Source: Patulibacter minatonensis DSM 18081
GTDB lineage: Bacteria > Actinomycetota > Thermoleophilia > Solirubrobacterales > Solirubrobacteraceae
DNA length: 64,000 nt
Reading direction: 5' to 3'
NCBI RefSeq assembly: GCF_000519325.1
Contig: NZ_KI912613.1
Location: 668,935 to 732,934, forward strand
In this document: piece after piece, positions 1 to 64,000 of the stretch
How positions within the stretch are numbered: position 1 is the first letter of the stretch
How the letters are laid out: every line of letters starts with the position of its first letter
Position numbers and translations under genes: made by a program
The notes under the pieces: generated by a model
The model's input: the letters and a program-made list of their open reading frames with translations, nothing else
What the model was told of the DNA's origin: nothing
The model's database searches: none

Positions 1-18
1 CCCCCCCCCCCCCCCCCC
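1..18. repeat. homopolymer run of 18 C
   Basis: The window opens with 18 consecutive C residues before ordinary sequence begins. Nothing in the flanking sequence explains it. It is either a real poly-C tract or, more likely because it sits at the extreme edge, an assembly or contig-end artefact. Confidence 0.9.
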
Positions 19-193
19 GGCCGCCGAGCGGCGTCCGCGTCTGGCCGACTGAGCAACCGGCCAGTCGAGAAAATCCCGCCGCCGTCGGGGGATCTGTTCT
101 GGTTGCGGGACGAGGCCCGGGCGCGGCGCCCGTCGCCCGACCCGGCGACCGACGCCGCGGACCCGGCCCCATTCCCCCAGGAGGAGACGAGCA

Positions 194-1024
194 ATGGGAC
201 GACTGACGGGCAAGGTCGCGCTGGTGACCGGCGCCGCACGGGGCCAGGGACGGGCGCACGCGCTGCGCCTCGCGGAGGAGGGGGCCGACGTGATCGCGAC
301 CGACCTCTGCGGCCAGGTCGACACGGTGCCCTACGCGATGGGCACGCAGGCGGACCTCGACGAGACCGCGGAGCAGGTGGAGGCGGTGGACCGCCGGATC
401 GTCACCGCGGCGGCCGACGTCCGCGACCTCGCCGCGATGCAGGCCGCGGTGGAGCGCGGCGTCGACGAGCTGGGCCCGATCGACATCGTCGTCGCCAACG
501 CGGGCATCTTCAGTCCCGCCATGGTGATCGACATGGAGGCCCGCCAGTGGCAGGACATGATCGACATCAACCTGACGGGCGTGTTCAACACCGTGCGCGC
601 CACCGCGCCGGGGATGGTCGGCCGCGACGCCGGGGGCTCGATCGTCCTGATCAGCTCGACCGCCGGCATCAAGGGGTTCCCGATGCTCGCCCACTACACC
701 GCGGCGAAGCACGGCGTCGTCGGGCTGATGAAGGCGCTGGCCGGGGAGCTGGGCCCCCACCGCATCCGGGTCAACTCGATCCACCCCTCGTCGGTGAACA
801 CCGACATGATCCACAACAGCGCGATGTACGGGATGTTCATGCCGGAGAACGAGCACCCCACGCCGGAGGACTTCGGCGAGCTGTTCCGGACGACGCACCT
901 GCTGCCCGAGCCGTGGGTGCAGCCGCGGGACATCTCCGACGCGGTGCTGTTCCTGGCGTCCGACGAGGCGAAGTTCATCACCGGCCAGCAGCTCAAGGTC
1001 GACCTCGGGTACTGCGAGAAATGA
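194..1024 (+). CDS. mycofactocin-type SDR family oxidoreductase
   Basis: Short-chain dehydrogenase of 276 aa, probably oxidising an alcohol to a ketone or aldehyde with a tightly held NAD. The Rossmann motif TGAARGQG is at residues 12-19, the NAG motif near 102, and the catalytic Ser155-Tyr168-Lys172 set is seen in ISSTAG and HYTAAKHG. A 30-residue insertion after the second strand (about 38-68) is the signature of the mycofactocin-coupled (carveol-dehydrogenase-like) SDR branch, where NAD is not exchanged and mycofactocin accepts the electrons. A strong GGAGGAG box ends 7 nt before the ATG. The TGA overlaps the next ATG (ATGA), so it is the first gene of a three-gene unit with MoxR and VWA proteins. 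The substrate is unknown. Confidence 0.88.
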   Translation: MGRLTGKVALVTGAARGQGRAHALRLAEEGADVIATDLCGQVDTVPYAMGTQADLDETAEQVEAVDRRIVTAAADVRDLAAMQAAVERGVDELGPIDIVVANAGIFSPAMVIDMEARQWQDMIDINLTGVFNTVRATAPGMVGRDAGGSIVLISSTAGIKGFPMLAHYTAAKHGVVGLMKALAGELGPHRIRVNSIHPSSVNTDMIHNSAMYGMFMPENEHPTPEDFGELFRTTHLLPEPWVQPRDISDAVLFLASDEAKFITGQQLKVDLGYCEK

Positions 1025-1950
1025 CGGGCACCACCTCCGGCGGGACGGACACGCGGAACGGCGCCCTGCCGGACCGGGCGGCACGACGGGCGGCGATCGC
1101 CGCGGGGGTCGTCGGCCGAGGTCGCGAGCTCGACCTCGTGCTCGCCGCCGTCTCCGCCGGGCGCGACGTCCTGCTGGAGGGCCCACCCGGCACGGGCAAG
1201 TCGACCCTGTTGCGGGCGATCACGAAGAACTGGGGCGTCCCGTTCGTGCTCGTCGAGGGCAACGCGGAGCTCACGGCCTCGCGGCTCGTCGGCCACCACG
1301 ACCCGGCGCGCGTCCTGCGGGAGGGCTACACCGCCGAGAACTTCGTTCCGGGTCCCCTGGTCGCGGCGATGGAGCAGGGCGGGTTCCTCTACATCGAGGA
1401 GTTCAACCGCGCGCCCGAGGACACGATCAACGTCCTGCTGGCCGCGATGGCCGAGCGCGAGGTCGTCGTCCCGCGGTTCCGGACGGTCGCGGCCGCGCCG
1501 ACGTTCCGCGTCGTGGCGTCGATGAACCCGTTCGACGCCGTCGGGACCGCCCGGATCTCCGAGTCCGTCTACGACCGTTGGTGCCGGCTCGTCGTCGGCT
1601 TCCAGGACGCCGCCGAGGAGGAGGCGATCGTCGCCGCCCGCACCGGGTGCACCGACGCAGGGCTCGTCCAGGACGCCGTGGCGATCACCCGGGCCAGCCG
1701 GTCGCACCGGGAGCTGCGCCGCGGGGCGTCGGTCCGCGGCGCGATCGACCTGACCGCCGTCGCCGTCGAGCTCGCCGCCATGGACGACGGCCGCGAGCTG
1801 CGCGACCGCGTGCTGGACGCCGCGATGCTCGCGCTGTCGGCCCGGATCTTCCTCGACGAGGCGAGCGAGCGGACACCCGAGGACGTCATCCGGGACCTCT
1901 GGGAGGCCCACTATTTTCCGCCGCCCGGCAGGGACCGGGCGCGTTCCTGA
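1021..1950 (+). CDS. MoxR-family AAA+ ATPase
   Basis: A 309-aa AAA+ ATPase of the MoxR type, a chaperone-like family that usually acts with a VWA-domain partner to activate or assemble enzymes. Walker A (GPPGTGKST) is at 54-62, a Walker B-like FLYIEEFNR at 122-130, and a sensor-1 segment (VVASMNPFD) follows. The ATG overlaps the SDR stop by 4 nt, which fixes the start. The next gene encodes a VWA protein, the classic MoxR partner. Being in one unit with a mycofactocin-type SDR suggests a role in maturing a dehydrogenase, but that is inference. Confidence 0.88.
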   Translation: MTGTTSGGTDTRNGALPDRAARRAAIAAGVVGRGRELDLVLAAVSAGRDVLLEGPPGTGKSTLLRAITKNWGVPFVLVEGNAELTASRLVGHHDPARVLREGYTAENFVPGPLVAAMEQGGFLYIEEFNRAPEDTINVLLAAMAEREVVVPRFRTVAAAPTFRVVASMNPFDAVGTARISESVYDRWCRLVVGFQDAAEEEAIVAARTGCTDAGLVQDAVAITRASRSHRELRRGASVRGAIDLTAVAVELAAMDDGRELRDRVLDAAMLALSARIFLDEASERTPEDVIRDLWEAHYFPPPGRDRARS

Positions 1951-2933
1951 ACGACGACGACGCGCTCGCCGAGGCCGGTGACGGTGGTCCGCGGCGCGAG
2001 CTCGATCCGCTGCGCCGGAAGCCGAAGACGCTGACCGCGCCGCCGACGCTCCACGGCGGCGGCACCCCGATCGTGGTCGACCTCGGGCCGCCGCCCGACG
2101 GCGACGACGGGCCGGCCGGCGGTCAGGGGCGGCTCGTCACCGCGCAGGACGGGACCGGGCGCGGGCTCGAGGAGCTCCTCGGCGACCGCGTGCCCGACCC
2201 CGAGGCCGCCCGCATGGTCCGCCGGATCTCCCGCGGCCTGGCGCTCCACGCGGGCTGGCGGGACGCCGACCTCGTGCCGGGCGGCGGGCGCGCCGCGCCG
2301 TCCCCGTACCGCTACCGGTCCGACGACATCGACCTCGACCGGACGCTCGAGCACCTGGTCGAGCGCCCGGTGCCCGAGGAGACCGACGTGATCGTCCGCG
2401 AGCCGCTGCGCCCGAGCGTCGACGTCGTCCTGATGGTCGACGTGTCGGGCTCGATGCGGGGCGAGAAGGTGCGTGTGGCGGCCGCGACCGTCGCCGCGCT
2501 CGCCGGCGCGCTGGGTGGCCCGGGCGGGCGCCACCGGCTCGCGGTCGTCGGGTTCTGGTCCGACGCCGCGGTGCTGGAGCCGCTCGGCGGCGGGGCCTCC
2601 CCCGTCGTGCTGCTCGACCGGCTGCTCCGGGTCCCGGCGCGCGGGCTGACGAACGTGCAGTTCGGGCTCGCGACCGGCGACGCGGTGCTCCGCGGGTCGG
2701 CGGCGCGCCGGAGGGTCGGGGTCCTCCTCACCGACGCCGTGCACAACGCCGGGCCGGACCCGCGGGAGGTCGCCCGGCGGTTCGGCGAGCTGCACGTCCT
2801 GCTCGAGGTCGACGGGGAGCACGACGAGCCGCTCGGCCGCGACATCGCGCGTCTGGGGCACGGGCGGACGGCCGTCGTCCGCTCGCACCGGGACGTCGGC
2901 CCGGCCCTGAGCCGCGTGCTCGGCCGGGCCTGA
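1947..2933 (+). CDS. VWA-domain (CoxE-like) protein with probable CTG start
   Basis: Partner protein of the MoxR ATPase. The VWA metal-ion-dependent adhesion site DVSGS is at about residues 165-169 (MVDVSGSMRGEK), and a later conserved Thr (GLTNVQFGL) fits the MIDAS. Codon use looks coding right back to the MoxR stop, but this frame has no ATG, GTG or TTG there. The first ordinary start is a GTG at 2073, which would drop about 42 residues. The CTG at 1947 overlaps the MoxR TGA as CTGA, matching the ATGA/GTGA style used throughout the window, so I chose it (328 aa). A TTG at 1578 would overlap MoxR by about 370 nt and is unlikely. Function is sure at family level; the start is not. Confidence 0.75.
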   Translation: MNDDDALAEAGDGGPRRELDPLRRKPKTLTAPPTLHGGGTPIVVDLGPPPDGDDGPAGGQGRLVTAQDGTGRGLEELLGDRVPDPEAARMVRRISRGLALHAGWRDADLVPGGGRAAPSPYRYRSDDIDLDRTLEHLVERPVPEETDVIVREPLRPSVDVVLMVDVSGSMRGEKVRVAAATVAALAGALGGPGGRHRLAVVGFWSDAAVLEPLGGGASPVVLLDRLLRVPARGLTNVQFGLATGDAVLRGSAARRRVGVLLTDAVHNAGPDPREVARRFGELHVLLEVDGEHDEPLGRDIARLGHGRTAVVRSHRDVGPALSRVLGRA

Positions 2934-2945
2934 GCGGCCGGACGC

Positions 2946-4100
2946 TCAGCCGAGCTGCATCGAGCGGCCGATGATCTCCTTCATGATCTCGGTCGTCCCG
3001 CCGTAGATCCGGCTGATCCGCGCGTCCTGGTACGACCGGGCGATCGGGTACTCCGTCATGTACCCGTAGCCGCCGAACAGCTGGAGGCAGCGGTCGAGGA
3101 CCCGGCCCTGCATCTCGGTGCACCACCACTTCGCCTTCGCGGCGTCCTCGGCCGACAGGGTGCCCTCGGAGAGCTCCTCGACGCAGCGGTCCACGAACGC
3201 CTGGGCGACGTCGACCTCGGTCCGGAGCTCGGCGAGCACGAAGCGCGTGTTCTGCAGCGCACCGATCGGCTTGCCGAACGCCGTGCGCTCGCGGACGTGC
3301 TCGACCGTCCAGGCGATCGCGGCGTCGGCGGCGGCGACGCCCTGGACGGCGATCGACATGCGCTCCTGCGCGAGGTTCGCCGACAGGTAGCGGAAGCCCT
3401 GGCCCTCCTCGCCGAGCAGGTTCTCGGCCGGGACGCGCGCGTCGGTGAAGAACAGCTCGGCGGTGTCCTGCGCCGGCAGGCCGATCTTGTCGAGCTTGCG
3501 CCCCCGCTCGAAGCCGGGCGTGTCGCCCTCGATGATCAGCAGGCTGAGCCCCCGGTGACGCTCGGCCGGGTCGGTCTTGACCGCCGCGATCACGAGGTTC
3601 GTGTTGATGCCGCTGGAGATGAACGTCTTGGCGCCGTCCACCCGGTAGTCGCCGTCGTCGGCCTTCAGCGCCTTCGTGGCGATGCCGGCGAGGTCCGACC
3701 CGGTGCCGGGCTCGGTCATGGCGATCGACGGCAGCAGGTCGCCGGAGACGACGCCCGGCAGCCAACGCTGCTTCTGCTCCTCCGTCGTGTACTCGAGGAG
3801 GTACGGCAGGCAGAGGTCGTTGTGGAGGCCGAGGCCCATCCCGAAGCCCATCAGCCCGAGGCGCTGGATCTCCTCGCCCTGGACCGCGTTGAAGCGGAAG
3901 TCGTCGATGCCGGCGCCGCCGTACTCCTCGGGCACCGCCATCCCCAGGAAGCCGGCGGCGCCGGCCGCCCGGAACGCGTCGTGGGGGACGAGGCGGGCGG
4001 TGTCCCACTCCTCGCGGTGCGGGGCGATCTCCCGCTCCAGGAAGCGCCGGAACGATTCCCGGAACTCCTCGTGCTCGTCGCCGTAGATCGTGCGCTTCAT
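2946..4100 (-). CDS. acyl-CoA dehydrogenase
   Basis: FAD-dependent acyl-CoA dehydrogenase of 384 aa, the usual family length, catalysing alpha,beta-dehydrogenation of an acyl-CoA. The FAD/substrate segment SIAMTEPGTGSDL is at about 125-137. The C-terminal YGGTTEIMKEIIGR has Gly where medium-chain enzymes carry the catalytic Glu. A Glu in the ANLAQER segment (E246) corresponds to the base position of long-chain and isovaleryl enzymes, so this is probably an LCAD-like member. It converges on the VWA gene with only 12 nt between stops. The chain-length preference cannot be read from sequence. Confidence 0.9.
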   Translation of the reverse strand: MKRTIYGDEHEEFRESFRRFLEREIAPHREEWDTARLVPHDAFRAAGAAGFLGMAVPEEYGGAGIDDFRFNAVQGEEIQRLGLMGFGMGLGLHNDLCLPYLLEYTTEEQKQRWLPGVVSGDLLPSIAMTEPGTGSDLAGIATKALKADDGDYRVDGAKTFISSGINTNLVIAAVKTDPAERHRGLSLLIIEGDTPGFERGRKLDKIGLPAQDTAELFFTDARVPAENLLGEEGQGFRYLSANLAQERMSIAVQGVAAADAAIAWTVEHVRERTAFGKPIGALQNTRFVLAELRTEVDVAQAFVDRCVEELSEGTLSAEDAAKAKWWCTEMQGRVLDRCLQLFGGYGYMTEYPIARSYQDARISRIYGGTTEIMKEIIGRSMQLG

Positions 4101-4224
4101 CGCCCCTCACCGTACTCGCGGGGGTCCGGCGGGAGGGGCGGATCCGGTGACGCGCGAGGGGCGGGGCCGAGGGTCGGCGTCCCACCGGGCGCTGAGCACC
4201 CCGGTGGTCGCCACGACGGCGGCC

Positions 4225-5061
4225 CTACGGGCGGCCGGGACCGCCCGGACCCCCGGGGCCGCCCGGGCCGCCGGGACCGAAGCCGCCGGGACCGCCGAAG
4301 CCGCGACCGCCCGGTCCACCGGGACCGGTCGGCCGGGCGTCCTGCAGCGCCTTGGTCACCTTCGCCTCGTCGATGCCGAGCTCCTTGGCCAGCGCCGCCG
4401 TGAGCTCCTTCGCGCGGTCGGCGGGATCGGGCCGGGAGCCCTCCAGCGCCTTCCGGACGTCCGCCTCGGACTTGCCGGTCTTCTTCGCCAGCGCCGCGAC
4501 GAGGTCGTCGCCCCGGCCGGGGCCACGCCGGGCGTCGCGCTGCGCGTCGAGGACGGACTGCACGTCGGCCGCGTCGACCCCGAGGGCCTTCGCGATCGTC
4601 GCCGCCAGCTCCTTGGCGTGGTCGCCCTTCGCCGGCCGGACCTTCTCGAACGCCGCCTGCAGCTTCGCCTCGGTCACGCCCAGCGCCTTGGCCAGCGCGG
4701 CGCCGTCGACGCCGCGTCCCGGGCCGCCGGGTCCACCGTGGCCGCGACCGCCGAAGCCACGGCCCGGGCCGCCCTCGTGCGTGTCGGTGACCTTGAAGTC
4801 CTTGTCGAGCGTGACGCCGACCTCGGTGCCGTCGGCCTTGCGCACCCGGGCCTCGAACGTGCCGTCGGGCCGGCTCTGCACCCCGACGAGCGAGCCGCCC
4901 GGGACCTTCGCCAGCGCGGCCTCGGAGACCTTGCCGAACGTGTCGGTGCTCAGCGGCGTGGGCGACCCCGAGCCGGCGGTCGCGGCGTAGGCGCCGCCGG
5001 CGACCGCGAGGACGGCGACCGTCGCCATCGCGGCGGTCTTCTTCTTGAAGGAGCGGATCAT
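4225..5061 (-). CDS. secreted PepSY-like protein with helical repeats and Gly/Pro tail
   Basis: Exported 278-aa protein of unknown role. After MIRSFKKK comes a hydrophobic stretch (TAAMATVAVLAVAGGAYAA), which is a signal peptide. Residues about 35-95 (VPGGSLVGVQ, ADGTEVGVTLDKDFKVT) look like a PepSY-type domain found in many actinobacterial envelope proteins. Then follow about four helical repeats with the pattern LAxxLGVxxAxVxxAL and a C-terminal GGPGG-rich low-complexity tail. I chose the ATG at 5061 rather than an upstream start because the signal peptide begins there. It is divergent from the fetA-like gene across about 100 nt that contain three phased 10-bp repeats. Confidence 0.7.
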   Translation of the reverse strand: MIRSFKKKTAAMATVAVLAVAGGAYAATAGSGSPTPLSTDTFGKVSEAALAKVPGGSLVGVQSRPDGTFEARVRKADGTEVGVTLDKDFKVTDTHEGGPGRGFGGRGHGGPGGPGRGVDGAALAKALGVTEAKLQAAFEKVRPAKGDHAKELAATIAKALGVDAADVQSVLDAQRDARRGPGRGDDLVAALAKKTGKSEADVRKALEGSRPDPADRAKELTAALAKELGIDEAKVTKALQDARPTGPGGPGGRGFGGPGGFGPGGPGGPGGPGGPGRP

Positions 5062-5085
5062 GGTCGGCCAGCTTCCCGCGCGCGC

Positions 5086-5128
5086 CTGAGAATCGATGAA
5101 GAGTGTCCTGGGAATCGACTGGGAATCG
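5086..5128 (+). promoter_or_regulatory. three phased CTGRGAATCG direct repeats
   Basis: The 10-bp unit CTGRGAATCG occurs at 5086-5095 (CTGAGAATCG), 5108-5117 and 5119-5128 (both CTGGGAATCG). Start-to-start distances are 22 and 11 bp, so all copies face the same side of the helix. The array lies between a divergent secreted-protein gene and the fetA-like gene, just upstream of the latter's -10 box. Direct repeats with 11-bp phasing are typical of OmpR/PhoB-type response regulators. The regulator itself is not in the window. Confidence 0.6.
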
Positions 5129-5149
5129 CGACGGCGCGGACGGCTCACC

Positions 5150-5155
5150 TACGAT
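5150..5155 (+). promoter_or_regulatory. -10 box of the fetAB-like operon
   Basis: TACGAT fits the actinobacterial TANNNT -10 consensus and lies 6 nt before the chosen GTG start at 5162. Transcription would begin at or next to the start codon, giving a leaderless mRNA. No good -35 is seen, which fits activation from the upstream direct repeats. Confidence 0.45.
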
Positions 5156-5161
5156 CGTCCC

Positions 5162-5809
5162 GTGACCGGCGACGGACCACGGGGCCTGATCGCCACCGAC
5201 GTGTGGCTCGCCCGCGGCGGTCGCGACGTCCTCCGTGGCGCGACGCTCGCCGTCCCGCCCGGCGCGGTGACGGCGCTGATCGCCCCGTCGGGCGCCGGCA
5301 AGAGCACGCTCCTGCGGTGCCTGAACCGCCTGCTCGAGCCCGACCGCGGGACGATCACCCTCGACGGCGTGGACGTCCGGGAGCTGCCGCCACGGGAGCT
5401 GCGCCACCGCGTCGGACTCGTCGGGCAGGCACCCGTGATGCTCGACGGCAGCGTGCGCGACAACCTCGCCTACGGCCTGCGGTCGCCGCTGACGGACGAC
5501 GCCGCGGCCGCGGCGCTGACGGCGGCGGGTCTCGACGACACGTTCGCGGCGCGCTCCGCCCAGGAGCTCTCGGGCGGGGAGCGCGCACGGGTCGCGCTGG
5601 CCCGCGCCGTCGTGCGCCGGCCGGCCGCCCTCGTGCTCGACGAGCCGACCGCGGCGCTGGACGCCGACGTCGCCCGCCAGGTCGGGGCGACCCTCCGGTC
5701 GCTCGCCGCCGAGGGCCTCGCCGTCTGCCTGGCGATCCACGACGTGCCGTTCGCGCGTGCGGTCGCCGACCGCGTGGTGGGCCTCGACGGCCTGCCGGTG
5801 CCCTCGTGA
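5162..5809 (+). CDS. fetA: ABC transporter ATP-binding protein, FetA/YbbL-like
   Basis: ATPase subunit (215 aa) of a two-gene ABC system related to the E. coli FetAB (YbbL-YbbM) iron exporter. Walker A APSGAGKST is at about 41-49, the signature LSGGERARVALARA and Walker B LVLDEPTAALD are intact, and the H-loop is AIHD. An in-frame ATG at 5096 would extend into the repeat array and past the -10 box, so the GTG at 5162 was preferred. It overlaps the permease gene by 4 nt (GTGA). The symbol rests on the pairing with a FetB-family permease; the metal ion is not proven. Confidence 0.75.
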   Translation: MTGDGPRGLIATDVWLARGGRDVLRGATLAVPPGAVTALIAPSGAGKSTLLRCLNRLLEPDRGTITLDGVDVRELPPRELRHRVGLVGQAPVMLDGSVRDNLAYGLRSPLTDDAAAAALTAAGLDDTFAARSAQELSGGERARVALARAVVRRPAALVLDEPTAALDADVARQVGATLRSLAAEGLAVCLAIHDVPFARAVADRVVGLDGLPVPS

Positions 5810-6630
5810 GCCAGGCCGTCGTCCAGGTCCTCGCGGCCGTCGCCTTCGCGGGGTTCGCCGCGCTGCTCGCCCGGCGGCTCCGGCTCGGCCTCGAGCGGGA
5901 GATCGTGTGGGCCGCCGCCCGCGCGCTGCTGCAGCTCGCGGTCGTCGGGGCGCTGATCGCCGCGATCTTCCGGGTCCCCGCGCTCGCGGTCCTGTTCGTC
6001 GCGGCGATGGTGCTCGCCGCGGCCCTCACCTCCGGGGGCCGGCTGCGGGCCGTCGCGGGCTCGCGGCGTCACGCGGCCGTCGCGATCGGCGTGCCCGCGC
6101 TGTCGGCGACGGGGCTCCTGCTGCTCGTGGGCGCGTTCGACACCACCCCGCGGGCGATCATCCCGACGGTCGGGATCCTGATCGGCGGCGCGATGGCCGC
6201 CACGACGCTGACCGGGCGCCGGCTCCTCGAGGGGCTGCGGGAGCAGTTCGACGCGGTCGAGACGCGGCTGTCGCTCGGGGACGACGTCCGCACGGCGGTG
6301 CGTCCCGTCGTGCGCGGCGCGATGGTCACGGGCCTCGTCCCGGCGATCGACCAGACCCGCAGCGTCGGGCTCGTGACGCTGCCGGGGACGTTCGTCGGCC
6401 TCGTCCTCGGCGGGGCGAGTCCCGCGACCGCGGCGCGCACCCAGCTCGTGGTGCTCCTGGCGCTGCTCGCCGTCGAGCTGCTCGCGGCGCTCCTGATCTC
6501 CACGGCGATCGTCGCGCGCCTGACCGCCCCGGGCGAGCGGGTCGTGCTGCCCGACCCCGCTCCGGACGAGACCGGCGATCGCCGGCCGTGGCCGTTCCCG
6601 TGGCGGCGCCGCGGCGGCCCGTCCGGCTAG
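5806..6630 (+). CDS. fetB: ABC permease, FetB/YbbM (UPF0014) family
   Basis: Integral membrane protein of 274 aa with about seven hydrophobic segments. The conserved family core is visible as PTVGILIGGAMAATTLTGRRLL (about 116-137), followed by a region rich in VRGAMVTGLVPAIDQTRSVGLVTLPG. This family works with a FetA-type ATPase and has been linked to iron or peroxide tolerance in E. coli. The C-terminal 30 residues are charged and cytoplasmic. The stop overlaps that of the convergent phosphotransferase gene by 3 nt. The exported solute is inferred from family only. Confidence 0.8.
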   Translation: MSQAVVQVLAAVAFAGFAALLARRLRLGLEREIVWAAARALLQLAVVGALIAAIFRVPALAVLFVAAMVLAAALTSGGRLRAVAGSRRHAAVAIGVPALSATGLLLLVGAFDTTPRAIIPTVGILIGGAMAATTLTGRRLLEGLREQFDAVETRLSLGDDVRTAVRPVVRGAMVTGLVPAIDQTRSVGLVTLPGTFVGLVLGGASPATAARTQLVVLLALLAVELLAALLISTAIVARLTAPGERVVLPDPAPDETGDRRPWPFPWRRRGGPSG

Positions 6631-7682
6631 AGCTCGCCCTCCAGCGCCGCCAGCGCGCGCTCGGCGAGCTCCGGGACCTGCTCCAGCGGCGGTGCCTCCT
6701 CGGGCCGCATCCGCAGGTCGCGCTCGCGGACGCCCTCCATGATGCAGGCCGTCTTCCAGTACGCGAGCGCGACGTGGAAGCCGATGTCCGAGACGTCGAA
6801 GCCCGTGCGCGCCGCGTAGCGGTCGAGGACCTGGCGGCGGTCCGGCACCCCCGGCGCGCTCGTGGGTCCCGACCCGACCGGGTGCGCCTGCGCGTCGTCG
6901 GCGGTGACCCACCACGCGAGCGTGTAGCCGAGGTCCGCCAGCGGGTCGCCGAGCGTGCAGAGCTCCCAGTCGAGGACCGCCCGCAGGTCGCCGGCGGGCC
7001 CGACGACGACGTTCCCCAGGCGGTAGTCGCCGTGGACGATCGACGCGCGCTGCTGCGCGGGGATCCTCGCGGCGAGGCGGTCGTGCACCTCGTCGACGAG
7101 CGGGACCTCGCGCAGGCGCGACGCCCGCCACTGGCGGTCCCAGCGGCGGAGCTGCCGCTCGACGTAGCCCTCGCGGCGGCCGAGGTCGCCCAGCCCGCTC
7201 TCGTCGATGTCGAGCGCGTGCAGACGCACCAGCCCGTCGACGATGCTCTCCGCGACGTGCCCGCGGTCCGCCTCGGCGAACGTGCCGCGCATCGTCGCCT
7301 CGTCGTGGAGGACGACCCCGTCGACGAGGTCCATGACGTAGAACGGCGCGCCGGTGACGTCCGGCGACTCGCAGACCCCGAGGACCTCCGGCACCGGGAC
7401 GCCGCTGCCCGCGAGCGCGCCGACGATGCGGGCCTCCCGGACGACGTCGTGGGCGGTCTGGAGCACGGCGCCGGCGGGTGGGCGGCGCAGGACCGCGTCG
7501 CGCCCGTGTGCGTCGCGGACGCGGTAGGTCAGGTTCGACCGGCCGCCCGCGATCAGGTGGTACTGCAGCGGGCCGGCGTCGGCACGGACGTTCGCCCCCC
7601 ACCACGACTCGATCGCCGCCACGTCGATCCCCGGCAGGGGGTCGGGGGCCACCGCGGTGCCGGTGGGGTGCGTCAGGTCCAT
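6627..7682 (-). CDS. aminoglycoside-phosphotransferase-fold kinase (ACAD10-like)
   Basis: Phosphotransferase-family protein of 351 aa. The Brenner-type catalytic loop HGDYRLGN is at about residue 212, and the metal-binding Asp is in LDWELCTLGDPLADLGY about 20 residues later. The N-terminal GGRSNLTYRV resembles the nucleotide-binding loop. Members of this branch are often linked to acyl-CoA dehydrogenases and hydroxyacyl phosphorylation rather than drug resistance. One acyl-CoA dehydrogenase gene lies 2.5 kb away. The frame stays open well upstream of 7682, but homology begins at MDLTHPTG, so that ATG was used. Confidence 0.78.
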   Translation of the reverse strand: MDLTHPTGTAVAPDPLPGIDVAAIESWWGANVRADAGPLQYHLIAGGRSNLTYRVRDAHGRDAVLRRPPAGAVLQTAHDVVREARIVGALAGSGVPVPEVLGVCESPDVTGAPFYVMDLVDGVVLHDEATMRGTFAEADRGHVAESIVDGLVRLHALDIDESGLGDLGRREGYVERQLRRWDRQWRASRLREVPLVDEVHDRLAARIPAQQRASIVHGDYRLGNVVVGPAGDLRAVLDWELCTLGDPLADLGYTLAWWVTADDAQAHPVGSGPTSAPGVPDRRQVLDRYAARTGFDVSDIGFHVALAYWKTACIMEGVRERDLRMRPEEAPPLEQVPELAERALAALEGEL

Positions 7683-7820
7683 GCGGCGATGATTCCGCGC
7701 CCGCCCGCACCAGGACGGTCGGAGATCCGCCCGGCTTGTGCGATCGGCCAAGTCGGGTGCCGCGGAGGACGCCGTCCACGTCCCCGGCCGGACCACGCTC
7801 CTCACGGTTCCCTCATGCGC

Positions 7821-7840
7821 GGTGAGAGGGGGGTGAGAGG
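7821..7840 (+). repeat. GGTGAGAGG direct repeat, 11-bp spacing
   Basis: GGTGAGAGG occurs at 7821-7829 and again at 7832-7840, one helical turn apart, about 75 nt upstream of a secreted-protein gene. The phasing resembles a response-regulator site, but the motif differs from the repeat array at 5.1 kb. Confidence 0.5.
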
Positions 7841-7914
7841 CACCACACGGCCGGGCCGCCAGGCCGCATGGTGGATGCAGAGCAGTCCACCCGTCTCCCA
7901 CAAGGACCACCGCC

Positions 7915-9138
7915 ATGCCCCGCACCCTCACGAAGTCCGCCGCGTTCTCCGTCGCCGCCCTGGCCCTCCTGCCGGCCGGCGCGATGGCCGCCGCGCCGAC
8001 GATCAACGCGGCGCCCGAGACGACGACCAGCGGCGACGCCGTCGTGATCTACGGCAACGCGAAGCCGGGTGCGAAGGTCGTCCTGTTCCACCGCGTCAAC
8101 CCGGCGAAGCGCTTCTCGGTGATCCAGCGCACCACCGCCAACGCGGCGGGGCAGTATCAGTTCACCCGCAAGGCCGGCGTCGTCACGTCGAACCGCAACT
8201 GGTACGTCAACGCGGGCGGCGAGCGCTCCCGGGTCGTCAACCACAAGGTCTCGGCGAGCATCAGCGTCACCGGGCCTTCGACGCTGCACCTGCTGACGAA
8301 GGAGCGCTACGTCTTCAAGGGCGTCGTCGCCCCGAACCACGCCGGCGACACCGCGCTGCTGCAGCGCCAGGTCGGCACGGGCACCTCCGAGCGGTGGAAG
8401 ACCATCGACAGCGACCGCATCGGTCGCGGCGGCGGCTACCGGATCACCCACGCCTTCGGTACCCCGGGCGACGCGAACCTCCGCGTCCACTTCGCCGGCG
8501 ACCGCCGCAACATCGCCAGCAGCTCGGAGACCCTGAGCTACGACGTCAGCGGCCGCCAGACGAAGGCGCTCTCGATCGCGACGACGAACAACCCGCTGAA
8601 GGTCGGAGAGTCGACGACGATCAGCGGCAAGCTGCAGGGCGTCAAGGCCCCCACGACCGTCACGCTCTTCGGCCGGGTCGCCGGCCGCGCGTTCCAGCCG
8701 GTCGCCACGGTCCAGACCGACGCGAGCGGCGCCTACGCGTTCGCCGGCCAGGCCCCGATCGCGAACACCTTCTACCAGGTGCGCGGCCTCGGGAAGTCCA
8801 GCGCGATCCTCTTCGAGGGCGTCCGCAGCGTCGTCACCGCGTCCGTCGACCAGACCTCGGTGACCGCCGGAGCGACCCTGACGTTCAGCGGCTCGGTGTC
8901 GCCGGACAAGACCGGCCGCAGCATCGTGCTGGAGCGTCAGAGCCCGAACGGCAAGTCCTGGAACGCCGTCGCCGTCGGCAAGATCGGCGCGGGCTCGACG
9001 TTCTCGCTGCAGAAGCGCGTCCCGGACTCCGGCACCAAGGTCTTCCGGGTGTCGATCCCGGGCGGCGCGGTGAACCAGGCCGGCGCGTCGCAGCCGTTCA
9101 CGATCAACGTCGCCCCGAACGCGAAGCCGATCTCCTGA
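7915..9138 (+). CDS. secreted protein with tandem Ig-like/beta-sandwich domains
   Basis: Exported 407-aa protein. The N-terminus has a signal peptide (SAAFSVAALALLPAGAMAA, cleavage near residue 26). The rest is built of three or four beta-rich repeats with recurrent motifs such as GDAVVIYGNAKPGAKVVLF, VGESTTISGKL, TVTLFGRVAG and AGATLTFSGSVSP, the pattern of Ig-like extracellular modules. No catalytic motif or sortase signal is seen. The ATG follows CAAGGACCACCGCC. A strong hairpin follows the stop. Probably a surface or matrix protein. Confidence 0.7.
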   Translation: MPRTLTKSAAFSVAALALLPAGAMAAAPTINAAPETTTSGDAVVIYGNAKPGAKVVLFHRVNPAKRFSVIQRTTANAAGQYQFTRKAGVVTSNRNWYVNAGGERSRVVNHKVSASISVTGPSTLHLLTKERYVFKGVVAPNHAGDTALLQRQVGTGTSERWKTIDSDRIGRGGGYRITHAFGTPGDANLRVHFAGDRRNIASSSETLSYDVSGRQTKALSIATTNNPLKVGESTTISGKLQGVKAPTTVTLFGRVAGRAFQPVATVQTDASGAYAFAGQAPIANTFYQVRGLGKSSAILFEGVRSVVTASVDQTSVTAGATLTFSGSVSPDKTGRSIVLERQSPNGKSWNAVAVGKIGAGSTFSLQKRVPDSGTKVFRVSIPGGAVNQAGASQPFTINVAPNAKPIS

Positions 9139-9191
9139 ACGTCCGCCGCACCGGGGACGGACCGCGCGTCCGTCCCCGCCCCTGAACGACC

Positions 9192-9215
9192 ACGACCCCG
9201 CCTGAGCGGGGTCGT
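9192..9215. terminator. hairpin between convergent genes
   Basis: A perfect 10-bp stem (ACGACCCCGC with GCGGGGTCGT) closed by the loop CTGA lies between two convergent stops. It can serve both strands. There is no long T tract, as usual in this GC range. Confidence 0.75.
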
Positions 9216-9253
9216 CGTCGTTCCCGGGGCGCTACCGCGCCCGTCCGGTCCGC

Positions 9254-10840
9254 TCAGCGCGAGACGCGGATCGTCGTGCAGTTCGACGAGTACCGGTTGC
9301 GCGCCGCGTACTTGCGGGTGACGCGGACGACGTCCCGGCGCGAGCCGCACTTCACGACCGACGGGGCGGTCGCCTTGCGCAGGTCGATGACGGACCGCGC
9401 CTTTGCGCCGGGCTGCGGCTTGCCGTTGACGACGAGCGCGCGGCCGGTGCCCCCGATGATCCGGTTCGTGTTGAACCCGCCGGAGAGCCGATCGCGGCCC
9501 GCGCCACCGTCGACGGTGTCGCGACCGTCGTTGCCGTACAGGCGGTCGTTGCCGGCCGCGCCCGAGAGCCGGTCGGCGCCGTCGTTGCCGCGCAGCAGGT
9601 CGTTGCCGGCCTGCCCGTAGAGCCGGTCGTTGCCGCGGTCGGCGTAGATCCGGTCGTTGCCGGTCGAGCCGTACAGGCGGTCGTTGCCGGAGTCGCCGTA
9701 CAGGCGGTCGTTGCCGCTGCCACCGTCGACGCAATCACCCGCGTTGCGGCCGTGGACCTTGTCGGCGCCGCCGAGGCTGATCAGCCGGTCGCGGAACTTC
9801 GTGCCGTAGATCGTGTTGGCCTTCGAGTCACCGAGGACCACGTAGTTCAGGCCCGGGCTCGACAGGCAGAGCGACTTCGGGATCTGGCCGGCGGCCGCCA
9901 GGCGGCGGGCCTCCGGGAGCGGCACGACGCGGCCACCGGTCGGAACCTGGTCGGTGCCGAGCGCACCGATGATGATCGTGCCATAGCGGTCGGTCCCGGG
10001 GATCTGGCAGACCGCGGGCGACGTCCCGACCGCGACCGAGCCGACCGGGCAGACCGTCGCGGGGCCACCTTCGCCGCCGCCGTCGTCAGCAGGCGGGTTG
10101 CACGCGTTGCCGCGCTGGGCGACCTTCGTCTCGCCGATCGTCAGGTCGAGCACGCCGCCGGGCGACCCGGCGCCGGAGAGGACCTGGACCCGCAGCGGGG
10201 TGACGACGACGCCGTCGGCCGTCTTCGTCACCTGGTTCAGCGCCGTGATCTTCACGACCGCCGAGAGGCCGGAGCTGTCGAGCAGCTGCTGCAGCCCGGA
10301 GAGCAGGCCGTCCAGCGGGATCGGCATGCCGAGGAGCTTCACGTCGGTGACCTGCGAGGTGCCGGTGAACTCGGCCTTGCCGTTCACGCACTTCGCCGTG
10401 GCGGACGCCTGGACCGCGCCGACCTGCAGCAGCTTGCTGGGCGTCGAGCCGAGCCGCACGTCGAGGTCGGTGATCTGCGTCGTGGCCGTCGCGGTCTGCG
10501 CCTTCGACGAGCCGGTCTCGGGGACGAGCGTCGTCTTGACCTTCGCGGCGGTCAGGCCTGCGAGGCCCTGCAGCCCGACGGAGTTCGTCGTGTCGCCGGC
10601 GCCCTGCTCGTCGTTGCTGCACGCGGCCTTGTCGAACGTCCGGCCGGGCACGGAGCCCTTGACGCCGTTGGCCACGAGCGGCTCGACGTACGGCTGCTCG
10701 GAGATCGAGGCCGCCAGCGCGCTGGCGCGGCACTGGAAGCTCGGAGCCTCGGCGGCCTGGGCGCCGGAGCTCATCGCGAGGGTCGCCGCCGCGGTCGCGA
10801 GACCGAGCGCCAATGGACCGCGGATGCGGGTGCTGCTCAT
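9254..10840 (-). CDS. secreted protein with hemolysin-type Ca-binding nonapeptide repeats
   Basis: Exported 528-aa protein. A signal peptide (LALGLATAAATLAMSSGAQA) begins at the ATG chosen, which has a GAGGTGG box upstream. Residues about 30-260 form a beta-rich domain resembling choice-of-anchor P proteins (tentative). Residues about 360-465 hold around ten units of the GNDRLYGxx kind (GGSGNDRLYG, STGNDRIYA, AAGNDRLYG), the RTX-type calcium-binding roll. Two Cys near the C-terminus (VKCGSRRD, SSNCTT) may pair. No type I secretion genes are nearby, so export is probably Sec-dependent. Function unknown. Confidence 0.75.
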   Translation of the reverse strand: MSSTRIRGPLALGLATAAATLAMSSGAQAAEAPSFQCRASALAASISEQPYVEPLVANGVKGSVPGRTFDKAACSNDEQGAGDTTNSVGLQGLAGLTAAKVKTTLVPETGSSKAQTATATTQITDLDVRLGSTPSKLLQVGAVQASATAKCVNGKAEFTGTSQVTDVKLLGMPIPLDGLLSGLQQLLDSSGLSAVVKITALNQVTKTADGVVVTPLRVQVLSGAGSPGGVLDLTIGETKVAQRGNACNPPADDGGGEGGPATVCPVGSVAVGTSPAVCQIPGTDRYGTIIIGALGTDQVPTGGRVVPLPEARRLAAAGQIPKSLCLSSPGLNYVVLGDSKANTIYGTKFRDRLISLGGADKVHGRNAGDCVDGGSGNDRLYGDSGNDRLYGSTGNDRIYADRGNDRLYGQAGNDLLRGNDGADRLSGAAGNDRLYGNDGRDTVDGGAGRDRLSGGFNTNRIIGGTGRALVVNGKPQPGAKARSVIDLRKATAPSVVKCGSRRDVVRVTRKYAARNRYSSNCTTIRVSR

Positions 10841-11100
10841 CGATACCACCTCGGGGGTTGCGCGGATCCCCCGTGAACGGCGGTCCGGCGAAGGGTTCTG
10901 GCCCGAGCAGCATACGCCGAAAAGCGGAAACCCCCGACCGAGCACGCATCCGTTCACCGGACTCGTACGTACGACCTAGGTTCGGGCTCCGACGGCGGGC
11001 CTCTGCGGTCCCCCGAACGTCCGGTCGGCGCCGTCGCCGCACGCCCGCGACCGCGGTCCCTGGGCGCCGCCGCGTCGGCCCGGCCGCTACCGTGCCCGCG

Positions 11101-11838
11101 GTGCCCTCCGCCCCCGCGCCCCGCACGCGTCCGGCCGTCGTGGTCGCGGTGGTCGCGCTCGTGCTCGTCGTCGCGGGCGCGGCGTTCGCCCTGACCCGCG
11201 ACGACGGTCCCGACGCCGGGAGCCGCCTGACCGCGGTGTGCGCCGCACTTGGAGGCCGCGTGACGGGCTCCGGCCGCGCGGGCGGGACCTGCGACGTGCC
11301 CCGCGACCGGCGGACGGTCGACACCGTGGCGCTCCGCCCCGACGGCACGGCGGATCCCGCGGACCGCGCCCGACGCCGGGCCGCCTGCCGGACCGCCGCG
11401 ACCGCCGCCGTCGACCGCGCCGTGGCCCTCGCGCGGCGCCGGACCGTCACGTCCTACGCGTCCGTCGCCTGGGTCGCGCCCGGCCTCTGCCGGGCCCGTA
11501 CCGTCCGGGCGTCGGGCGCCGTGGCCGTCCGGCTCCGACAGGCCCGGCTGCTGGCGCTGGCCCGCGAGGCGACCGCCGACGGTCGCGCCGAGGACGCGGT
11601 GGCCGACGCCGAGCGCGCCGACGCGCAGGGCAGCACGGCGGAGACGCGGGCGGCGGTCGGTGCGGCACGCGCCGCGCTCCGGCGCACGACCCCGCGGGCG
11701 CCCGACGCCACCCAGGTCGTCTCCCCGAACGAGTACCTGGGTCTCTCCTGCGCGGCGATCGGCCACGCGTTCCGGGTCGCCCCGGGCTCCGATCCGGCGC
11801 ACGACCCGGACGGCGACGGCCGCGCCTGCGAGGGCTGA
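11101..11838 (+). CDS. membrane-anchored protein with Excalibur-type C-terminus
   Basis: Protein of 245 aa with one transmembrane segment at about 11-30 (PAVVVAVVALVLVVAGAAFAL), so the bulk is outside the membrane. The middle is Ala/Arg-rich and helical. The C-terminus SCAAIGHAFRV followed by DPAHDPDGDGRACEG matches the Excalibur extracellular calcium-binding motif (DxDxDGxxCE). The frame is open upstream, and the GTG at 11101 places the hydrophobic segment at the N-terminus. It is divergent from the nonapeptide-repeat gene across 260 nt. Role unknown. Confidence 0.65.
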   Translation: MPSAPAPRTRPAVVVAVVALVLVVAGAAFALTRDDGPDAGSRLTAVCAALGGRVTGSGRAGGTCDVPRDRRTVDTVALRPDGTADPADRARRRAACRTAATAAVDRAVALARRRTVTSYASVAWVAPGLCRARTVRASGAVAVRLRQARLLALAREATADGRAEDAVADAERADAQGSTAETRAAVGAARAALRRTTPRAPDATQVVSPNEYLGLSCAAIGHAFRVAPGSDPAHDPDGDGRACEG

Positions 11839-11880
11839 GCGGCCGCGACCGCCCGCCCGGGGGCCGACCCGCCCGCGGCC

Positions 11881-12801
11881 TCAGGGCACGAGCACGATCT
11901 TGCCCCGGCGGCCGCGCGTCGCCGCCCGGCGGTGCGCCTCGGCGGCCTCGGCCAGCGGGAGCGTCCCGGCGACGCGGGTGCGCAGGGCACCGGAGGCCAG
12001 GGCACCCACGAGCTCGGCGAGGACCGGCCGGTCGACGCCGACGAGGACCATCCGCTGGCTGAAGGGCGCGTCGTCGGGCGGCGCGGGCGACCCACCGGTC
12101 TCGACGATCGTGCCGCCCGCCGCGACGGCCGCCCGCACCGGATCGCCGAGCGGCACCGCGTCGAGGACGTGGCGGAACGGCCCGGCGTCGCCGAGCGCCT
12201 CCTCCGGTCCCAGGACGACCTCGGCGCCCAGGTCACGGACCCACGCCTCGTCCCCGGCGCTCGCCGTCGCGGTGACGCGCACACCCGCGGCGTGCGCGAG
12301 CTGGACGGCGAAGCCACCGACCGCGCCGGACGCGCCGGTCACGAGCAGGTCCCCGCCCGTGGGCACGCCCAGCATCGCGAGCGCCTGGTGCGCCGTCAGC
12401 GCGTTCAGCGGCACCGTCGCCGCGGCGACCGGGTCGAGGCCGTCGGGACGGCGGACGAGCCACGACGCCTCGACGAGGACGAGGTCGGCGTAGGCGCCGT
12501 ACCGCCCACCGGCCGCGTGCCACGGGAGCATCGCGACGATCGGGTCGCCGGGGGCGATCCCCTCGACGTCCGGACCGACCGCGACGACCTCGCCGGCGAG
12601 ATCCCAGCCCGGGACGTACGGCGGGTCCCGGATGTCGAATCCCGGCGGGTGCCAGCCGGTGCGGGCCGCCAGGTCGATCGGGTTGACCGCCGCGGCCTGC
12701 ATGCGGACGACCGCCTGCCCGGCCGCCGGCTCGGGGTCGGGGCGGTCGACGAGGTGCAGGACCTCGGGACCGCCGGGCTCGGACACGACGACGGTGCTCA
12801 T
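11881..12801 (-). CDS. NADP-dependent quinone-oxidoreductase-like MDR protein
   Basis: Medium-chain dehydrogenase/reductase of 306 aa without the structural zinc lobe, typical of quinone oxidoreductases. The GroES-like N-terminal half contains AAAVNPIDLAARTG and VPGWDLAGEV. The nucleotide-binding motif is VTGASGAVGGFAVQLAHAAG (about 153-172). A GAGGAG box precedes the ATG. It is a stand-alone gene, convergent with the Excalibur-type gene. The substrate cannot be read from the sequence. Confidence 0.85.
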   Translation of the reverse strand: MSTVVVSEPGGPEVLHLVDRPDPEPAAGQAVVRMQAAAVNPIDLAARTGWHPPGFDIRDPPYVPGWDLAGEVVAVGPDVEGIAPGDPIVAMLPWHAAGGRYGAYADLVLVEASWLVRRPDGLDPVAAATVPLNALTAHQALAMLGVPTGGDLLVTGASGAVGGFAVQLAHAAGVRVTATASAGDEAWVRDLGAEVVLGPEEALGDAGPFRHVLDAVPLGDPVRAAVAAGGTIVETGGSPAPPDDAPFSQRMVLVGVDRPVLAELVGALASGALRTRVAGTLPLAEAAEAHRRAATRGRRGKIVLVP

Positions 12802-12957
12802 CGGAGGCTCCTCGGGGCGGGGTGCGACGGACGGGGGCCGGGGGACGCGACGCGCGGTGCCGCGGACGACCGGGTGCGGGACGACGGGGACGGTCCGGTG
12901 CCCGACCGCCCGGCTCCCCGCGCGAGGACCGGCGGGCGCCCCGGCGAAGGACGCACC

Positions 12958-12987
12958 ATGGAGCCCGTCCGAACGCCCGCCGCATGA
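12958..12987 (+). CDS. possible 9-codon leader ORF before ridA-like gene
   Basis: ATG preceded by GAAGG at a proper distance, nine codons (MEPVRTPAA), then a TGA that overlaps the ATG of the following gene as ATGA. This would couple translation of the RidA-family gene to the leader. It is too short to judge coding character and could be chance. Confidence 0.35.
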   Translation: MEPVRTPAA

Positions 12988-13409
12988 CCGCTGCCGACGG
13001 GAGCGGGCCGGTCGCGCGGCGCATCCGCCTGGACCCGGACCCGACGGCCGCGGCGCACTACTCGCCGGGCTTCCGGATCGGCGACCTCGTGATCGTCTCC
13101 GGGCAGGCCGCGCTCGACGAGCACGGGAACACGGTCGGCGCCGGGGACTTCGACGCGCAGGCGGCGCAGGTCTTCGCGAACCTGCGGCGGGTGCTGGAGG
13201 CCGCGGGGTCGGGCCTCGAGCAGGTCGTGAAGGTGACGATCTACCTCACCGACATGGCGCGCTTCCCGGAGATCGTCGCGCTCCGGGCCCGGCACTTCAC
13301 GGAGCCGTGGCCCGCGGACACGATCGTCGAGGTCCGCGCCCTCGCCCGCCCCGAGCTGCTGCTCGAGATCGAGGCGATCGCGCTGGCCGGCGGGACGCTC
13401 GTCGGCTGA
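12984..13409 (+). CDS. RidA/YjgF family protein
   Basis: Protein of 141 aa with the RidA fold signature: VIVSGQAALDEHGN near residue 38, a central VFANLRRVLEAAGSGLEQVVKVTIYLTD-like block, and a C-terminal ELLLEIEAIAL strand. Canonical RidA hydrolyses reactive enamines or imines from PLP enzymes. The Arg that normally binds the carboxylate is not clearly aligned (ALARPELLLE), so this may be one of the Rid paralogues with another role. The start overlaps a mini-ORF stop. It converges on the LLM enzyme gene. Confidence 0.85.
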   Translation: MTAADGSGPVARRIRLDPDPTAAAHYSPGFRIGDLVIVSGQAALDEHGNTVGAGDFDAQAAQVFANLRRVLEAAGSGLEQVVKVTIYLTDMARFPEIVALRARHFTEPWPADTIVEVRALARPELLLEIEAIALAGGTLVG

Positions 13410-13480
13410 CGGGCCGGGATCTGCGGCAGGTCCCCGGTCCGCACGCCGGGGCCGGACGGCGCATCCCGCGGCGCCGGCGC

Positions 13481-14512
13481 TCACGCCGCCGCGACCGTCC
13501 GCAGCCGCGGCAGGACCCCTTCGCCGATCGCGCGCAGCGTCGGCCACGGGTCGGGCATCGTCAGCGGTGCGATCACCTCGGTGATCCCGTGGTCGCCCAG
13601 CGCGGCGATCCGCGTGGCGACGTCCTCCGCGGTCCCGGCGATCGCGAAGTGCTCGACGATCACGTCCGGGATCAGCTGCGCGTACTCGGGGCTGTGCAGC
13701 CACTCGACGTAGCTCTGGCGCGCGCGGGCCTCCGACGACACGCGCTCGAGCTCGGCGATCGTCGCCCCCAGCTCCTCGGGCAGGTCCTCCGCGGGGATCG
13801 CCCGGACGGCGGCGCGGGCGATCGCGGCCGCGAACCCGCGGACCTCGTCCCGGGCCTTCGCGGCGTCCTCGTCGACCGCGACGGGCAGCATGGCCTGCAC
13901 GTGGAAGCCGTCGAGGCCGAAGCCCCGCTCGGCCCGGCCGGCGGCGACGCAGCCGAGCGCGTAGCGCAGCACCCCGGGATGGATCCCGAGCTTCAGGTAG
14001 ACCCCGTCGGCGGAGCGGCCGGCGGCCGTCAGCGACCTCGGTCCGCTCGACGCGAAGACCACCGGCACGGGCGGCGACGGCCAGTCGAGCCGCAGTTCGG
14101 CGTCCTCGTACGTCACGGTCTCCCCGGCGTGCAGCGCGCGGATCACGCGCGCCGTCTCCTCCATCCGCCGGATCGTCGCGCGCTTGCGGCCGATCGACTC
14201 GACGGCGGTCTCGCCGGTGCCGATCCCGAGCCGGACCTCGCGGCCGGCGGCGTGCTCGGCGATCGAGCCGATCGCACCGGCGATCACCGTCGGGTGCCGG
14301 GTGACGGGGTTCGTCACGCCGGTGCCCAGGCGGATCGTCGACGTGCGGTCGGCGACGAGCGTCAGCGCGGCGTAGACGTCGCGGAACAGGCTCTGCGAGT
14401 CGGCGACCCAGACGCCCGGGAAGCCGAGGCGCTCGGCCTCGACGGCGAGGTCGGCGACCTCGCCGATCGGGCGGTCGGGGTGCAGGCCGATCGAGAAGTC
14501 CGGGGCGCTCAT
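13481..14512 (-). CDS. LLM-class flavin-dependent oxidoreductase
   Basis: Luciferase-like monooxygenase-fold enzyme of 343 aa that would use FMN or F420. Typical elements are LAVEAERLGFPGVWVADS (about 25-42), IRLGTGVTNPVTRHP, the barrel strand REVRLGIGTGETAV and VVFASSGPRSLTAAGRSADGV. The C-terminal GTAEDVATRIAALGDHGITEV is characteristic. The ATG overlaps the stop of the upstream SDR by 4 nt, making it the last gene of the long minus-strand operon. The operon suggests an oxidation or reduction late in that pathway. Substrate unknown. Confidence 0.85.
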   Translation of the reverse strand: MSAPDFSIGLHPDRPIGEVADLAVEAERLGFPGVWVADSQSLFRDVYAALTLVADRTSTIRLGTGVTNPVTRHPTVIAGAIGSIAEHAAGREVRLGIGTGETAVESIGRKRATIRRMEETARVIRALHAGETVTYEDAELRLDWPSPPVPVVFASSGPRSLTAAGRSADGVYLKLGIHPGVLRYALGCVAAGRAERGFGLDGFHVQAMLPVAVDEDAAKARDEVRGFAAAIARAAVRAIPAEDLPEELGATIAELERVSSEARARQSYVEWLHSPEYAQLIPDVIVEHFAIAGTAEDVATRIAALGDHGITEVIAPLTMPDPWPTLRAIGEGVLPRLRTVAAA

Positions 14513-15279
14513 CCGACCGGTACCTGCGCGAGCACGCCACCGTCGACGAGCAGCGACGCGCCCGTGACGAACGAGGCATCGTCGGACGCGAGGAAGGCGA
14601 TCGCGGCGGCGATCTCGTCCGGCCGCCCCATGCGCCCCAGCGGGGCGGCGGCCCCGGCCGACGCGGCGGCGGCCGCGGGGTCGTCCTGCCCGTCGAAGTA
14701 GCCGCGCAGGTTCGGCGTGTCGATGTACCCGGGGCAGACCGCGTTGACGCGGATCCCGTCGGCGGCGCCGTCGAGCGCCATCGCCTTGGTCAGCGCGAGG
14801 ACCGCGCCCTTGGACGCCACGTACGCGGCGTCCTGCGGGAACGCGGCGTGCGACGCGGTCGAGGCGACCGTCACCACCGAGCCGCCGCCGTGCTCCACCA
14901 TCGCCGGCCACGTCGCGCGCGTCAGCAGGTGGATGCTGCGCAGGTTGACGTCCATCTGCCGGTCCCAGTCCTCGTCGCTCAGGTCGTGGAGCGCGCCGAG
15001 GACCGTCTGCCCGGCGGCGTGGACGACGACGTCCGGCGTGCCGTGCGCGGCCAGCGCCTCCGGGATCCGCGCGGCGACGTCCCCGCTGGAGGCGACGTCC
15101 AGCGGCAGCACCGCGGCGTGGCCCCCGAGCCGCACCGCGGTCTCCTCCAGCGCGAGCCCGCGACGCCCGACGAGGACGACGAACGCCCCCTCGTCGGCCA
15201 GCCGCTCGGCGACCGCGGCCCCGATCCCCGACCCCGCGCCCGTGACGAGCGCGACCTTCCCTGCGAACCGACCACTCAT
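14509..15279 (-). CDS. SDR family oxidoreductase
   Basis: Classical short-chain dehydrogenase of 256 aa. TGAGSGIG at about 12-19 binds the cofactor, NAG is replaced by HAAG, and the catalytic set lies in VASTAS and AYVASKGAV (Tyr and Lys four apart). The C-terminal SDDASFVTGASLLVDGG is standard. Start chosen at MSGRFAGK. The stop overlaps the LLM start (ATGA), and 38 nt separate it from the upstream SDR. Two SDRs, a GntR regulator and an LLM enzyme follow an alcohol and an aldehyde dehydrogenase in the same operon. Confidence 0.88.
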   Translation of the reverse strand: MSGRFAGKVALVTGAGSGIGAAVAERLADEGAFVVLVGRRGLALEETAVRLGGHAAVLPLDVASSGDVAARIPEALAAHGTPDVVVHAAGQTVLGALHDLSDEDWDRQMDVNLRSIHLLTRATWPAMVEHGGGSVVTVASTASHAAFPQDAAYVASKGAVLALTKAMALDGAADGIRVNAVCPGYIDTPNLRGYFDGQDDPAAAAASAGAAAPLGRMGRPDEIAAAIAFLASDDASFVTGASLLVDGGVLAQVPVG

Positions 15280-15317
15280 GCGTGCTCCTCCTCGACGACG
15301 TTCCGTGGACCCGCGGC

Positions 15318-16058
15318 TCACATCGGCAGGGCGGGCTCGCCCGCCGTCCAGCCGCCGTCGACCGGCAGCACCACGCCGGTGATCGCCGACGCGTCGCCCG
15401 AGGCGAGGAACGCGATCGACGCGGCGATCTCCTCCGGCTCGAAGATCCGGCCCAGCGGCACGCGGCGCGACACGGCGGCCTCGAGCTCCGGGGTCATCTG
15501 GCCCGTCGCCATCGGCGTGCGGGTGAAGCCCGGGCAGACCGCGTTGACCCGCACGCCTTCGGCAGCCCAGTCGATCGCGAGCGAGCGGGTGAGCGCGGCG
15601 ACCGCGCCCTTGATCGCCGAGTACGCCGACTGGTGCGGCAGGCAGACGAGCGCCGCCTGCGACGCGACGTTGACGATCGCGCCGGAGCGCTCGGCGAGCA
15701 TGTCGTGCAGCTCGCGCGTCGTGTGGACGACGCCCATCAGGTTCACGTCGAAGTTCCGCTGGTAGTCGCCGGGGTCGACGTCCTGGGCGGGGAGGTTCGG
15801 GGTGATGACGCCGGCGCAGTTGACCAGCACGTCCACACCGCCCCAGCGGTTGCCCGCGGCCGCGGCGGCCTCGCCCACGGCCTCCGCGGACGACACGTCG
15901 ACCTGGCGCCGGACGACGCCCTCGTCCTCGGACGGCGCTCCGGCGTCGCGGTCCCACGCCTCGACGGAGGCGCCCTCGGCGCGGAAGCGCTCGACGCACG
16001 CGCGGCCGATGCCCGACCCCGCGCCGGTCACGACCACGATCTTGTCCTCGAACTTCAT
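15318..16058 (-). CDS. SDR family oxidoreductase
   Basis: Classical short-chain dehydrogenase of 246 aa. TGAGSGIG is at about 11-18, NCAG in the fourth strand, catalytic Ser in NVASQAA and Tyr/Lys in AYSAIKGAV. The segment VDGGWTAG closes the enzyme. The ATG overlaps the GntR stop by 4 nt. It is only moderately similar to the neighbouring SDR, so the two probably act on different intermediates rather than being a recent duplication. Confidence 0.88.
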   Translation of the reverse strand: MKFEDKIVVVTGAGSGIGRACVERFRAEGASVEAWDRDAGAPSEDEGVVRRQVDVSSAEAVGEAAAAAGNRWGGVDVLVNCAGVITPNLPAQDVDPGDYQRNFDVNLMGVVHTTRELHDMLAERSGAIVNVASQAALVCLPHQSAYSAIKGAVAALTRSLAIDWAAEGVRVNAVCPGFTRTPMATGQMTPELEAAVSRRVPLGRIFEPEEIAASIAFLASGDASAITGVVLPVDGGWTAGEPALPM

Positions 16059-16750
16059 CGGTCCGTCTCCTCGACGTCGCGGAGCAGGCCCAGGGTGCTC
16101 TGGAGGGCCGACTCCATGTGGATGGTCATCGCCGCCGCTGCGGCGTGGGGGTCGCGGGCCGCGATGGCCTCGACGACCCGCTCGTGCTCGTCCAGGGCCT
16201 GCGGCGCGCGGACGGCCTGGAAGCCGGACCGGGCGCGCACGAGCTTCAGCTCCTGGTTGACGAGCTGGAGGTAGCGCTGCAGCGCGGCGTTGCGGCTGCA
16301 GAGCACGATCTGCTCGTGGAGGTCCAGGCGCTCCGGGTAGTGCGGGACCACCTCGGCCTCGACGACGCCGCGCGAGTCCACGAGCAGCGCCCGCAGCGTC
16401 GCGACCTCGTCGGTCCCGGCCCGCTCGGCGGCGAGCGCGGCGGCCCGGCACTCCAGCGCGACGCGGACCTCGAAGAGGGCCCGCACCTCGCCGGCGTCGA
16501 GCGACCGGACGAACGCGCCGCGGTGCGACTCGAGCCGCACGAGGCCGTCGCGCGCCAGGCGCTGCATCGCCTCGCGCACCGGCCCGCGGCTGACCGCGAG
16601 CTCGGCCGCGATCTCGACCTCGTTCAGGCGCGACCCCGGGACGCGCTCGCCGCTGATGATCTGCGTGCGGAGCGCGGCCTCGACCTTGTCGCTCAGCGTG
16701 TGGCCGACGCGGTCGATCGCGTCCGGGCCCGTGGGCGTGCGGGAGCTCAT
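16055..16750 (-). CDS. GntR-family regulator (FCD subfamily)
   Basis: Transcription regulator of 231 aa. The N-terminal winged helix is clear in SRLNEVEIAAELAVSRGPVREAMQRLARDGLV, and the C-terminal all-helical FCD domain binds an organic-acid-type ligand. It sits inside the long operon, between the aldehyde dehydrogenase (70 nt upstream) and an SDR (4-nt overlap). Its DNA-binding helices are almost the same as those of the second GntR protein at 27.8 kb, so the two may recognise related sites. The position suggests autoregulation or sensing of a pathway intermediate. Confidence 0.9.
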   Translation of the reverse strand: MSSRTPTGPDAIDRVGHTLSDKVEAALRTQIISGERVPGSRLNEVEIAAELAVSRGPVREAMQRLARDGLVRLESHRGAFVRSLDAGEVRALFEVRVALECRAAALAAERAGTDEVATLRALLVDSRGVVEAEVVPHYPERLDLHEQIVLCSRNAALQRYLQLVNQELKLVRARSGFQAVRAPQALDEHERVVEAIAARDPHAAAAAMTIHMESALQSTLGLLRDVEETDR

Positions 16751-16820
16751 GCGCCCGCGGGCGACCGGACGGGCCTGCGGGCCCGCCGGCGCTTCGTGGT
16801 GTCGGACATGGCCGGGTCGG

Positions 16821-18305
16821 TCAGTCGCCGACCTTGATGCAGACGGTCTTCGTCTCGGTGTAGTCGTCGAGCACGACGCCGCCCATCTCCCGGCCCCAGC
16901 CGGACTCCTTGAAGCCGCCGTACGGCATCGCGGCGTCGAAGACGCCGTAGCAGTTGACCCACACCGTGCCCGCCTGCAGGGCCTCGGCTATGCGGTGCGC
17001 GGTGCCGACGTTCTCGGTCCAGACGCCGGCGGTCAGGCCGTAGGGCGTGGCGTTCGCGCGGCGGATGACCTCGTCCGTGTCGTCGAACGGCAGGACGTTC
17101 ACGACCGGCCCGAAGATCTCCTCCTGCACGACCTTCGACTCGTCGCCCATGTCGGTCAGGACCGTCGGCTTGACGAACCACCCGCCCTCGCTCGAGTACG
17201 TGCCGCCCGCGGCGACCGTGCCCTGCTCGCGGCCCAGGTCGAGGTAGCCCGCGACCTTCTCGTGGTGCGCCTTGCTGACCAGCGGGCCGATGAACGACTC
17301 GGGGTCGAAGCCGTCGCCGACCTTGATCGCCTCTGCGGCCTTCGAGATGCCCTCGACGACCCGGTCGTAGACGCTGCGGTGCGCGAACAGGCGCGACGCG
17401 GCGGCGCACGCCTCGCCCTGGTTGTAGAAGACGCCGTCCGAGGAGCCGGCGATCGCGGCCTCGACGTCGGCGTCGGCCATGATGATGTTCGGCGCCTTGC
17501 CGCCGAGCTCCAGCGTGACCTTCTTCAGGTTGCCGACGGCACCGCGCACGATCGCGCGGCCCGTGGCGGTCGAGCCAGTGAACGACACCTTGGCGACGTC
17601 GGGGTGCTCGGTGAGCGCGGCGCCGGCGTCCGCGCCGAGGCCCGGGACGACGTTCAGGACGCCGGGCGGGATGCCGGCCTCGAGCGCGAGCTCGCCGAGC
17701 CGCAGGGCGGTCAGCGGCGTGACCTCGGACGGCTTCAGGACGATCGTGTTGCCGGCGGCGAGCGCCGGCGCGCACTTCCAGGCGGCGATCGTCAGCGGGA
17801 AGTTCCACGGCACGATCAGACCGACGACGCCGAGCGCCTCGCGCCGGGTGTACGTGTGGAAGCGGCCCGGGAACGAGATCGGGATCGTCGAGCCCTCGAT
17901 CTTCGTCGCCCACCCCGACATGTAGTGGAAGAGGCCGGCCGCGGCCACGACGTCGCCGCCCTTGGCCTGCAGGAACGGCTTGCCGTTGTCGAGCGTCTCG
18001 AGGCCGCCGAGCTCGGCGTCGTGCTCGAGCAGCAGGTCGCCGAGCCGCCAGATCGCCTTCGCGCGCTCCGCCGGCTTCATGTCGTGCCACGGCCCCCACT
18101 CGAAGGCGCGCTTCGCGGCCTTGACGGCGCGGTCGATGTCCTCCTTGCGCCCCTCGGCGACCTGCGCCAGGACGGCGCCGGTCGACGGGTTGTAGATGTC
18201 GAACGTCGCGCCCTCGGCGGCGTCGACGCGCTCGCCGTCGATGAGGAGGCGGGTGTCGCCGATCGCCGGGGCGTCGGGGTGGGAGGAGACGACGGGGGTG
18301 CTCAT
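16821..18305 (-). CDS. NAD(P)-dependent aldehyde dehydrogenase
   Basis: Aldehyde dehydrogenase of 494 aa, normal for the family, converting an aldehyde to its acid. Visible motifs are IVPWNFPLT, the Rossmann segment FTGSTATGR, the general-base Glu in LELGGKAPNI and the catalytic Cys in NQGEACAAASR. The C-terminal PYGGFKESGWGREMG is typical. Start taken at MSTPVVSS, 7 nt after the alcohol dehydrogenase stop; an ATG 14 codons upstream would overlap that gene. Together they form an alcohol-to-acid module. Confidence 0.93.
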   Translation of the reverse strand: MSTPVVSSHPDAPAIGDTRLLIDGERVDAAEGATFDIYNPSTGAVLAQVAEGRKEDIDRAVKAAKRAFEWGPWHDMKPAERAKAIWRLGDLLLEHDAELGGLETLDNGKPFLQAKGGDVVAAAGLFHYMSGWATKIEGSTIPISFPGRFHTYTRREALGVVGLIVPWNFPLTIAAWKCAPALAAGNTIVLKPSEVTPLTALRLGELALEAGIPPGVLNVVPGLGADAGAALTEHPDVAKVSFTGSTATGRAIVRGAVGNLKKVTLELGGKAPNIIMADADVEAAIAGSSDGVFYNQGEACAAASRLFAHRSVYDRVVEGISKAAEAIKVGDGFDPESFIGPLVSKAHHEKVAGYLDLGREQGTVAAGGTYSSEGGWFVKPTVLTDMGDESKVVQEEIFGPVVNVLPFDDTDEVIRRANATPYGLTAGVWTENVGTAHRIAEALQAGTVWVNCYGVFDAAMPYGGFKESGWGREMGGVVLDDYTETKTVCIKVGD

Positions 18306-18312
18306 GGTGCTC

Positions 18313-19431
18313 CTAGGCGGCGGCGTGGTCGTGGACGAGGACGCCACGGATGTTCTTGCCGGACTTCATGTCGACGAAGCCCTGGTTGATGTCGTCGAGC
18401 GCGTAGCGCGTGGTGACGAGCTCGTCGAGCTTCAGCTTCCCGGCCTTGTACTGCGCCAGGAGGCTCGGGATGTCGGCGATCGGGTTGCAGTCGCCGAACA
18501 TCACGCCCTTGAGGCTGCGGGACATCGTCTGCAGCTCCTGCGGGTGGATCGGGATGATCTCGGTGTCCGGTCCGAGCGCGACGAGCACGCAGGAGCCGGA
18601 CTTCGCGACGGTGCGGAACGCCTCGGCGATGATGTCGCCCATCGCGCGGTCGACGGTGATGATCGTCGCGTCGGTGCCCTGCCACTCCGTGCGCTCGTGG
18701 ATGTACGGGAGCGCCTCGGCGACCGTGGCGAACGTCGCGGTGGCGCCGAACTGGCCGGCGCGCTCGCGCTTGGACTCGACGGGGTCGACGACGACGACGT
18801 GCGCCGCGCCGGCCGCGGCCGCGCCCTGCACGGCGTTGACGCCGACGCCGCCCATGCCGACGATCAGGACGACGTCGCCCGGCTTCACCTCGGCGACGTT
18901 GACCGCCGCGCCGAAGCCGGTCGCCACGCCGCAGGAGACGAGGCAGGCGACGTCGAGCGGGATGTCGTCGTCGATCTTGATCGCCTGCTGCTCGGAGCAG
19001 ACGATGTGGTCGGCGAACGTGCCCAGGCGGCACAGGGCGCCGAGGCCCTCGCCGCCGTACGAGAAGCGGTAGGTCCCGTCCATCGACTTGCCCTGCTCCA
19101 TCAGGTAGCCGTTCTTGCACAGGTTGGAGCGCCCGGTGGTGCACCACTTGCAGACGCCGCAGACGGGGATGAACGACGTGCAGACGTGGTCGCCGACGGC
19201 GACGCGGGTGACCTGCGCGCCGACCTTCCTGACGATGCCGGCGCCCTCGTGCCCGCCGACGAACGGCAGCTCGACCTGGAGGTCGCCGTCGGTCAGGTGG
19301 GCGTCGGAGTGGCAGAGGCCCGAGGCGTGGACCTCGATCAGCACCTCGTGGTCGTTCGGCTCGCCGAGCTCGAGGTCGACGACCTCCCAGTCCTGTCCGA
19401 CGGCCTTGATGATGGCGCCACGAGTCTTCAT
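18313..19431 (-). CDS. NDMA-dependent (mycofactocin-type) zinc alcohol dehydrogenase
   Basis: Zinc-dependent alcohol dehydrogenase of 372 aa. The catalytic zinc Cys is in SGLCHSDAH and the partner in GGHEGAG. The structural zinc loop is CGVCKWCTTGRSNLC, and VLIVGMGGVGVNAVQGA is the cofactor motif. The sequence (MKTRGAIIKAVGQDWEV start, CTSFIPVCG) matches the Rxyl_3153-type nicotinoprotein family, in which NAD stays bound and mycofactocin regenerates it. The ATG overlaps the ABC permease stop by 4 nt. Linkage to an importer and an aldehyde dehydrogenase suggests it oxidises an alcohol derived from the imported compound. Confidence 0.9.
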   Translation of the reverse strand: MKTRGAIIKAVGQDWEVVDLELGEPNDHEVLIEVHASGLCHSDAHLTDGDLQVELPFVGGHEGAGIVRKVGAQVTRVAVGDHVCTSFIPVCGVCKWCTTGRSNLCKNGYLMEQGKSMDGTYRFSYGGEGLGALCRLGTFADHIVCSEQQAIKIDDDIPLDVACLVSCGVATGFGAAVNVAEVKPGDVVLIVGMGGVGVNAVQGAAAAGAAHVVVVDPVESKRERAGQFGATATFATVAEALPYIHERTEWQGTDATIITVDRAMGDIIAEAFRTVAKSGSCVLVALGPDTEIIPIHPQELQTMSRSLKGVMFGDCNPIADIPSLLAQYKAGKLKLDELVTTRYALDDINQGFVDMKSGKNIRGVLVHDHAAA

Positions 19432-20522
19432 GCGTTGCCCTTCGTGTTCGTGTTCGCGTCCGCCACGGCGGCGGCGAGCGCGGCCTGGCGGGCGTCGTTC
19501 TGCAGGCGGCGGTCGTTCCGCTGGCGCAGGATCTTGGAGAGGATCACGGCGATGATGAGCGCCGCGCCGTAGAACAGCTGCTGGACGTAGTTCTGCGCGC
19601 CGAGCAGCTGCAGGCCGGTCGTGCCGGTGACGATGAAGTAGAGCGCGATGAACGTGCCCCACGGGTTGAAGCGCCCGATCTTCAGCGTCGTCGACCCGAG
19701 GAAGCACGCGGCGAACGCGGGCAGCAGGAACGACTGGCTGGAGTTCGGGTCCGCCGAGCCGGTGGTGCCGGCCAGGATGACGCCCGCCAGCGCCGCGATC
19801 GTGCCGGAGGCGACGAGCGCCAGGAAGCGCGTGCGGCCGACGGCGATGCCGTTCAGCCGCGCCATGTCCTTGCTCTGCCCGACGAACAGCAGGCGCTGGC
19901 CGAAGGGCGTGAAGTCGAAGACGTACCAGATGACCGCGCAGAGGACGACGGCGTACCAGAAGTCCACCGGGATGCTGGCGACCGTGCTCTGGAGCACCGC
20001 GTCGGACAGTCCCGGATCGATGCCGGAGATCGTCGCCGAGTCGGACATCCAGAACAGCACGCCCTGGAGGAGCGTCGACATGCCGAGCGTCACGATGAAC
20101 GGATCGATCTCGAACCGGACGACGATCGCGCCGTTGATCGCCCCGATCACCGCGCCGGCAAGGATCGCCACGATGCACGCGGGGACGATCCCCCACCCGT
20201 GGTTGACGTTCAGGAGCGCGACGAGCATCGCGGAGATGCCGAGCGTCGAGGCCACCGACAGGTCGTAGTCGCCGACCCGCAGCGGGATCAGCAGGCCGAG
20301 CGCGAGGACCAGCAGCACGGTCTGCGACCCGAGCATGCTCGAGATGTTCCCGGTGGTCAGGAAGCGGTCCGTCGTCAGTGCGAAGACGACGATGACGATC
20401 GCCCACACGCCGATCAGCGCGAACCGCTCGGGCTCGCGGCGGGTCTTGAGCTTCACGGGCTCCGGCGCCGCGGGACCCGCCTGGGGCCCCGCCGGCGCGG
20501 GCCGCGTCGTGGTCGTGGTCAT
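19428..20522 (-). CDS. CUT2-type ABC transporter permease
   Basis: Membrane subunit (364 aa) of a ribose/xylose-type importer. Eight to ten hydrophobic segments run from residue 36 to about 335. The family motif IDPFIVTLGMSTLLQGV is at about 135-151, and ARLNGIAVGRTRFLALVASG is the loop contacting the ATPase. A Thr/Pro-rich N-terminal 30 residues and an Asn/Ala-rich C-terminal tail are cytoplasmic. Starts and stops overlap both neighbours by 4 nt, fixing the ends. Only one permease gene is present, so it would act as a homodimer. Confidence 0.9.
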   Translation of the reverse strand: MTTTTTRPAPAGPQAGPAAPEPVKLKTRREPERFALIGVWAIVIVVFALTTDRFLTTGNISSMLGSQTVLLVLALGLLIPLRVGDYDLSVASTLGISAMLVALLNVNHGWGIVPACIVAILAGAVIGAINGAIVVRFEIDPFIVTLGMSTLLQGVLFWMSDSATISGIDPGLSDAVLQSTVASIPVDFWYAVVLCAVIWYVFDFTPFGQRLLFVGQSKDMARLNGIAVGRTRFLALVASGTIAALAGVILAGTTGSADPNSSQSFLLPAFAACFLGSTTLKIGRFNPWGTFIALYFIVTGTTGLQLLGAQNYVQQLFYGAALIIAVILSKILRQRNDRRLQNDARQAALAAAVADANTNTKGNA

Positions 20523-22099
20523 GCTGCGGCTCCTGCGTAGATCGAGGTGGTGAGGGCGTCCTTCGTGATCTGGTCGCCCGAGAGCTCGTCGCGGACGCGG
20601 CCCTCGTCGAAGATCAGGACGCGGTCGGCGAGCTGCACGAGCTGCTCGTAGTCCGAGGTCGCGCAGAGCACGGAGGCCCCGGCGGCGACGGCCTCGCGGA
20701 CGAGGCGGAAGATCTCCCGGCGGGCGCCGACGTCGACGCCCTGGGTGGGCTCGGCGAGCAGCATCACGGCGGGCTTCGTGTCGAGCCACTTGCCGAGCAG
20801 CGCCTTCTGCTGGTTGCCGCCCGAGAGGCTCGAGAAGAGCGCGGCCGGGTCGGCCGGCTTGACGTGGAGGCGGACGCAGGTGTCCTGCGACTGCTGCCGG
20901 AGCGCCTTCCAGTGCAGGCGGCCGCCGCGGAACTCGGTGGCGAAGAACGGCAGCGCCATGTTCTCCAGCACGGTCAGGCGCGGCGCGGCGCCGAGCGCCT
21001 TGCGGTCGGCGGGCAGGAGCACGACGTCGTGCCGGAGCATCGTCGCGGGCGACGGCCGGTCGACGGTGTCGCCCGCCACGCGGATCGTGCCCGCGGTCGC
21101 GGACTTCACGCCGTAGAGGAGGTCGGTGAGCTCCTCGATGCCGGAGCCGGCCAGCCCGGTCACGCCGACGACCTCGCCGGGGTGCAGGTCGAGGTCGACC
21201 TCGCGGACGCGCTCGCCGGACAGCCCGCGCGTCGAGAGCGCGACCTCGGGGCTGCGCCGCGTGTCGTCGGTCGGGCGCGTGACGCCGCCGATCTGCACGC
21301 CGAGGATGAGCTCGACGAGCTCATCGCGGCCGAGGCCCTGCACGTCGCGCGTGCCGACGTTCTTCCCGTCGCGCAGCACGGTGACGCGGTCGCAGATCTC
21401 GAGGACCTCGTCGAGGTCGTGCGAGACGAGCATCACGGCGTCGCCGGCCTGGCGCAGGCGGTCGATCAGCCGGAAGAGGATCTGGACGTCCGCGCTGGGC
21501 AGGAAGACCGTCGGCTCGTCGAGGATGAGGAGCTGCGGGCGCCGCTCGCCGTCGCCGGCGAGCTGCTCCTGCGACGCGACGGCGCGGACGATCGCGACCA
21601 TCGCGCGCTGCACCGGGGTGAGCTGGTCGATGCGGGTGTCGGGGTCGACGGCGACCTCGAACCGGGCGAGCAGCGCCGCGGTGCGCTCGCGCTCCGCGGA
21701 CCACGGGATCCGGCGCATCGACCCGCGCGCCGCGATGTGGTCCAGGGCGAAGTGCTCGAGGACGGTCGCCGGGTCCGACAGCCCGAGGTCCTGGTGCACG
21801 AAGGAGAGGCCGCGGTCCCGCAGGCCGTCCGCGCCGAAGGGCATCGGCACGTCCTGCCCGAGGATCGCGACGGTGCCCTCGTCGGCGTCGTGGACGCCGG
21901 CGAGGGTCTTGATGAGCGTGGACTTGCCACACCCGTTGGCGCCGAGGAGCCCGTGGACCTCGCCGGCGGCCACCGCGAGGTCGACGCCGCCGAGCGCGGG
22001 GACGCCGCTGAACCGCTTGACGAGTCCCGTGACGCGGAGGACGTCCGTGCCGCGGACGCGCTGGGCGTCCGCGGTCGGTGCGTGGCGGGTGGTGCTCAC
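20519..22099 (-). CDS. CUT2-type ABC transporter ATPase, two nucleotide-binding domains
   Basis: ATPase of 526 aa with two fused domains, as in RbsA/XylG. The first has an intact Walker A (LLGANGCGKSTLIKT) near residue 50 and Walker B LILDEPTVFL. The second has a degenerate Walker A (GVTGLAGSGIEELTDLLYG) but a proper signature LSGGNQQKALLGKWL and LLAEPTQGVDVG. The GTG start overlaps the stop of the binding-protein gene as GTGA. It energises import with the permease downstream. The substrate may be a sugar or another small polar molecule; CUT2 systems also carry autoinducers and nucleosides. Confidence 0.92.
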   Translation of the reverse strand: MSTTRHAPTADAQRVRGTDVLRVTGLVKRFSGVPALGGVDLAVAAGEVHGLLGANGCGKSTLIKTLAGVHDADEGTVAILGQDVPMPFGADGLRDRGLSFVHQDLGLSDPATVLEHFALDHIAARGSMRRIPWSAERERTAALLARFEVAVDPDTRIDQLTPVQRAMVAIVRAVASQEQLAGDGERRPQLLILDEPTVFLPSADVQILFRLIDRLRQAGDAVMLVSHDLDEVLEICDRVTVLRDGKNVGTRDVQGLGRDELVELILGVQIGGVTRPTDDTRRSPEVALSTRGLSGERVREVDLDLHPGEVVGVTGLAGSGIEELTDLLYGVKSATAGTIRVAGDTVDRPSPATMLRHDVVLLPADRKALGAAPRLTVLENMALPFFATEFRGGRLHWKALRQQSQDTCVRLHVKPADPAALFSSLSGGNQQKALLGKWLDTKPAVMLLAEPTQGVDVGARREIFRLVREAVAAGASVLCATSDYEQLVQLADRVLIFDEGRVRDELSGDQITKDALTTSIYAGAAA

Positions 22100-23259
22100 T
22101 TCAGGCCCCAGAGCGCGTCGTAGCCCTGATCGGCGGAATCGCCGAAGCCCTTGCCCGAGACGGGCGGCGTGCCGGCCTCGGCGACGTTCTCCGGCGTGAA
22201 GACGCGCAGCGGCGCGGCCGGCTTGTCGAGCGGCTGCTTGCCGAGCATCAGGCGGAAGGCCTGGTCCATCGTCAGCTGACCGATCCAGGTCGGGCTCTCG
22301 CCGACGTTGGCCTTCAGGTTGCTGCCGCCCTTCTGCATGAGGGCGTTGATCGACGGCGTGCCGTTGAACGAGTAGACGTTCACCGTGCGGCCGCGCGCGG
22401 CCTGGCGGATCGCCGGGTCCGTGTACTGCGCCATCGAGTCGTAGATGGGCAGGATCGTGTTGATGTCGCCGTCGCGGTTGAGCTCCGACTGGACCTGCGG
22501 CTGGATCTTCGTGGCCCAGTCCGCGACCGGGATGTTCGTCACCGTGAGCTTGCACTTGTCGCCGCAGTGCTTGGCGAGCTCGTCCTTCATCGCGGCGACC
22601 ATGCCCTTGGACGGGCGCGTCTCGTCGGAGGAGATCGCCAGCGCGTTGACCGGCTTGCCGTTCTGGTCGGCGATGGCCTTGTCGACCATCAGCCGGGCGG
22701 CGTCGTAGAACTCGCCTGCCGCGACGGCGTCGACGCCGGCCGGGGTCGGGGACGTCGGGTCCTCCTCGTGCGCGGCGATGACCTTCACGCCGGCGGCCTT
22801 GGCGGCGCGCAGCTGCGGCGCGAGCGTGTCGGGCAGCGGGCCGTTCAGGATGATGACCGACGCCTTCGCGTTGATCGCATCGGAGAAGCCCTGCTGGAAG
22901 TCGGAGACCTTGCCCTGGGCCGGGAACGTCACGTACTTGACGCCGGCCTTCTTCGCGGCGGCGGACATCGCGGCCTCGCCGTCCTTGTAGAACGGGATCG
23001 ACGTCGTGATCGGGATCGAGTAGACGGTCTTGCCCTTGAGGCTGGAGACGTCGAGCTGCTCGCCCTCGGGCTTGAAGGTCGGTACCGCGCTGTACTTCGC
23101 GAGCTGGTCCTTGGCGTACTGGACGTTCTCCGCCGTGACGTCGCTGCCCGCCGATCCGCCGGAGGACGAGCCGGAGCCGGAGTCCGAGCTCGAGCCGCAG
23201 CCCGTGAGCGCGGCCATGCCGACGACGGCCAGACAGCCGAAGGTGCTGATTGTGCGCAT
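22096..23259 (-). CDS. ABC transporter substrate-binding lipoprotein
   Basis: Periplasmic-binding-protein-fold lipoprotein of 387 aa. The signal ends in a lipobox (ALTGC, Cys near residue 21) and is followed by a Ser/Gly linker. The core shows the type 1 sugar-binding-protein features: YSIPITTSIPFYKDGEAAM, ASVIILNGPLPDTLAPQLRAAKAAG, VIAAHEEDP. AGGGGAAC precedes the ATG closely. There is a 26-nt gap from the hydrolase gene upstream. Few aromatic residues stand out, so a sugar is not certain as ligand. Confidence 0.9.
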   Translation of the reverse strand: MRTISTFGCLAVVGMAALTGCGSSSDSGSGSSSGGSAGSDVTAENVQYAKDQLAKYSAVPTFKPEGEQLDVSSLKGKTVYSIPITTSIPFYKDGEAAMSAAAKKAGVKYVTFPAQGKVSDFQQGFSDAINAKASVIILNGPLPDTLAPQLRAAKAAGVKVIAAHEEDPTSPTPAGVDAVAAGEFYDAARLMVDKAIADQNGKPVNALAISSDETRPSKGMVAAMKDELAKHCGDKCKLTVTNIPVADWATKIQPQVQSELNRDGDINTILPIYDSMAQYTDPAIRQAARGRTVNVYSFNGTPSINALMQKGGSNLKANVGESPTWIGQLTMDQAFRLMLGKQPLDKPAAPLRVFTPENVAEAGTPPVSGKGFGDSADQGYDALWGLK

Positions 23260-23285
23260 CTGTTCCCCTTGTTGGTTGTTCGGGC

Positions 23286-24152
23286 CTAGCGGTCCCTCAG
23301 CGAGGGATCCGTCTCCAGGTCGTCGAAGATCTGCTCGATCGATCGACGCTGGAAGTGCTCCACCAGGTCGTCCGGATAGCCGGGGTCTCCCCCGACCCCG
23401 GCGTGGATCAGGTCCTCGAACCTGATCCGGTCGCTGCAGTCCTCGCGGGTGTCCCCGCGGTCCCGAGCGTCGGCCACGCGGCCGACGATCTCCCGCCCCA
23501 GGTCCCGGTGGCGGTCCAGCAGCTCGCGGCCGCCGGGATCGCCGTGTCCGGGGACCAGGTGCTCGAAGTCGAGGGCCCGGGCCTGCTCGATCGCGTCGAA
23601 GAAGCGCTCGACGGTCGCGTCGAGGAAGGCCGGGAGCCCGAGGTTGCACACGTCGTCGCCCGTGAACAGGACGCCCTCGTCGGGGACGTGCACGAGGATC
23701 GTGTTGGCGGTGTGGCCGGGCGCGTGGTGAAGCTCCAGCCGGCGGTCGCCCACGAAGAGCTCCATCCGCTCGTCGAACGTGACGTCCGCGAGGCGCACCT
23801 CGTAGTCGTCGACGAGCGCCACCGCGGCGGGGTCGATGACCGCGAAGAGGTCGCGGAGGTACGCGCGGGTCGGGGCGGCGTCGACGAGGCGGCTCCGCGT
23901 CAGGCGGTGCGCGACGACGGTGCCCGGCAGCCAGCGGTTGCCGATCGTGTGGTCCGGGTGGTGGTCGGTGTTGACCAGGAACTCCGGCGTGCCGAGGCCC
24001 GCGACGGTCGCCGCCCACGCGATCGCGTCGGTCGGGCGGTGCGGCGCGTCGACCAGCGCGAGCCGGCCGTCGCCGCCGGAGACGATCCCGTTGTTGGAGC
24101 CGAGGTGCTCGGTCTCCACCCACACGCGGTCCGTGAGCTGCCGGAGCGCCAT
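23286..24152 (-). CDS. metallo-beta-lactamase-fold hydrolase
   Basis: MBL-fold protein of 288 aa. The metal motif reads TDHHPDHTIGN, so the first His of the usual HxHxDH is Asp, although the remaining His-Asp-His part is intact. Further ligands are in HHAPGHTANT, FTGDDV and VPGHGDPGG. These enzymes hydrolyse thioesters, lactones or phosphodiesters. Its ATG overlaps the cupin stop (TGATG), inside the long operon. A lactone or thioester intermediate is a reasonable guess; nothing in the sequence proves it. Confidence 0.82.
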   Translation of the reverse strand: MALRQLTDRVWVETEHLGSNNGIVSGGDGRLALVDAPHRPTDAIAWAATVAGLGTPEFLVNTDHHPDHTIGNRWLPGTVVAHRLTRSRLVDAAPTRAYLRDLFAVIDPAAVALVDDYEVRLADVTFDERMELFVGDRRLELHHAPGHTANTILVHVPDEGVLFTGDDVCNLGLPAFLDATVERFFDAIEQARALDFEHLVPGHGDPGGRELLDRHRDLGREIVGRVADARDRGDTREDCSDRIRFEDLIHAGVGGDPGYPDDLVEHFQRRSIEQIFDDLETDPSLRDR

Positions 24153-24535
24153 CAGGCGTCCTCGCCGGCGGCGGCCGGGGGCAGCGACGGGGCGCCGAGC
24201 GCGCCGATCAGGTTCTCGATCCGCAGCGGCGCGAAGACCTCGATGTAGACGGCCTCGCCCTCGATCGAGCGACCGGAGTGCGGCGTGCCCTTCGGGACGA
24301 CGGCGACGTCGCCCTCACGCAGGATCATCGTCTGCCCGCCGATCGTGACCTCGATCGACCCCTGGATCACGACGTTGGCCTGCTCGTGGTCGGGGTGGCT
24401 GTGCTCCGGCAGCACCGTGGGGTGGACCCAGCGGATGCGGTTCAGCCCCATCTGCGAGCCGGCGACGGCCACGCGGAAGTTGTTCGGGAGACCCTCGACC
24501 TCGGGCTGCTCGTCCCAGGACGTCGCGTAGGTCAT
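24152..24535 (-). CDS. small cupin-domain protein
   Basis: Single-domain cupin of 127 aa. The first cupin motif is HSHPDHEQANVVIQG (about 46-60) with metal-binding His and Glu, and the second is VPKGTPHSG (about 80-88). Such proteins act as isomerases, dioxygenases or ligand sensors. Overlaps of 4 nt with the amidase stop and 1 nt with the MBL start place it firmly in the operon. The precise reaction is not inferable. Confidence 0.8.
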   Translation of the reverse strand: MTYATSWDEQPEVEGLPNNFRVAVAGSQMGLNRIRWVHPTVLPEHSHPDHEQANVVIQGSIEVTIGGQTMILREGDVAVVPKGTPHSGRSIEGEAVYIEVFAPLRIENLIGALGAPSLPPAAAGEDA

Positions 24536-25236
24536 CGGGCGGCCTCGCCGATCTCGCGGACCTGCGCGACGACCTCGTCGGTCGACGACACGTCGGCGTA
24601 CTTCTGGCCGAGGTCGAAGAGGTTCGCCTGGTGCACCGTCGGCGAGCGGTCGTAGACCGCGTCGTGCGGCACGACGCACTTGAAGTTGTAGGAGAACCCG
24701 TCGACGACGGTGCCGCGCACGCAGCCCGAGGTCGTGGCGCCGGTCGTGACGATCGTGTCGGCGCCCAGGCCGATCAGGTAGCTCGCCAGCGGCGTCGCGA
24801 AGAACGCCGAGGGGTGCTTCTTCGGCAGCAGCAGGTCGCCGGGCCGCGGCGCGACGGCGTCGGGGAAGCGGTACCCGTGGTCGGGCACGTCCATGATCCC
24901 CGGGACCTTCGCCCCGAGCACGCCGGAGCGGTCGGCGTCGGTCTTCGGCGCGACGTGCGGGTAGAGCACCGGCAGGTCGAACTCGCGGAAGACCGCCAGG
25001 AGCTTCGCGATCTGCTCGACGGCGGCCCAGCCCACGTCGCCGCAGGACGTCGTGTAGTCCTCGAGCGACGCGAAGAACGGCTTCGGGCTGTTGCCGATCG
25101 TGCGGTGCTGGACGTCGATGATGACCAGCGCGGGGCGCTTCCCGAAGCCGGACGGGCGGCCGAAGCCGGCGGCCTCGTAGCGGCGCTCGTCGTCCTCGGT
25201 GATGACGTCGGACCAGGGGCTCTTCGGGCGGGTCAT
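24532..25236 (-). CDS. isochorismatase-fold amidohydrolase (carbamoylsarcosinase/maleamate-amidase-like)
   Basis: Cysteine hydrolase of 234 aa. The triad is Asp41 in VIIDVQ, a Lys near 139-140 in LPKKHPSAFF and Cys172 in TTSGCVRGT, the motif of N-carbamoylsarcosine amidase, maleamate amidase and ureidoacrylate hydrolase relatives. It would release ammonia (and CO2 if the substrate is a carbamoyl compound). The stop and start overlap the cupin and hydantoinase genes by 4 nt each. Next to a hydantoinase-type enzyme, an N-carbamoyl or amide product of ring opening is the likely substrate. Confidence 0.88.
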   Translation of the reverse strand: MTRPKSPWSDVITEDDERRYEAAGFGRPSGFGKRPALVIIDVQHRTIGNSPKPFFASLEDYTTSCGDVGWAAVEQIAKLLAVFREFDLPVLYPHVAPKTDADRSGVLGAKVPGIMDVPDHGYRFPDAVAPRPGDLLLPKKHPSAFFATPLASYLIGLGADTIVTTGATTSGCVRGTVVDGFSYNFKCVVPHDAVYDRSPTVHQANLFDLGQKYADVSSTDEVVAQVREIGEAAR

Positions 25237-26648
25237 GCGCGGTCTCCGGTGGTCCGGAGGACGCCGCTCTTGTGCCGCGGCAGGTACCGGCCGGCGGCCT
25301 CGCCGACGATCTCGCCGTCGGCGAAGACGGTGCGTCCGCGGACGATCGTGCGCTCTACGCGGACCCCGACCTCGACGCCCTCCCAGGGCGTGAAGCCGGC
25401 GCTCGCGAGCTCGGTCTCCGCGGCGATCGTGTTCGGCGCGTCGAGGTCGACGACCACGAGGTCGGCGTCGGCGCCGGGGCGGATCGCGCCCTTGCGGTCG
25501 CCCAGGCCGAAGATCTGCGCCGGGCGGGTCGAGACGAGGTCGACGAGGCGCTCGAGCGCGATGCCGCGCTTCAGGTGCCCCTCGGTGAGGACCAGCGGGA
25601 GCAGCTGCTGCATGCCGGGGAACCCGGGCGAGGCCTTCGCGAGGCCGCCCTCCTTGAACCGGCCGTGCCGCGGCACGTGGTCGGAGCCGATCGTGTCGAT
25701 CGTGCCGTCCTCGATGGCGGCCCACAGGGCCTCGCGGTCCGTGGCCGGGCGCAGCGGCGGGTTGACCTTGCCGTGCACGCCGATCTCGGCGTCCGTGTCG
25801 AGCGTGAGGTAGTGCGTGCAGGTCTCGATCGAGATCTTCGGCTGGTGCGCGCGGACGTCGCGCAGCACGTGCAGCGACATCTCGTTCGTCACGTGCACCG
25901 CGTGGACGTCGGCCTTCGCGAGCATCGAGAGGAAGCCGATCCGCTCGAGCGCCTCGGCCTCGACGTAGTCCGGTCGGCTCGCGTTCCAGCGCTGCAGGTC
26001 GTTGCCGGGGGACTCCAGGGCGCCGCGGCGGGCGAGCAGCTTGATGAGGTCGGCGTTCTCGGCGTGCGGGTTGACGACCGCCCCGTTGGCCGCCGCGGTC
26101 TCCAGGAGCTCGAGGAGGAAGCCGTCGTCGTTGCCGGGCAGGCCGAGCCGGTGGCCCTCGTCGGTCCGGAAGTTCATGAAGAACTTGAAGGAGCTGACGC
26201 CGAGGTCCTCGACGTAGTGCGGGATCGCGGCGAGCTGCTCCGGCGTGCCGATGCAGCAGTGGAAGCCGAAGTCGACGAGCGCGTCCGCCTCCATCGCCGC
26301 GCGGGCGGGCGGCAGGACCTCGTCGTACGGGTCCGCGGACATGAGGTACGCGATCAGCGACGTGACGCCACCGGCGGCCGCGGCCGCGGTCTCGGGCCGC
26401 ACGTCCTCGGGCGTCCGGGGCGTCGTGATGTCCGCGCCGAGGTGGACGTGCGCGTCGACGACGCCGGGCAGCACGTGGCGGCCCGTGACGTCGAGCGTCT
26501 CGGTCGCCGCGGCCGGCGCGTCGTACGCGACGATCCCCGCGATCCGGCCGTCCGCCACGAGGACGTCGGCCGGCTGCGCCCCGGTGCCGGGCAGCACGAC
26601 GGTGCCGCCGTGCAGGCGCAGGTCGAAGGTGGGCGGGGTCGTGCTCAC
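25233..26648 (-). CDS. hydantoinase/dihydropyrimidinase-type amidohydrolase
   Basis: Cyclic amidohydrolase of 471 aa with a binuclear metal site: HxH in VDAHVHLG (about 62-69), the carboxylated Lys in SSFKFFMNF, His in PHAEN and VHVTNEMS, and Asp in IGSDHVPR. It would open a cyclic amide or imide such as a hydantoin, dihydropyrimidine, allantoin or enamide. The GTG start overlaps the upstream lyase stop (GTGA), and the stop overlaps the isochorismatase-fold gene. The pair of ring-opening and amide-cleaving enzymes is the main clue to the operon's substrate class. Confidence 0.88.
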   Translation of the reverse strand: MSTTPPTFDLRLHGGTVVLPGTGAQPADVLVADGRIAGIVAYDAPAAATETLDVTGRHVLPGVVDAHVHLGADITTPRTPEDVRPETAAAAAGGVTSLIAYLMSADPYDEVLPPARAAMEADALVDFGFHCCIGTPEQLAAIPHYVEDLGVSSFKFFMNFRTDEGHRLGLPGNDDGFLLELLETAAANGAVVNPHAENADLIKLLARRGALESPGNDLQRWNASRPDYVEAEALERIGFLSMLAKADVHAVHVTNEMSLHVLRDVRAHQPKISIETCTHYLTLDTDAEIGVHGKVNPPLRPATDREALWAAIEDGTIDTIGSDHVPRHGRFKEGGLAKASPGFPGMQQLLPLVLTEGHLKRGIALERLVDLVSTRPAQIFGLGDRKGAIRPGADADLVVVDLDAPNTIAAETELASAGFTPWEGVEVGVRVERTIVRGRTVFADGEIVGEAAGRYLPRHKSGVLRTTGDRA

Positions 26649-27532
26649 GAGGCGTACCGGGCCTCGAGCTCGTCGTAGTGGGGCTTGCCCACGGCCTGCT
26701 GTCGTTCGTCCCATGTCGCCATGGTGGCGAGCAGGTTGGTGCTGATGCCGGAGGTCTTCAGCTCGGCGTAGGCGAGCGTCACCGCCCGCAGCGCCGAACG
26801 GAGGGCCGCGTTGGCGTAGAGGACGACGGAGTAGCCGAGCTCGCCGAGCTCGTCCAGCGGCACGATCGGGGTCGATCCGCCCTCGACCATGTTGGCGACG
26901 AGCGGGGCGTCGACCTGCTCCGCGACGAGCCGCAGCTCGTCGATCGACCGGGGCGCCTCGACGAAGACGACGTCGGCGCCGAGCTCGCGGAAGCGGTTGG
27001 CCCGCTCGATCGCGGCCTCGATGCCGTCGGTGGCCCGGGCGTCGGTGCGGGCGATGATCAGCGTGTCGGCGGAGCGGCGGCTGTCGAGCGCGGCCTGGAT
27101 CTTCCCGGCCATCTCCTCGAGCGGGATCACGGCCTTGCCGGCGAAGTGGCCGCACTTCTTCGGGAAGACCTGGTCCTCGAACTGGATGGCGTTCGCGCCG
27201 GCCCGCTCGAGCTTCCGCACGACGTGCGTGACGTTCACGGCGTTGCCGAACCCGGTGTCGCCGTCGACGACGAGCGGCACCTCGACGACGTCGCTGATCG
27301 CGGCGACGTGGTCGGCGAGCTGGTCGACGCTCGTCAGGCCGATGTCCGGGACGCCGAGCCGCGAGTTCGCGAGGCCGGCGCCGGTGACGTAGATCGACTC
27401 GAAGCCGGCGGCCGCCGCGAGGCGGGCGCTCAGGGCGTCGTAGACCCCGGGCAGGAGCAGCGGTCGGGCGGTCTCCCGGGCCGTCCCGATCTGGTCCTGC
27501 AGTGGTGCGATGCCGACTTGTCCGTGAGCCAC
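26645..27532 (-). CDS. PrpB-like lyase (isocitrate lyase/PEP mutase superfamily)
   Basis: TIM-barrel enzyme of 295 aa. It has VYDALSARLAAAAGF, YVTGAGLANSRLG, the metal-binding VDGDTGFGN and the loop KKCGH. The Cys in that loop is kept by methylisocitrate and dimethylmalate lyases but not by PEP mutase, so a retro-aldol C-C lyase acting on a substituted malate is likely. First gene of the 14-gene operon. The GTG at 27532 lies about 8 nt from a TTCAGT box and may start a leaderless mRNA; an alternative GTG at 27556 would lie within the promoter. Confidence 0.85.
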   Translation of the reverse strand: MAHGQVGIAPLQDQIGTARETARPLLLPGVYDALSARLAAAAGFESIYVTGAGLANSRLGVPDIGLTSVDQLADHVAAISDVVEVPLVVDGDTGFGNAVNVTHVVRKLERAGANAIQFEDQVFPKKCGHFAGKAVIPLEEMAGKIQAALDSRRSADTLIIARTDARATDGIEAAIERANRFRELGADVVFVEAPRSIDELRLVAEQVDAPLVANMVEGGSTPIVPLDELGELGYSVVLYANAALRSALRAVTLAYAELKTSGISTNLLATMATWDERQQAVGKPHYDELEARYAS

Positions 27533-27539
27533 GGCACAG

Positions 27540-27584
27540 ACTGAACCACACGACACTGTCGATTGTCAACAGTTGATCGTCAAC
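27540..27584 (-). promoter_or_regulatory. promoter and operator of the minus-strand catabolic operon
   Basis: GTCGATTGTCAACAGTTG at 27558-27575 matches 16 of 18 bases of the site at 28479. Its core GT-CA-AC fits the GT-N2-AC pattern of FCD-type GntR operators. Read on the minus strand the site contains TTGACA, followed 18 nt later by TTCAGT (27545-27540), so a bound regulator would cover the -35. A second GTTGA-TCG-TCAAC dyad (27572-27584) adjoins it. Confidence 0.65.
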
Positions 27585-27703
27585 GTTGGACCGCGGGACA
27601 AACGGGACGGCGTACGACCCGGACGACGGGGACCAGCCGGGGCGGCGGGGTCCACACCGTCCACCGCTCGCGCTCCGGCGGGGCGAGACCGTAGGCTCCC
27701 CGC

Positions 27704-27769
27704 ATGTCACCCCGGCCACGATCCGCCCGCTCGCACCGGACATCGCGCCGCCGGGAGCCGTCGGCGTGA
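27704..27769 (+). CDS. possible 21-aa Arg-rich leader peptide before gntR
   Basis: ATG 6 nt after a TAGGCT -10-like box (27692-27697), 21 codons with 7 Arg (begins MSPRPRSARS), and a TGA that overlaps the GTG of the regulator gene as GTGA. If real, the mRNA is leaderless and the regulator is translationally coupled to the peptide. There is no homology to rely on, so this is a hypothesis from arrangement only. Confidence 0.4.
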   Translation: MSPRPRSARSHRTSRRREPSA

Positions 27770-28443
27770 GCAGCACGGAGCGGACGCCGATCGCCCGGTC
27801 GGGCAACTCGTTCAGCGACCAGGTCGAGCGGGCGCTGCGCCAGCAGATCCTCCGCGGGCGCCACGAACCCGGCGCGCGGCTCAACGAGGTCGAGATCGCC
27901 ACCGAGCTCGGCGTCAGCCGCGGGCCGGTCCGCGAGGCGATGCAGCGCCTGGCCCGCGACGGGCTCGTCGAGCTGCAGGCCCACCGGGGCGCGTTCGTCC
28001 GGCGCCTCGGCCCGGGCGAGGTCCGTGACCTGTTCGAGGTCCGGGTCGCCCTCGAGCGCACCGTCGCCGGGCTCGCCGCCGAGCGCGCCACCCCGGAGCA
28101 GCGCCGGCAACTCGCCGAGCTGCGCGGCACGACGACCGCGATCGGCGATCCCGCCCCGCCGGACGTCCGCTTCCAGGGCCCGCGCGACGTCCACGCCCTG
28201 CTGGCCACGGCCGCCGGCAACGCCGCGCTCGCCTCCCACGTCGTGCTCGTGAACCAGGAGCTGCAGCTCCTGCGCGCCCAGTCGGGGCAGATCCCCGACC
28301 GCGCCGAGCACGCGATCCACGAACACGACGACCTGATCGACGCCGTGCTCGCCGGCGACGCGCCGCGGGCGGCAGCGGCGATGGAGCTCCACCTCGGCCA
28401 GGCGCTCGAGCACGCGCTGCGGTCGATGGAGCCCGCGGACTGA
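27766..28443 (+). CDS. GntR-family regulator (FCD subfamily), likely regulator of both divergent operons
   Basis: Regulator of 225 aa. The winged helix ARLNEVEIATELGVSRGPVREAMQRLARDGLV is nearly identical to that of the GntR gene at 16 kb, and an FCD ligand domain follows. The GTG start was chosen because the N-terminus then aligns with that paralogue; a longer reading from 27586 is possible but has no homologous counterpart. It lies between the two copies of the 18-bp element, so it is the obvious candidate to bind them. It is co-directional with the PrpD-type genes 138 nt downstream. Confidence 0.88.
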   Translation: MSSTERTPIARSGNSFSDQVERALRQQILRGRHEPGARLNEVEIATELGVSRGPVREAMQRLARDGLVELQAHRGAFVRRLGPGEVRDLFEVRVALERTVAGLAAERATPEQRRQLAELRGTTTAIGDPAPPDVRFQGPRDVHALLATAAGNAALASHVVLVNQELQLLRAQSGQIPDRAEHAIHEHDDLIDAVLAGDAPRAAAAMELHLGQALEHALRSMEPAD

Positions 28444-28478
28444 GCCGCCGCGGGCCGTCGGGGCCCGCACCCTGAACA

Positions 28479-28516
28479 GTCGATTGTTGACAGTTGGCGG
28501 TCCGCTGCCCTAGCGT
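28479..28516 (+). promoter_or_regulatory. promoter and operator of the PrpD/flavoprotein operon
   Basis: GTCGATTGTTGACAGTTG (28479-28496) is the second copy of the GntR-type element. It contains a perfect -35 TTGACA (28487-28492), and TAGCGT (28511-28516) lies 18 nt downstream as a -10. Overlap of site and -35 implies repression. Confidence 0.68.
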
Positions 28517-28532
28517 GCCCCCGGACACGGAA

Positions 28533-28553
28533 CGGTGCGCCGTCTGCGCACCG
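28533..28553 (+). promoter_or_regulatory. leader hairpin upstream of the PrpD-type gene
   Basis: A perfect 8-bp stem, CGGTGCGC paired with GCGCACCG, loop CGTCT, lies in the predicted 5' leader between the promoter and the ATG at 28582. It could be a stability element or attenuator; nothing identifies a riboswitch. Confidence 0.5.
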
Positions 28554-28581
28554 ACGCCTCCGAGCGACGGACCATGCCCCG

Positions 28582-29991
28582 ATGACCTCCAGCACGCCCT
28601 CCGCCCCGGTCGCGGCACCCACCGACGCCGCGACCGCCGGCGCCGGCCTCGACGCCCTCGTCCGCTGGGCGACCACGGTCCGCGCCTCCGACCTCCCGGA
28701 CGACGTCCGCGAGCGGGCGCTGCTCGTCCTCGCCGACGACCTCGCCGCGATGATCGCCGTCCGCGACGACCCGCAGGTCCTCGCGGTCCGCGACTCGCTC
28801 GTCCACGACGGCCAGCCCGCGGAGGCCACGGTCTTCGGGACCGGCCGGCGCCGCGGGGAGCGGGCAGCGGTCGCCGGCGCCAACGGCGCGGCCGGCGACT
28901 GGGCGGAGATGGACGAGGGCTACCGGCCCGCCACCTGCCACGCCGGGCTGTACGTCCTGCCCGCCCTGCTCGCCGAGATCGAGCACGGCGACCGCACGGG
29001 CGAGGAGCTCGTCACCGCGCTGGTCTCCGGCTACGAGGTCGTCACCCGGGTCGCCCGCACGTGGCGGCACGCGGAGATGGTCATCCACCCGCACGCGCTG
29101 CTCGGGCCGATCGGCGCGGCCGCCGGCGCCGCGCTCGGATCCGGCCTGTCGCCCGACCACGCCGTCGCCGCCGTCTCCGCCGGCGCGGGCGCCGCGATGC
29201 TCGGGCCGTTCGACCACGCGCTCACGGGCGCGCTGGCGCGCAACGTGTGGCCGGGGATCGCGGCCTGGACCGGCGTGCAGGTCGCCCGCTGGGCCGTCGC
29301 CGGCATCGGCGGCGACCCGACCGCCCCGCACTCCGCGTTCTCCGGGGCGATGGGCGCGACCGCGGAGCTCGGGCTCCTGACCGCCGACCTCGGCACCACC
29401 TGGGCGATCCGCGACGGGTACCACAAGCGCTTCGCGTGCTGCCAGTACGCGCACTCGACCGTCGAGGCCCTCCTGGACGCCCGGGACGAGATCGGCTCGG
29501 ACCGCGTCGACGGGATCACGTCGATCGTCGTCCGCACCCACCCGCTGGCGCTGAAGCTCCACGACGCCCGGCCCGCCACGAGCCTCGCGGCGAAGTTCTC
29601 CGTGCCGCACGCCGCGGCCGCCGCGCTCGTCCTGGGTGCCGTCGACGCCGACGCCTGCGGGCCCGCCGCGCTCGCCGACCCGCGGATCGCCGCGCTGCGC
29701 GACCGGATCGTGCTGGAGCCGTTCCTCCCCGCGCCGGCCCCGCCCCACGACCGCCCCGCGACCGTCGTCGTGACGCTGCAGGACGGCACCGTGATCGAGC
29801 GGACGTGCATGAGCGCGATCGGCTCGCCCGACCGTCCGCTGAGCCGCGAGGCGCTCATCGACGACAAGATCCTCGGCGCCGTCGGCGCCGCCCATCCCGG
29901 ATTCGTGCCCACCGTCCGGCGCCTGCTCGAGCAGCCCGACCTGCTCCGGCGCCCGTGGCGCGCGATCCTCGACGACCTCCTGGAAGGCTGA
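28582..29991 (+). CDS. MmgE/PrpD family protein
   Basis: Protein of 469 aa in the 2-methylcitrate dehydratase/iminodisuccinate epimerase/cis-aconitate decarboxylase superfamily. Recognisable segments are EMDEGYRPATCHAG (about 111-124), HPHALLGPIGAAAGAA and the active-site block YHKRFACCQYAHSTVEALLDAR with His and Lys. It should dehydrate, epimerise or decarboxylate a polycarboxylate. First gene downstream of the operator; the flavoprotein gene starts 2 nt after its stop. The start overlaps a trivial MPR mini-ORF stop (ATGA). A second PrpD-family gene follows the flavoprotein. Confidence 0.88.
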   Translation: MTSSTPSAPVAAPTDAATAGAGLDALVRWATTVRASDLPDDVRERALLVLADDLAAMIAVRDDPQVLAVRDSLVHDGQPAEATVFGTGRRRGERAAVAGANGAAGDWAEMDEGYRPATCHAGLYVLPALLAEIEHGDRTGEELVTALVSGYEVVTRVARTWRHAEMVIHPHALLGPIGAAAGAALGSGLSPDHAVAAVSAGAGAAMLGPFDHALTGALARNVWPGIAAWTGVQVARWAVAGIGGDPTAPHSAFSGAMGATAELGLLTADLGTTWAIRDGYHKRFACCQYAHSTVEALLDARDEIGSDRVDGITSIVVRTHPLALKLHDARPATSLAAKFSVPHAAAAALVLGAVDADACGPAALADPRIAALRDRIVLEPFLPAPAPPHDRPATVVVTLQDGTVIERTCMSAIGSPDRPLSREALIDDKILGAVGAAHPGFVPTVRRLLEQPDLLRRPWRAILDDLLEG

Positions 29992-29993
29992 CC

Positions 29994-31394
29994 ATGCCGC
30001 AGAAGAACAGCACCGGCGACTTCGACACCGAGGTCGACGTCCTCGTCGTGGGGGCCGGCGGCGCCGGCCTCGTCGCCGCGCTCGCCGCCCACGAGGCCGG
30101 CGCGACCGTCGCCGTCGTCGAGAAGCAGGATCGCGCCGGCGGCAACACCGCGCTCTCGACCGGGTCCGTCCCGGGCGGCGGCACCCGGTACCAGGCGGAG
30201 GCCGGCATCGAGGACTCGCCGGAGCGCATGGCCGAGGACCTCCTCCGCCAGAGCGGTCCGCACGACGCCGAGTGGCTGACCCGGCAGCTCGCCGTGCAGT
30301 CGGCGCCGATGGTCGAGTGGCTGCGCGAGGACGTCGGCATCGAGCTCGAGCTCATCACCGACTACAAGCACGTTGGCCACTCCGTCCCGCGCCTGCACGC
30401 GCCCAAGAGCCGCAAGGGGCAAGACCTCGTCGACGACCTCGTCCGCGCGCTCGAGGAGCGCGAGATCCCGCTCGTCCTCGGCCACCCCGTCGAGGACCTG
30501 CTGCTCGACGACGCGGGCGAGGTCTCCGGCCTGCTCGTCCGCGGCGACCGCGTCCGCGAGACCCGCCTCGGCGCGCCGAACGTCGTGCTCGCCGCCAACG
30601 GCTTCGCCGGCAACCGCGAGATGGTCCGGGAGTACTGCCCCGAGGTCGCCGACGCCGAGTACTTCGGCGCGCACGGCTCCACCGGCGAGGCCGTCGCGTG
30701 GGTCCGCGACCTCGGCGCACGGCTGCAGAACATCGGCGCCTACCAGGGCTACGCCGCGGTCGCCTACCCTCACGGGTCGATCACGAGCTGGACGACCGTC
30801 GAGATGGGCGCCGTCCTCGTGAACCCCGAGGGCCGGCGCTTCGGCGACGAGACCATCGGCTACTCCGGCTTCGCGGCCGACGTCGTGAACCACGGCGGTG
30901 CCGCGTGGGTGCTCTTCGACGAGCGGATCCGCGACTACGTCGCCGGCAACGAGCTCGAGTTCCGCGAGCTCGTCGAGCACGGCGGCGTCCGCACCGCCGA
31001 GGACCCGGCCGAGCTCGCGCGGCACTTCGAGCTCCCCGTCGACGCGCTGGTGGCGACGGTCGCCGAGGCCGCCCGCGACGCCGCGGCCGGTGGGCCCGAC
31101 CGCTTCGGCCGCTCCGACTTCGGCTTCGGGCCCCTCACGGCGCCCTACGCGATGTGCCGCACGACGCCCGGCCTGTTCCACACGCAGGGCGGCGCGGCGA
31201 TCGACGCGCAGGCGCGCCCGCTCCGCGCCGACGGCACCCCGATCCCGCGGATCTTCGCCACCGGTGGCGTCGCGGTCGGGATCAGCGGCCGCACCGGCGG
31301 GCGGGGCTACAGCTCGGGCAACGGCCTGCTGACGGCGATGGGTCTCGGACGCGTGGCCGGCGCCGCCGCCGCGAACGTCCCGCTGCCCCGATGA
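29994..31394 (+). CDS. FAD-dependent fumarate-reductase/ketosteroid-dehydrogenase-like flavoprotein
   Basis: Flavoprotein of 466 aa. The FAD-binding motif VVGAGGAGLVAALAAHEAG is at about 16-34, GGNTALSTGS follows, and the C-terminal FAD segment is SGRTGGRGYSSGNGLLTA. This superfamily introduces or removes C=C bonds next to a carbonyl or carboxylate. There is no haem-binding CxxCH and no Tat signal, so it is soluble and cytoplasmic. Flanked by two PrpD-type genes (ATGA overlap downstream), it probably oxidises or reduces the same organic acid. The electron partner is unknown. Confidence 0.85.
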   Translation: MPQKNSTGDFDTEVDVLVVGAGGAGLVAALAAHEAGATVAVVEKQDRAGGNTALSTGSVPGGGTRYQAEAGIEDSPERMAEDLLRQSGPHDAEWLTRQLAVQSAPMVEWLREDVGIELELITDYKHVGHSVPRLHAPKSRKGQDLVDDLVRALEEREIPLVLGHPVEDLLLDDAGEVSGLLVRGDRVRETRLGAPNVVLAANGFAGNREMVREYCPEVADAEYFGAHGSTGEAVAWVRDLGARLQNIGAYQGYAAVAYPHGSITSWTTVEMGAVLVNPEGRRFGDETIGYSGFAADVVNHGGAAWVLFDERIRDYVAGNELEFRELVEHGGVRTAEDPAELARHFELPVDALVATVAEAARDAAAGGPDRFGRSDFGFGPLTAPYAMCRTTPGLFHTQGGAAIDAQARPLRADGTPIPRIFATGGVAVGISGRTGGRGYSSGNGLLTAMGLGRVAGAAAANVPLPR

Positions 31395-32773
31395 GCGCCG
31401 GCCGGCCGCTCGCGGCGGAGCTCGCCGAGCGCGCGCTCGCGCTGCGGGACGCCCCGCTGCCCGAGCCCGTCGTCCGGGCCGTCCGCGAGCACCTGCTCGA
31501 CGCGATCGGCGTCGGGCTCGCCGGCTCGGCGATGGCGTCGTCGCCGCTCGGCCCGGAGCTCGGCGCGCTGGGCACCGGCGACGGGACGGTGCTCGGCCGC
31601 GCCGGGCGCCTGGCGCCCGCCGTGGCCGCCCTGGCCAACGGGACGTTCGTGCACTCCATGGAGTTCGACGACACCCACGTGCCGTCGGTCGTCCACGGCA
31701 GCGCCGTGATCGTACCCGCCGCGCTCGCGGTCGCCGAGCGCGAGGGGGCGGACGGCGACGCACTGCTCCGCGCGATCGCCGCCGGCTGGGAGACCCTCGT
31801 GCTGCTCGGCCTCGCGAGCCCTGGCGGGTTCCAGGAGGCCGGGTTCCAGACCGTCGCGGTCGCCGGCCCGTTCGGCGCCGCCGTGACCGCCGCCCTGCTC
31901 ACCGCGACCGACCACGCGACGCTCGTCCGCGCGCTCGGGATCTGCGGCAGCCAGGCGTCCGGCACCTTCGCGTTCCTCTCCGACGCGTCGACCGTGAAGG
32001 CGATGCACGCCGGATGGGCGGCCCACGCCGGCGTGCTGGCCGTCGACCTCGCCCGCGCGGGCGTCACCGGTCCGGCGGCGGTCTTCGAGGACCGCTTCGG
32101 GTTCTTCGCCTCCTACACGCGGGACGCCGGCGCCGCCGGGCGGTTCGCCGGGCTCCTCCCGCGGCTGGGGGAGCGGTGGGCGCTGCCCGAGGCCGCGTTC
32201 AAGCGCTACCCGTGCTGCCACTACGTGCACCCGTTCCTCGAGGCCGCGGAGGAGCTGCGCGCCGCGGGCCTCACGGCCGACCGCATCGCCTCGGTCGTCT
32301 GCCACGTGCCGGCGGGTGCCGCCCCGATCGTGTGCGAGCCGTGGGACCAGAAGCTCGCGCCGATGAGCGACCACGAGGCGCGCTGGAGCCTGCCGGTCTG
32401 TCTCGCGCAGGTCCTGCTGCGCGGGCGGCTGTCGCCGGCGGACGTCACCGGGATCGCGACCGACGCGGACGTCCTCGCCCTCGCCGCCCGGATCCGCTGG
32501 GAGCCGTGGCCCGACGCCGGGTTCCCCGAGCGCTTCGCCGCGCGCATCGAGGTGGAGGAGACCGGCGGCGCCCGCCATGACCTGACGATCGACGACGTCC
32601 GCGGCAGCGCGTCCCGCCCGCTCCCGACCGCCGACGTCCACGCGAAGTTCCGCGCGAACGCCGAGCCGGTCGTGGGGCGCGAGCGCGCCGAGCGGATCCT
32701 GACGCTCGTCGAGGACCTCCCGGCCCTGGCCGACAGCCGCGACCTGACCGCCCTGCTCGGCGCCCCGCGCTGA
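31391..32773 (+). CDS. MmgE/PrpD family protein, second copy
   Basis: Protein of 460 aa of the same superfamily as the gene at 28.6 kb but clearly diverged. Key parts are FVHSMEFDDTHVPSVVHGSA (about 87-106), STVKAMHAGWAAHAGV and FKRYPCCHYVHPFLEAA with the conserved Lys, Cys and His. Presence of two paralogues suggests two successive hydration or dehydration steps, or a heteromeric enzyme. The ATG overlaps the flavoprotein TGA by 4 nt, and the ABM-type gene follows after 66 nt. Confidence 0.88.
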   Translation: MSAGRPLAAELAERALALRDAPLPEPVVRAVREHLLDAIGVGLAGSAMASSPLGPELGALGTGDGTVLGRAGRLAPAVAALANGTFVHSMEFDDTHVPSVVHGSAVIVPAALAVAEREGADGDALLRAIAAGWETLVLLGLASPGGFQEAGFQTVAVAGPFGAAVTAALLTATDHATLVRALGICGSQASGTFAFLSDASTVKAMHAGWAAHAGVLAVDLARAGVTGPAAVFEDRFGFFASYTRDAGAAGRFAGLLPRLGERWALPEAAFKRYPCCHYVHPFLEAAEELRAAGLTADRIASVVCHVPAGAAPIVCEPWDQKLAPMSDHEARWSLPVCLAQVLLRGRLSPADVTGIATDADVLALAARIRWEPWPDAGFPERFAARIEVEETGGARHDLTIDDVRGSASRPLPTADVHAKFRANAEPVVGRERAERILTLVEDLPALADSRDLTALLGAPR

Positions 32774-32839
32774 GCGGGCCGGCCGGCCCGCGCCGGCCGC
32801 ACAGCACCGCTCCCACCCGCCACCGAGGACGACCCACCC

Positions 32840-33136
32840 ATGTCCGTGACCTCCCACTTCGACCTCCGGGTCGTCCCCGACCGCCTCGACGACGCGCTCG
32901 CCGTGCTCCGCCGGATCCTGTCCGACACGCGCGCGTTCCCCGGCAACCGCGGCGTCACGCTCGCGCAGGCCGACGGCGACCCGACGCACGTGATCGTCAT
33001 CGCCGCGTGGGACCGGCTCGCCGACCACGACGCCTACCTCGCGTGGCGGTCGGGCGCCGGGGCCGTCCCCGAGCTCCCGGAGCTCCTGGCCGGCGACCCC
33101 GGCGGCGAGCGCTTCGTCACCGCGTCGTCCTGGTAG
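32840..33136 (+). CDS. small ABM-fold protein
   Basis: Protein of 98 aa resembling antibiotic-biosynthesis-monooxygenase (dimeric alpha/beta barrel) proteins: [21 protein letters not shown], then [20 protein letters not shown]. Such proteins are cofactor-free monooxygenases, isomerases or ligand binders. Probably the last gene of the PrpD operon. A weak GAGGAC box precedes the ATG. Specific activity cannot be told. Confidence 0.7.
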
Positions 33137-33237
33137 GCGGCACCGGAGCGCCGTGCCCGGCACGGGGCCCGGCGTGCGGCGCCCGATCACGCACGCACCG
33201 CACGGATCCCGGGCTCCGCCGCCCCGCCGAGAAAAAA

Positions 33238-33284
33238 TCGGCAGCGCAGATTGTTTGCGCTATCCTGGGTTCGGTCACCAAACC
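33238..33284 (+). promoter_or_regulatory. thiolase promoter with two palindromes
   Basis: TCGGCA (33238-33243) and TATCCT (33261-33266) make a -35/-10 pair with a 17-nt spacer. The spacer holds AGCGCA-GATTGTT-TGCGCT (33243-33261). Directly downstream is GGTTCGGTCACCAAACC (33268-33284), a 17-bp near-perfect palindrome of the kind bound by TetR-family repressors. A TetR gene is the second gene of this operon, so autoregulation is likely. Confidence 0.55.
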
Positions 33285-33323
33285 TACGGGCGTCGGAACG
33301 GCGTCCGGATCGGAGCTTCCGCG

Positions 33324-34520
33324 ATGAGCAACCGCACGTTCGTGATCGGCGTCGGCATGACGACGTTCGACAAGCCCGGGACCAAGGAGGGCGGCTACCC
33401 GGAGTGGGCGAAGGAGGCCGGCGAGAAGGCGCTCGCCGACGCCGGCGTCGCCTACGACGCGGTGCAGCAGGCGTTCGTCGGCTACGTCTACGGCGACTCC
33501 ACCTCGGGCCAGCGCGCGATCTACACGCTCGGCCTGACGGGCATCCCGGTCGTCAACGTGAACAACAACTGCTCGACCGGGTCCTCCGCGCTGTTCCTCG
33601 CGCGCCAGGCGGTCAAGCACGGCGTGGCGGACTGTGCGATGGCGCTGGGCTTCGAGCAGATGGAGCGCGGCTCCCTGTCGATGAAGTTCCCCGACCACGC
33701 GAACCCGATGGGTCCGCACATGGAGCGCATGGCCGGCCTGCGCGCGCCGGAGGAGTCGCCGTTCGCGCCGCAGATGTTCGGCAACGCCGGACGCGACCAC
33801 ATGGAGCGCTACGGCTCGACGGCCGAGCACTTCGCGTGGATCGGCTGGAAGAACCACAAGCACTCCGTCAACAACCCGTACGCGCAGTTCCAGCAGGAGT
33901 ACTCGCTGGACGAGGTCAAGGGCGCGCGGATGATCCACGAGCCGCTGACGAAGCTCCAGTGCTCGCCGACCTCCGACGGCGCGGCCTGCGCGATCGTCGC
34001 GTCCGAGCGCTTCGTCGACGAGCACGACCTGTGGTCCCACGCCGTCGAGATCGCCGGCCAGGCGATGACGACCGACTACGCGTCGTCCTTCGCGGACGAG
34101 ACCGACTGCATGCGGATCGTCGGGTTCGACATGAGCAAGGCCGCCGCGGACCAGGCCTACGCCGAGGCCGGCATCGAGGCGTCGCAGGTCGACGTCGTCG
34201 AGCTCCACGACTGCTTCTCCGCCAACGAGCTGATCACGTACGAGGCGCTCGGCTTCGCGGAGATCGGGCACGGGCACGAGCTCGTCGAGGCGCAGGCGAC
34301 GACGTACGGCGGCGCCGGTCCGCTCGTCAACCCGTCGGGCGGCCTGATCTCGAAGGGTCACCCGCTCGGCGCCACCGGGCTGGCGCAGTGCTCCGAGCTC
34401 TGCTGGCAGCTGCGCGGCCAGGCCGACGCCCGGCAGCTCGACGGGGCGAAGGTCGCGCTGCAGCACAACATCGGGCTCGGCGGCGCGGCGGTCGTGACCG
34501 TGTACCGTCCGGCCACCTGA
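33324..34520 (+). CDS. SCP2/lipid-transfer-type thiolase
   Basis: Thiolase-fold protein of 398 aa of the sterol-carrier/lipid-transfer branch. The nucleophilic Cys is in [12 protein letters not shown], the family signature [13 protein letters not shown] near residue 295 and GHPLGATGL near 350. The C-terminal [12 protein letters not shown] replaces the classical CxG motif, as in SCP-x thiolases. It would cleave a 3-ketoacyl-CoA, possibly a branched or steroid side chain. The downstream TetR gene overlaps its stop. Confidence 0.88.
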
Positions 34521-35128
34521 GCGCCGAGGATCCCCCGAAGCCCAAGCAGGAGCGGAGCCTCCGTACCCGCGCAGCGCTCCTCGACGCCGCCGTCGAGGAG
34601 CTGCTCGCGCGCGGCTACGCGGACCTCTCGACCGCCGGCGTCGCCCGCCGCGCCGGCGTCTCCCGCGGGGCTCAGCAGCACCACTTCGCGTCGAAGGACG
34701 AGCTCCTGATCGAGGCGGTCCGGGAGCTCGCCGACCGCCGGATGAGCGAGCTGCGGGACGGTCTCGCGGGCGACGCGTCGCCGGAGGACCGCGTGCGACG
34801 CACCCTCGACCTCGCCGTCGAGCAGTACGCCGGGCCGCTGTTCGCCGCGACCCTGGAGCTCGGCCTCGCGGCCCGCGACAACGCCGACCTGCAGGCGGCG
34901 GTCGCCGACGGCGAGCGCACCGTCGGCCCGCAGATCCAGGCGATGGGCCGCGAGCTCCTCGCCCGGTCCGGACGAGACGCCGCGGAGCTCGACGCGCGCT
35001 GGACGATGGCGGTCTCGACCGCGCGCGGCTACGCGTCGCTGCTCCTCCTCGGCCACCCGCGGGACCGCGTGCTCGGCCAGTGGGCGTTCGCCCGCGAGCA
35101 GCTCGTGACGCTGCTGCTCGCGGGCTGA
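34517..35128 (+). CDS. TetR-family regulator with probable CTG start
   Basis: Regulator of 203 aa. The helix-turn-helix is at about 20-60 ([46 protein letters not shown]). The frame has no ATG, GTG or TTG near the expected N-terminus; the first Met is far inside, at about residue 76. A CTG at 34517 overlaps the thiolase TGA as CTGA and would give [14 protein letters not shown], a normal-length N-terminus. It probably controls the thiolase operon through the palindromes upstream and would sense an acyl-CoA. Confidence 0.78.
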
Positions 35129-35153
35129 CACCTCGGCGGCCGCGGAGCGCGCG

Positions 35154-35172
35154 CCCGGGTCGGGGACCCGGG
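35154..35172. terminator. hairpin between convergent genes
   Basis: An 8-bp perfect stem, CCCGGGTC with GACCCGGG, loop GGG, lies between the TetR stop and the convergent propeller-protein stop. Confidence 0.7.
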
Positions 35173-35180
35173 TCCACCGG

Positions 35181-36581
35181 TCAGCGCTTCAGCGTCACGG
35201 TGCCGCGGAGCTTCCCCGCCTTCAGGGTGAGCTTCACGGTGCGCTTCTTCGCGAGGGTCCGCTTCGCCTTCGCGGTGAACCGCAACGTGACCGCGACCTT
35301 GCCGGTCTTCCCGACCTTCGCCTTTCGGGACGCGACGGTCCTGCCGCCGGTGGTCGCGACGACCTTCACGGTGCCGGCCTTCGCGCCCGACAGCCGCACG
35401 GTGAGACCCTTCCTGAGGGCGGTCCGCAGGCCGACCTTCTTCTTCAGGGTGATCGCCGCGCCGTCCGGGGTCGTCGTGGTGTTCTTCGTGGGCTTCGGCT
35501 TCGTGGTCTCGTCGACGGGCTTCGTGACGGTGTCCTTCGGCGGGTTCGGGCGCGCCGGCGGGACGTCGGCGGGACCCCAGTCCGGGTTCGTCGCGCCCGG
35601 GATCAGGAGCTTCTGGACGTGCGCGTCGGTCGGGGTGCCGCAGTCGGTCGCGAACGACGGCAGCGGCAGGACGTGGATCCCCTGCTCGTCTCCGTAGGCG
35701 AGCCTCGTGCCGTCGGGCGACCACGACGGGGAGTTCACGCGGCCGACCGCGTCGTTGATCCGGTAGCAGTTCTCCGGCACGTACGGGTATCCGCCCTTCG
35801 CCCGGTAGAGCCACAGCTCCTTGTGCGCGGCGCCCGTCACGTACGCGAGCTTCTCCTTGTCCCGGCTCATCTCGCCGTCGGCCATGCCGTTCGCCGACGG
35901 GTCCTTGAACCAGCGGAGGATGGAGCCGGAGATGCCGTTGAGGTCGTCGCCGGGCGTGTGCTGGACGACGTCCTCGTTGCCGACCTGGATCGGGTCGGAG
36001 ATCAGGGTCGCGCCGCCGTCGCCGACCCACGAGGGGCCGACCCAGCCGGTCTGCTCCTGCCAGCCGGGCTTGTCGAACGGGCTCTTCCCGTCGGGCGAGA
36101 TGTAGTTCGTGCCCTGCCGGCCGTAGACCGTCTGGCAGCCGTTGGACGGGTTGCAGTTCGGGGTCTCGCCGAGCTGCGTGTAGTACCAGGAGTACGCGAT
36201 CTTCAGGCCGTCGGGCGAGATCGCCGGGTCGAACGGCCCGCGGAACTGCGTGCCGGGGTGCGTGTAGGAGTGCGGGGTCTTGATCTCGTAGCGCTTCGTG
36301 CCGTCGACGTTCACCGCGCGGTCCTGCGGGTCGAGGGTGACGATCCTGTCGTCGCGGAGCGCGACGATCTTGCCCGTGTCCGACTGCGACGCGGTCGAGT
36401 AGCCGCCGTCGAACGTCACCTGGTACTGGCGGGTGCCGTCGCTCGTCGACAGCCACACCTCACCGCCCTTGACGTAGGCGATCGAGTCGGCCGAGGCGGC
36501 GCCGGCGCCCAGGGCGAGGACGGCCGCGGAGGCCGCGAGGGTGGCGCCGAGGCGCCGGGGAAGACGTCGTTGAGTGCTCAT
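35181..36581 (-). CDS. secreted TolB/WD40-like beta-propeller protein
   Basis: Exported 466-aa protein. The signal peptide (LGATLAASAAVLALGAGAASA) follows MSTQRRLPRR; an upstream start at 36614 adds 11 residues without homology. Propeller blades are marked by IAYVKGGEVWLST, FDPAISPDGLKIAYSWY, MSRDKEKLAYVTG and SPSWSPDGTRLAYGDE. A Thr/Pro/Lys linker (about 355-385) leads to a Lys-rich beta domain (VRLSGAKAGTVKVVATTGG). Cys pairs (NCNPSNGCQ) suggest disulfides. Probably binds cell-surface material; no enzyme motif seen. Confidence 0.72.
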   Translation of the reverse strand: MSTQRRLPRRLGATLAASAAVLALGAGAASADSIAYVKGGEVWLSTSDGTRQYQVTFDGGYSTASQSDTGKIVALRDDRIVTLDPQDRAVNVDGTKRYEIKTPHSYTHPGTQFRGPFDPAISPDGLKIAYSWYYTQLGETPNCNPSNGCQTVYGRQGTNYISPDGKSPFDKPGWQEQTGWVGPSWVGDGGATLISDPIQVGNEDVVQHTPGDDLNGISGSILRWFKDPSANGMADGEMSRDKEKLAYVTGAAHKELWLYRAKGGYPYVPENCYRINDAVGRVNSPSWSPDGTRLAYGDEQGIHVLPLPSFATDCGTPTDAHVQKLLIPGATNPDWGPADVPPARPNPPKDTVTKPVDETTKPKPTKNTTTTPDGAAITLKKKVGLRTALRKGLTVRLSGAKAGTVKVVATTGGRTVASRKAKVGKTGKVAVTLRFTAKAKRTLAKKRTVKLTLKAGKLRGTVTLKR

Positions 36582-36633
36582 GCAGCCATCCTGCGATCCG
36601 GGGCCCGCGCGCACGACGGGGGACCACCCCCAT

Positions 36634-36664
36634 CCCCACCCCAGGGTTTCGGATCGGGGTGGGG
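36634..36664. repeat. 9-bp inverted repeat CCCCACCCC/GGGGTGGGG
   Basis: Perfect 9-bp arms at 36634-36642 and 36656-36664 with a 13-nt loop, in the 153-nt space between two divergent genes. Could be an operator or a transcript hairpin. Confidence 0.5.
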
Positions 36665-36734
36665 GCGCCGCTCGGGGTCACCCCGCACCGGCGACGACCG
36701 CCGACGCGCCAGATCGTCCGTAGAATCCCGCGCC

Positions 36735-39537
36735 GTGCCACACGGTCCGCTGCTGCAACGCGACGCCGAGATCTCCGCGCTGCGGACCGTCGTGCTGGAC
36801 GCCGCCGAGGGCCGCGGCGGCGTGCTGCTCTTCGAGGGGCCGGCGGGGATCGGCAAGACCGCGCTCGTGGACGCCGTGGTCCCGGTCGCGCAGGAGCACG
36901 GCGCGGCGGTGCTCGGCGCCCGGGCGTCCGAGCTCGACCGCGGGTTCGCGTTCGGTCTCGTCCACCAGCTGCTCGAGCCCGTCCTCGGGGCCCTCGACGA
37001 CGACGCGCGCGGGCGAGCCTTCGCGGGTGCGGCCGGCCGCGCGGCGGGCGTGTTCGCCCCGGAGGCCGCCGCCGAGGCGGGCGACCCCGGCTACGGCGTG
37101 CTCAGCGGGCTCTACTGGCTGCTCGCGAACCTCGCCGCGGAGCGCCCCCTCGTGCTGCGGGTCGACGACCTCCACTGGGCGGACGTCGCGTCCGTCCGCT
37201 TCCTCGAGTTCGTCGGCCGCCGGATCGACGACCTGCCCGTCGCGGTCGTCGCCAGCCTGCGGCCGAACGAGCCGGGCGCCCCGGAGGCCATGCTGCTCGA
37301 GCTCGCGCACGGCCCGACCGCCCGGACGCTCCGCCCCGCGCCCCTCGGACCCGACGCGGTCGCGACGCTGCTCCAGGGCAGCCTCGCCGACGCGCCCGAC
37401 GCGGCCTTCAGCGACGCTGCCGCCACCGCGACGGGGCGGCAACCCGCTGCTCGTCTCCGTGCTCGCCCGCGAGGCCGCGGCCGCCGGGCTGGCGGGCCGC
37501 GCCGAGGAGTCCGGCAGGCTCGCCGACCTCGGGAGCGACGAGGTCGGGACGATCGTCCAGCGCCGGCTCCGGGGCCTCGGCGAGCAGGCCGCGGCGGTCG
37601 CCCGGGCCGCGGCCGTCGCCGGGGAGCGCGCGGGCCCCGACGACCTGGTCGCCCTCTCCGGGCTGGGCGAGCAGGAGACCCGGACCGCCGTCGCGCTCCT
37701 CATCGACGCCGGCGTGCTCGAGCAGGGCGGCCGGTCGTTCGTGCACCCGCTCGTACGCGCGGCCGTGACCGCGACGATCCCGCGCGGCGAGCGCGCGCGG
37801 CTGCACGGCCTGACCGCCGAGCGCCTCCGGGCGCGCGGGGCCCGGGCGACGGAGGTCGCCGCCCACCGCCTGCTCGCCGAGCCCGCGGGCGATCCGGAGG
37901 CGGTCGCGGACCTGCGGGAGGCCGCCGGGGTCGCCGCGGGGGAGGGCGCGGTCGAGACCGCCGTCGAGCTGCTGCGTCGCGCCGTGCAAGAGCCGCCCGC
38001 CGCGGACGACCGCGCGGACGTCGAGATCGAGCTGGGGGAGCTCGAGCTGCGGGCCGAGCTGCCCGACGGGGTCCCGCGCCTGCGCCGGGCGCTGGAGGAC
38101 GGCCCGACCGGCGACCGTGCCGCGCGGGCGCGGGCGGCGCTCGCGTTCGTGCTCGTCCACACCGATCCGCGGGCCGCGCTCGACGAGGCCGAGCGGGCCC
38201 GTGCGGAGACCACCGACCGCGGGCTGCGGCTCCGCCTGGAGGCCCTGGAGCTCGAGGCCCTGACGTTCGTCGACGCGCTGGACACCGACCGCGTGGCGCG
38301 CATGCGGGCCGGGGCGGAGGACGCGTCGCCGTCGTCGGTGATGCTCTCCTACCTGGCGCTCGAGTCCTCGTGCGCCGGCCGGACGCCGGAGGAGACGATC
38401 GGGCTCGTCGGCCGGGCGACCGCCGACGGGACGCTCGACGCGGACGTCGGTCCCGCGAGCTCGACCTGGAACCTCCTGACCCACGCGCTCCGGTTCGCCG
38501 AGGACGCGGAGGGGTGCCGCCGGCTGCTCGAGGACGGCGAGGCCCGGATGCGCCGCGACGGCCTCCGTCTCGCCGGCCTGTTCGTGAACCAGTCGTGGGG
38601 GTACTGGCACCGCGACTTCGGGTCCGTCGCGACCGGGGCCGCCCGCGCGCAGCTCGGCCTCGACGCGGTCCGGGGCCTCGGGCTCGACGTCACCGCACCG
38701 GCGCTCGCGGCGATCACGGCCGAGAACCTCGTCCTGCTCGACCGTACCGAGGACGCGGCGTCGACCGTCGACGTGCCGCTCGGCGCCGCGGAGGGCACGT
38801 ACGTCGAGCCGTACGTCCTGAGCGCCCGCGCGCTCGTGCGCGCGCACCTGCGCCGCACCGCCGACGCCGAGGCCGACCTGCGCCGCGTGATCGCCGCCGG
38901 CGACGTCCGCGGCTGGACCTCGCCGCTGACGACCCGCGGGCGGCTGCGCCTGGCGGAGCTGCTCGCCACGCACGGGGACCGCGACGAGGCGCGCGAGCTC
39001 GCCGAGCACGACGTCGCCGTCGCCCGTGCGGCCGGCACCCCGGGCGCACTCGGCGCCGCGCTCCGCGTCCGCGCGCGGACCCTCGAGGGCGACGAGCGGG
39101 TCGAGGCCCTGCGCGAGTCCGTCGACGTCCTCGCGCCGGGGCCGATGGCGATGGAGCACGGCTGGGCGCTCCTCGACCTCGGGGGCGCGCTGCGCCGCCG
39201 CGGCTCCCGCTCCGACGCCCGCGACGTCCTCCGCGTCGCCCTGGACCGCGCCGCCGGCGCCGAGTCCGTGCTGCTCGCCCGCCTCGTCCGCGAGGAGCTC
39301 GAGGCCGCAGGCGCGCGTCCCCGGCGCGAACGGCTCAGCGGCGTCGAGTCGCTGACCCCGAGCGAGCGCCGGGTCGCGGAGCTCGCCGCCGAGGGCCTCA
39401 GCAACCGCGAGATCGCGGAGACCCTGTGGGTCACCCGCAAGACCGTCGAGCACCACCTGGGCCACGCCTACGGCAAGCTCGGGATCAGCTCCCGGACTGG
39501 CCTGCCGGCGGCGCTGGGACTCGTCGCGACGGGGTAG
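36735..39537 (+). pseudogene. large LuxR-family ATPase regulator, frameshifted
   Basis: MalT/LAL-type regulator that would be about 933 aa. The first part (frame from the GTG at 36735) has Walker A FEGPAGIGKTAL and Walker B LVLRVDDLHWAD. The rest, in the next frame, has TPR-like helical repeats and a C-terminal LuxR HTH (LTPSERRVAELAAEGLSNRE, then TVEHHLGHAYGKLGI). The frames switch exactly in the conserved TGGNPLLV motif: the run GGGG at 37433-37436 has one G too many. Removing one G restores a single reading frame. Codon use is intact on both sides, so the break is recent or a sequencing error. TAGAAT at 36721-36726 suggests a leaderless start. Confidence 0.85.
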
Positions 39538-39582
39538 TCGCGGGGGCCGCAGCGGCGCCGCGGTCGCGGACCCCGAGGCCGT

Positions 39583-39870
39583 TCAGTCCCCGGTCCTGCG
39601 CCGCCACAGCGTCGTCACCGCGAAGGCGATGCAGGTCGCCGCGACCGCGAGGCCGCCGATCTGCAGCACCTCGACGTCCGCGACGATCCCGATCAGCCCG
39701 ACGACGGCCGCGACGCCGAACACGAACTCGAGGGCGCGCCGCCTCGGGGGCTGCGACGCGTCGGCGGCCGCGAGGAACGCGCTGACGGCGGCGAGGAGGA
39801 TGAGGACGACGGAGGTGACGTCGATGCCCCCGAGGGGGACCCCCGACGGATCCACGGCCCATGCACGCAT
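39583..39870 (-). CDS. small membrane protein
   Basis: Protein of 95 aa with three hydrophobic stretches (VTSVVLILLAAVSAFLAAA, EFVFGVAAVVGLIGIVA and IGGLAVAATCIAFAVTTLW), a short PPRRR loop and a charged WRRRTGD tail. The ATG at 39870 was taken because the membrane segments start soon after. It is not a family I recognise. It is convergent with the broken LuxR gene and divergent from the acyl-CoA synthetase. Confidence 0.55.
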   Translation of the reverse strand: MRAWAVDPSGVPLGGIDVTSVVLILLAAVSAFLAAADASQPPRRRALEFVFGVAAVVGLIGIVADVEVLQIGGLAVAATCIAFAVTTLWRRRTGD

Positions 39871-40016
39871 GACGCCAGCGTACGAGCTCCCCGACCCGTC
39901 CGTGGCGGTCGGCGTTGGGGCGGCGCACAGCACCGCGGTGATCGTCGCCTCCGCTCGGACCCGCTCCCGGCGAGGATCGGACGACCGACCGCCGCGCCCG
40001 ACGAGGACCCGCACCC

Positions 40017-41687
40017 ATGAGCATCGACGTCACGACCCTGCACGGCCGCCGCGCCACCGACCGCTGGAACCGGATGGTGATCGCCGACGTGCTGGAGCGC
40101 GTCACGTGGAGCCGGCCGGACAAGGACGCGCTCGTCGGGTGGCCGGGCGCCTACGCGACCCCGGAGTTCGCGCGGGTCACGTACTCCGAGGCCGACCGCG
40201 CCTGCAACCGGATCGCGCAGGCGCTCGCGGCGGAGGGGCTGGAGCGCAGCGACCGCGTGCTCCTCTACTGCGAGAACTCGATCGAGGCGATCCTCAGCCT
40301 CATCGGGATCGCGAAGGCCGGGCTCGTCGCGGTGCCGATCAACCCGCTGCTCGCGCCCGACGTGCTCGCGTGGGTCGTCGAGCACGTCGAGCCGCGCTTC
40401 GCGATCGTCGACGGCGCGCACCGCGAGAAGGCCGACGCGGTCCTCGTGCCCGCGGGCGTCGCGTCGTCGGTGACGATCCCGATCGGCGGCGACGCGACCC
40501 CCGACGCCCCGGCGTTCGCGGACTGGATCGCGGACCGGCCGGAGGACGAGGTCGTCGTCGAGCCCGCGCTGCACGCCGACGACGTGTGGAGCCTGCTCTT
40601 CACGTCGGGCACGACGGCGATGCCGAAGGCCGTGATGGCGACGAACACCTACTCGTACGCGGCGTCCTACCCCTACACGCTGTCCCTGACCCGCGGCCTG
40701 CGGTTCGAGGACGAGCTCCGCCACCTCTGCTTCCTGCCGGTGATCTACCACTGCGGGCACCACGCGACGCTGTTCGCGTCGTGCCTGGCGGGCGGGACGA
40801 TGGTGATCGGCCGGAAGCCCGTGGCGACCGAGATCGCGCAGGCGATCACGGCCGAGCGGGCGACGTCGGTCTGGGCGGGCGCGCCGCAGTTCGTGCAGGG
40901 CATCGCGGACGCCGCGCTGGCGGACCCGGACGGGATCGACATCTCGAGCCTGACCGTCGCGATGTTCTCCTGGGGCGCGATGCGGCAGGACATGAGCGAG
41001 ACCGTCGCCCGCGCGGCCGGCGGCGGGCACGTCGAGCTGCTGGAGGTCTTCGGCCAGACGGAGGCGATGTCGTGCTTCCGCTTCTGGCCCGACCGGGAGC
41101 CGGAGAAGCTCGCCGAGGCTGTCCGCGGGACGAACCACGTGGGTGTCCCGACGCCGATCCTCGCCGCGACGATCATGGACGCCGAGGGCCGGCTCCTGCG
41201 CGGCGAGCCGGGCGTCGCCGGCGAGGCGGTCTACCGCTCGCCGGCCGTGACGGCGGGCTACTACAAGAACCCGGAGGCCACGGAGGAGGCGTTCGCCGGC
41301 GGCTGGTTCCACTCCGGCGACAGCTGCCGCTACGAGCCCGACGGCACCCAGGTCATGGTCGACCGCTACAAGGACATCGTGAAGTCGGGTGGCGAGAACG
41401 TCTCGAGCATCCGCGTGGAGGCCGTCGCCCAGCAGCACCCGGCCGTCGCCCGCGTCGCCGTGGTCGGCCTGCCGGACGAGAAGTGGGGCGAGGTCGTCAC
41501 CGCCGTCGTCGAGGTCACGCCCGGCGCCGAGCTCGACCCGGCCGAGCTGATCGCGTTCTGCCGCGAGCGCCTCGCGGGCCACGAGAGCCCGAAGCGGGTC
41601 GAGGTCGTCGACGAGCTGCCCCTCACCGTCGGCGGCAAGGTCCTGAAGTACCGCCTGCGGCAGCGGTTCGCGGACGCGCCGGCGTAG
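40017..41687 (+). CDS. AMP-dependent acyl-CoA synthetase/ligase
   Basis: Adenylate-forming ligase of 556 aa, activating a carboxylic acid to its CoA thioester. The P-loop-like A3 motif is LLFTSGTTAMPKAV (about 197-210; Ala-Met where Gly-x is usual), FGQTEAMS is A5, GWFHSGDSC is A7, DRYKDIVKSGGENVSS is A8 and the catalytic Lys is in TVGGKVLKYRL. The N-terminus is ordinary length. A thioesterase and an LLM enzyme lie beside it. It may feed fatty or aromatic acids into beta-oxidation; specificity unknown. Confidence 0.92.
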   Translation: MSIDVTTLHGRRATDRWNRMVIADVLERVTWSRPDKDALVGWPGAYATPEFARVTYSEADRACNRIAQALAAEGLERSDRVLLYCENSIEAILSLIGIAKAGLVAVPINPLLAPDVLAWVVEHVEPRFAIVDGAHREKADAVLVPAGVASSVTIPIGGDATPDAPAFADWIADRPEDEVVVEPALHADDVWSLLFTSGTTAMPKAVMATNTYSYAASYPYTLSLTRGLRFEDELRHLCFLPVIYHCGHHATLFASCLAGGTMVIGRKPVATEIAQAITAERATSVWAGAPQFVQGIADAALADPDGIDISSLTVAMFSWGAMRQDMSETVARAAGGGHVELLEVFGQTEAMSCFRFWPDREPEKLAEAVRGTNHVGVPTPILAATIMDAEGRLLRGEPGVAGEAVYRSPAVTAGYYKNPEATEEAFAGGWFHSGDSCRYEPDGTQVMVDRYKDIVKSGGENVSSIRVEAVAQQHPAVARVAVVGLPDEKWGEVVTAVVEVTPGAELDPAELIAFCRERLAGHESPKRVEVVDELPLTVGGKVLKYRLRQRFADAPA

Positions 41688-41736
41688 GCGGCCGCACGGG
41701 GTCGGGACGGCACGACCGCGACCGCGGCGCACCGAC

Positions 41737-41750
41737 CGCGACCGGTCGCG
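41737..41750. terminator. palindrome between convergent genes
   Basis: CGCGACCGGTCGCG is a perfect 14-bp palindrome immediately before the thioesterase stop, between convergent genes. It could act as a terminator hairpin, although with almost no loop it is a weaker case than others here. Confidence 0.4.
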
Positions 41751-42569
41751 TCAGACCGCCGTGCAGGTCGCCGTGCCGATCGCGCACGGCTTGCCGTCGG
41801 CGCGCAGGACCTGGGCGCCGACCACTGCGGCGGTGCGGCCGCGGTAGCTCGTCGCCGTCCGGACGTGGACCGCGCCGTCGACCGGTCCCGGCCGCACGTA
41901 GGTCATGTGCAGCGACGCGACGCGGAGCGGGGCGACGGCCGCGGCGACCGCCTCGACGGCGAGCGCGAACTGGATCCCGCCGTGCATCGTGCCGCCAGGG
42001 TTCGCGAGTCCCGGGACGGCCTCGAGCACGACCTCCGCCTCGCCGTCGACGCCGATCACCCCGCGGGCGCCGAGCATCGTGAGCAGGTCCCCGTCGTCCG
42101 GGCCGTCCCGCGCGGGCGCGGGGACGGGCGGCAGCGGATCGCCCGGCACGAACCGCACCCGCTGGGTCGCGACCGCCAGGGTCTGCCCGCCCGCGCCCTC
42201 CACGGTGCCGGTCGCGACGGCCGCGGACGCATCGCGGTGACCCGTGGTCGCCCGCGCCGTCAGCACCCCACCGTCGCCGGGCAGCGCCGCGCAGAACGTC
42301 GCGTACAGATCGATCGTCACGCCCCAGTGACGCTCGGGACGGTGTGCCACGGCGGTGCCGCCGAGGACGACGTCGAGCAGCACCCCGAGCGCCGCGTGGC
42401 TCGGCGTCCCGTCGGCACCGAGGATCCACGGCCCCGTGCGCATCGTGCCGACGCAGTCGTACGCGTCGCCGCCGACGTCCACCACCCGGAAGGCGTGCTC
42501 GGGCCCGCTCGGGACGTACGGGACGGGTGGGCCGGGGGAGCCGGGGCCCGCGGCGTGCGCGTGGTCCAT
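41751..42569 (-). CDS. double-hotdog acyl-CoA thioesterase-like protein
   Basis: Protein of 272 aa with two hotdog halves, hydrolysing acyl-CoA thioesters. The second half carries NPGGTMHGGIQFALAVEAV, the HGG motif of the PaaI/YdiI group, and ASLHMTYVRPGPVDG. The first half has GTPSHAALGVLLDVVLGG in the same structural place. The ATG at 42569 gives a short disordered Ala/Pro-rich N-terminus. Opposite in direction to the acyl-CoA synthetase but probably in the same metabolic area. Confidence 0.78.
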   Translation of the reverse strand: MDHAHAAGPGSPGPPVPYVPSGPEHAFRVVDVGGDAYDCVGTMRTGPWILGADGTPSHAALGVLLDVVLGGTAVAHRPERHWGVTIDLYATFCAALPGDGGVLTARATTGHRDASAAVATGTVEGAGGQTLAVATQRVRFVPGDPLPPVPAPARDGPDDGDLLTMLGARGVIGVDGEAEVVLEAVPGLANPGGTMHGGIQFALAVEAVAAAVAPLRVASLHMTYVRPGPVDGAVHVRTATSYRGRTAAVVGAQVLRADGKPCAIGTATCTAV

Positions 42570-42667
42570 GCACCCATCCTCCCGCGCGGCGGGCCCGGGC
42601 GGGGGTCCGATCGTCGCGGACGTCGGGGTGACGGACAACGGCCCGGCGCGTCGGCCATGATGCCGCC

Positions 42668-43684
42668 ATGCTCGCCGACACCGGTTCCTACGCCCAGTCC
42701 GTCGACGCCGCCGCGGCCGGTGCCGCGGACGCCGAGGCCCGCGGGTTCGACGGGTGGCACGCGATCGAGACGCAGTGCGACCCGTTCCTCTCGTGCGCGG
42801 TCGCCGCCGAGCGGACGGAGCGGATCGAGCTCATGACCGGCATCGCGGTCGCCTTCGCCCGCAACCCGATGAGCGTCGCGGTCCAGGCGAACGACCTGCA
42901 GGCGCTGTCGGGCGGGCGGTTCCTGCTCGGACTCGGGTCGCAGATCCGGCCGCACATCACGAAGCGCTACTCGATGCCGTGGGGCAAGCCCGCCGCGCGG
43001 ATGCGGGAGTTCGTGCTGGCGATCCGCGCGATCTGGGAGGCCTGGGAGACCGGCGGCGAGCTGAACTTCCGCGGCGAGTTCTACAAGCACACGCTGATGA
43101 CCCCGTTCTTCGACCCGGGCCCCAACCCGCACGGGAACCCGCCGATCCTGCTGGCGGCCGTCGGTCCCCTGATGACCCGGACCGCGGGCGAGGTCGCCGA
43201 CGGGATGCTCTGCCACCACTTCTCGACCGAGCGCTACGTCCGCGAGGCGACGATCCCGAAGCTCCTCGAGGGCCGCGAGCTGGCGGGGAAGCACGACCTC
43301 GACGGGTTCCAGGTCACGGCGCCCGCGATGATCGCGGTCGGCGACACCGAGGAGGAGCTGACGAAGGCCATCGCCTCGGTGAAGGAGCGCCTCGCGTTCT
43401 ACGGCTCGACCCCGGCGTACCGGCCGCCGCTGGAGCTCCACGGCTGGGGCGACCTCCAGGACGACCTCAACCTCCTCAGCAAGCGCGGCGCGTGGGACGA
43501 GATGACGGCCCTGATCAGTGACGAGGTGCTCCACGAGTTCGCGGCCGTCGGGACGCCCGAGGAGGCGATCGACGAGGTCCTCCGCCGCTACGGCGACACG
43601 TGCAGCCGGATCACCGTCCCCGTCCCCGAGGGTGCGGACCCCGAGCGTTGGCGGGGCCTGTTCGAACGGCTGCGGCAGGGGTAA
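42668..43684 (+). CDS. F420/LLM-type flavin-dependent oxidoreductase
   Basis: Luciferase-like enzyme of 338 aa. It has [33 protein letters not shown], the substrate/cofactor stretch [16 protein letters not shown], and [22 protein letters not shown]. The match is to the TIGR03617-type F420-dependent group common in actinobacteria. CATGAT (42656-42661) 6 nt before the ATG suggests a leaderless transcript. The physiological substrate is unknown. The NTF2-fold gene follows after 118 nt. Confidence 0.87.
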
Positions 43685-43802
43685 CGTCCCGCGTGCCGGC
43701 GGCACCGCCGCGGCGCCTTGGAGGGGGCGCCCCGGACGACCGTCGGCGCCCCGACGACCACCCGCCGCCCGCCCCGGGCGGCCCGCACCGAGGACCACCG
43801 AG

Positions 43803-44261
43803 ATGGCCGACCGACCGCCCCTCCCCCCGTTCACCGCCGAGACCGCCGCGAAGAAGGTGCAGGCGGCCGAGGACGGCTGGAACACCCGCGATCCGCAGAA
43901 GGTCGCGCTCGCGTACACCGAGGACTCCGTCTGGCGCAACCGCGACACGTTCCTCCAGGGCCGCGCCCAGATCGTCGCCTTCCTCACCGACAAGTGGGAG
44001 CGCGAGCAGGACTACGCGCTGCGCAAGGCGCTCTGGTCGTTCACGGACGACCGGATCGCCGTGCGCTTCCAGTACGAGTGGCACGACGCCGACGGGCGGT
44101 TCTTCCGCAGCTACGGCAACGAGCTCTGGGAGTTCGACGCCCACGGCCTGATGGCGCGCCGCGAGGCCAGCATCAACGACGTTCCGATCGCGGAGTCCGA
44201 CCGCAGGATCCTCGGCCCGCGCCCCGAGAGCGAGCACGGCCTCGAGCTGCCGCTGGGCTGA
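43803..44261 (+). CDS. NTF2-fold protein, DUF1348 family
   Basis: Protein of 152 aa. The cone-shaped NTF2/SnoaL fold is shown by [26 protein letters not shown] (about 22-47) and [23 protein letters not shown], typical of DUF1348, a family of presumed small-molecule binding proteins. Length is normal. AGGACCACCGAG precedes the ATG. Its role with the LLM enzyme upstream is not known. Confidence 0.82.
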
Positions 44262-44390
44262 GCCCGGGACGTCATCCCTTCTCCGTCGCCGGTTCCTCCC
44301 TTGGGATGATGACCCCCGGGACCGGCGTCCCTACGGTGGTACCGCGACGCGCCACGGCCGCGCGTCCGCCCGTACCCCGAGGGAGCATCG

Positions 44391-45233
44391 ATGAGAGACG
44401 CACAACCGGTCACCCGGCCACTGAACGAGACCGCCCAGGACTTCTTCACCTACGGCAGCTGGATCATCGCGATCGCGGTGCTGGCGTTCACGCTGGTGCT
44501 GTGGCGCCGGCACAAGACGCCGTTCTACTTCCTCATCGTCGCCGCATCGATGGTCGCCGCCTTCGGCGAGCCGCTGTACGACGAGATGATGAAGCTCTAC
44601 TTCTACACCGTGAACCACGACGGTCAGAGCGTCATCCAGTCGCACTTCACGGCGTTCGACGTCCCCCAGCCGGTCTGGACGCACAGCGGGTACGCGATCC
44701 TCTACGGCCTGCCCGCCGTCTACATCGTGCGGATGATCCACGCCGGCACGATGACGAAGAAGAAGCTCTACATCGTCGCCTGCTTCTCGCTGCTCGAGTC
44801 CTGCGCGTTCGAGATCATCGGCACCAGCTCCGGCGCCTACACGTACTGGGGCCCGCACGTCTTCCGCATCGCGGAGTACCCGCTGGTCATCGGCATGCTC
44901 GAGATGGCCCAGGTCATGCTCTTCGCCGTCCTCGCCGCGGAGCTCTACAAGCGGATCCGCGAGCCGTGGCAGATGCTCGGCGTCTTCCTGCTGTTCCCGA
45001 TCACGTTCGTCGGCGCCAACTACGGCGGCGGCATGGCGATGATCGTCGGCATCCACGCCGAGAACACGAACGAGTTCATCCGCTACACCACGACACTGCT
45101 GAGCATGGGCTGCGCCGTCCTGATCGTCCGGATGGTCGCCTCGTTCCTGCCCGACGCGGCCACGAAGACCGCCGAGTCGCCCAGCGTCGCCACCGTCGCC
45201 GGCCGGCAGCGCGAGGCCGTCGCCGCCGACTGA
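44391..45233 (+). CDS. multi-pass membrane protein, possibly AveC/spirocyclase-like
   Basis: Protein of 280 aa with about seven transmembrane segments (WIIAIAVLAFTLVLW, FYFLIVAASMVAAF, GYAILYGLPAVYIV, LYIVACFSLLESCAF, PLVIGMLEMAQVMLFAVLAA, MLGVFLLFPITFV, LLSMGCAVLIVRMVASF). Conserved-looking polar residues sit in membrane contexts (GEPLYDEMMKLYFY, ESCAFEIIG, GANYGGGMAM). The pattern recalls the AveC-like spirocyclase family, but I cannot confirm this. GAGGGAGC precedes the ATG. It stands directly before the first GAF-LuxR pair. Confidence 0.6.
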   Translation: MRDAQPVTRPLNETAQDFFTYGSWIIAIAVLAFTLVLWRRHKTPFYFLIVAASMVAAFGEPLYDEMMKLYFYTVNHDGQSVIQSHFTAFDVPQPVWTHSGYAILYGLPAVYIVRMIHAGTMTKKKLYIVACFSLLESCAFEIIGTSSGAYTYWGPHVFRIAEYPLVIGMLEMAQVMLFAVLAAELYKRIREPWQMLGVFLLFPITFVGANYGGGMAMIVGIHAENTNEFIRYTTTLLSMGCAVLIVRMVASFLPDAATKTAESPSVATVAGRQREAVAAD

Positions 45234-45283
45234 CGTCGCCCGGCCGGTGGCCCCTCGGGGTCATCGGCCGTTCGCGCCAACCG

Positions 45284-45303
45284 GGCCGCCGTATAGTGCG
45301 GCC
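45284..45303 (+). promoter_or_regulatory. -10 box inside an inverted repeat, GAF-LuxR promoter
   Basis: TATAGT (45292-45297) is flanked by perfect 6-bp arms GGCCGC (45284-45289) and GCGGCC (45298-45303). The ATG lies 9 nt after the box, so the transcript has almost no leader. A protein bound to the dyad would block the -10. Confidence 0.5.
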
Positions 45304-45306
45304 AGG

Positions 45307-46455
45307 ATGGACGCCGAAGGCCATGCGGCCGCCACGGGCGACCGCCACGGGACCGTCGCCGGCGAGCTCGATGCGCTGCGCGGGGTCCTCGACGACGTCG
45401 AACGGACGCTCGCCGTCGCGCCGACGGACGACGCCACCGGCTACGCCTCGCTCGCGCCGTCCCTGGACGACGTCGACGCCCGCGCACGCCGGACCCTCCT
45501 CGCCGCGTCCGACCGGCCGCCCGCGGACGTCGCGGTGGCCGCCGCGGCGCTCTCCCGGAGCACCCGGCTCCGCGGCGTGCTCACCCGGCGCGAGACCGAC
45601 GCCCGGCTCGCCGCGCTGCGCCGCGTGCACGACGCGCTCGGTCGCCTGGAGGACGCGGGGTCCGTCGACGAGCTGCTCCCCCGTGCCGCCGCAGAGCTCG
45701 CGACCGCCTGCGGGTTCGACCGCACCGTGATCTCGCGGCGCCGGGGCGCGACGTGGCGGGCCGAGGCCGTGTGGTTCTCGCCCGACCTCGACGCGGAGAC
45801 GTCCGCCGCGACCGAGCGCTACCTCCGCGAGACCTGGATCCCGATCGGGCCGAAGGCGCTCGAGGCCGACCTCGTCCGCCGCCGCGCCCCCGACCTCGTG
45901 ATGGCGGGTGATCCACGGACGACCCCGGAACTCATGAGCGTCTCCGGCAGCCCCGGCTACGTCGCAGCCCCGGTGATGCCGACCGGCACGGTCATCGGGT
46001 TCCTCCAGGCCGACCGGCTGGACCGCACGGTCACCGCGCTGGACCGCGACGTGCTGTGGACGTTCGCCGAGGGCTTCGGGTTCGTCTTCGAGCGCGTCGC
46101 GCTCGGCGAGCGGCTCGACACGCAGCTCGCCCGCGTCCGGACGGCGTTCCGCACCGCCGAGCAGGGCCTGATGGCGCTGTCGGCCGCGGAGCGCGACGTG
46201 TTCCGCCGTGCCCGGCCCCCGGCGGACAACCCGCCCGACCTCGCCGGCGCACCGCTGACCGGACGGGAGCGCGAGATCCTCGACCTGATGGTCACGGGCG
46301 CCACCAACGCCGAGATCGCAGAGCGCCTCGTCGTCGGCGAGACGACCGTGAAGTCCCACGTGCACGTCGTCCTGCGCAAGCTGGGCGCCGCGAGCCGGGC
46401 GGACGCGGTCGCCCGGCACCTGCGGACGCCCCGGACCCCGCCGGCGCCCCGGTGA
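45307..46455 (+). CDS. GAF-LuxR transcriptional regulator, pair 1 first gene
   Basis: Regulator of 382 aa. An N-terminal helical region (1-115) leads to a GAF domain (about 115-275) marked by TACGFDRTVISRRRGATW, GYVAAPVMPTGTVIGFLQADR and DVLWTFAEGFGFVFERVAL. The C-terminal LuxR HTH is at about 318-370 (LTGREREILDLMVTGATNAE, then TTVKSHVHVVLRKLG). There is no receiver domain, so the signal is a small ligand sensed by GAF or a protein partner. The stop overlaps the next regulator's GTG as GTGA. One of six such genes in the window. Confidence 0.85.
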   Translation: MDAEGHAAATGDRHGTVAGELDALRGVLDDVERTLAVAPTDDATGYASLAPSLDDVDARARRTLLAASDRPPADVAVAAAALSRSTRLRGVLTRRETDARLAALRRVHDALGRLEDAGSVDELLPRAAAELATACGFDRTVISRRRGATWRAEAVWFSPDLDAETSAATERYLRETWIPIGPKALEADLVRRRAPDLVMAGDPRTTPELMSVSGSPGYVAAPVMPTGTVIGFLQADRLDRTVTALDRDVLWTFAEGFGFVFERVALGERLDTQLARVRTAFRTAEQGLMALSAAERDVFRRARPPADNPPDLAGAPLTGREREILDLMVTGATNAEIAERLVVGETTVKSHVHVVLRKLGAASRADAVARHLRTPRTPPAPR

Positions 46456-47504
46456 CGCGCTCCCTGGAACGGCGGGCGGAGGAGCTGCTCGGCCCGGACC
46501 CCGCCGGACCCGGGGCGACGGGTACCGCCTCGGCCCGGGCCGACCGGCTCGTGGCCCGGATCGCCGACGCCCTGCACGAGCGTCGCGACGTCACCGCGCT
46601 GGCCCGCCTCGCGCTCGACGCCCACGACCACGCGCTCGACGCGCACGCGCGGGAGGCCGCCACCGCGCGGGCACGCGTGGCGGCGTGCGAGCGCGGCCTG
46701 TCGCGCATGCGGACCATCGCCACGGCCGCGGAGCTCCTCGACGCGGTCTGCGACGAGGTCGCCGACGCCTGCGGGTTCGCGCGCGTGCTGCTCTCCCGTG
46801 TCGACGACGACACCTGGTCGCCCTGGATGGTGAACGCCGCGGTCCGCGACGTCGCGTGGTGGCGGGCATGGGACCAGCGTCCGATCCCGGTCGCCGAGGT
46901 GCCGTTCGAGGCCGGCCTCGTCGCCGAGCACCGTCCCGGCCTCGTCACCGACACGTCCGACGCCCGTGCGCACCGCTTCTTCCACGAGGGGCGCTCCCCC
47001 TCCTACGTCGCGGCACCGATCGCGGCGTCGGGCACCGTCGTCGGCTTCCTCCACGCCGACCACGGCACGGACGTCCTGTGCGACGCCACCGACCGCGACC
47101 TCCTGTGGATGTTCGCCGAGGGCTTCGCCCATCTGTTCGAGCGCGCGGCCCTGACGGAGAGCATGCGCCACCAGCGGGAGGAGGTCCGGGAGATCCTGGC
47201 CGTCGTCGACGCCGCGATGGCGTCCATGACGGAGACGGAGCTCCGGCTCGCCCGCCCCGGGGCGACGGACGACGAGCCCGCGGACGCCGCCCCCCCGGCG
47301 CACGACCGGGCGGACCGGCTCGCGACGCTGACGCCCCGCGAGCACGAGGTGCTCGCGATGATCGTGTCAGGCGCCCGCAACGCCGACATCGGCCGCGAGC
47401 TCGCGATCTCGGACGCGACCGTCAAGACGCACGTCCGGCGGGTGCTCGCGAAGCTCGGCGTCCGGAACCGCACGCAGGCGATCTCCTGGGCGATGCGCGG
47501 CTGA
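46452..47504 (+). CDS. GAF-LuxR transcriptional regulator, pair 1 second gene
   Basis: Regulator of 350 aa with the same layout as its neighbour: helical N-terminus, GAF domain (DACGFARVLLSRVDDDTW, SYVAAPIAASGTVVGFLHADH, LLWMFAEGFAHLFERAAL) and LuxR HTH at about 295-345 (LTPREHEVLAMIVSGARNAD, then ATVKTHVRRVLAKLG). The GTG start is fixed by the 4-nt overlap. Co-translation suggests the two proteins may form heterodimers. The SRPBCC gene follows 14 nt later. Confidence 0.85.
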   Translation: MTRSLERRAEELLGPDPAGPGATGTASARADRLVARIADALHERRDVTALARLALDAHDHALDAHAREAATARARVAACERGLSRMRTIATAAELLDAVCDEVADACGFARVLLSRVDDDTWSPWMVNAAVRDVAWWRAWDQRPIPVAEVPFEAGLVAEHRPGLVTDTSDARAHRFFHEGRSPSYVAAPIAASGTVVGFLHADHGTDVLCDATDRDLLWMFAEGFAHLFERAALTESMRHQREEVREILAVVDAAMASMTETELRLARPGATDDEPADAAPPAHDRADRLATLTPREHEVLAMIVSGARNADIGRELAISDATVKTHVRRVLAKLGVRNRTQAISWAMRG

Positions 47505-47518
47505 GGCAGACTGGGCGC

Positions 47519-47986
47519 ATGCCCAAGCTCCTGCCCGCCGACGAGGCGTTCCTGACCACCGCGCCGGCCATCTACGCCGAGACGTTCGACATCGCCCTCC
47601 CGGCGTCGGAGGTCTGGGCGCAGATCACGGCGGACGATCCGCTCGCGTGGTGCAGCCTGCTGAAGGGCCGGTGGACGTCGGAGCGCCCGTTCGGCGTCGG
47701 CACCACCCGACAGATGCGGGTCGCGGGCCTCGCGAAGGTGCAGGAGCACTTCTTCGTGTGGGAGGAGGGCCGTCGGAAGGCGTTCTACCTGACCTCCGCG
47801 AACGTCCCGGTCTTCGAGCGCCTCGCGGAGGACTACGTCGTCGAGCCCGCCGGCGACGACCGCTGCACGTTCACGTGGACGATCGCGGTCGAGCCGTCGG
47901 CGATCGGGAAGGCCGGCGGTCCGCTGAACAGCTTCCTCTTCGGCCGTTGCTTCAAGGACACGCGGAAGCACTTCCCGAAGCCCTAG
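47519..47986 (+). CDS. SRPBCC (START/Bet v1-like) protein
   Basis: Protein of 155 aa with the polyketide-cyclase/Bet v1-like fold that binds hydrophobic ligands: YAETFDIALPASEVWAQIT at about 19-37, FGVGTTRQMRVAG, and CTFTWTIAVEP. It lies 14 nt after the second LuxR gene and next to the mce operon end, so a lipid or steroid ligand is plausible. No enzymatic residues can be named. Confidence 0.75.
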   Translation: MPKLLPADEAFLTTAPAIYAETFDIALPASEVWAQITADDPLAWCSLLKGRWTSERPFGVGTTRQMRVAGLAKVQEHFFVWEEGRRKAFYLTSANVPVFERLAEDYVVEPAGDDRCTFTWTIAVEPSAIGKAGGPLNSFLFGRCFKDTRKHFPKP

Positions 47987-48004
47987 CGCCCCCGGACGCA
48001 GCGA

Positions 48005-48029
48005 CGCCCGGGACGTCTCGTCCCGGGCG
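48005..48029. terminator. strong hairpin at the end of the mce operon
   Basis: Perfect 11-bp stem (CGCCCGGGACG with CGTCCCGGGCG) and TCT loop between the convergent SRPBCC and last mce genes. It can terminate from both sides. Confidence 0.8.
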
Positions 48030-48102
48030 CAGATCCGCCGTGCGTCCTTGCCCGCCGGCGACGGTGCGCGAACGGCCCGTCACATCGGCCGGAACGGGCG
48101 CC

Positions 48103-49461
48103 CTACTTCACGACCTCGTTGGGCGAGTCGTCCCGCTTGACCTCCTTGTAGCCGCTGGCGGTGTTGCTCGGATCCACGAGACCACCCGGCTTGCGGTAGA
48201 TGTTCTGCGTCTCCTTCGTGATCTTCGCCAGCGGGCTGTTCTCGCCGTTGAGCAGCGGCCTGAGGATGTCGGACGCACCCGTGGGCAAGGCCGTCAAGGC
48301 CGTCTGGAGGTCGAACACGCAGTTGCAGCGCGCGGTCTTCCCCAGCTTGTCGAACGTGTAGGCGGAGCTCCAGTTCTCGACGAAGCTGATGACCTCGCGA
48401 TCGTACGGCTTCGCGAAGCCCGTCATCGGGCCCAGCTCGCGGAGGAAACCCTCGGCCTTGGGGACCGTCGCCGTGCCGGTGTCCGCGAACGTCGGCAGCG
48501 TGGTGAGCGCCGGATTGACGTTCTTGAACAGCGCCGGCAGCGAGTCCGTCAGGCGCCGCGCACGCGCGGCGGTCGGGCGGAGCTTCGTCAGGACCGGCTT
48601 GAGGTCCTGCAACGCGACCTTCAGGTCGGTGACCGTCGGGGTGGACTTGTTCGCGAACGTCTGCAGGTTGGACACCGTCGAGCGCGCCTGACGGAGCGTC
48701 GGCGGGATCGCGGAGAACGCCTCGTACGCCGCCTGGTCCCGTGCGGCGACGGCGTTCACGGTGGTCCGCAGGCTGCTGGCCAGCGTCCGCAGGTCGCCGG
48801 TGCGGTTGGCGATGGCACCCATGACGACGCCGGTGTTGCCGACGAGCCGGGCGATCTGGCCGCGCTGCTTGTTCAGCACGTCCAGCAGGGCGGAGCCGTC
48901 CTCGGACAGCGGGGCGACGCGGTCGAACAGCTCGTTGATGTCCTGACCTCGACCCTTGGTCGAGTCGCCGAGCGCCTGGAAGTTCTTCGACACGTTCCGC
49001 CGGGTCTTCGGGTTCAGCGTGTTGAGGACCTTGTCGATCGGCACCGACTCCTTCTGTGCCGCGACCGTCAGCGTGCCACCGTCGGCGATCTGCGACGACT
49101 TCGCCGTACCGGGCGTGAGGTCGATGTAGTTCTCGCCGACGAGGGTCTTCTGGCGGACCAGGATCTTCGCGTCGCGGTAGATCGGCGCGTACTTCTTCTT
49201 GATCTCGAGGACCATCTTCACCCGGTTGTCGGGCGTGTTCTCGATGTCACCGACCTCGCCGATCTGCACCCCCGCCGCGCGGACGTCGGCGTGCTTGAGC
49301 ACCTGCTGCGAGTCCGTGAGGATCGCGGTCACCTTGTACGGCTTCTCCTCGAGCGGCAGCTTGCCGCCGGCCGTCTTGTAGAAGTAGCCGAGGATCGCGA
49401 GACCGCCGACCAGGATCAGCAGCAGCACGAACGACTTCGCCGCCAGGTTCGGGGTCTTCAT
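48103..49461 (-). CDS. Mce/MlaD protein, sixth of operon (MceF-like)
   Basis: Sixth Mce subunit, 452 aa, of a lipid import machine. A transmembrane anchor is at about 10-28 and the MCE domain at about 38-120 (VTAILTDSQQVLKHADVRAAGVQIGEV, LVGENYIDLTPG). A long helical region follows that forms the lipid-conducting tube in this family. Two Cys close together (ARCNCVF) lie in the C-terminal part. The ATG overlaps the preceding TAA (TAATG). Last gene before the terminator. Confidence 0.9.
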   Translation of the reverse strand: MKTPNLAAKSFVLLLILVGGLAILGYFYKTAGGKLPLEEKPYKVTAILTDSQQVLKHADVRAAGVQIGEVGDIENTPDNRVKMVLEIKKKYAPIYRDAKILVRQKTLVGENYIDLTPGTAKSSQIADGGTLTVAAQKESVPIDKVLNTLNPKTRRNVSKNFQALGDSTKGRGQDINELFDRVAPLSEDGSALLDVLNKQRGQIARLVGNTGVVMGAIANRTGDLRTLASSLRTTVNAVAARDQAAYEAFSAIPPTLRQARSTVSNLQTFANKSTPTVTDLKVALQDLKPVLTKLRPTAARARRLTDSLPALFKNVNPALTTLPTFADTGTATVPKAEGFLRELGPMTGFAKPYDREVISFVENWSSAYTFDKLGKTARCNCVFDLQTALTALPTGASDILRPLLNGENSPLAKITKETQNIYRKPGGLVDPSNTASGYKEVKRDDSPNEVVK

Positions 49462-50846
49462 TACTTCTGCTCCTGACTCACCGCATCGCTACGCGACGGG
49501 ATCGGGGTGAACGTGCCGTAGTTGGCCGTCGTGATCTGCTCGGGGTTGGAGAAGCACGGCTGCACGATCCCGAACTTGTCGAAGCCGGTCTTCTCCTGAC
49601 CGTTGCCGACCGTCCCGCCGAGATCCACCGTCGCCAGGGCCCGGGCGTCGGCCGAGAGGCTGCCGTTCGGATCCTGCGCCCCGCCGTTGCCCGAGTACTT
49701 GAGCAGCGACGGGTAGCGCTCGGTGATCATCCCCACGGCGGGGAGGCACGGCTTGAGCAGGTCGGTGCCGTGATTGAGCTGCTTGAACTGTCCGACGAGC
49801 GGCGTCAACGCGGCTTGGCCGTTGGACGAGGTCCTGCGCAGCTCGCGGGCGAGCGGCCGCAGGGCCGTGACCGAGGGCCGCAACGAGCGGACCGGGGGCG
49901 TGGCCTCGGTGGAGAACGCCGACAGGCTGTCGAGGCCCGAGGGCAGCTGCTTTGCGACCGGCTTCAGCGACGTCAGCGCCTTGTCCAGCGGGTCCGTCGT
50001 CGCCCGGAGGTTCGCGAACGTCGCCTGCGCGTTCTGCAACGTGCCCGGCAGCTGGGCGATGGTGGAGTTCAGCGTCGAGCTGTGCTGGGCCAGCTCGCCG
50101 AGGATCTTGCCACCGTTGGTCACGAAGCCGGAGATCTGCTGGTTGCGCGTCGCCAGGGTCGTTGTCAGGTCACCGAGATTGCTGATCAGGCGGGCGGTGT
50201 TCTTCTTGCGCTCCTGCAGGGCGTCACCCAGGTTGGCGGCGGCCCGCAGGAACGGGGCGAGCTCCTCGAAGCCCTCGCGCAACTTCTGGCCGCGATCGCG
50301 GGTGCCGGCACCGAGCTGCGTCAGCAGCTGCGAGAACCGCGCCCGCGTGTCGTCGTCCAGCACGTTCAGCACGCGGCCGGTCTCGACCTGCGACTTGGTG
50401 TTGGCCTGCGACAGGATCTGGTCCTTGCCCAGCTCCGGCTTGTCCTTGCTGCCACGGGAGAGGATGTCGACGTACTCGTCCTCGAGGGCCGTGACCGGCC
50501 GGATGACGATCTTCGCGTCCGTGTGGAGCGGGGCGTACTTCTTCTCGAGGTTGATGGTCATGACGGCGCGGCCGTCCTTGAGCTCGGTGTCCTTCACCGA
50601 CCCGGCCTTCACGCCGGCGATCCGCAGCTCGACGCGGCCCGGGGTGATCCCCTTCACGCTCTCGAACCCGACCTTGTACGGCTTGTAGGAGACCCACGGC
50701 TTGTCGCCGGCCAGGTTCGTGACGACCTGGACCGCCGCGAAGATGCCCGCGAAGATCAGGAGGACGAAGAGGAGCGTCGGACCTGCAGCTCGCTTGAGCT
50801 CCAGGATGATCCGGTCGCGTCCGGCACTGCTGCTCCGGTCGGTCAT
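49461..50846 (-). CDS. Mce/MlaD protein, fifth of operon (MceE position)
   Basis: Fifth Mce subunit, 461 aa. TM segment at about 22-43, MCE domain at about 53-135 (YKVGFESVKGITPGRVELRIAGVKAG, ALEDEYVDILSRG), then helical heptad-like repeats. In mycobacteria this position is normally a lipoprotein (LprK/MceE), but here no lipobox Cys exists: the N-terminus is a plain anchor. Two C-terminal Cys (LKPCLPAVG, VQPCFSNPEQ). It overlaps the fourth gene's stop by 4 nt. Confidence 0.9.
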   Translation of the reverse strand: MTDRSSSAGRDRIILELKRAAGPTLLFVLLIFAGIFAAVQVVTNLAGDKPWVSYKPYKVGFESVKGITPGRVELRIAGVKAGSVKDTELKDGRAVMTINLEKKYAPLHTDAKIVIRPVTALEDEYVDILSRGSKDKPELGKDQILSQANTKSQVETGRVLNVLDDDTRARFSQLLTQLGAGTRDRGQKLREGFEELAPFLRAAANLGDALQERKKNTARLISNLGDLTTTLATRNQQISGFVTNGGKILGELAQHSSTLNSTIAQLPGTLQNAQATFANLRATTDPLDKALTSLKPVAKQLPSGLDSLSAFSTEATPPVRSLRPSVTALRPLARELRRTSSNGQAALTPLVGQFKQLNHGTDLLKPCLPAVGMITERYPSLLKYSGNGGAQDPNGSLSADARALATVDLGGTVGNGQEKTGFDKFGIVQPCFSNPEQITTANYGTFTPIPSRSDAVSQEQK

Positions 50847-52360
50847 CGCCCGGCCTCCGTCTTGGACTTCGCGTTCTTCTCACTCGTCTTGACGACGCTC
50901 TTCAGGAGCGAGTCGAGGTCGCCGGCGTTCTTCACGAACGCCTTCGACTTCGACTGCGCGACCGTCGGATTCTCGATGGAGACGTCCGTCGGGGCCACAC
51001 CCGTGAGCAGGCCGGCGAAGATGCGCGTCAACCCGTCGCACTGGATCTTCTTGTCGAGCGGGACCGTCGGATCGGTCAGCAGCGTCGTGCACGGCGAGAT
51101 GGCGGGGATCGAGCCGTCACCTGCGCCGGCCTCGAAGTTCGCCGTCGTCGTGATCGTGTCGGCCTTGCCGACCGCGCTGTTGATCGAGGCAAGCGCCGGC
51201 CCGATCATCGTGTAGTTCCTCCTGCCCGAGTCGACGCCCTTGGTCCGCAGCCACGGCAGGATCGGGTAGACGGCGTCATCGAGCACCGGGTTGGCGGTCG
51301 CCATCAGGTTGTTCCCGGAGGTGGTCAGCTTCAGCAGGTCCTGGACCGCGGGCTTCAGGGCACGAACCGTCGGCTTGGCGTCTGCCAGGAGCGGGGTCGC
51401 TGCCGTCAGGAGCGTGCGGGCGTTGTCCGCGGTGCCCGGGAGCTTCCGAACGCCGGGACGCAGTTGCTGGGCGACCGGGTCGAGCGTGTCGAGCGTCTGC
51501 CGCAGGCGCGCCATCGTCAGTCGTGTCTCGGACAGGGCGCCCGGGGCGGTGCTGAGCGTGGACTGGAGGTCCTGCGATCGCGCGGCCGTCACGCCGAGCG
51601 CGACGTTCCCGTTGTCGATCAGGTTGCCGAGCTCGACCTCGCTCTTCGCCAAGGCGCCGAAGACACGGCTGGTGCCGACGATCATCTTCTGGAGGTCGCC
51701 GTCCTGCTGTCCGCGCAGGGAGTTCAGTCCGGCGCCGAGCTTGTTGACCGCGGGACCGAGGTTCTTGACGGTCTCCTTGTAGGCCTTGGCAGAGCCGAAG
51801 CCCTTGTCGAACTCGGTGATGATCGTCTTGACGGCCTTCTGTCCGTCGGCGTCGAGCGGGTCGAGCGCCTGGTCGAGCTCGGTCTGCGTCGTGGTGCGCG
51901 ACGTCGGGATGGGGTCGGACTCGGCGAGCTTCGGCGCGCTGTTCGAGCCGGGCTGGAGGTCGACGTAGAGGTTGCGTCCGAGGACCGTCCGCCAGCGGAA
52001 GTCCGCCCGGGCGTCCTGGTGGACCGTGACGCCCTTGCCCTTCTCGACGAGCATCGTCACCTTCACGCCGCGCCCGTCGGGGCCGCGCTCGATCTTCGTG
52101 ACGCTCCCGACGTCGACGCCCTTCACCCGGACCGGCGTCGTGCCCTTGCGGATGTTGATGCCGTTGGTCACGTAGGCCGTGATCTTCTGCCCGGACTTGC
52201 CGAAGCCCTGGTAGGCGGGCCGCGCGTAGAGGACGACCAGCAGGATCACGACCAGCACCACGAAGATCGCGCCGTTGCGGATGTTCTTCGGCTTGTGCTG
52301 ACCGGGCCGGATCTCGAACATGCCGCGTCCGCCGCGGCGCTTGTTTCCACGAGAGCTCAT
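50843..52360 (-). CDS. Mce/MlaD protein, fourth of operon
   Basis: Fourth Mce subunit, 505 aa, the longest of the set. A basic N-terminus (NKRRGGRG) is followed by a TM segment at about 31-46 and the MCE domain at about 57-140 (ITAYVTNGINIRKGTTPVRVKGVDVGSV, VLGRNLYVDLQPG). A long helical region then ends in a Cys-containing domain (SPCTTLL, IQCDGLTRIF) and a Lys-rich tail. Overlaps of 4 nt on both sides. Confidence 0.9.
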   Translation of the reverse strand: MSSRGNKRRGGRGMFEIRPGQHKPKNIRNGAIFVVLVVILLVVLYARPAYQGFGKSGQKITAYVTNGINIRKGTTPVRVKGVDVGSVTKIERGPDGRGVKVTMLVEKGKGVTVHQDARADFRWRTVLGRNLYVDLQPGSNSAPKLAESDPIPTSRTTTQTELDQALDPLDADGQKAVKTIITEFDKGFGSAKAYKETVKNLGPAVNKLGAGLNSLRGQQDGDLQKMIVGTSRVFGALAKSEVELGNLIDNGNVALGVTAARSQDLQSTLSTAPGALSETRLTMARLRQTLDTLDPVAQQLRPGVRKLPGTADNARTLLTAATPLLADAKPTVRALKPAVQDLLKLTTSGNNLMATANPVLDDAVYPILPWLRTKGVDSGRRNYTMIGPALASINSAVGKADTITTTANFEAGAGDGSIPAISPCTTLLTDPTVPLDKKIQCDGLTRIFAGLLTGVAPTDVSIENPTVAQSKSKAFVKNAGDLDSLLKSVVKTSEKNAKSKTEAGR

Positions 52361-53715
52361 CGGACGAACGGGAAGGTCGGGGAGTAGGTCAGGCCCGCGG
52401 CGGACTCGGCGACCCGTGCGCCGGCCGGACCGGCCTCACCGTGCCCGTCCACGCAGGGACCGGGGTACGGGATCGAGCTGGCGCCACCGGTACGCGGCAC
52501 GCCGTCGTTCGAGGCGCCGGCGATCAGGTCGAGCGGGTTCTCCGTGACGGTGAACCGCACCGTATTGGACGCGCCGTCGCGGTACTTCAGCCACTCCGAC
52601 CATCCGTTGAAGGTCGCCGGGATCGCACAGGCGTGCTGTGCGAGCCTGTTGAGGATCGGCCGGACGTCGTCGATCGGCTTGTTGATCCGGGGCAGCTGGG
52701 GCTGGACCGTCTGGAGCAACGACACCGTCGGGTCGACCGCGCCCTTGGCGAGGTTCAGGGTGGTCTTGGCCTGCCGGAGCGCCGGTCGGGCGCCCTTGGC
52801 GAGACGGGTGGTCTCGCGCAGCGCGGCCGGGGCCTGCTGCAGCGCCGGCCGGCCGTCGCGGGCCAGGCCGTCGACCGCCGCGACGAGGCGGTCGATCTGC
52901 GGCAGTTGGTTGCGCAGCTGGTTCATCGTGGCCGGGGTCTCCTGGAGCGTCTCTTTGATGCCGGTGTCACCGAACGGCTTCAGCGCCTTCTGCGCGGGCT
53001 CCGCCAGGGCGGCGATGTCCTTGCTCGCCCCGTCGAAGGCCCCGACGCCACCCGCGGTGTTGCGGATGAACCTGGCGGTGATGCCCGCCCGGTCGTTCAG
53101 CGGCTTGGCCAGCGTCTGCACGTCCTTGAGGAGCGGCGTCAGCTTGCGGAGGGCGAGGTTGATGCTGTCGCCATTGCCGTCGGCGCCCTCGCCCAACTCG
53201 TTCAGGAAGGTCTGCGCCTTCGTGCGCGTCGTCGGGTCGAGCGTGCCGAGGACCTGGTCCAGCGCCACGTTCGGCGTCTGGTTGGTGGTCTTCAGGAGCC
53301 CGCCGTCGGGGAGGTCGGTGCCCTTCGTCCCCGGGATGATCTCGAGGTAGCGGACACCGACGGCGGAGCGCAGGCGGACCTGGAGCTTGGAGTCGCTCTT
53401 CAGCGGCCCGAACTTCTTGTCGATCCGGATGTCGACGAGCGCCTTGCCGTCCTTCACGCGCGGCTTGAGGATCTGGCCGGCGCGCAGGCCGCCGATCCTG
53501 ACCTCGTAGTGGTTCGACAGGTTGTCGGCCTGGGTGAACTCGGCCTTCAGGTTGTAGTACTGCCGACCCGGGACGGTCTCCGCCGCCCGATAGCCGATCG
53601 CCGACGCGACCGCCAGGATCACGATCGCGATCCCGCCGATCAGCAGCGTGCTGCCGCGCCCGCGGCGCCGACCGGCGGCGCGGCGGCCCGGGGTTCTCAC
53701 CGTACGAGGGCTCAT
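52357..53715 (-). CDS. Mce/MlaD protein, third of operon
   Basis: Third Mce subunit, 452 aa. Arg-rich start, TM at about 23-41, MCE domain at about 53-130 (LKAEFTQADNLSNHYEVRIGGLRAGQI, VGVRYLEIIPG), then helical repeats up to about 340. The C-terminal region contains two Cys (QHACAIPA, PGPCVDG) and a predicted globular segment (TFNGWSEWLKYRDG). 4-nt overlaps with both neighbours indicate strict co-translation. Confidence 0.9.
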   Translation of the reverse strand: MSPRTVRTPGRRAAGRRRGRGSTLLIGGIAIVILAVASAIGYRAAETVPGRQYYNLKAEFTQADNLSNHYEVRIGGLRAGQILKPRVKDGKALVDIRIDKKFGPLKSDSKLQVRLRSAVGVRYLEIIPGTKGTDLPDGGLLKTTNQTPNVALDQVLGTLDPTTRTKAQTFLNELGEGADGNGDSINLALRKLTPLLKDVQTLAKPLNDRAGITARFIRNTAGGVGAFDGASKDIAALAEPAQKALKPFGDTGIKETLQETPATMNQLRNQLPQIDRLVAAVDGLARDGRPALQQAPAALRETTRLAKGARPALRQAKTTLNLAKGAVDPTVSLLQTVQPQLPRINKPIDDVRPILNRLAQHACAIPATFNGWSEWLKYRDGASNTVRFTVTENPLDLIAGASNDGVPRTGGASSIPYPGPCVDGHGEAGPAGARVAESAAGLTYSPTFPFVR

Positions 53716-55169
53716 GGCTTCAGGAGGTTGTTGAGGAGACCCGAGACGCCACCGGCGCCCGGCTGATCTTTCGTCCCGGCGTTGCCGCCGAGCAGACCCG
53801 AGACCCCGTCGACGAGACCGCCGAGGAGACCCTTGTCCTGGGTGGACGTGGCGGGACTACTCCCCGTCGTCGTCGGGTTCGATGTCGTCGGGGGCGGCGT
53901 CGCAGCCCGTTGCTGCGGAGCCGGGGTCTTCGTCGTCGGCGCCGACTTCGTCTGGGTCTTGCCGGACTTCGGGGTCGTGTTGTCCGTCTGCGTCCCGCCG
54001 ATGTCGGGGCGGTTCAGGAGCGACTGGAAGATCGACTTGACGGTCGAGGAGTTGATCGCGAGCGCCACCTTCGCCTGACGGCCGAGACGATCGCCGGTCT
54101 TCAGCCACAACCCGAGCTGCTGCACCATCCAGAGCGCGTCCTCGAAGGACCGCTCGTCGAACTTGTCGAGCGTCGGCTTGAGGTCCGACGAGAACTGCTT
54201 GACGTTCGCCAGGGTCGGCGTCAGCGCCTGGAGCGGCGGGGTCGCCTTCTTCCCGAGCTTCGTCAGCGACGGAGCGGCGGACTTGGCGGCCTTCAGGCTC
54301 TGGCGGGCCGACTCCTCGAAGCCTGGGAGGGCCTCGAGCGTGTCCTTCAGCGGACCGGCGGTCCGCTGCAGGTCGACCGACGCCGGGCGCAGGTCCGTGG
54401 AGGCGATGCGCAGCCTGCTGAGCGTCGTGTTCAGTGCCGCGAGGCCGGCCGGCGCGGAATCCAGCGTGGCGCCGAGCTCCTCGCGACGGGTCGCGAGGCT
54501 GCCAAGGGTGTCCTGGGCCTGCGTGATGAGGTCGGCCAGCTGGTCCCGCTTCGGGCTCACGGTCGCGGTGAGCGAGTCGCCGCGGGCCAGGAGGGTCTTG
54601 AGCGACGCGTCCTCCGTGTTGATCTCGGACACGAGCTGCCGCGCGTCGTCCAGCGACGCGGGCATGGCGTCCAGCAGCTTCGCGAGGTCCTTGCCCTGGT
54701 CGCCCAGCGCGATGCCGAACTCGTTGACCAGCACCTTGATGCGGGTCCGCGTGTCGCCGTCGAACGTGTTGATCACGTCGTCGAGCTCGACCGGCAGCTT
54801 GACCTTCGACTCCGCGATCTGGAAGCCCTTGGGCGCCGGATCCTTGAGGTTGCCGACCTCGAGGGCGACGTAGCGCTCACCGAGGAGGTCGGTCGGCCGG
54901 ATCTTGATCGACGCGTCCTTCCCGATCGGCCAGGCGTCCTTGTCGAGCTTCATCTTCACGATCGCGGTGTCGCGACCCGTGATCTTCAGGTCCTCGACGC
55001 TCCCGCCCGGGACGCCGCCGATCTTCACCGACGAGTGCTTGCGCAGACCGCCGGCGTTCGGCATCTCCGCGGTGATCGTCCGGTCGTCGTTGCCCTTGGT
55101 GAGCAGCAGGAACGCTGCGATCACCACGACCGCCACCAGGGCGCCCGTCACCACCTTGCGGGGGTTCAC
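53712..55169 (-). CDS. Mce/MlaD protein, second of operon
   Basis: Second Mce subunit, 485 aa. TM at about 6-24, MCE domain at about 32-110 (ITAEMPNAGGLRKHSSVKIGGVPGGSV, LLGERYVALEVG), helical tube region to about 385. The C-terminus differs from the others: a Thr/Pro-rich linker followed by an amphipathic GLLGG-type stretch (GLLGGLVDGVSGLLGG, then GVSGLLNNLLKP), which could touch a membrane or the cell wall. No Cys at all, unlike the other five. GTG start overlapping the first gene's stop as GTGA. Confidence 0.9.
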   Translation of the reverse strand: MNPRKVVTGALVAVVVIAAFLLLTKGNDDRTITAEMPNAGGLRKHSSVKIGGVPGGSVEDLKITGRDTAIVKMKLDKDAWPIGKDASIKIRPTDLLGERYVALEVGNLKDPAPKGFQIAESKVKLPVELDDVINTFDGDTRTRIKVLVNEFGIALGDQGKDLAKLLDAMPASLDDARQLVSEINTEDASLKTLLARGDSLTATVSPKRDQLADLITQAQDTLGSLATRREELGATLDSAPAGLAALNTTLSRLRIASTDLRPASVDLQRTAGPLKDTLEALPGFEESARQSLKAAKSAAPSLTKLGKKATPPLQALTPTLANVKQFSSDLKPTLDKFDERSFEDALWMVQQLGLWLKTGDRLGRQAKVALAINSSTVKSIFQSLLNRPDIGGTQTDNTTPKSGKTQTKSAPTTKTPAPQQRAATPPPTTSNPTTTGSSPATSTQDKGLLGGLVDGVSGLLGGNAGTKDQPGAGGVSGLLNNLLKP

Positions 55170-56665
55170 TTGATCACCTCAGAATCCTTCGACGGGTCCA
55201 GGACGTCTGGAGTGATCCCGCACTGGGGCTGCCAGATCGGCTTGCCGACGCCGTAGCCGGCGGGGCGCGGGTAGGCGTACTTCTTGCCCGTGAGAGCCAC
55301 GAACGCGCCCGGATCGACCGGGTTGGAGTGCAACGAGAACGCGGACGCGTTGACGCGGGCGCGGATGCCGTGCTGACGCCAGAACCCGTTCTCGTCCTTC
55401 CGCCCGTGGTACGGGTACGGCCCGCCGACGGCCTTCGCGTCCGCGTCGTCGTTCGGGTCCACGCGGATGTACGACGATGCCCAGCTGCCGAAGCCGCCGA
55501 GTGCGCTGATGATGTCCGGGGTGTACGGCCGCACGCAGTCGAGCATCGGTGTGGCCTCCTTCGTCACGCGGCCCACCTTGTTCAGGAACGGCGTGCCATT
55601 GGTGAGGAGAGTGTTGAGCTCGGGCGCGACCTTGGTCGTCGTCCGCACGGTCGAGAGCGCCGCGGGGACGATCGAGGACAGGTTCTGCAGCGCGGGCGTC
55701 GCGGCCTTGGCGAGCGGGCGGATCTTCTTCGCGCCCGGCTTCAGGTCGTCGACGAGCTGCTGGAGGCCGCCGAGGCTGCCGTCCACGCGCCGGAGGGTCG
55801 TGCGGGTCTCGCCGAGCGCCGACGGGATGCCGTCGAGCGTCTGCTGGACCTGCGTCGACCGGGCGGCGAACGCCTGGAAGGTGCGGGAGGACACGGTGAC
55901 GAGGTCCTGGACCTGCCCCGAGCGGGCGGCGAGGATCTTCGTCAGGCGGTCGGCGTTCGTGATCAGGCCGGACAGCGCGACGCTGTCGCCGCCGAGGTCC
56001 TTGAGGAACCCGTCGATCTGCTTGAGGCCCTCGGGCGTGGAGGCGAGCGAGTCGTTGGTGTCCTGCTCGGACCCCGACAGCGCCCGGTCCATCTTCTGCG
56101 TCAGGTCCGTGACGGACTGCCGCGTCTTGCCGTTGAGCGTGTTGAGCACCGCGTCGATGTCGACCGCGGGACGCGTGTCCTTCGTGGCGATGATGCCGCC
56201 CTCGGGGAGGTCCTTGCCGCCCTTCGGCCCGAGCTGCAGGTCGACGCGCCTGGTACCGGAACCGATCGTGGTGCCGTACCGGGAGGTCGCCGTCGTGCCC
56301 TGCGGGATCGGCCAGTAGTCGTCCGAGATGCCCATCTCGACGACCGCGCGGCCGTCCTTGTACTCGACGTCGGAGATCTTGCCGGCGTCACGGCCGTCGA
56401 TCGCGACGTCCTGACCCGGGCGGAGGTTGAAGGCGGTCGGGAACGCCGCCTTGATGTGGTGCGGCTCTGACCGGGTCCCGATGACCCAGATCACGAACCA
56501 CACGAGGACGGCAGCGCCGATGATGGACCACGGGTGGCCGACGAGCCACCGGCCGCCTCGCACCGCGGGATTTGGGCCGCGCCGGCCCGACGCCTGGGCT
56601 CGAACCTTGGTGCGGTTCGGGCCCAGCTTGCGCAGGGGCGTACGCGTGTTGTCCTGATCAGACAC
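55166..56665 (-). CDS. Mce/MlaD protein, first of operon (MceA-like)
   Basis: First Mce subunit, 499 aa. Basic N-terminal tail of about 45 residues, TM at about 46-63, MCE domain at about 72-155 (IKAAFPTAFNLRPGQDVAIDGRDAGKI, IGSGTRRVDLQLGP), helical region, and a C-terminal globular domain with Cys in MLDCVRPYTPD and WQPQCGITPD. The GTG start lies 6 nt after the YrbE stop. It is expected to bind lipid and assemble with the other Mce proteins. Confidence 0.92.
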   Translation of the reverse strand: MSDQDNTRTPLRKLGPNRTKVRAQASGRRGPNPAVRGGRWLVGHPWSIIGAAVLVWFVIWVIGTRSEPHHIKAAFPTAFNLRPGQDVAIDGRDAGKISDVEYKDGRAVVEMGISDDYWPIPQGTTATSRYGTTIGSGTRRVDLQLGPKGGKDLPEGGIIATKDTRPAVDIDAVLNTLNGKTRQSVTDLTQKMDRALSGSEQDTNDSLASTPEGLKQIDGFLKDLGGDSVALSGLITNADRLTKILAARSGQVQDLVTVSSRTFQAFAARSTQVQQTLDGIPSALGETRTTLRRVDGSLGGLQQLVDDLKPGAKKIRPLAKAATPALQNLSSIVPAALSTVRTTTKVAPELNTLLTNGTPFLNKVGRVTKEATPMLDCVRPYTPDIISALGGFGSWASSYIRVDPNDDADAKAVGGPYPYHGRKDENGFWRQHGIRARVNASAFSLHSNPVDPGAFVALTGKKYAYPRPAGYGVGKPIWQPQCGITPDVLDPSKDSEVIK

Positions 56666-56671
56666 GACTGT

Positions 56672-57544
56672 TCAGCCTCCGACGGGCAGCTTGGAATCGG
56701 CGCCCCAGAAGAGGATCGTGAAGCCCTCGTTGAGCACCATCGTCAGGATCAGCGCGACGACCATCGATCTCGCGGTCGCCTCACCGACCCCCACGGGACC
56801 GCCCTTGGCGTTGATCCCGTAATACATCGCCGCGATCACGATCGCGACCCACATCACCAACGTCTTCAGATAACTGAAGATCACGCTCGGTGCGTCAGTG
56901 AACGCCCAGTGCACCGATTCCCATGCTCCTCGGGAGATCTCGCCGATCTGGAACAAGATGACGAACACCTCACCGAGGTAGAACAGCACCAGACCACTGA
57001 TGAAGATCGGCAGCGACACGAGGATGTTCGCCAAGAGGCGGGTGCCGACGAGGTAGCGCATCGGGTTGATCCCCAGCGACTCCATCGCGTCGATCTCCTC
57101 GTTGATCCGCATCGATCCCAGCTCGGCGACGTAGCCGCAACCGATCTTCGCGCCGATCATGTACGCGAACATGAACGGTGTCGCCTCACGCACCGGACAG
57201 ATCGCCGAGAACACCCCGGCATACGACGAGGCGCCGTAGCCGCGGAGGACGTAGACGGCTTCGTTGCCGCACGTCAGTCCGAACGTGAACTGCATCGCCC
57301 ACAACACCATCGCGGACCCGGTGATGAGCAGCGCGACCTGCCGCATCATCTCCGCGGAGTACCGCAGCGTGCCGCGCAGCTCCAGGAACGACCGGCCCGC
57401 GAACGCACCGATCTGGCCGGCCTCCACGAGGATGTTGCGGACCGGATCGACGAACCCGCCGGCGAAGCGCTCCAGACCGGTCGGGGTGCCCTTGCGGCCC
57501 GCCCCTGCGGGCTGGTACGGCGCGGGAGAGTTTCCAGCTTCCAT
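56672..57544 (-). CDS. YrbE/MlaE-family permease, second copy
   Basis: Membrane permease of 290 aa of the mce transporter. Five to six hydrophobic segments; the MlaE family motif is seen in GSMRINEEIDAMESLGINPMRYLVGTRLLA (about 141-170), which faces the ATPase. A cytoplasmic Pro/Gly-rich N-terminus of about 25 residues precedes it. The gene follows the first YrbE by 12 nt. It would form the heterodimeric channel with that protein. Confidence 0.93.
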   Translation of the reverse strand: MEAGNSPAPYQPAGAGRKGTPTGLERFAGGFVDPVRNILVEAGQIGAFAGRSFLELRGTLRYSAEMMRQVALLITGSAMVLWAMQFTFGLTCGNEAVYVLRGYGASSYAGVFSAICPVREATPFMFAYMIGAKIGCGYVAELGSMRINEEIDAMESLGINPMRYLVGTRLLANILVSLPIFISGLVLFYLGEVFVILFQIGEISRGAWESVHWAFTDAPSVIFSYLKTLVMWVAIVIAAMYYGINAKGGPVGVGEATARSMVVALILTMVLNEGFTILFWGADSKLPVGG

Positions 57545-57556
57545 AGCTCTCAGCCC

Positions 57557-58432
57557 CTAACGGAGTGTCGCGGTCTCCGGGAACGCACCAAGAAGCAGCG
57601 AGTTCAGGAGATAGTTGTAGATGTAGATCGCCGAGAACGAGATCACGACGGCCTGGTTGACGGCCTTGCCGACACCAGCCGCGCCACCCTTGGCGTTCAT
57701 GCCCTTGTAACAGCAGACCACGGCGATGATGAACCCGAACGTCAGGACCTTCAGCGTGTTGAACACGACCTCAGCGATCGTGAAGTTCGACGCGAACGTC
57801 GACGTGTACCCCGCGACCGTCTCGTCCCACACCAGGATGTTCGCCAACAGCTGCCCGATGATCGAAACAGCCGTGTTCCAGTAGTTGAACATCACCGTCA
57901 TCACCCCGAGGGCGATGAACCGCGGGACGAGCAGGACCTTCACGAGGTCGGTACCGAGCACCGCGAGGGCGTCGAGCTCGTCACGAACCTTGCGGGCACC
58001 GAGGTCCGCGCAGATCGCCGTGCCGGCGACACCCGCGACGACCATCCCGTTGATCCACGTCGCCAGCTCACGCACCGACGCCATCACCGAGAACGCACCC
58101 AGACGATCCGTCGTCGCAAGCGTCGACAACAGCGAACCACCCGAGATACCAGGCGCGCCATACGCGAACACCAGCGTGCAGAACAAGCACGGCAAGAACG
58201 CCTTCTTCGTCACCAACCACGACTGCTCGATGAACTCGCCACCCCAGTTGTACGGCGGCGAGATCGCAGACTTCATCACCTGCAACGTCAACAACGTCAT
58301 CCCGGTGAGCTGCTCCACCCAGCCAAGCGGGCCAGGCAGACCCTTCGGCGGCTTCGGCGCCTCACGCAGGCCACCTGGGAGGGTGCCGCGCTCGCGCGTC
58401 GTTCCGGGACCGATTCCGGTCGTCGTCGACAT
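57557..58432 (-). CDS. YrbE/MlaE-family permease, first gene of mce operon
   Basis: Permease of 291 aa. The family motif is RKVRDELDALAVLGTDLVKVLLVPRFIALGV at about 155-185, with hydrophobic segments before and after. Start at MSTTTGIG, preceded by GGAGGGA; the frame is open upstream but has no homology there. First gene of the eight-gene mce unit. Base composition is slightly less extreme (more A in third positions) than in neighbouring genes, which may reflect strong conservation. Confidence 0.92.
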   Translation of the reverse strand: MSTTTGIGPGTTRERGTLPGGLREAPKPPKGLPGPLGWVEQLTGMTLLTLQVMKSAISPPYNWGGEFIEQSWLVTKKAFLPCLFCTLVFAYGAPGISGGSLLSTLATTDRLGAFSVMASVRELATWINGMVVAGVAGTAICADLGARKVRDELDALAVLGTDLVKVLLVPRFIALGVMTVMFNYWNTAVSIIGQLLANILVWDETVAGYTSTFASNFTIAEVVFNTLKVLTFGFIIAVVCCYKGMNAKGGAAGVGKAVNQAVVISFSAIYIYNYLLNSLLLGAFPETATLR

Positions 58433-59062
58433 CAGATGGTCCCTCCGTTCAAGATCGTCATGCGCAGGTGAGTCCTCGTGTTCTGAAACGGGTCGTGTGA
58501 CCGGTTTCGCACTGAGGGATGACCGTACGGGGACGTCCAGGGGGAAGCCATCCTCCCGAGGACCAGTCTCTCTCCTCCTCGATGCCTGGACATTCAGGAA
58601 CGGCTTATGGCCGGAATTGGCCACATCGACAAAGGCAATCCCCCGACGGATATGTGTTTGTCCTCCTTCCTGCCTGAGTTTGGCCGTCTTGCTCGGAGGT
58701 CGTGTCCAGCGGCTTCGCGCTGCCTCGGCGTCCAGGAGGCCCGCCGCCTCTCCCCGTGGGACCCCCTCCTCCCCCCCTTCGACGGATCCCGTTCGCGGGA
58801 CCGCGGGGGGCCCTGGGACCCGTTCCGGGACGTCCGCCCGGCCCGGACGTCGTCGGTCTCCGCCGCGCGCCGCGGGTGTCGCGACGCCGGCCGTGGCCCA
58901 GGCGACGGCCCGGACCATCGAGCACCCCGCCGCCCACCGAACTCGACGCCATCAGGCACCCTCGATCCCACCCGATCTACCCGAACGTCGACCTGAGGTT
59001 GATGGTTCTGGTGGTGGGGGGACGGAGACCGGGCGCCGCTGCACCGTGGCCCCGATCGCCGG
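58433..59062. other. 630-nt intergenic region upstream of the mce operon
   Basis: No convincing gene. It is less GC-rich than its surroundings between about 58.4 and 58.7 kb and contains a 22-bp dyad. The promoter of the mce operon must lie here, unless the operon is read from the LuxR genes upstream. The left two-thirds looks regulatory; in the right third I see only C/G-rich sequence without motifs. Confidence 0.6.
58486..58507. promoter_or_regulatory. 22-bp dyad, candidate mce operon operator
   Basis: Arms AAACGGGTC (58486-58494) and GACCGGTTT (58499-58507) pair at 8 of 9 positions with a GTGT centre, 54 nt upstream of the first mce start codon. Size and symmetry fit a TetR or GntR-type dimer site. 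No TetR gene is adjacent. Confidence 0.5.
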
Positions 59063-60157
59063 TCACGTGTCGTCCCGCTCGAGATACCGACCGATCGCCT
59101 CGGCGCGGTTGACGGCACCCACCGCGCGGAGGATCGCGCTGACGTGACTCTTCACCGTCGGCACACCGACGACGAGGCGCTCGGCGATCTGCGCGTTCGA
59201 CATGCCGAGGAGCATGAGGTCGAGCGTCTGCCGCTGGCGCGGGGTGAGCTCTGCCGGCGCCCGGGCATCCGTCCCGCTCGCGGATCTGCTCCGCACGACA
59301 CCACCGCCGGCGGGCCGACCGAACGAGGCCTGCGCCGTGGACCGCTCGTCGTCGGGCCCGCGTTCGCCGACGGTCTCGCGCAGGCGTTCGACCGTGCGGT
59401 CGACGCTCAGCAGTCGCTCGTGCATCTCGAGCATCTCGAAGGCGTGCCCCAGCGCGCGGCCCATCCGCTCGACCGCCGCCACGTCCTCCGGCGTCGGCGC
59501 GGCCCCGTCGAACTCGGCGCGGAACAGCCCGCGGGCCCGTCCCCCGATGAACGTCGGGGCGATCACGCTCGCGGGGCGTGCCGCTCGGCCCTCCGCGGCC
59601 GCGATCGCCTCCACGACCGTCGGGCTGGCGGTGATGAACGCGGTCCGCTCGGCGGTGAGCTCGGCGAGGGCCGTCGGCAGGACGTCCGGCGCCGTCCGTC
59701 CGTCCCCCGACCCGCGGTCGGCCTCCCGGATCGGGGTCCACGTCCCGTCGTCGACGATGCCGACGGAGACCCGCGCCGCGCCGCACGCGTCGCACATGAT
59801 CGGCGCGAGACGGTCCATGAGCTCTGCCACGCTCGCGCAGGCCCGGAGCTCCAGCAACCCGCGCTCGAACCCGTCGCGCCGGGCGACCGCCGCATCGCGG
59901 CCGGCCGCCCTGACCCGGTCGTCGAGGGCATCGGTGCGCGCCAGCAGGGACGACAGGGCGGCCCGGTCCGCCGGCGGGAGCTCCCCGCCCAGGGCCGCGG
60001 CGAGCCGCCCTCCCGCCGCGAGGAGCGCCGGCCCGCCGGACGCCGTGGCGACGTCCGGGGCGGGCAGCTCCCCCGGCTCCCCGGGGACGGCGGCCTCGAC
60101 CTCGGCGAGCAGCCGGGCGACGGCCGCCCCGAGCCCGGTCGGCGCCGGGTCAGGCAC
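59063..60157 (-). CDS. GAF-LuxR transcriptional regulator, pair 2 second gene
   Basis: Regulator of 364 aa. Helical N-terminus, a diverged GAF domain (CDACGAARVSVGIVDDGTW, SVIAPTFIGGRARGLFRAEFD, where the usual LHADR is LFRAEF) and LuxR HTH at about 305-357 (LTPRQRQTLDLMLLGMSNAQ, then PTVKSHVSAILRAVG). The GTG start overlaps the upstream regulator by 8 nt. Same strand as and nearest to the mce operon, so it is the best candidate for controlling it. The altered GAF motif suggests a different or lost ligand. Confidence 0.82.
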   Translation of the reverse strand: MPDPAPTGLGAAVARLLAEVEAAVPGEPGELPAPDVATASGGPALLAAGGRLAAALGGELPPADRAALSSLLARTDALDDRVRAAGRDAAVARRDGFERGLLELRACASVAELMDRLAPIMCDACGAARVSVGIVDDGTWTPIREADRGSGDGRTAPDVLPTALAELTAERTAFITASPTVVEAIAAAEGRAARPASVIAPTFIGGRARGLFRAEFDGAAPTPEDVAAVERMGRALGHAFEMLEMHERLLSVDRTVERLRETVGERGPDDERSTAQASFGRPAGGGVVRSRSASGTDARAPAELTPRQRQTLDLMLLGMSNAQIAERLVVGVPTVKSHVSAILRAVGAVNRAEAIGRYLERDDT

Positions 60158-61307
60158 CCTGCATCCCCTCCAGCCTGAGGAACCGCGCGACGGCCGCGCT
60201 CCGGCTCGTGACGTGCAGCTTGCGCAGGATGGTGCGCATGTGGCTCTTGACCGTCTCCTCGGAGACGGTCAGGCGCTGCGCGACGCCCGCGTTCGTCGCC
60301 CCGTGCGCCACGAGCTCCAGGATCTCGCGCTCGCGGGGGGTCAGCAGCGAGTCCCGCCGGGGCGCCACGGCGTTCCTCCGCGCGCCGCCGGGGTCGACGA
60401 CCTCGAGCGCGACGTCGAACGCCGGGGCGCGCGTCCGGACGATCGCGGCGCGAGCGGCGTCCAGCTCGGCCTCGATGCGCCCCGTGCGGAGCGCGAGGGT
60501 CTCCTCGCTCGTCGCCCGGTCCAGGAGCCAGGCGAACAGCGTCGAGAACTCCGCGACGACCGCGCGGTCGTCGTCGTTCGCGCCCCGGCGCTGACCGATG
60601 CGGTCCGCGTGCAGGAGCCCGATCGCCTCGTTGCCGGGCACGATCGCCGCGCAGACGTACCCGGACGAGCCCGTGGCCTCGAGGATCGGCCGGAAGGTGC
60701 GCTTCTCGAGCGTCGCCCCCTCGACCAGCGCCGACGACCGCCGGCGCACCACCTCGGTCTCGGCCAGGGTGTTGCCGAGCGGGATCTCGTCGCCCTCGTC
60801 GAGGTACGCCTCGAGCCGCTGGGGGTCGGGGGCGACCGCGGGATCGGTGTGCAGGACGAGCGGGATCCATCGCGACCCGCGGACGGCCGAGGCGAGGACC
60901 CGGCTGAACCCCCCGACGACGCAGAGGAGCTCGACCGCCGCCGACACGAGGGCCGACGCCGGGCTCGTGGCGCGCAGCGTCTCCGTCGCGTCGCGCATCG
61001 CGTCGCGGACCACCGCGCGGACCTCGACGTCGGTCGCGTCCGCCGCGACGCGCTCGTCGAGCAGCCGCCCGTGGCGCGCGGACCACCGGTCCGGCCGGTC
61101 GGACGTCGCCAGCCCGGCCCGGCAGGCGGCCAGTGCCGCGTCCAGCTCCACCCGGTGCGTCGCGGGGAGGGTCCTGCGCACGGCGATGGCGTCCGCGCGC
61201 TCGCGGCGGCTCCGCACGAGCAGGTCGTCGACGGTGCGCGGGGTGTGCGCCGCGTGCGGGTCTGACGCGTCCGGGCCGGGATCCGTGGTGTCGCTGGGGG
61301 TGGTCAT
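60150..61307 (-). CDS. GAF-LuxR transcriptional regulator, pair 2 first gene
   Basis: Regulator of 385 aa. GAF domain at about 118-275 (CVVGGFSRVLASAVRGSRW, GYVCAAIVPGNEAIGLLHADR), then LuxR HTH at about 322-375 (LTPREREILELVAHGATNAG, then ETVKSHMRTILRKLH). The start ATG is at MTTPSDTT. It is divergent from pair 3 across 584 nt holding a perfect 16-bp palindrome. It is co-translated with the next gene. Confidence 0.85.
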   Translation of the reverse strand: MTTPSDTTDPGPDASDPHAAHTPRTVDDLLVRSRRERADAIAVRRTLPATHRVELDAALAACRAGLATSDRPDRWSARHGRLLDERVAADATDVEVRAVVRDAMRDATETLRATSPASALVSAAVELLCVVGGFSRVLASAVRGSRWIPLVLHTDPAVAPDPQRLEAYLDEGDEIPLGNTLAETEVVRRRSSALVEGATLEKRTFRPILEATGSSGYVCAAIVPGNEAIGLLHADRIGQRRGANDDDRAVVAEFSTLFAWLLDRATSEETLALRTGRIEAELDAARAAIVRTRAPAFDVALEVVDPGGARRNAVAPRRDSLLTPREREILELVAHGATNAGVAQRLTVSEETVKSHMRTILRKLHVTSRSAAVARFLRLEGMQGA

Positions 61308-61891
61308 GCGGTGGTCCGGGCGCGGCGGGCGCTCGGCCGCCGCTCGCGGGACCGGACGTCCGCACGGTAGTCGGACGGCCGACCACCGCCGTCACCCGGC
61401 GGAGAGATCCGCCCCGCCCATGGGGGGTCAGGATGGCAGGCCGCCCGAGTGCCCGGGACGGCCTGCGGACCCGAGCCGCGTCCGGACGACACCACCCGCT
61501 CCTGCGGGAGGAGGCCCCTCCCCCCTGCAGGGCATCGATCTCCTCCCTTCGGGGGCTGCCGCAGCATCGAACCGCATGTCGCGGCGCCACGCAGCACGCG
61601 CTCCCGACCTCCGTCTCGACGCTCAGCGCGCGTGAAACTCCTGCACAACGTCGTACACTCGGCCGACGCGACGCCCCGCGCCGGCCGGAGCACAGGGAGG
61701 AGCCCGTCGCACCCCCCCTCCCCCCTGCCGATCGGCAGGCATGACTACCAAAGGGGGGTGCACACCCCTCCCCGGTCGGACGTCACGGACGCCGTGCGCC
61801 CCTAGGTTCGTGCTGACGGCACCCCGCGCCCAGGTTCGGGGGCCGCCGTGTGTGAGATCGCAACCCCTCGCGACGACCTCCGGGATCCACC
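61308..61891. other. 584-nt intergenic region between divergent GAF-LuxR pairs
   Basis: No gene seen. The right half carries a perfect palindrome (61724-61739), a GGGGTG-CA-CACCCC dyad (61755-61768) and a -10-like TAGGTT (61803-61808), all arranged toward the plus-strand pair. The left half is C/G-rich with runs of C and no clear motif. Confidence 0.55.
61724..61739. promoter_or_regulatory. perfect 16-bp palindrome CCTGCCGATCGGCAGG
   Basis: Fully symmetric, with CTG-N-CGATCG-N-CAG character that recalls LuxR-type boxes. It lies about 150 nt upstream of pair 3 and between two divergent pairs of LuxR-type regulators. Confidence 0.55.
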
Positions 61892-63100
61892 TTGACCACG
61901 ACCACGAAGCCCGCCTCCCTCACCGCAGGCGCCACGAAGGACCGGCAATTCGCCGTCGCGCTCCGGCAGGCGGCCGAGGACCTCCTCCGAGCCGACACCG
62001 CGGACCAGGACGCCGACCAGGCCCGGCGCCTGATCGACGCGATGGACGCCACGCTCGATCGTCTGGGGACGACGCTCCTCTCGGTCCCGCTCGCGCCGCG
62101 CGCGTCGGCCGACCTCGCCGAGGAGATGATGGCGACCGGCGAGCTCCAGTCCCGGCTGCGCCGCCACGTCTCCGACCTCCGCCTGCACGTCCTGCGCCGC
62201 ACGTACGAGTCGCTCGCGCGGATCAGGTCCGCGTCGTCGGTCGCCGAGCTCACGCGGATCGTCCCCGTCGAGCTGTGCTCCGCCTGCGGGTTCGACCGCG
62301 GGGTGATCTCGAGCGTCAACGGCTCCACGTGGGTGCCGTCGTCGCTCCACATCGCGGCGGGCGGGCACACCGACGCCGCCCGTCGCCTGCAGGAGCGGAT
62401 CGGCCGCCTCCAGATCCCGCTCCGGCCGCCGCTGATCGAGGCCGAGCTCGTGCGCCGCGGGACCGCGGTCCTCGTCGACGACATCGACTCCGGCGAGCGG
62501 ACCTACGAGCCGCTGATGGAGCTCGCGGACACGCAGGCCTACGTCGTCGCACCGATGACGATCGGCGGCCGGGTCGTGGGGTTCCTGCACGCCGACGCCA
62601 ACTGGACCCGCCGCCCCCTGACCGAGGCCGACGTCGACAACATCCGCACGTTCGCGGCCGGCGTCGCGCTGGCGATCGAGCGGGCCGTGCTCCGCGAGCG
62701 CCTGGCCACGCAGCGCCGCAGGGTCACCGAGTCCTTCGACTCGACCACCGCCTCGATCGCGGACCTCTCCGAGGCCGACATCCGGCTCACCCGCCGCCTC
62801 GAGCGGCGCGAGCCCGACTCCGCGTCCGCCGCCGGCGGCATGGCGCGGATCGCCACGATCGACGCGGACGTCGCCCGCGACTCCCAGATCCACGGCATGC
62901 TCACCCCAAGGGAGCGCGACGTCCTCGAGCGTCTCGCCCGGGGGGCGACGAACGGCCAGATCGCCGACGAGCTCGTCGTCTGCGTCAGCACCGTCAAGTC
63001 GCACGTCAAGCACATCCTGCGCAAGCTGAAGGCGACGAACCGCGCCGAGGCGGTGTCCCGGTACATGCGCCTCGCCGACGACCAGCGGGTGGCGTCGTGA
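61892..63100 (+). CDS. GAF-LuxR transcriptional regulator, pair 3 first gene
   Basis: Regulator of 402 aa. The start codon is TTG at 61892 (MTTTTKPASLTAG), 84 nt after the TAGGTT box; GGATCCACC precedes it. GAF domain at about 115-275 (SACGFDRGVISSVNGSTW, AYVVAPMTIGGRVVGFLHADA), LuxR HTH at about 335-390 (LTPRERDVLERLARGATNGQ, then STVKSHVKHILRKLK). The stop overlaps the next regulator by GTGA. This is the longest complete member of the set. Confidence 0.85.
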   Translation: MTTTTKPASLTAGATKDRQFAVALRQAAEDLLRADTADQDADQARRLIDAMDATLDRLGTTLLSVPLAPRASADLAEEMMATGELQSRLRRHVSDLRLHVLRRTYESLARIRSASSVAELTRIVPVELCSACGFDRGVISSVNGSTWVPSSLHIAAGGHTDAARRLQERIGRLQIPLRPPLIEAELVRRGTAVLVDDIDSGERTYEPLMELADTQAYVVAPMTIGGRVVGFLHADANWTRRPLTEADVDNIRTFAAGVALAIERAVLRERLATQRRRVTESFDSTTASIADLSEADIRLTRRLERREPDSASAAGGMARIATIDADVARDSQIHGMLTPRERDVLERLARGATNGQIADELVVCVSTVKSHVKHILRKLKATNRAEAVSRYMRLADDQRVAS

Positions 63101-64000
63101 GCACCGTCGCGACGACGTCCCGCAGCACCCCGGCGCCGACGAGCGCCGTCGGCTGGCGCCGGCGGGAGGTCGAGCTCGCCGCCCGCGCGACCGAGCTCCA
63201 CGGCGCCGCCGTCGAGATCCTCGGCGCCGACGCCGACGGGATGCCGGCCCTCGACGAGGCGCGGCCGTGGCGGACCGCGAGCGTGGTCACCGGCATGCTG
63301 CGGAGCTGCATCGAGGCGATGCGCAGCGCGCCGCAGCCGGACGAGCCCGAGGTCCACGCCGTCTGCCTCGTCGTCCCGGACCTCCAGCGCCTGGCCTCGG
63401 AGATCATCGAGCACAACGTCCACCTCCGCGGCCGCCGCCTGGCCGAGTGCGAGGACGGGCTCTCCCGCCTGCAGTCGCTGCCGTCCTCGGGCGACCTGAT
63501 CGACCAGACGTGCGAGGTCCTCGCGCGGCGCTGCGGGTTCGGCCGGGCGATGCTCTCCCGCGTCGAGGGCGACAGCTGGCGCCCCTGGACGGGCCACTTC
63601 GCCGCCGACGGGTCGGTGCCGCCGTGGTTCCACGACTGGGTCAACCGGAAGATCCCGCTGGGGACCGACTCGATCGAGTCGCAGACCGTGCGGGAGCGGA
63701 CGCCCGCCATCGCGCACGCCACGGTGTCGGGCTCGGTGCTCGGCTCGCTCCTGATCGACGCGAGCGGCGCGCGGTCGTACGTGGTCGCCCCGATCCTCGA
63801 GGGCGACGAGGTCGTCGGACTGCTGCACGCCGACCACCACCCGACGGACCGCCCGGTCGACGAGACCGACCGCAGCGTGCTCGAGCGCTACGCCGAGGGG
63901 TTCGCCCAGGTGTACGAGCGCGCCGTGCTCGCCGAGCGGCTCGACGACCAGCGCGACCGCGTCCGCGAGGCCCTCACCGCGACCAAGCGGATGATGGACG
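63097..64000 (+). CDS. GAF-LuxR transcriptional regulator, pair 3 second gene (cut by window edge)
   Basis: The first 301 codons are present; the gene continues past the window. GTG start set by the 4-nt overlap. After a helical region of about 135 residues the GAF domain is clear (RRCGFGRAMLSRVEGDSW, SYVVAPILEGDEVVGLLHADH, VLERYAEGFAQVYERAVL). The LuxR HTH expected at the C-terminus is not in the window. By analogy with pairs 1 and 2 it should be co-expressed with its neighbour. Confidence 0.82.
   Translation, partial: MSTVATTSRSTPAPTSAVGWRRREVELAARATELHGAAVEILGADADGMPALDEARPWRTASVVTGMLRSCIEAMRSAPQPDEPEVHAVCLVVPDLQRLASEIIEHNVHLRGRRLAECEDGLSRLQSLPSSGDLIDQTCEVLARRCGFGRAMLSRVEGDSWRPWTGHFAADGSVPPWFHDWVNRKIPLGTDSIESQTVRERTPAIAHATVSGSVLGSLLIDASGARSYVVAPILEGDEVVGLLHADHHPTDRPVDETDRSVLERYAEGFAQVYERAVLAERLDDQRDRVREALTATKRMMD

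What the first reader, a model, noticed from the sequence alone, without database searches (positions are those of the whole stretch)
37433..37436. One-base insertion breaks a large LuxR-ATPase regulator in its TGGNPLLV motif
Before the GGGG run the protein reads in one frame, after it in the next, and deleting one G joins them exactly in a conserved motif. Both halves keep normal codon use, so it is a recent inactivation, a phase-variable tract or a base-calling error.
Basis: seen in the sequence. Interest (0 to 1): 0.5.

Follow-up and report, generated by a model that had tools for sequence, protein, structure and literature searches.

The report
Isolated frameshift in a LuxR-type regulator
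A large bacterial gene regulator is split across two reading frames at a short run of G; relatives carry it whole, so this looks like an ordinary sequencing error or a recent knock-out rather than a new mechanism.

Summary
The window lies in a single 5.52 Mb record, probably a Patulibacter. A large LuxR-family ATP-binding regulator (LAL) starts at 36735, reads in one frame up to GGGG at 37433-37436, and from there in the +1 frame to the stop at 39537. The first half has the AAA_16 ATPase domain, the second the GerE helix-turn-helix. A frame model made without homology puts the switch at 37431-37432. In 37 of 42 relatives and paralogues both halves are in one frame. An exact pattern of the broken junction occurs in 1 of 146 family genomes, this one.

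Nothing supports phase variation (only four G) or programmed frameshifting (not conserved, no unusual RNA fold). A scan of 1.2 Mb elsewhere in the genome (60% sensitive) showed no other clear case, but a second +1 break was met in a MalT-like gene (L057), also at a four-base run. Best reading: a non-conserved singleton frameshift, either a consensus error (about 0.52) or a very recent null mutation (about 0.40). Only reads can separate them. Ordinary.

The parts
36735..37436 (+). Upstream half of the LAL regulator gene, GTG start, AAA_16 ATPase domain (234 codons)
   Evidence: Translation; AAA_16 1.8e-19; start supported by the match to L047 from residue 1
36837..36860 (+). Walker A motif GPAGIGKT
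   Evidence: Read from the translation; the name of the motif is recalled
37433..37436 (+). GGGG run at which the reading frame moves by +1
   Evidence: Sequence; frame model; GC phase
37435..39537 (+). Downstream half in the +1 frame: GGNPLLV motif, helical sensor region, LuxR helix-turn-helix, stop
   Evidence: Translation; GerE 9.1e-13
39346..39501 (+). GerE (LuxR-type) helix-turn-helix
   Evidence: Residues 638-689 of the downstream half; coordinates by arithmetic
37437..39785 (+). Out-of-frame continuation of the upstream frame (no stop until 39785)
   Evidence: ORF 35619-39785
35181..36614 (-). Neighbouring PD40 (WD40-like propeller) gene, also next to the orthologue in L047 and L050
   Evidence: Pfam; synteny

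Best explanation
An ordinary LAL-type transcription regulator (N-terminal AAA_16 ATPase, helical sensor region, C-terminal LuxR helix-turn-helix) carries a non-conserved one-base frameshift at a GGGG run, in the conserved GGNP motif that follows the ATPase domain. Shown: the shift itself, one-frame copies in relatives, and no other lesion in either half. Inferred: if the base is real, the cell makes an ATPase fragment with a long meaningless tail and no DNA-binding domain, so the regulator is null. I judge a consensus error in this GC-rich assembly with 100-N runs slightly more likely (about 0.52) than a genuine, very recent null mutation (about 0.40). In neither case is the run a switch or a recoding signal.
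For: Both halves carry the expected domains and are in one frame in 37 of 42 related loci. The junction pattern is in 1 of 146 family genomes, this one. Codon-position differences to the nearest relative are those of a constrained gene in both halves, and none of eight relative-rate comparisons shows a significant excess on the window lineage. In 1.264 Mb this is the only clear mid-gene shift not at an N run, so no wide decay or recoding habit is seen. A second +1 shift at a four-base run in L057 and 14 runs of exactly 100 N in 1.264 Mb favour error. PMC3711429 expects homology-supported singletons to be mostly sequencing errors (passages).
Against: The near absence of other shifts in the sampled genome argues against a generally poor consensus and so for a true mutation, though sensitivity was only 96 of 160. 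No read data, sequencing platform or second isolate were available. Divergence to the nearest relative (67%) is too large to date the event.
Confidence: 0.92

Rival explanations
1. Genuine recent null mutation (young pseudogene): the base was inserted in the living strain and the regulator is off. This is the second branch of the best explanation, stated alone.
For: The rest of the sampled genome is nearly free of mid-gene shifts. The genome keeps 14 other strong AAA_16 genes, 12 of them seen in one frame, so loss of one may be tolerated (tolerance is inference).
Against: No sign of relaxed constraint in either half. PMC3711429 argues that shifts away from the 3' end of a singleton are comparatively more likely errors (passages).
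Confidence: 0.4
2. Programmed or leaky +1 ribosomal frameshifting at GGG-C yields the full-length regulator at reduced level.
For: GGG followed by C allows a +1 slip that keeps Gly-Gly-Asn-Pro (reading). The L057 break is likewise at a four-base run, CCCC-G. That such runs are slip-prone is recalled.
Against: The site is not conserved: 37 of 42 loci need no shift and the pattern is in 1 of 146 genomes. The downstream RNA fold is no stronger than shuffles (z = 0.97). No stop or rare codon follows in the zero frame near the site apart from CAA (0.5 per 1000 codons in five neighbouring genes), which is in position +2.
Confidence: 0.04
3. Phase-variable G tract switching the regulator on and off.
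For: A homopolymer lies at the break.
Against: Four G only; runs of exactly four G/C number 6746 in 864 kb, and published screens used 7 nt or more. Relatives vary these codons between GGC, GGG, GGT and GGA and keep no tract.
Confidence: 0.02
4. Two separate genes, an ATPase and a DNA-binding protein, that happen to overlap.
For: The +1 frame is open from 37027 with a GTG.
Against: The upstream frame has no stop near the junction, so a first gene would not end there. Coding signal in the first frame runs right up to the run. Relatives encode one protein.
Confidence: 0.02

Closest known systems
[quoted passage not shown] e.g. SCO0877 and SCO7173 of Streptomyces coelicolor, PMC3282765, passages read)
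   Same: Large size, N-terminal Walker A ATPase domain, C-terminal LuxR helix-turn-helix
   Different: Here the two parts are in different frames as printed
Singleton frameshifted genes of the GeneTack survey, class hypothetical pseudogene or error (PMC3711429, abstract and passages read)
   Same: One genome only, homology and Pfam support on both sides, no repeat of 7 nt or more, no conserved recoding signal
   Different: No difference found in kind; the survey used complete genomes, while this record holds runs of 100 N

Membership tests
LAL regulator | N-terminal ATP-binding domain with Walker A | tested here: met
   AAA_16 1.8e-19; GPAGIGKT
LAL regulator | C-terminal LuxR-type helix-turn-helix | tested here: met
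   GerE 9.1e-13
LAL regulator | Both domains in one large protein | tested here: not met
   As printed the halves are in different frames; met in 37 of 42 related loci. So it is filed as a broken copy of a LAL gene, not as a working LAL
Singleton frameshift (hypothetical pseudogene or error) | Break not shared with other genomes; homology supports one protein across the shift | tested here: met
Phase-variable gene | Repeat tract of 7 nt or more at the shift | tested here: not met
   Four G; criterion
Phase-variable gene | Mixed tract lengths in reads or between isolates | not testable with these tools
   No reads and no second isolate
Programmed frameshift gene | Conserved shift site across genomes | tested here: not met
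   1 of 146 genomes by exact pattern; 37 of 42 loci need no shift
Programmed frameshift gene | Full-length product made from the shifted allele | not testable with these tools
   Needs a reporter or proteomics

The most novel reading that the evidence does not exclude
In this genome large ATPase-type (STAND/LuxR) regulators are being silenced, or held at low expression, by +1 frame moves at short Gly/Pro runs: GGGG-C here, CCCC-G in the MalT-like gene of L057. Leaky +1 slippage on GGG and CCC would still give a trickle of full-length regulator.
Probability: 0.04. Interest if true: 0.5.

Novelty: already known. Interest (0 to 1): 0.1.

Why it matters
Mainly a caution for annotation: an automatic annotator may call this gene a pseudogene or take a wrong 1016-residue ORF, because the shifted frame stays open for 2.3 kb at 74% GC. 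If the base is real, the strain has lost one of about fifteen large AAA_16-type regulators. It says nothing new about mechanism.

Tried and rejected
Phase variation, programmed recoding and a two-gene reading were tested and rejected (see rivals).

A generally poor consensus was tested with an ab initio frame model on 60 stretches of 20 kb plus the window. It listed 13 transitions open by more than 60 nt on both sides: 6 and 7. One is the finding. I read the other 12 by eye. Seven are ordinary gene ends or starts or intergenic stretches (L073, L077, L090, L094; L171, L172 and one of three in L169). Two are at 100-N runs (L085 and another in L169). One is a Ser/Thr-rich stretch that stays in one frame (L169). 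Two are short spurious segments (L173). Sensitivity was 62 of 80 simulated indels with a looser filter and 96 of 160 with the final one. Control genomes under the final filter gave 2 candidates in 200 kb (G019) and 1 in 200 kb (G015). One of the G019 ones is by eye a broken decarboxylase-like gene (L098); the other two were not examined.

The frame change in own-genome paralogue L055 was first taken for a second break; it is set aside because a 100-N run lies between its halves. Of the 42 loci, 37 read in one frame, 1 (L055) did not, and 4 (L034, L038, L054, L056) scored in only one half; L034 starts at a contig end. L042 counts among the 37 for the junction tested, but has a separate break further upstream. 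In one search the upstream slice of L041 was cut at its end. The pattern carries this gene's own flanks and would miss the same kind of break with other codons. Paper searches did not identify the strain or its sequencing platform.

Full report
Setting. The window is bases 668935-732934 of a single 5.52 Mb record, completeness 95.5%. The closest named relative of the gene lies in a Patulibacter MAG, NTP18, at 67% identity. Its 8896-base contig matches G003:C293 in length and match, and G003 is labelled 'same genus'. So the genus is probably Patulibacter; this is an inference.

The observation. GGGG is at 37433-37436. From the GTG at 36735 the frame reads an AAA_16 ATPase (1.8e-19; residues 6-172) up to ...AAATATG. 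From 37435 the +1 frame reads GGNPLLVSVLAREA... to a GerE helix-turn-helix (9.1e-13) and a stop at 39537. GC by codon position changes phase across the run. A seven-state frame model trained on this genome places the switch at 37431-37432 with no knowledge of homologues. The first frame stays open to 39785, so the product as printed would be 1016 residues, of which 782 are out of frame.

Relatives. The downstream half finds matches in 60 of 61 genomes, the window's own included. I took 42 distinct loci, leaving out duplicate fetches and the window's own copy. In 37 both halves align in one frame. In 1 (L055, own genome) they do not, because a 100-N run lies between them. In 4 only one half scored. 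A motif search, which by construction looks for Walker A and the GGNP motif in one frame, found it in 26 of the 42; the glycine codons vary between GGC, GGG, GGT and GGA. The exact junction of the window, with its flanks, occurs in 1 of 146 genomes of the family, this one. The nearest relative L047 and the more distant L050 share the PD40 neighbour, which supports orthology.

State of the two halves. Against L047, differences at codon positions 1/2/3 are 0.20/0.21/0.42 upstream and 0.21/0.20/0.44 downstream. Eight relative-rate comparisons (two halves, four outgroups) show no significant excess on the window lineage. The one above the 5% level (upstream half, outgroup L052, chi2 4.33) has the excess on L047's side. 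In one (downstream half, outgroup L052) the window has more unique changes, 82 against 67, not significantly (chi2 1.51). Both halves thus look like a gene kept under constraint until recently, but with a nearest relative at 67% the event cannot be dated closely.

How common are such breaks here? In 1.264 Mb of the genome (window plus 60 stretches of 20 kb; 1.11 Mb called coding) the frame model listed 13 transitions with more than 60 nt open on both sides. After reading each, the finding is the only clear mid-gene shift that is not at an N run. Sensitivity was 96 of 160 simulated indels. Of the 14 other strong AAA_16 genes of this genome (E at most 1.4e-17), 12 are in one frame and 2 are interrupted by 100-N runs. 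One further true shift turned up in a neighbour of one of these genes, outside the random sample. In L057 near 4746 a MalT-like gene reads ...WLSLDERDDD in one frame and PEHLRAHLRAAL... in the +1 frame, at CCCC followed by GG. Of seven relatives' loci fetched for it (L180-L186), six match both halves, all in one frame, and L182 matches only the second half. Neither half reaches a Pfam cut-off, so 'MalT-like' rests on those relatives and on recalled motifs.

Mechanism. LAL regulators are defined by size, a Walker A ATP-binding domain and a C-terminal LuxR helix-turn-helix (PMC3282765, passages). The GGNP motif after the ATPase core resembles the GxP motif of STAND ATPases (recalled, not tested). 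A shift there would leave the nucleotide-binding core but remove the sensor region and the DNA-binding domain, so the protein should be null. This is inference.

Cause. The GeneTack survey treats unclustered frameshifts with homology support as hypothetical pseudogene or error and expects sequencing errors to dominate. It used repeats of at least 7 nt for phase variation and a conserved site for programmed frameshifting (PMC3711429, abstract and passages). This case meets the singleton description and fails the other two. Arguments for error: 14 runs of exactly 100 N in 1.264 Mb, which I read as assembly gaps although the tool also prints N for withheld bases; a GC-rich stem that begins at the run (though the whole fold is no stronger than shuffles); and a second shift of the same direction at a four-base run. 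Arguments for mutation: the sampled rest of the genome is nearly free of shifts. I give error about 0.52, recent mutation about 0.40 and everything else about 0.08.

Verdict. The finding is a correct reading of the sequence, but of an ordinary kind.

Noticed in passing
L057 around 4746 (+ strand), own genome: A second +1 frameshift in this genome: a MalT-like ATPase regulator gene breaks at CCCC followed by GG, next to an intact LAL gene on the other strand. Six of seven relatives' loci match both halves, all in one frame; the seventh matches one half only.
   Followed up: partly
window 35181-36614, with L047 and L050: The PD40 gene stands divergent from the LAL gene in the window, but in tandem with it (same strand, just upstream) in L047 and L050, so this gene has been flipped in one lineage.
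   Followed up: no
L042 (G028:C4), around 4230-4310: A relative's LAL gene changes frame inside the ATPase domain, at another place than the window's break.
   Followed up: no
L098 (G019) around 14401: In a relative, a decarboxylase-like gene looks broken by a frame change (by eye).
   Followed up: no
own genome, sampled stretches: Runs of exactly 100 N recur (14 in 1.264 Mb), so the single record is probably a gapped scaffold, and 2 of 14 other strong AAA_16 genes are interrupted by such runs.
   Followed up: no
window 33324-43684: The LAL gene sits among acyl-CoA genes: thiolase, TetR regulator, AMP-binding ligase, 4HBT thioesterase, and a luciferase-like monooxygenase. No regulatory link was tested.
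   Followed up: no
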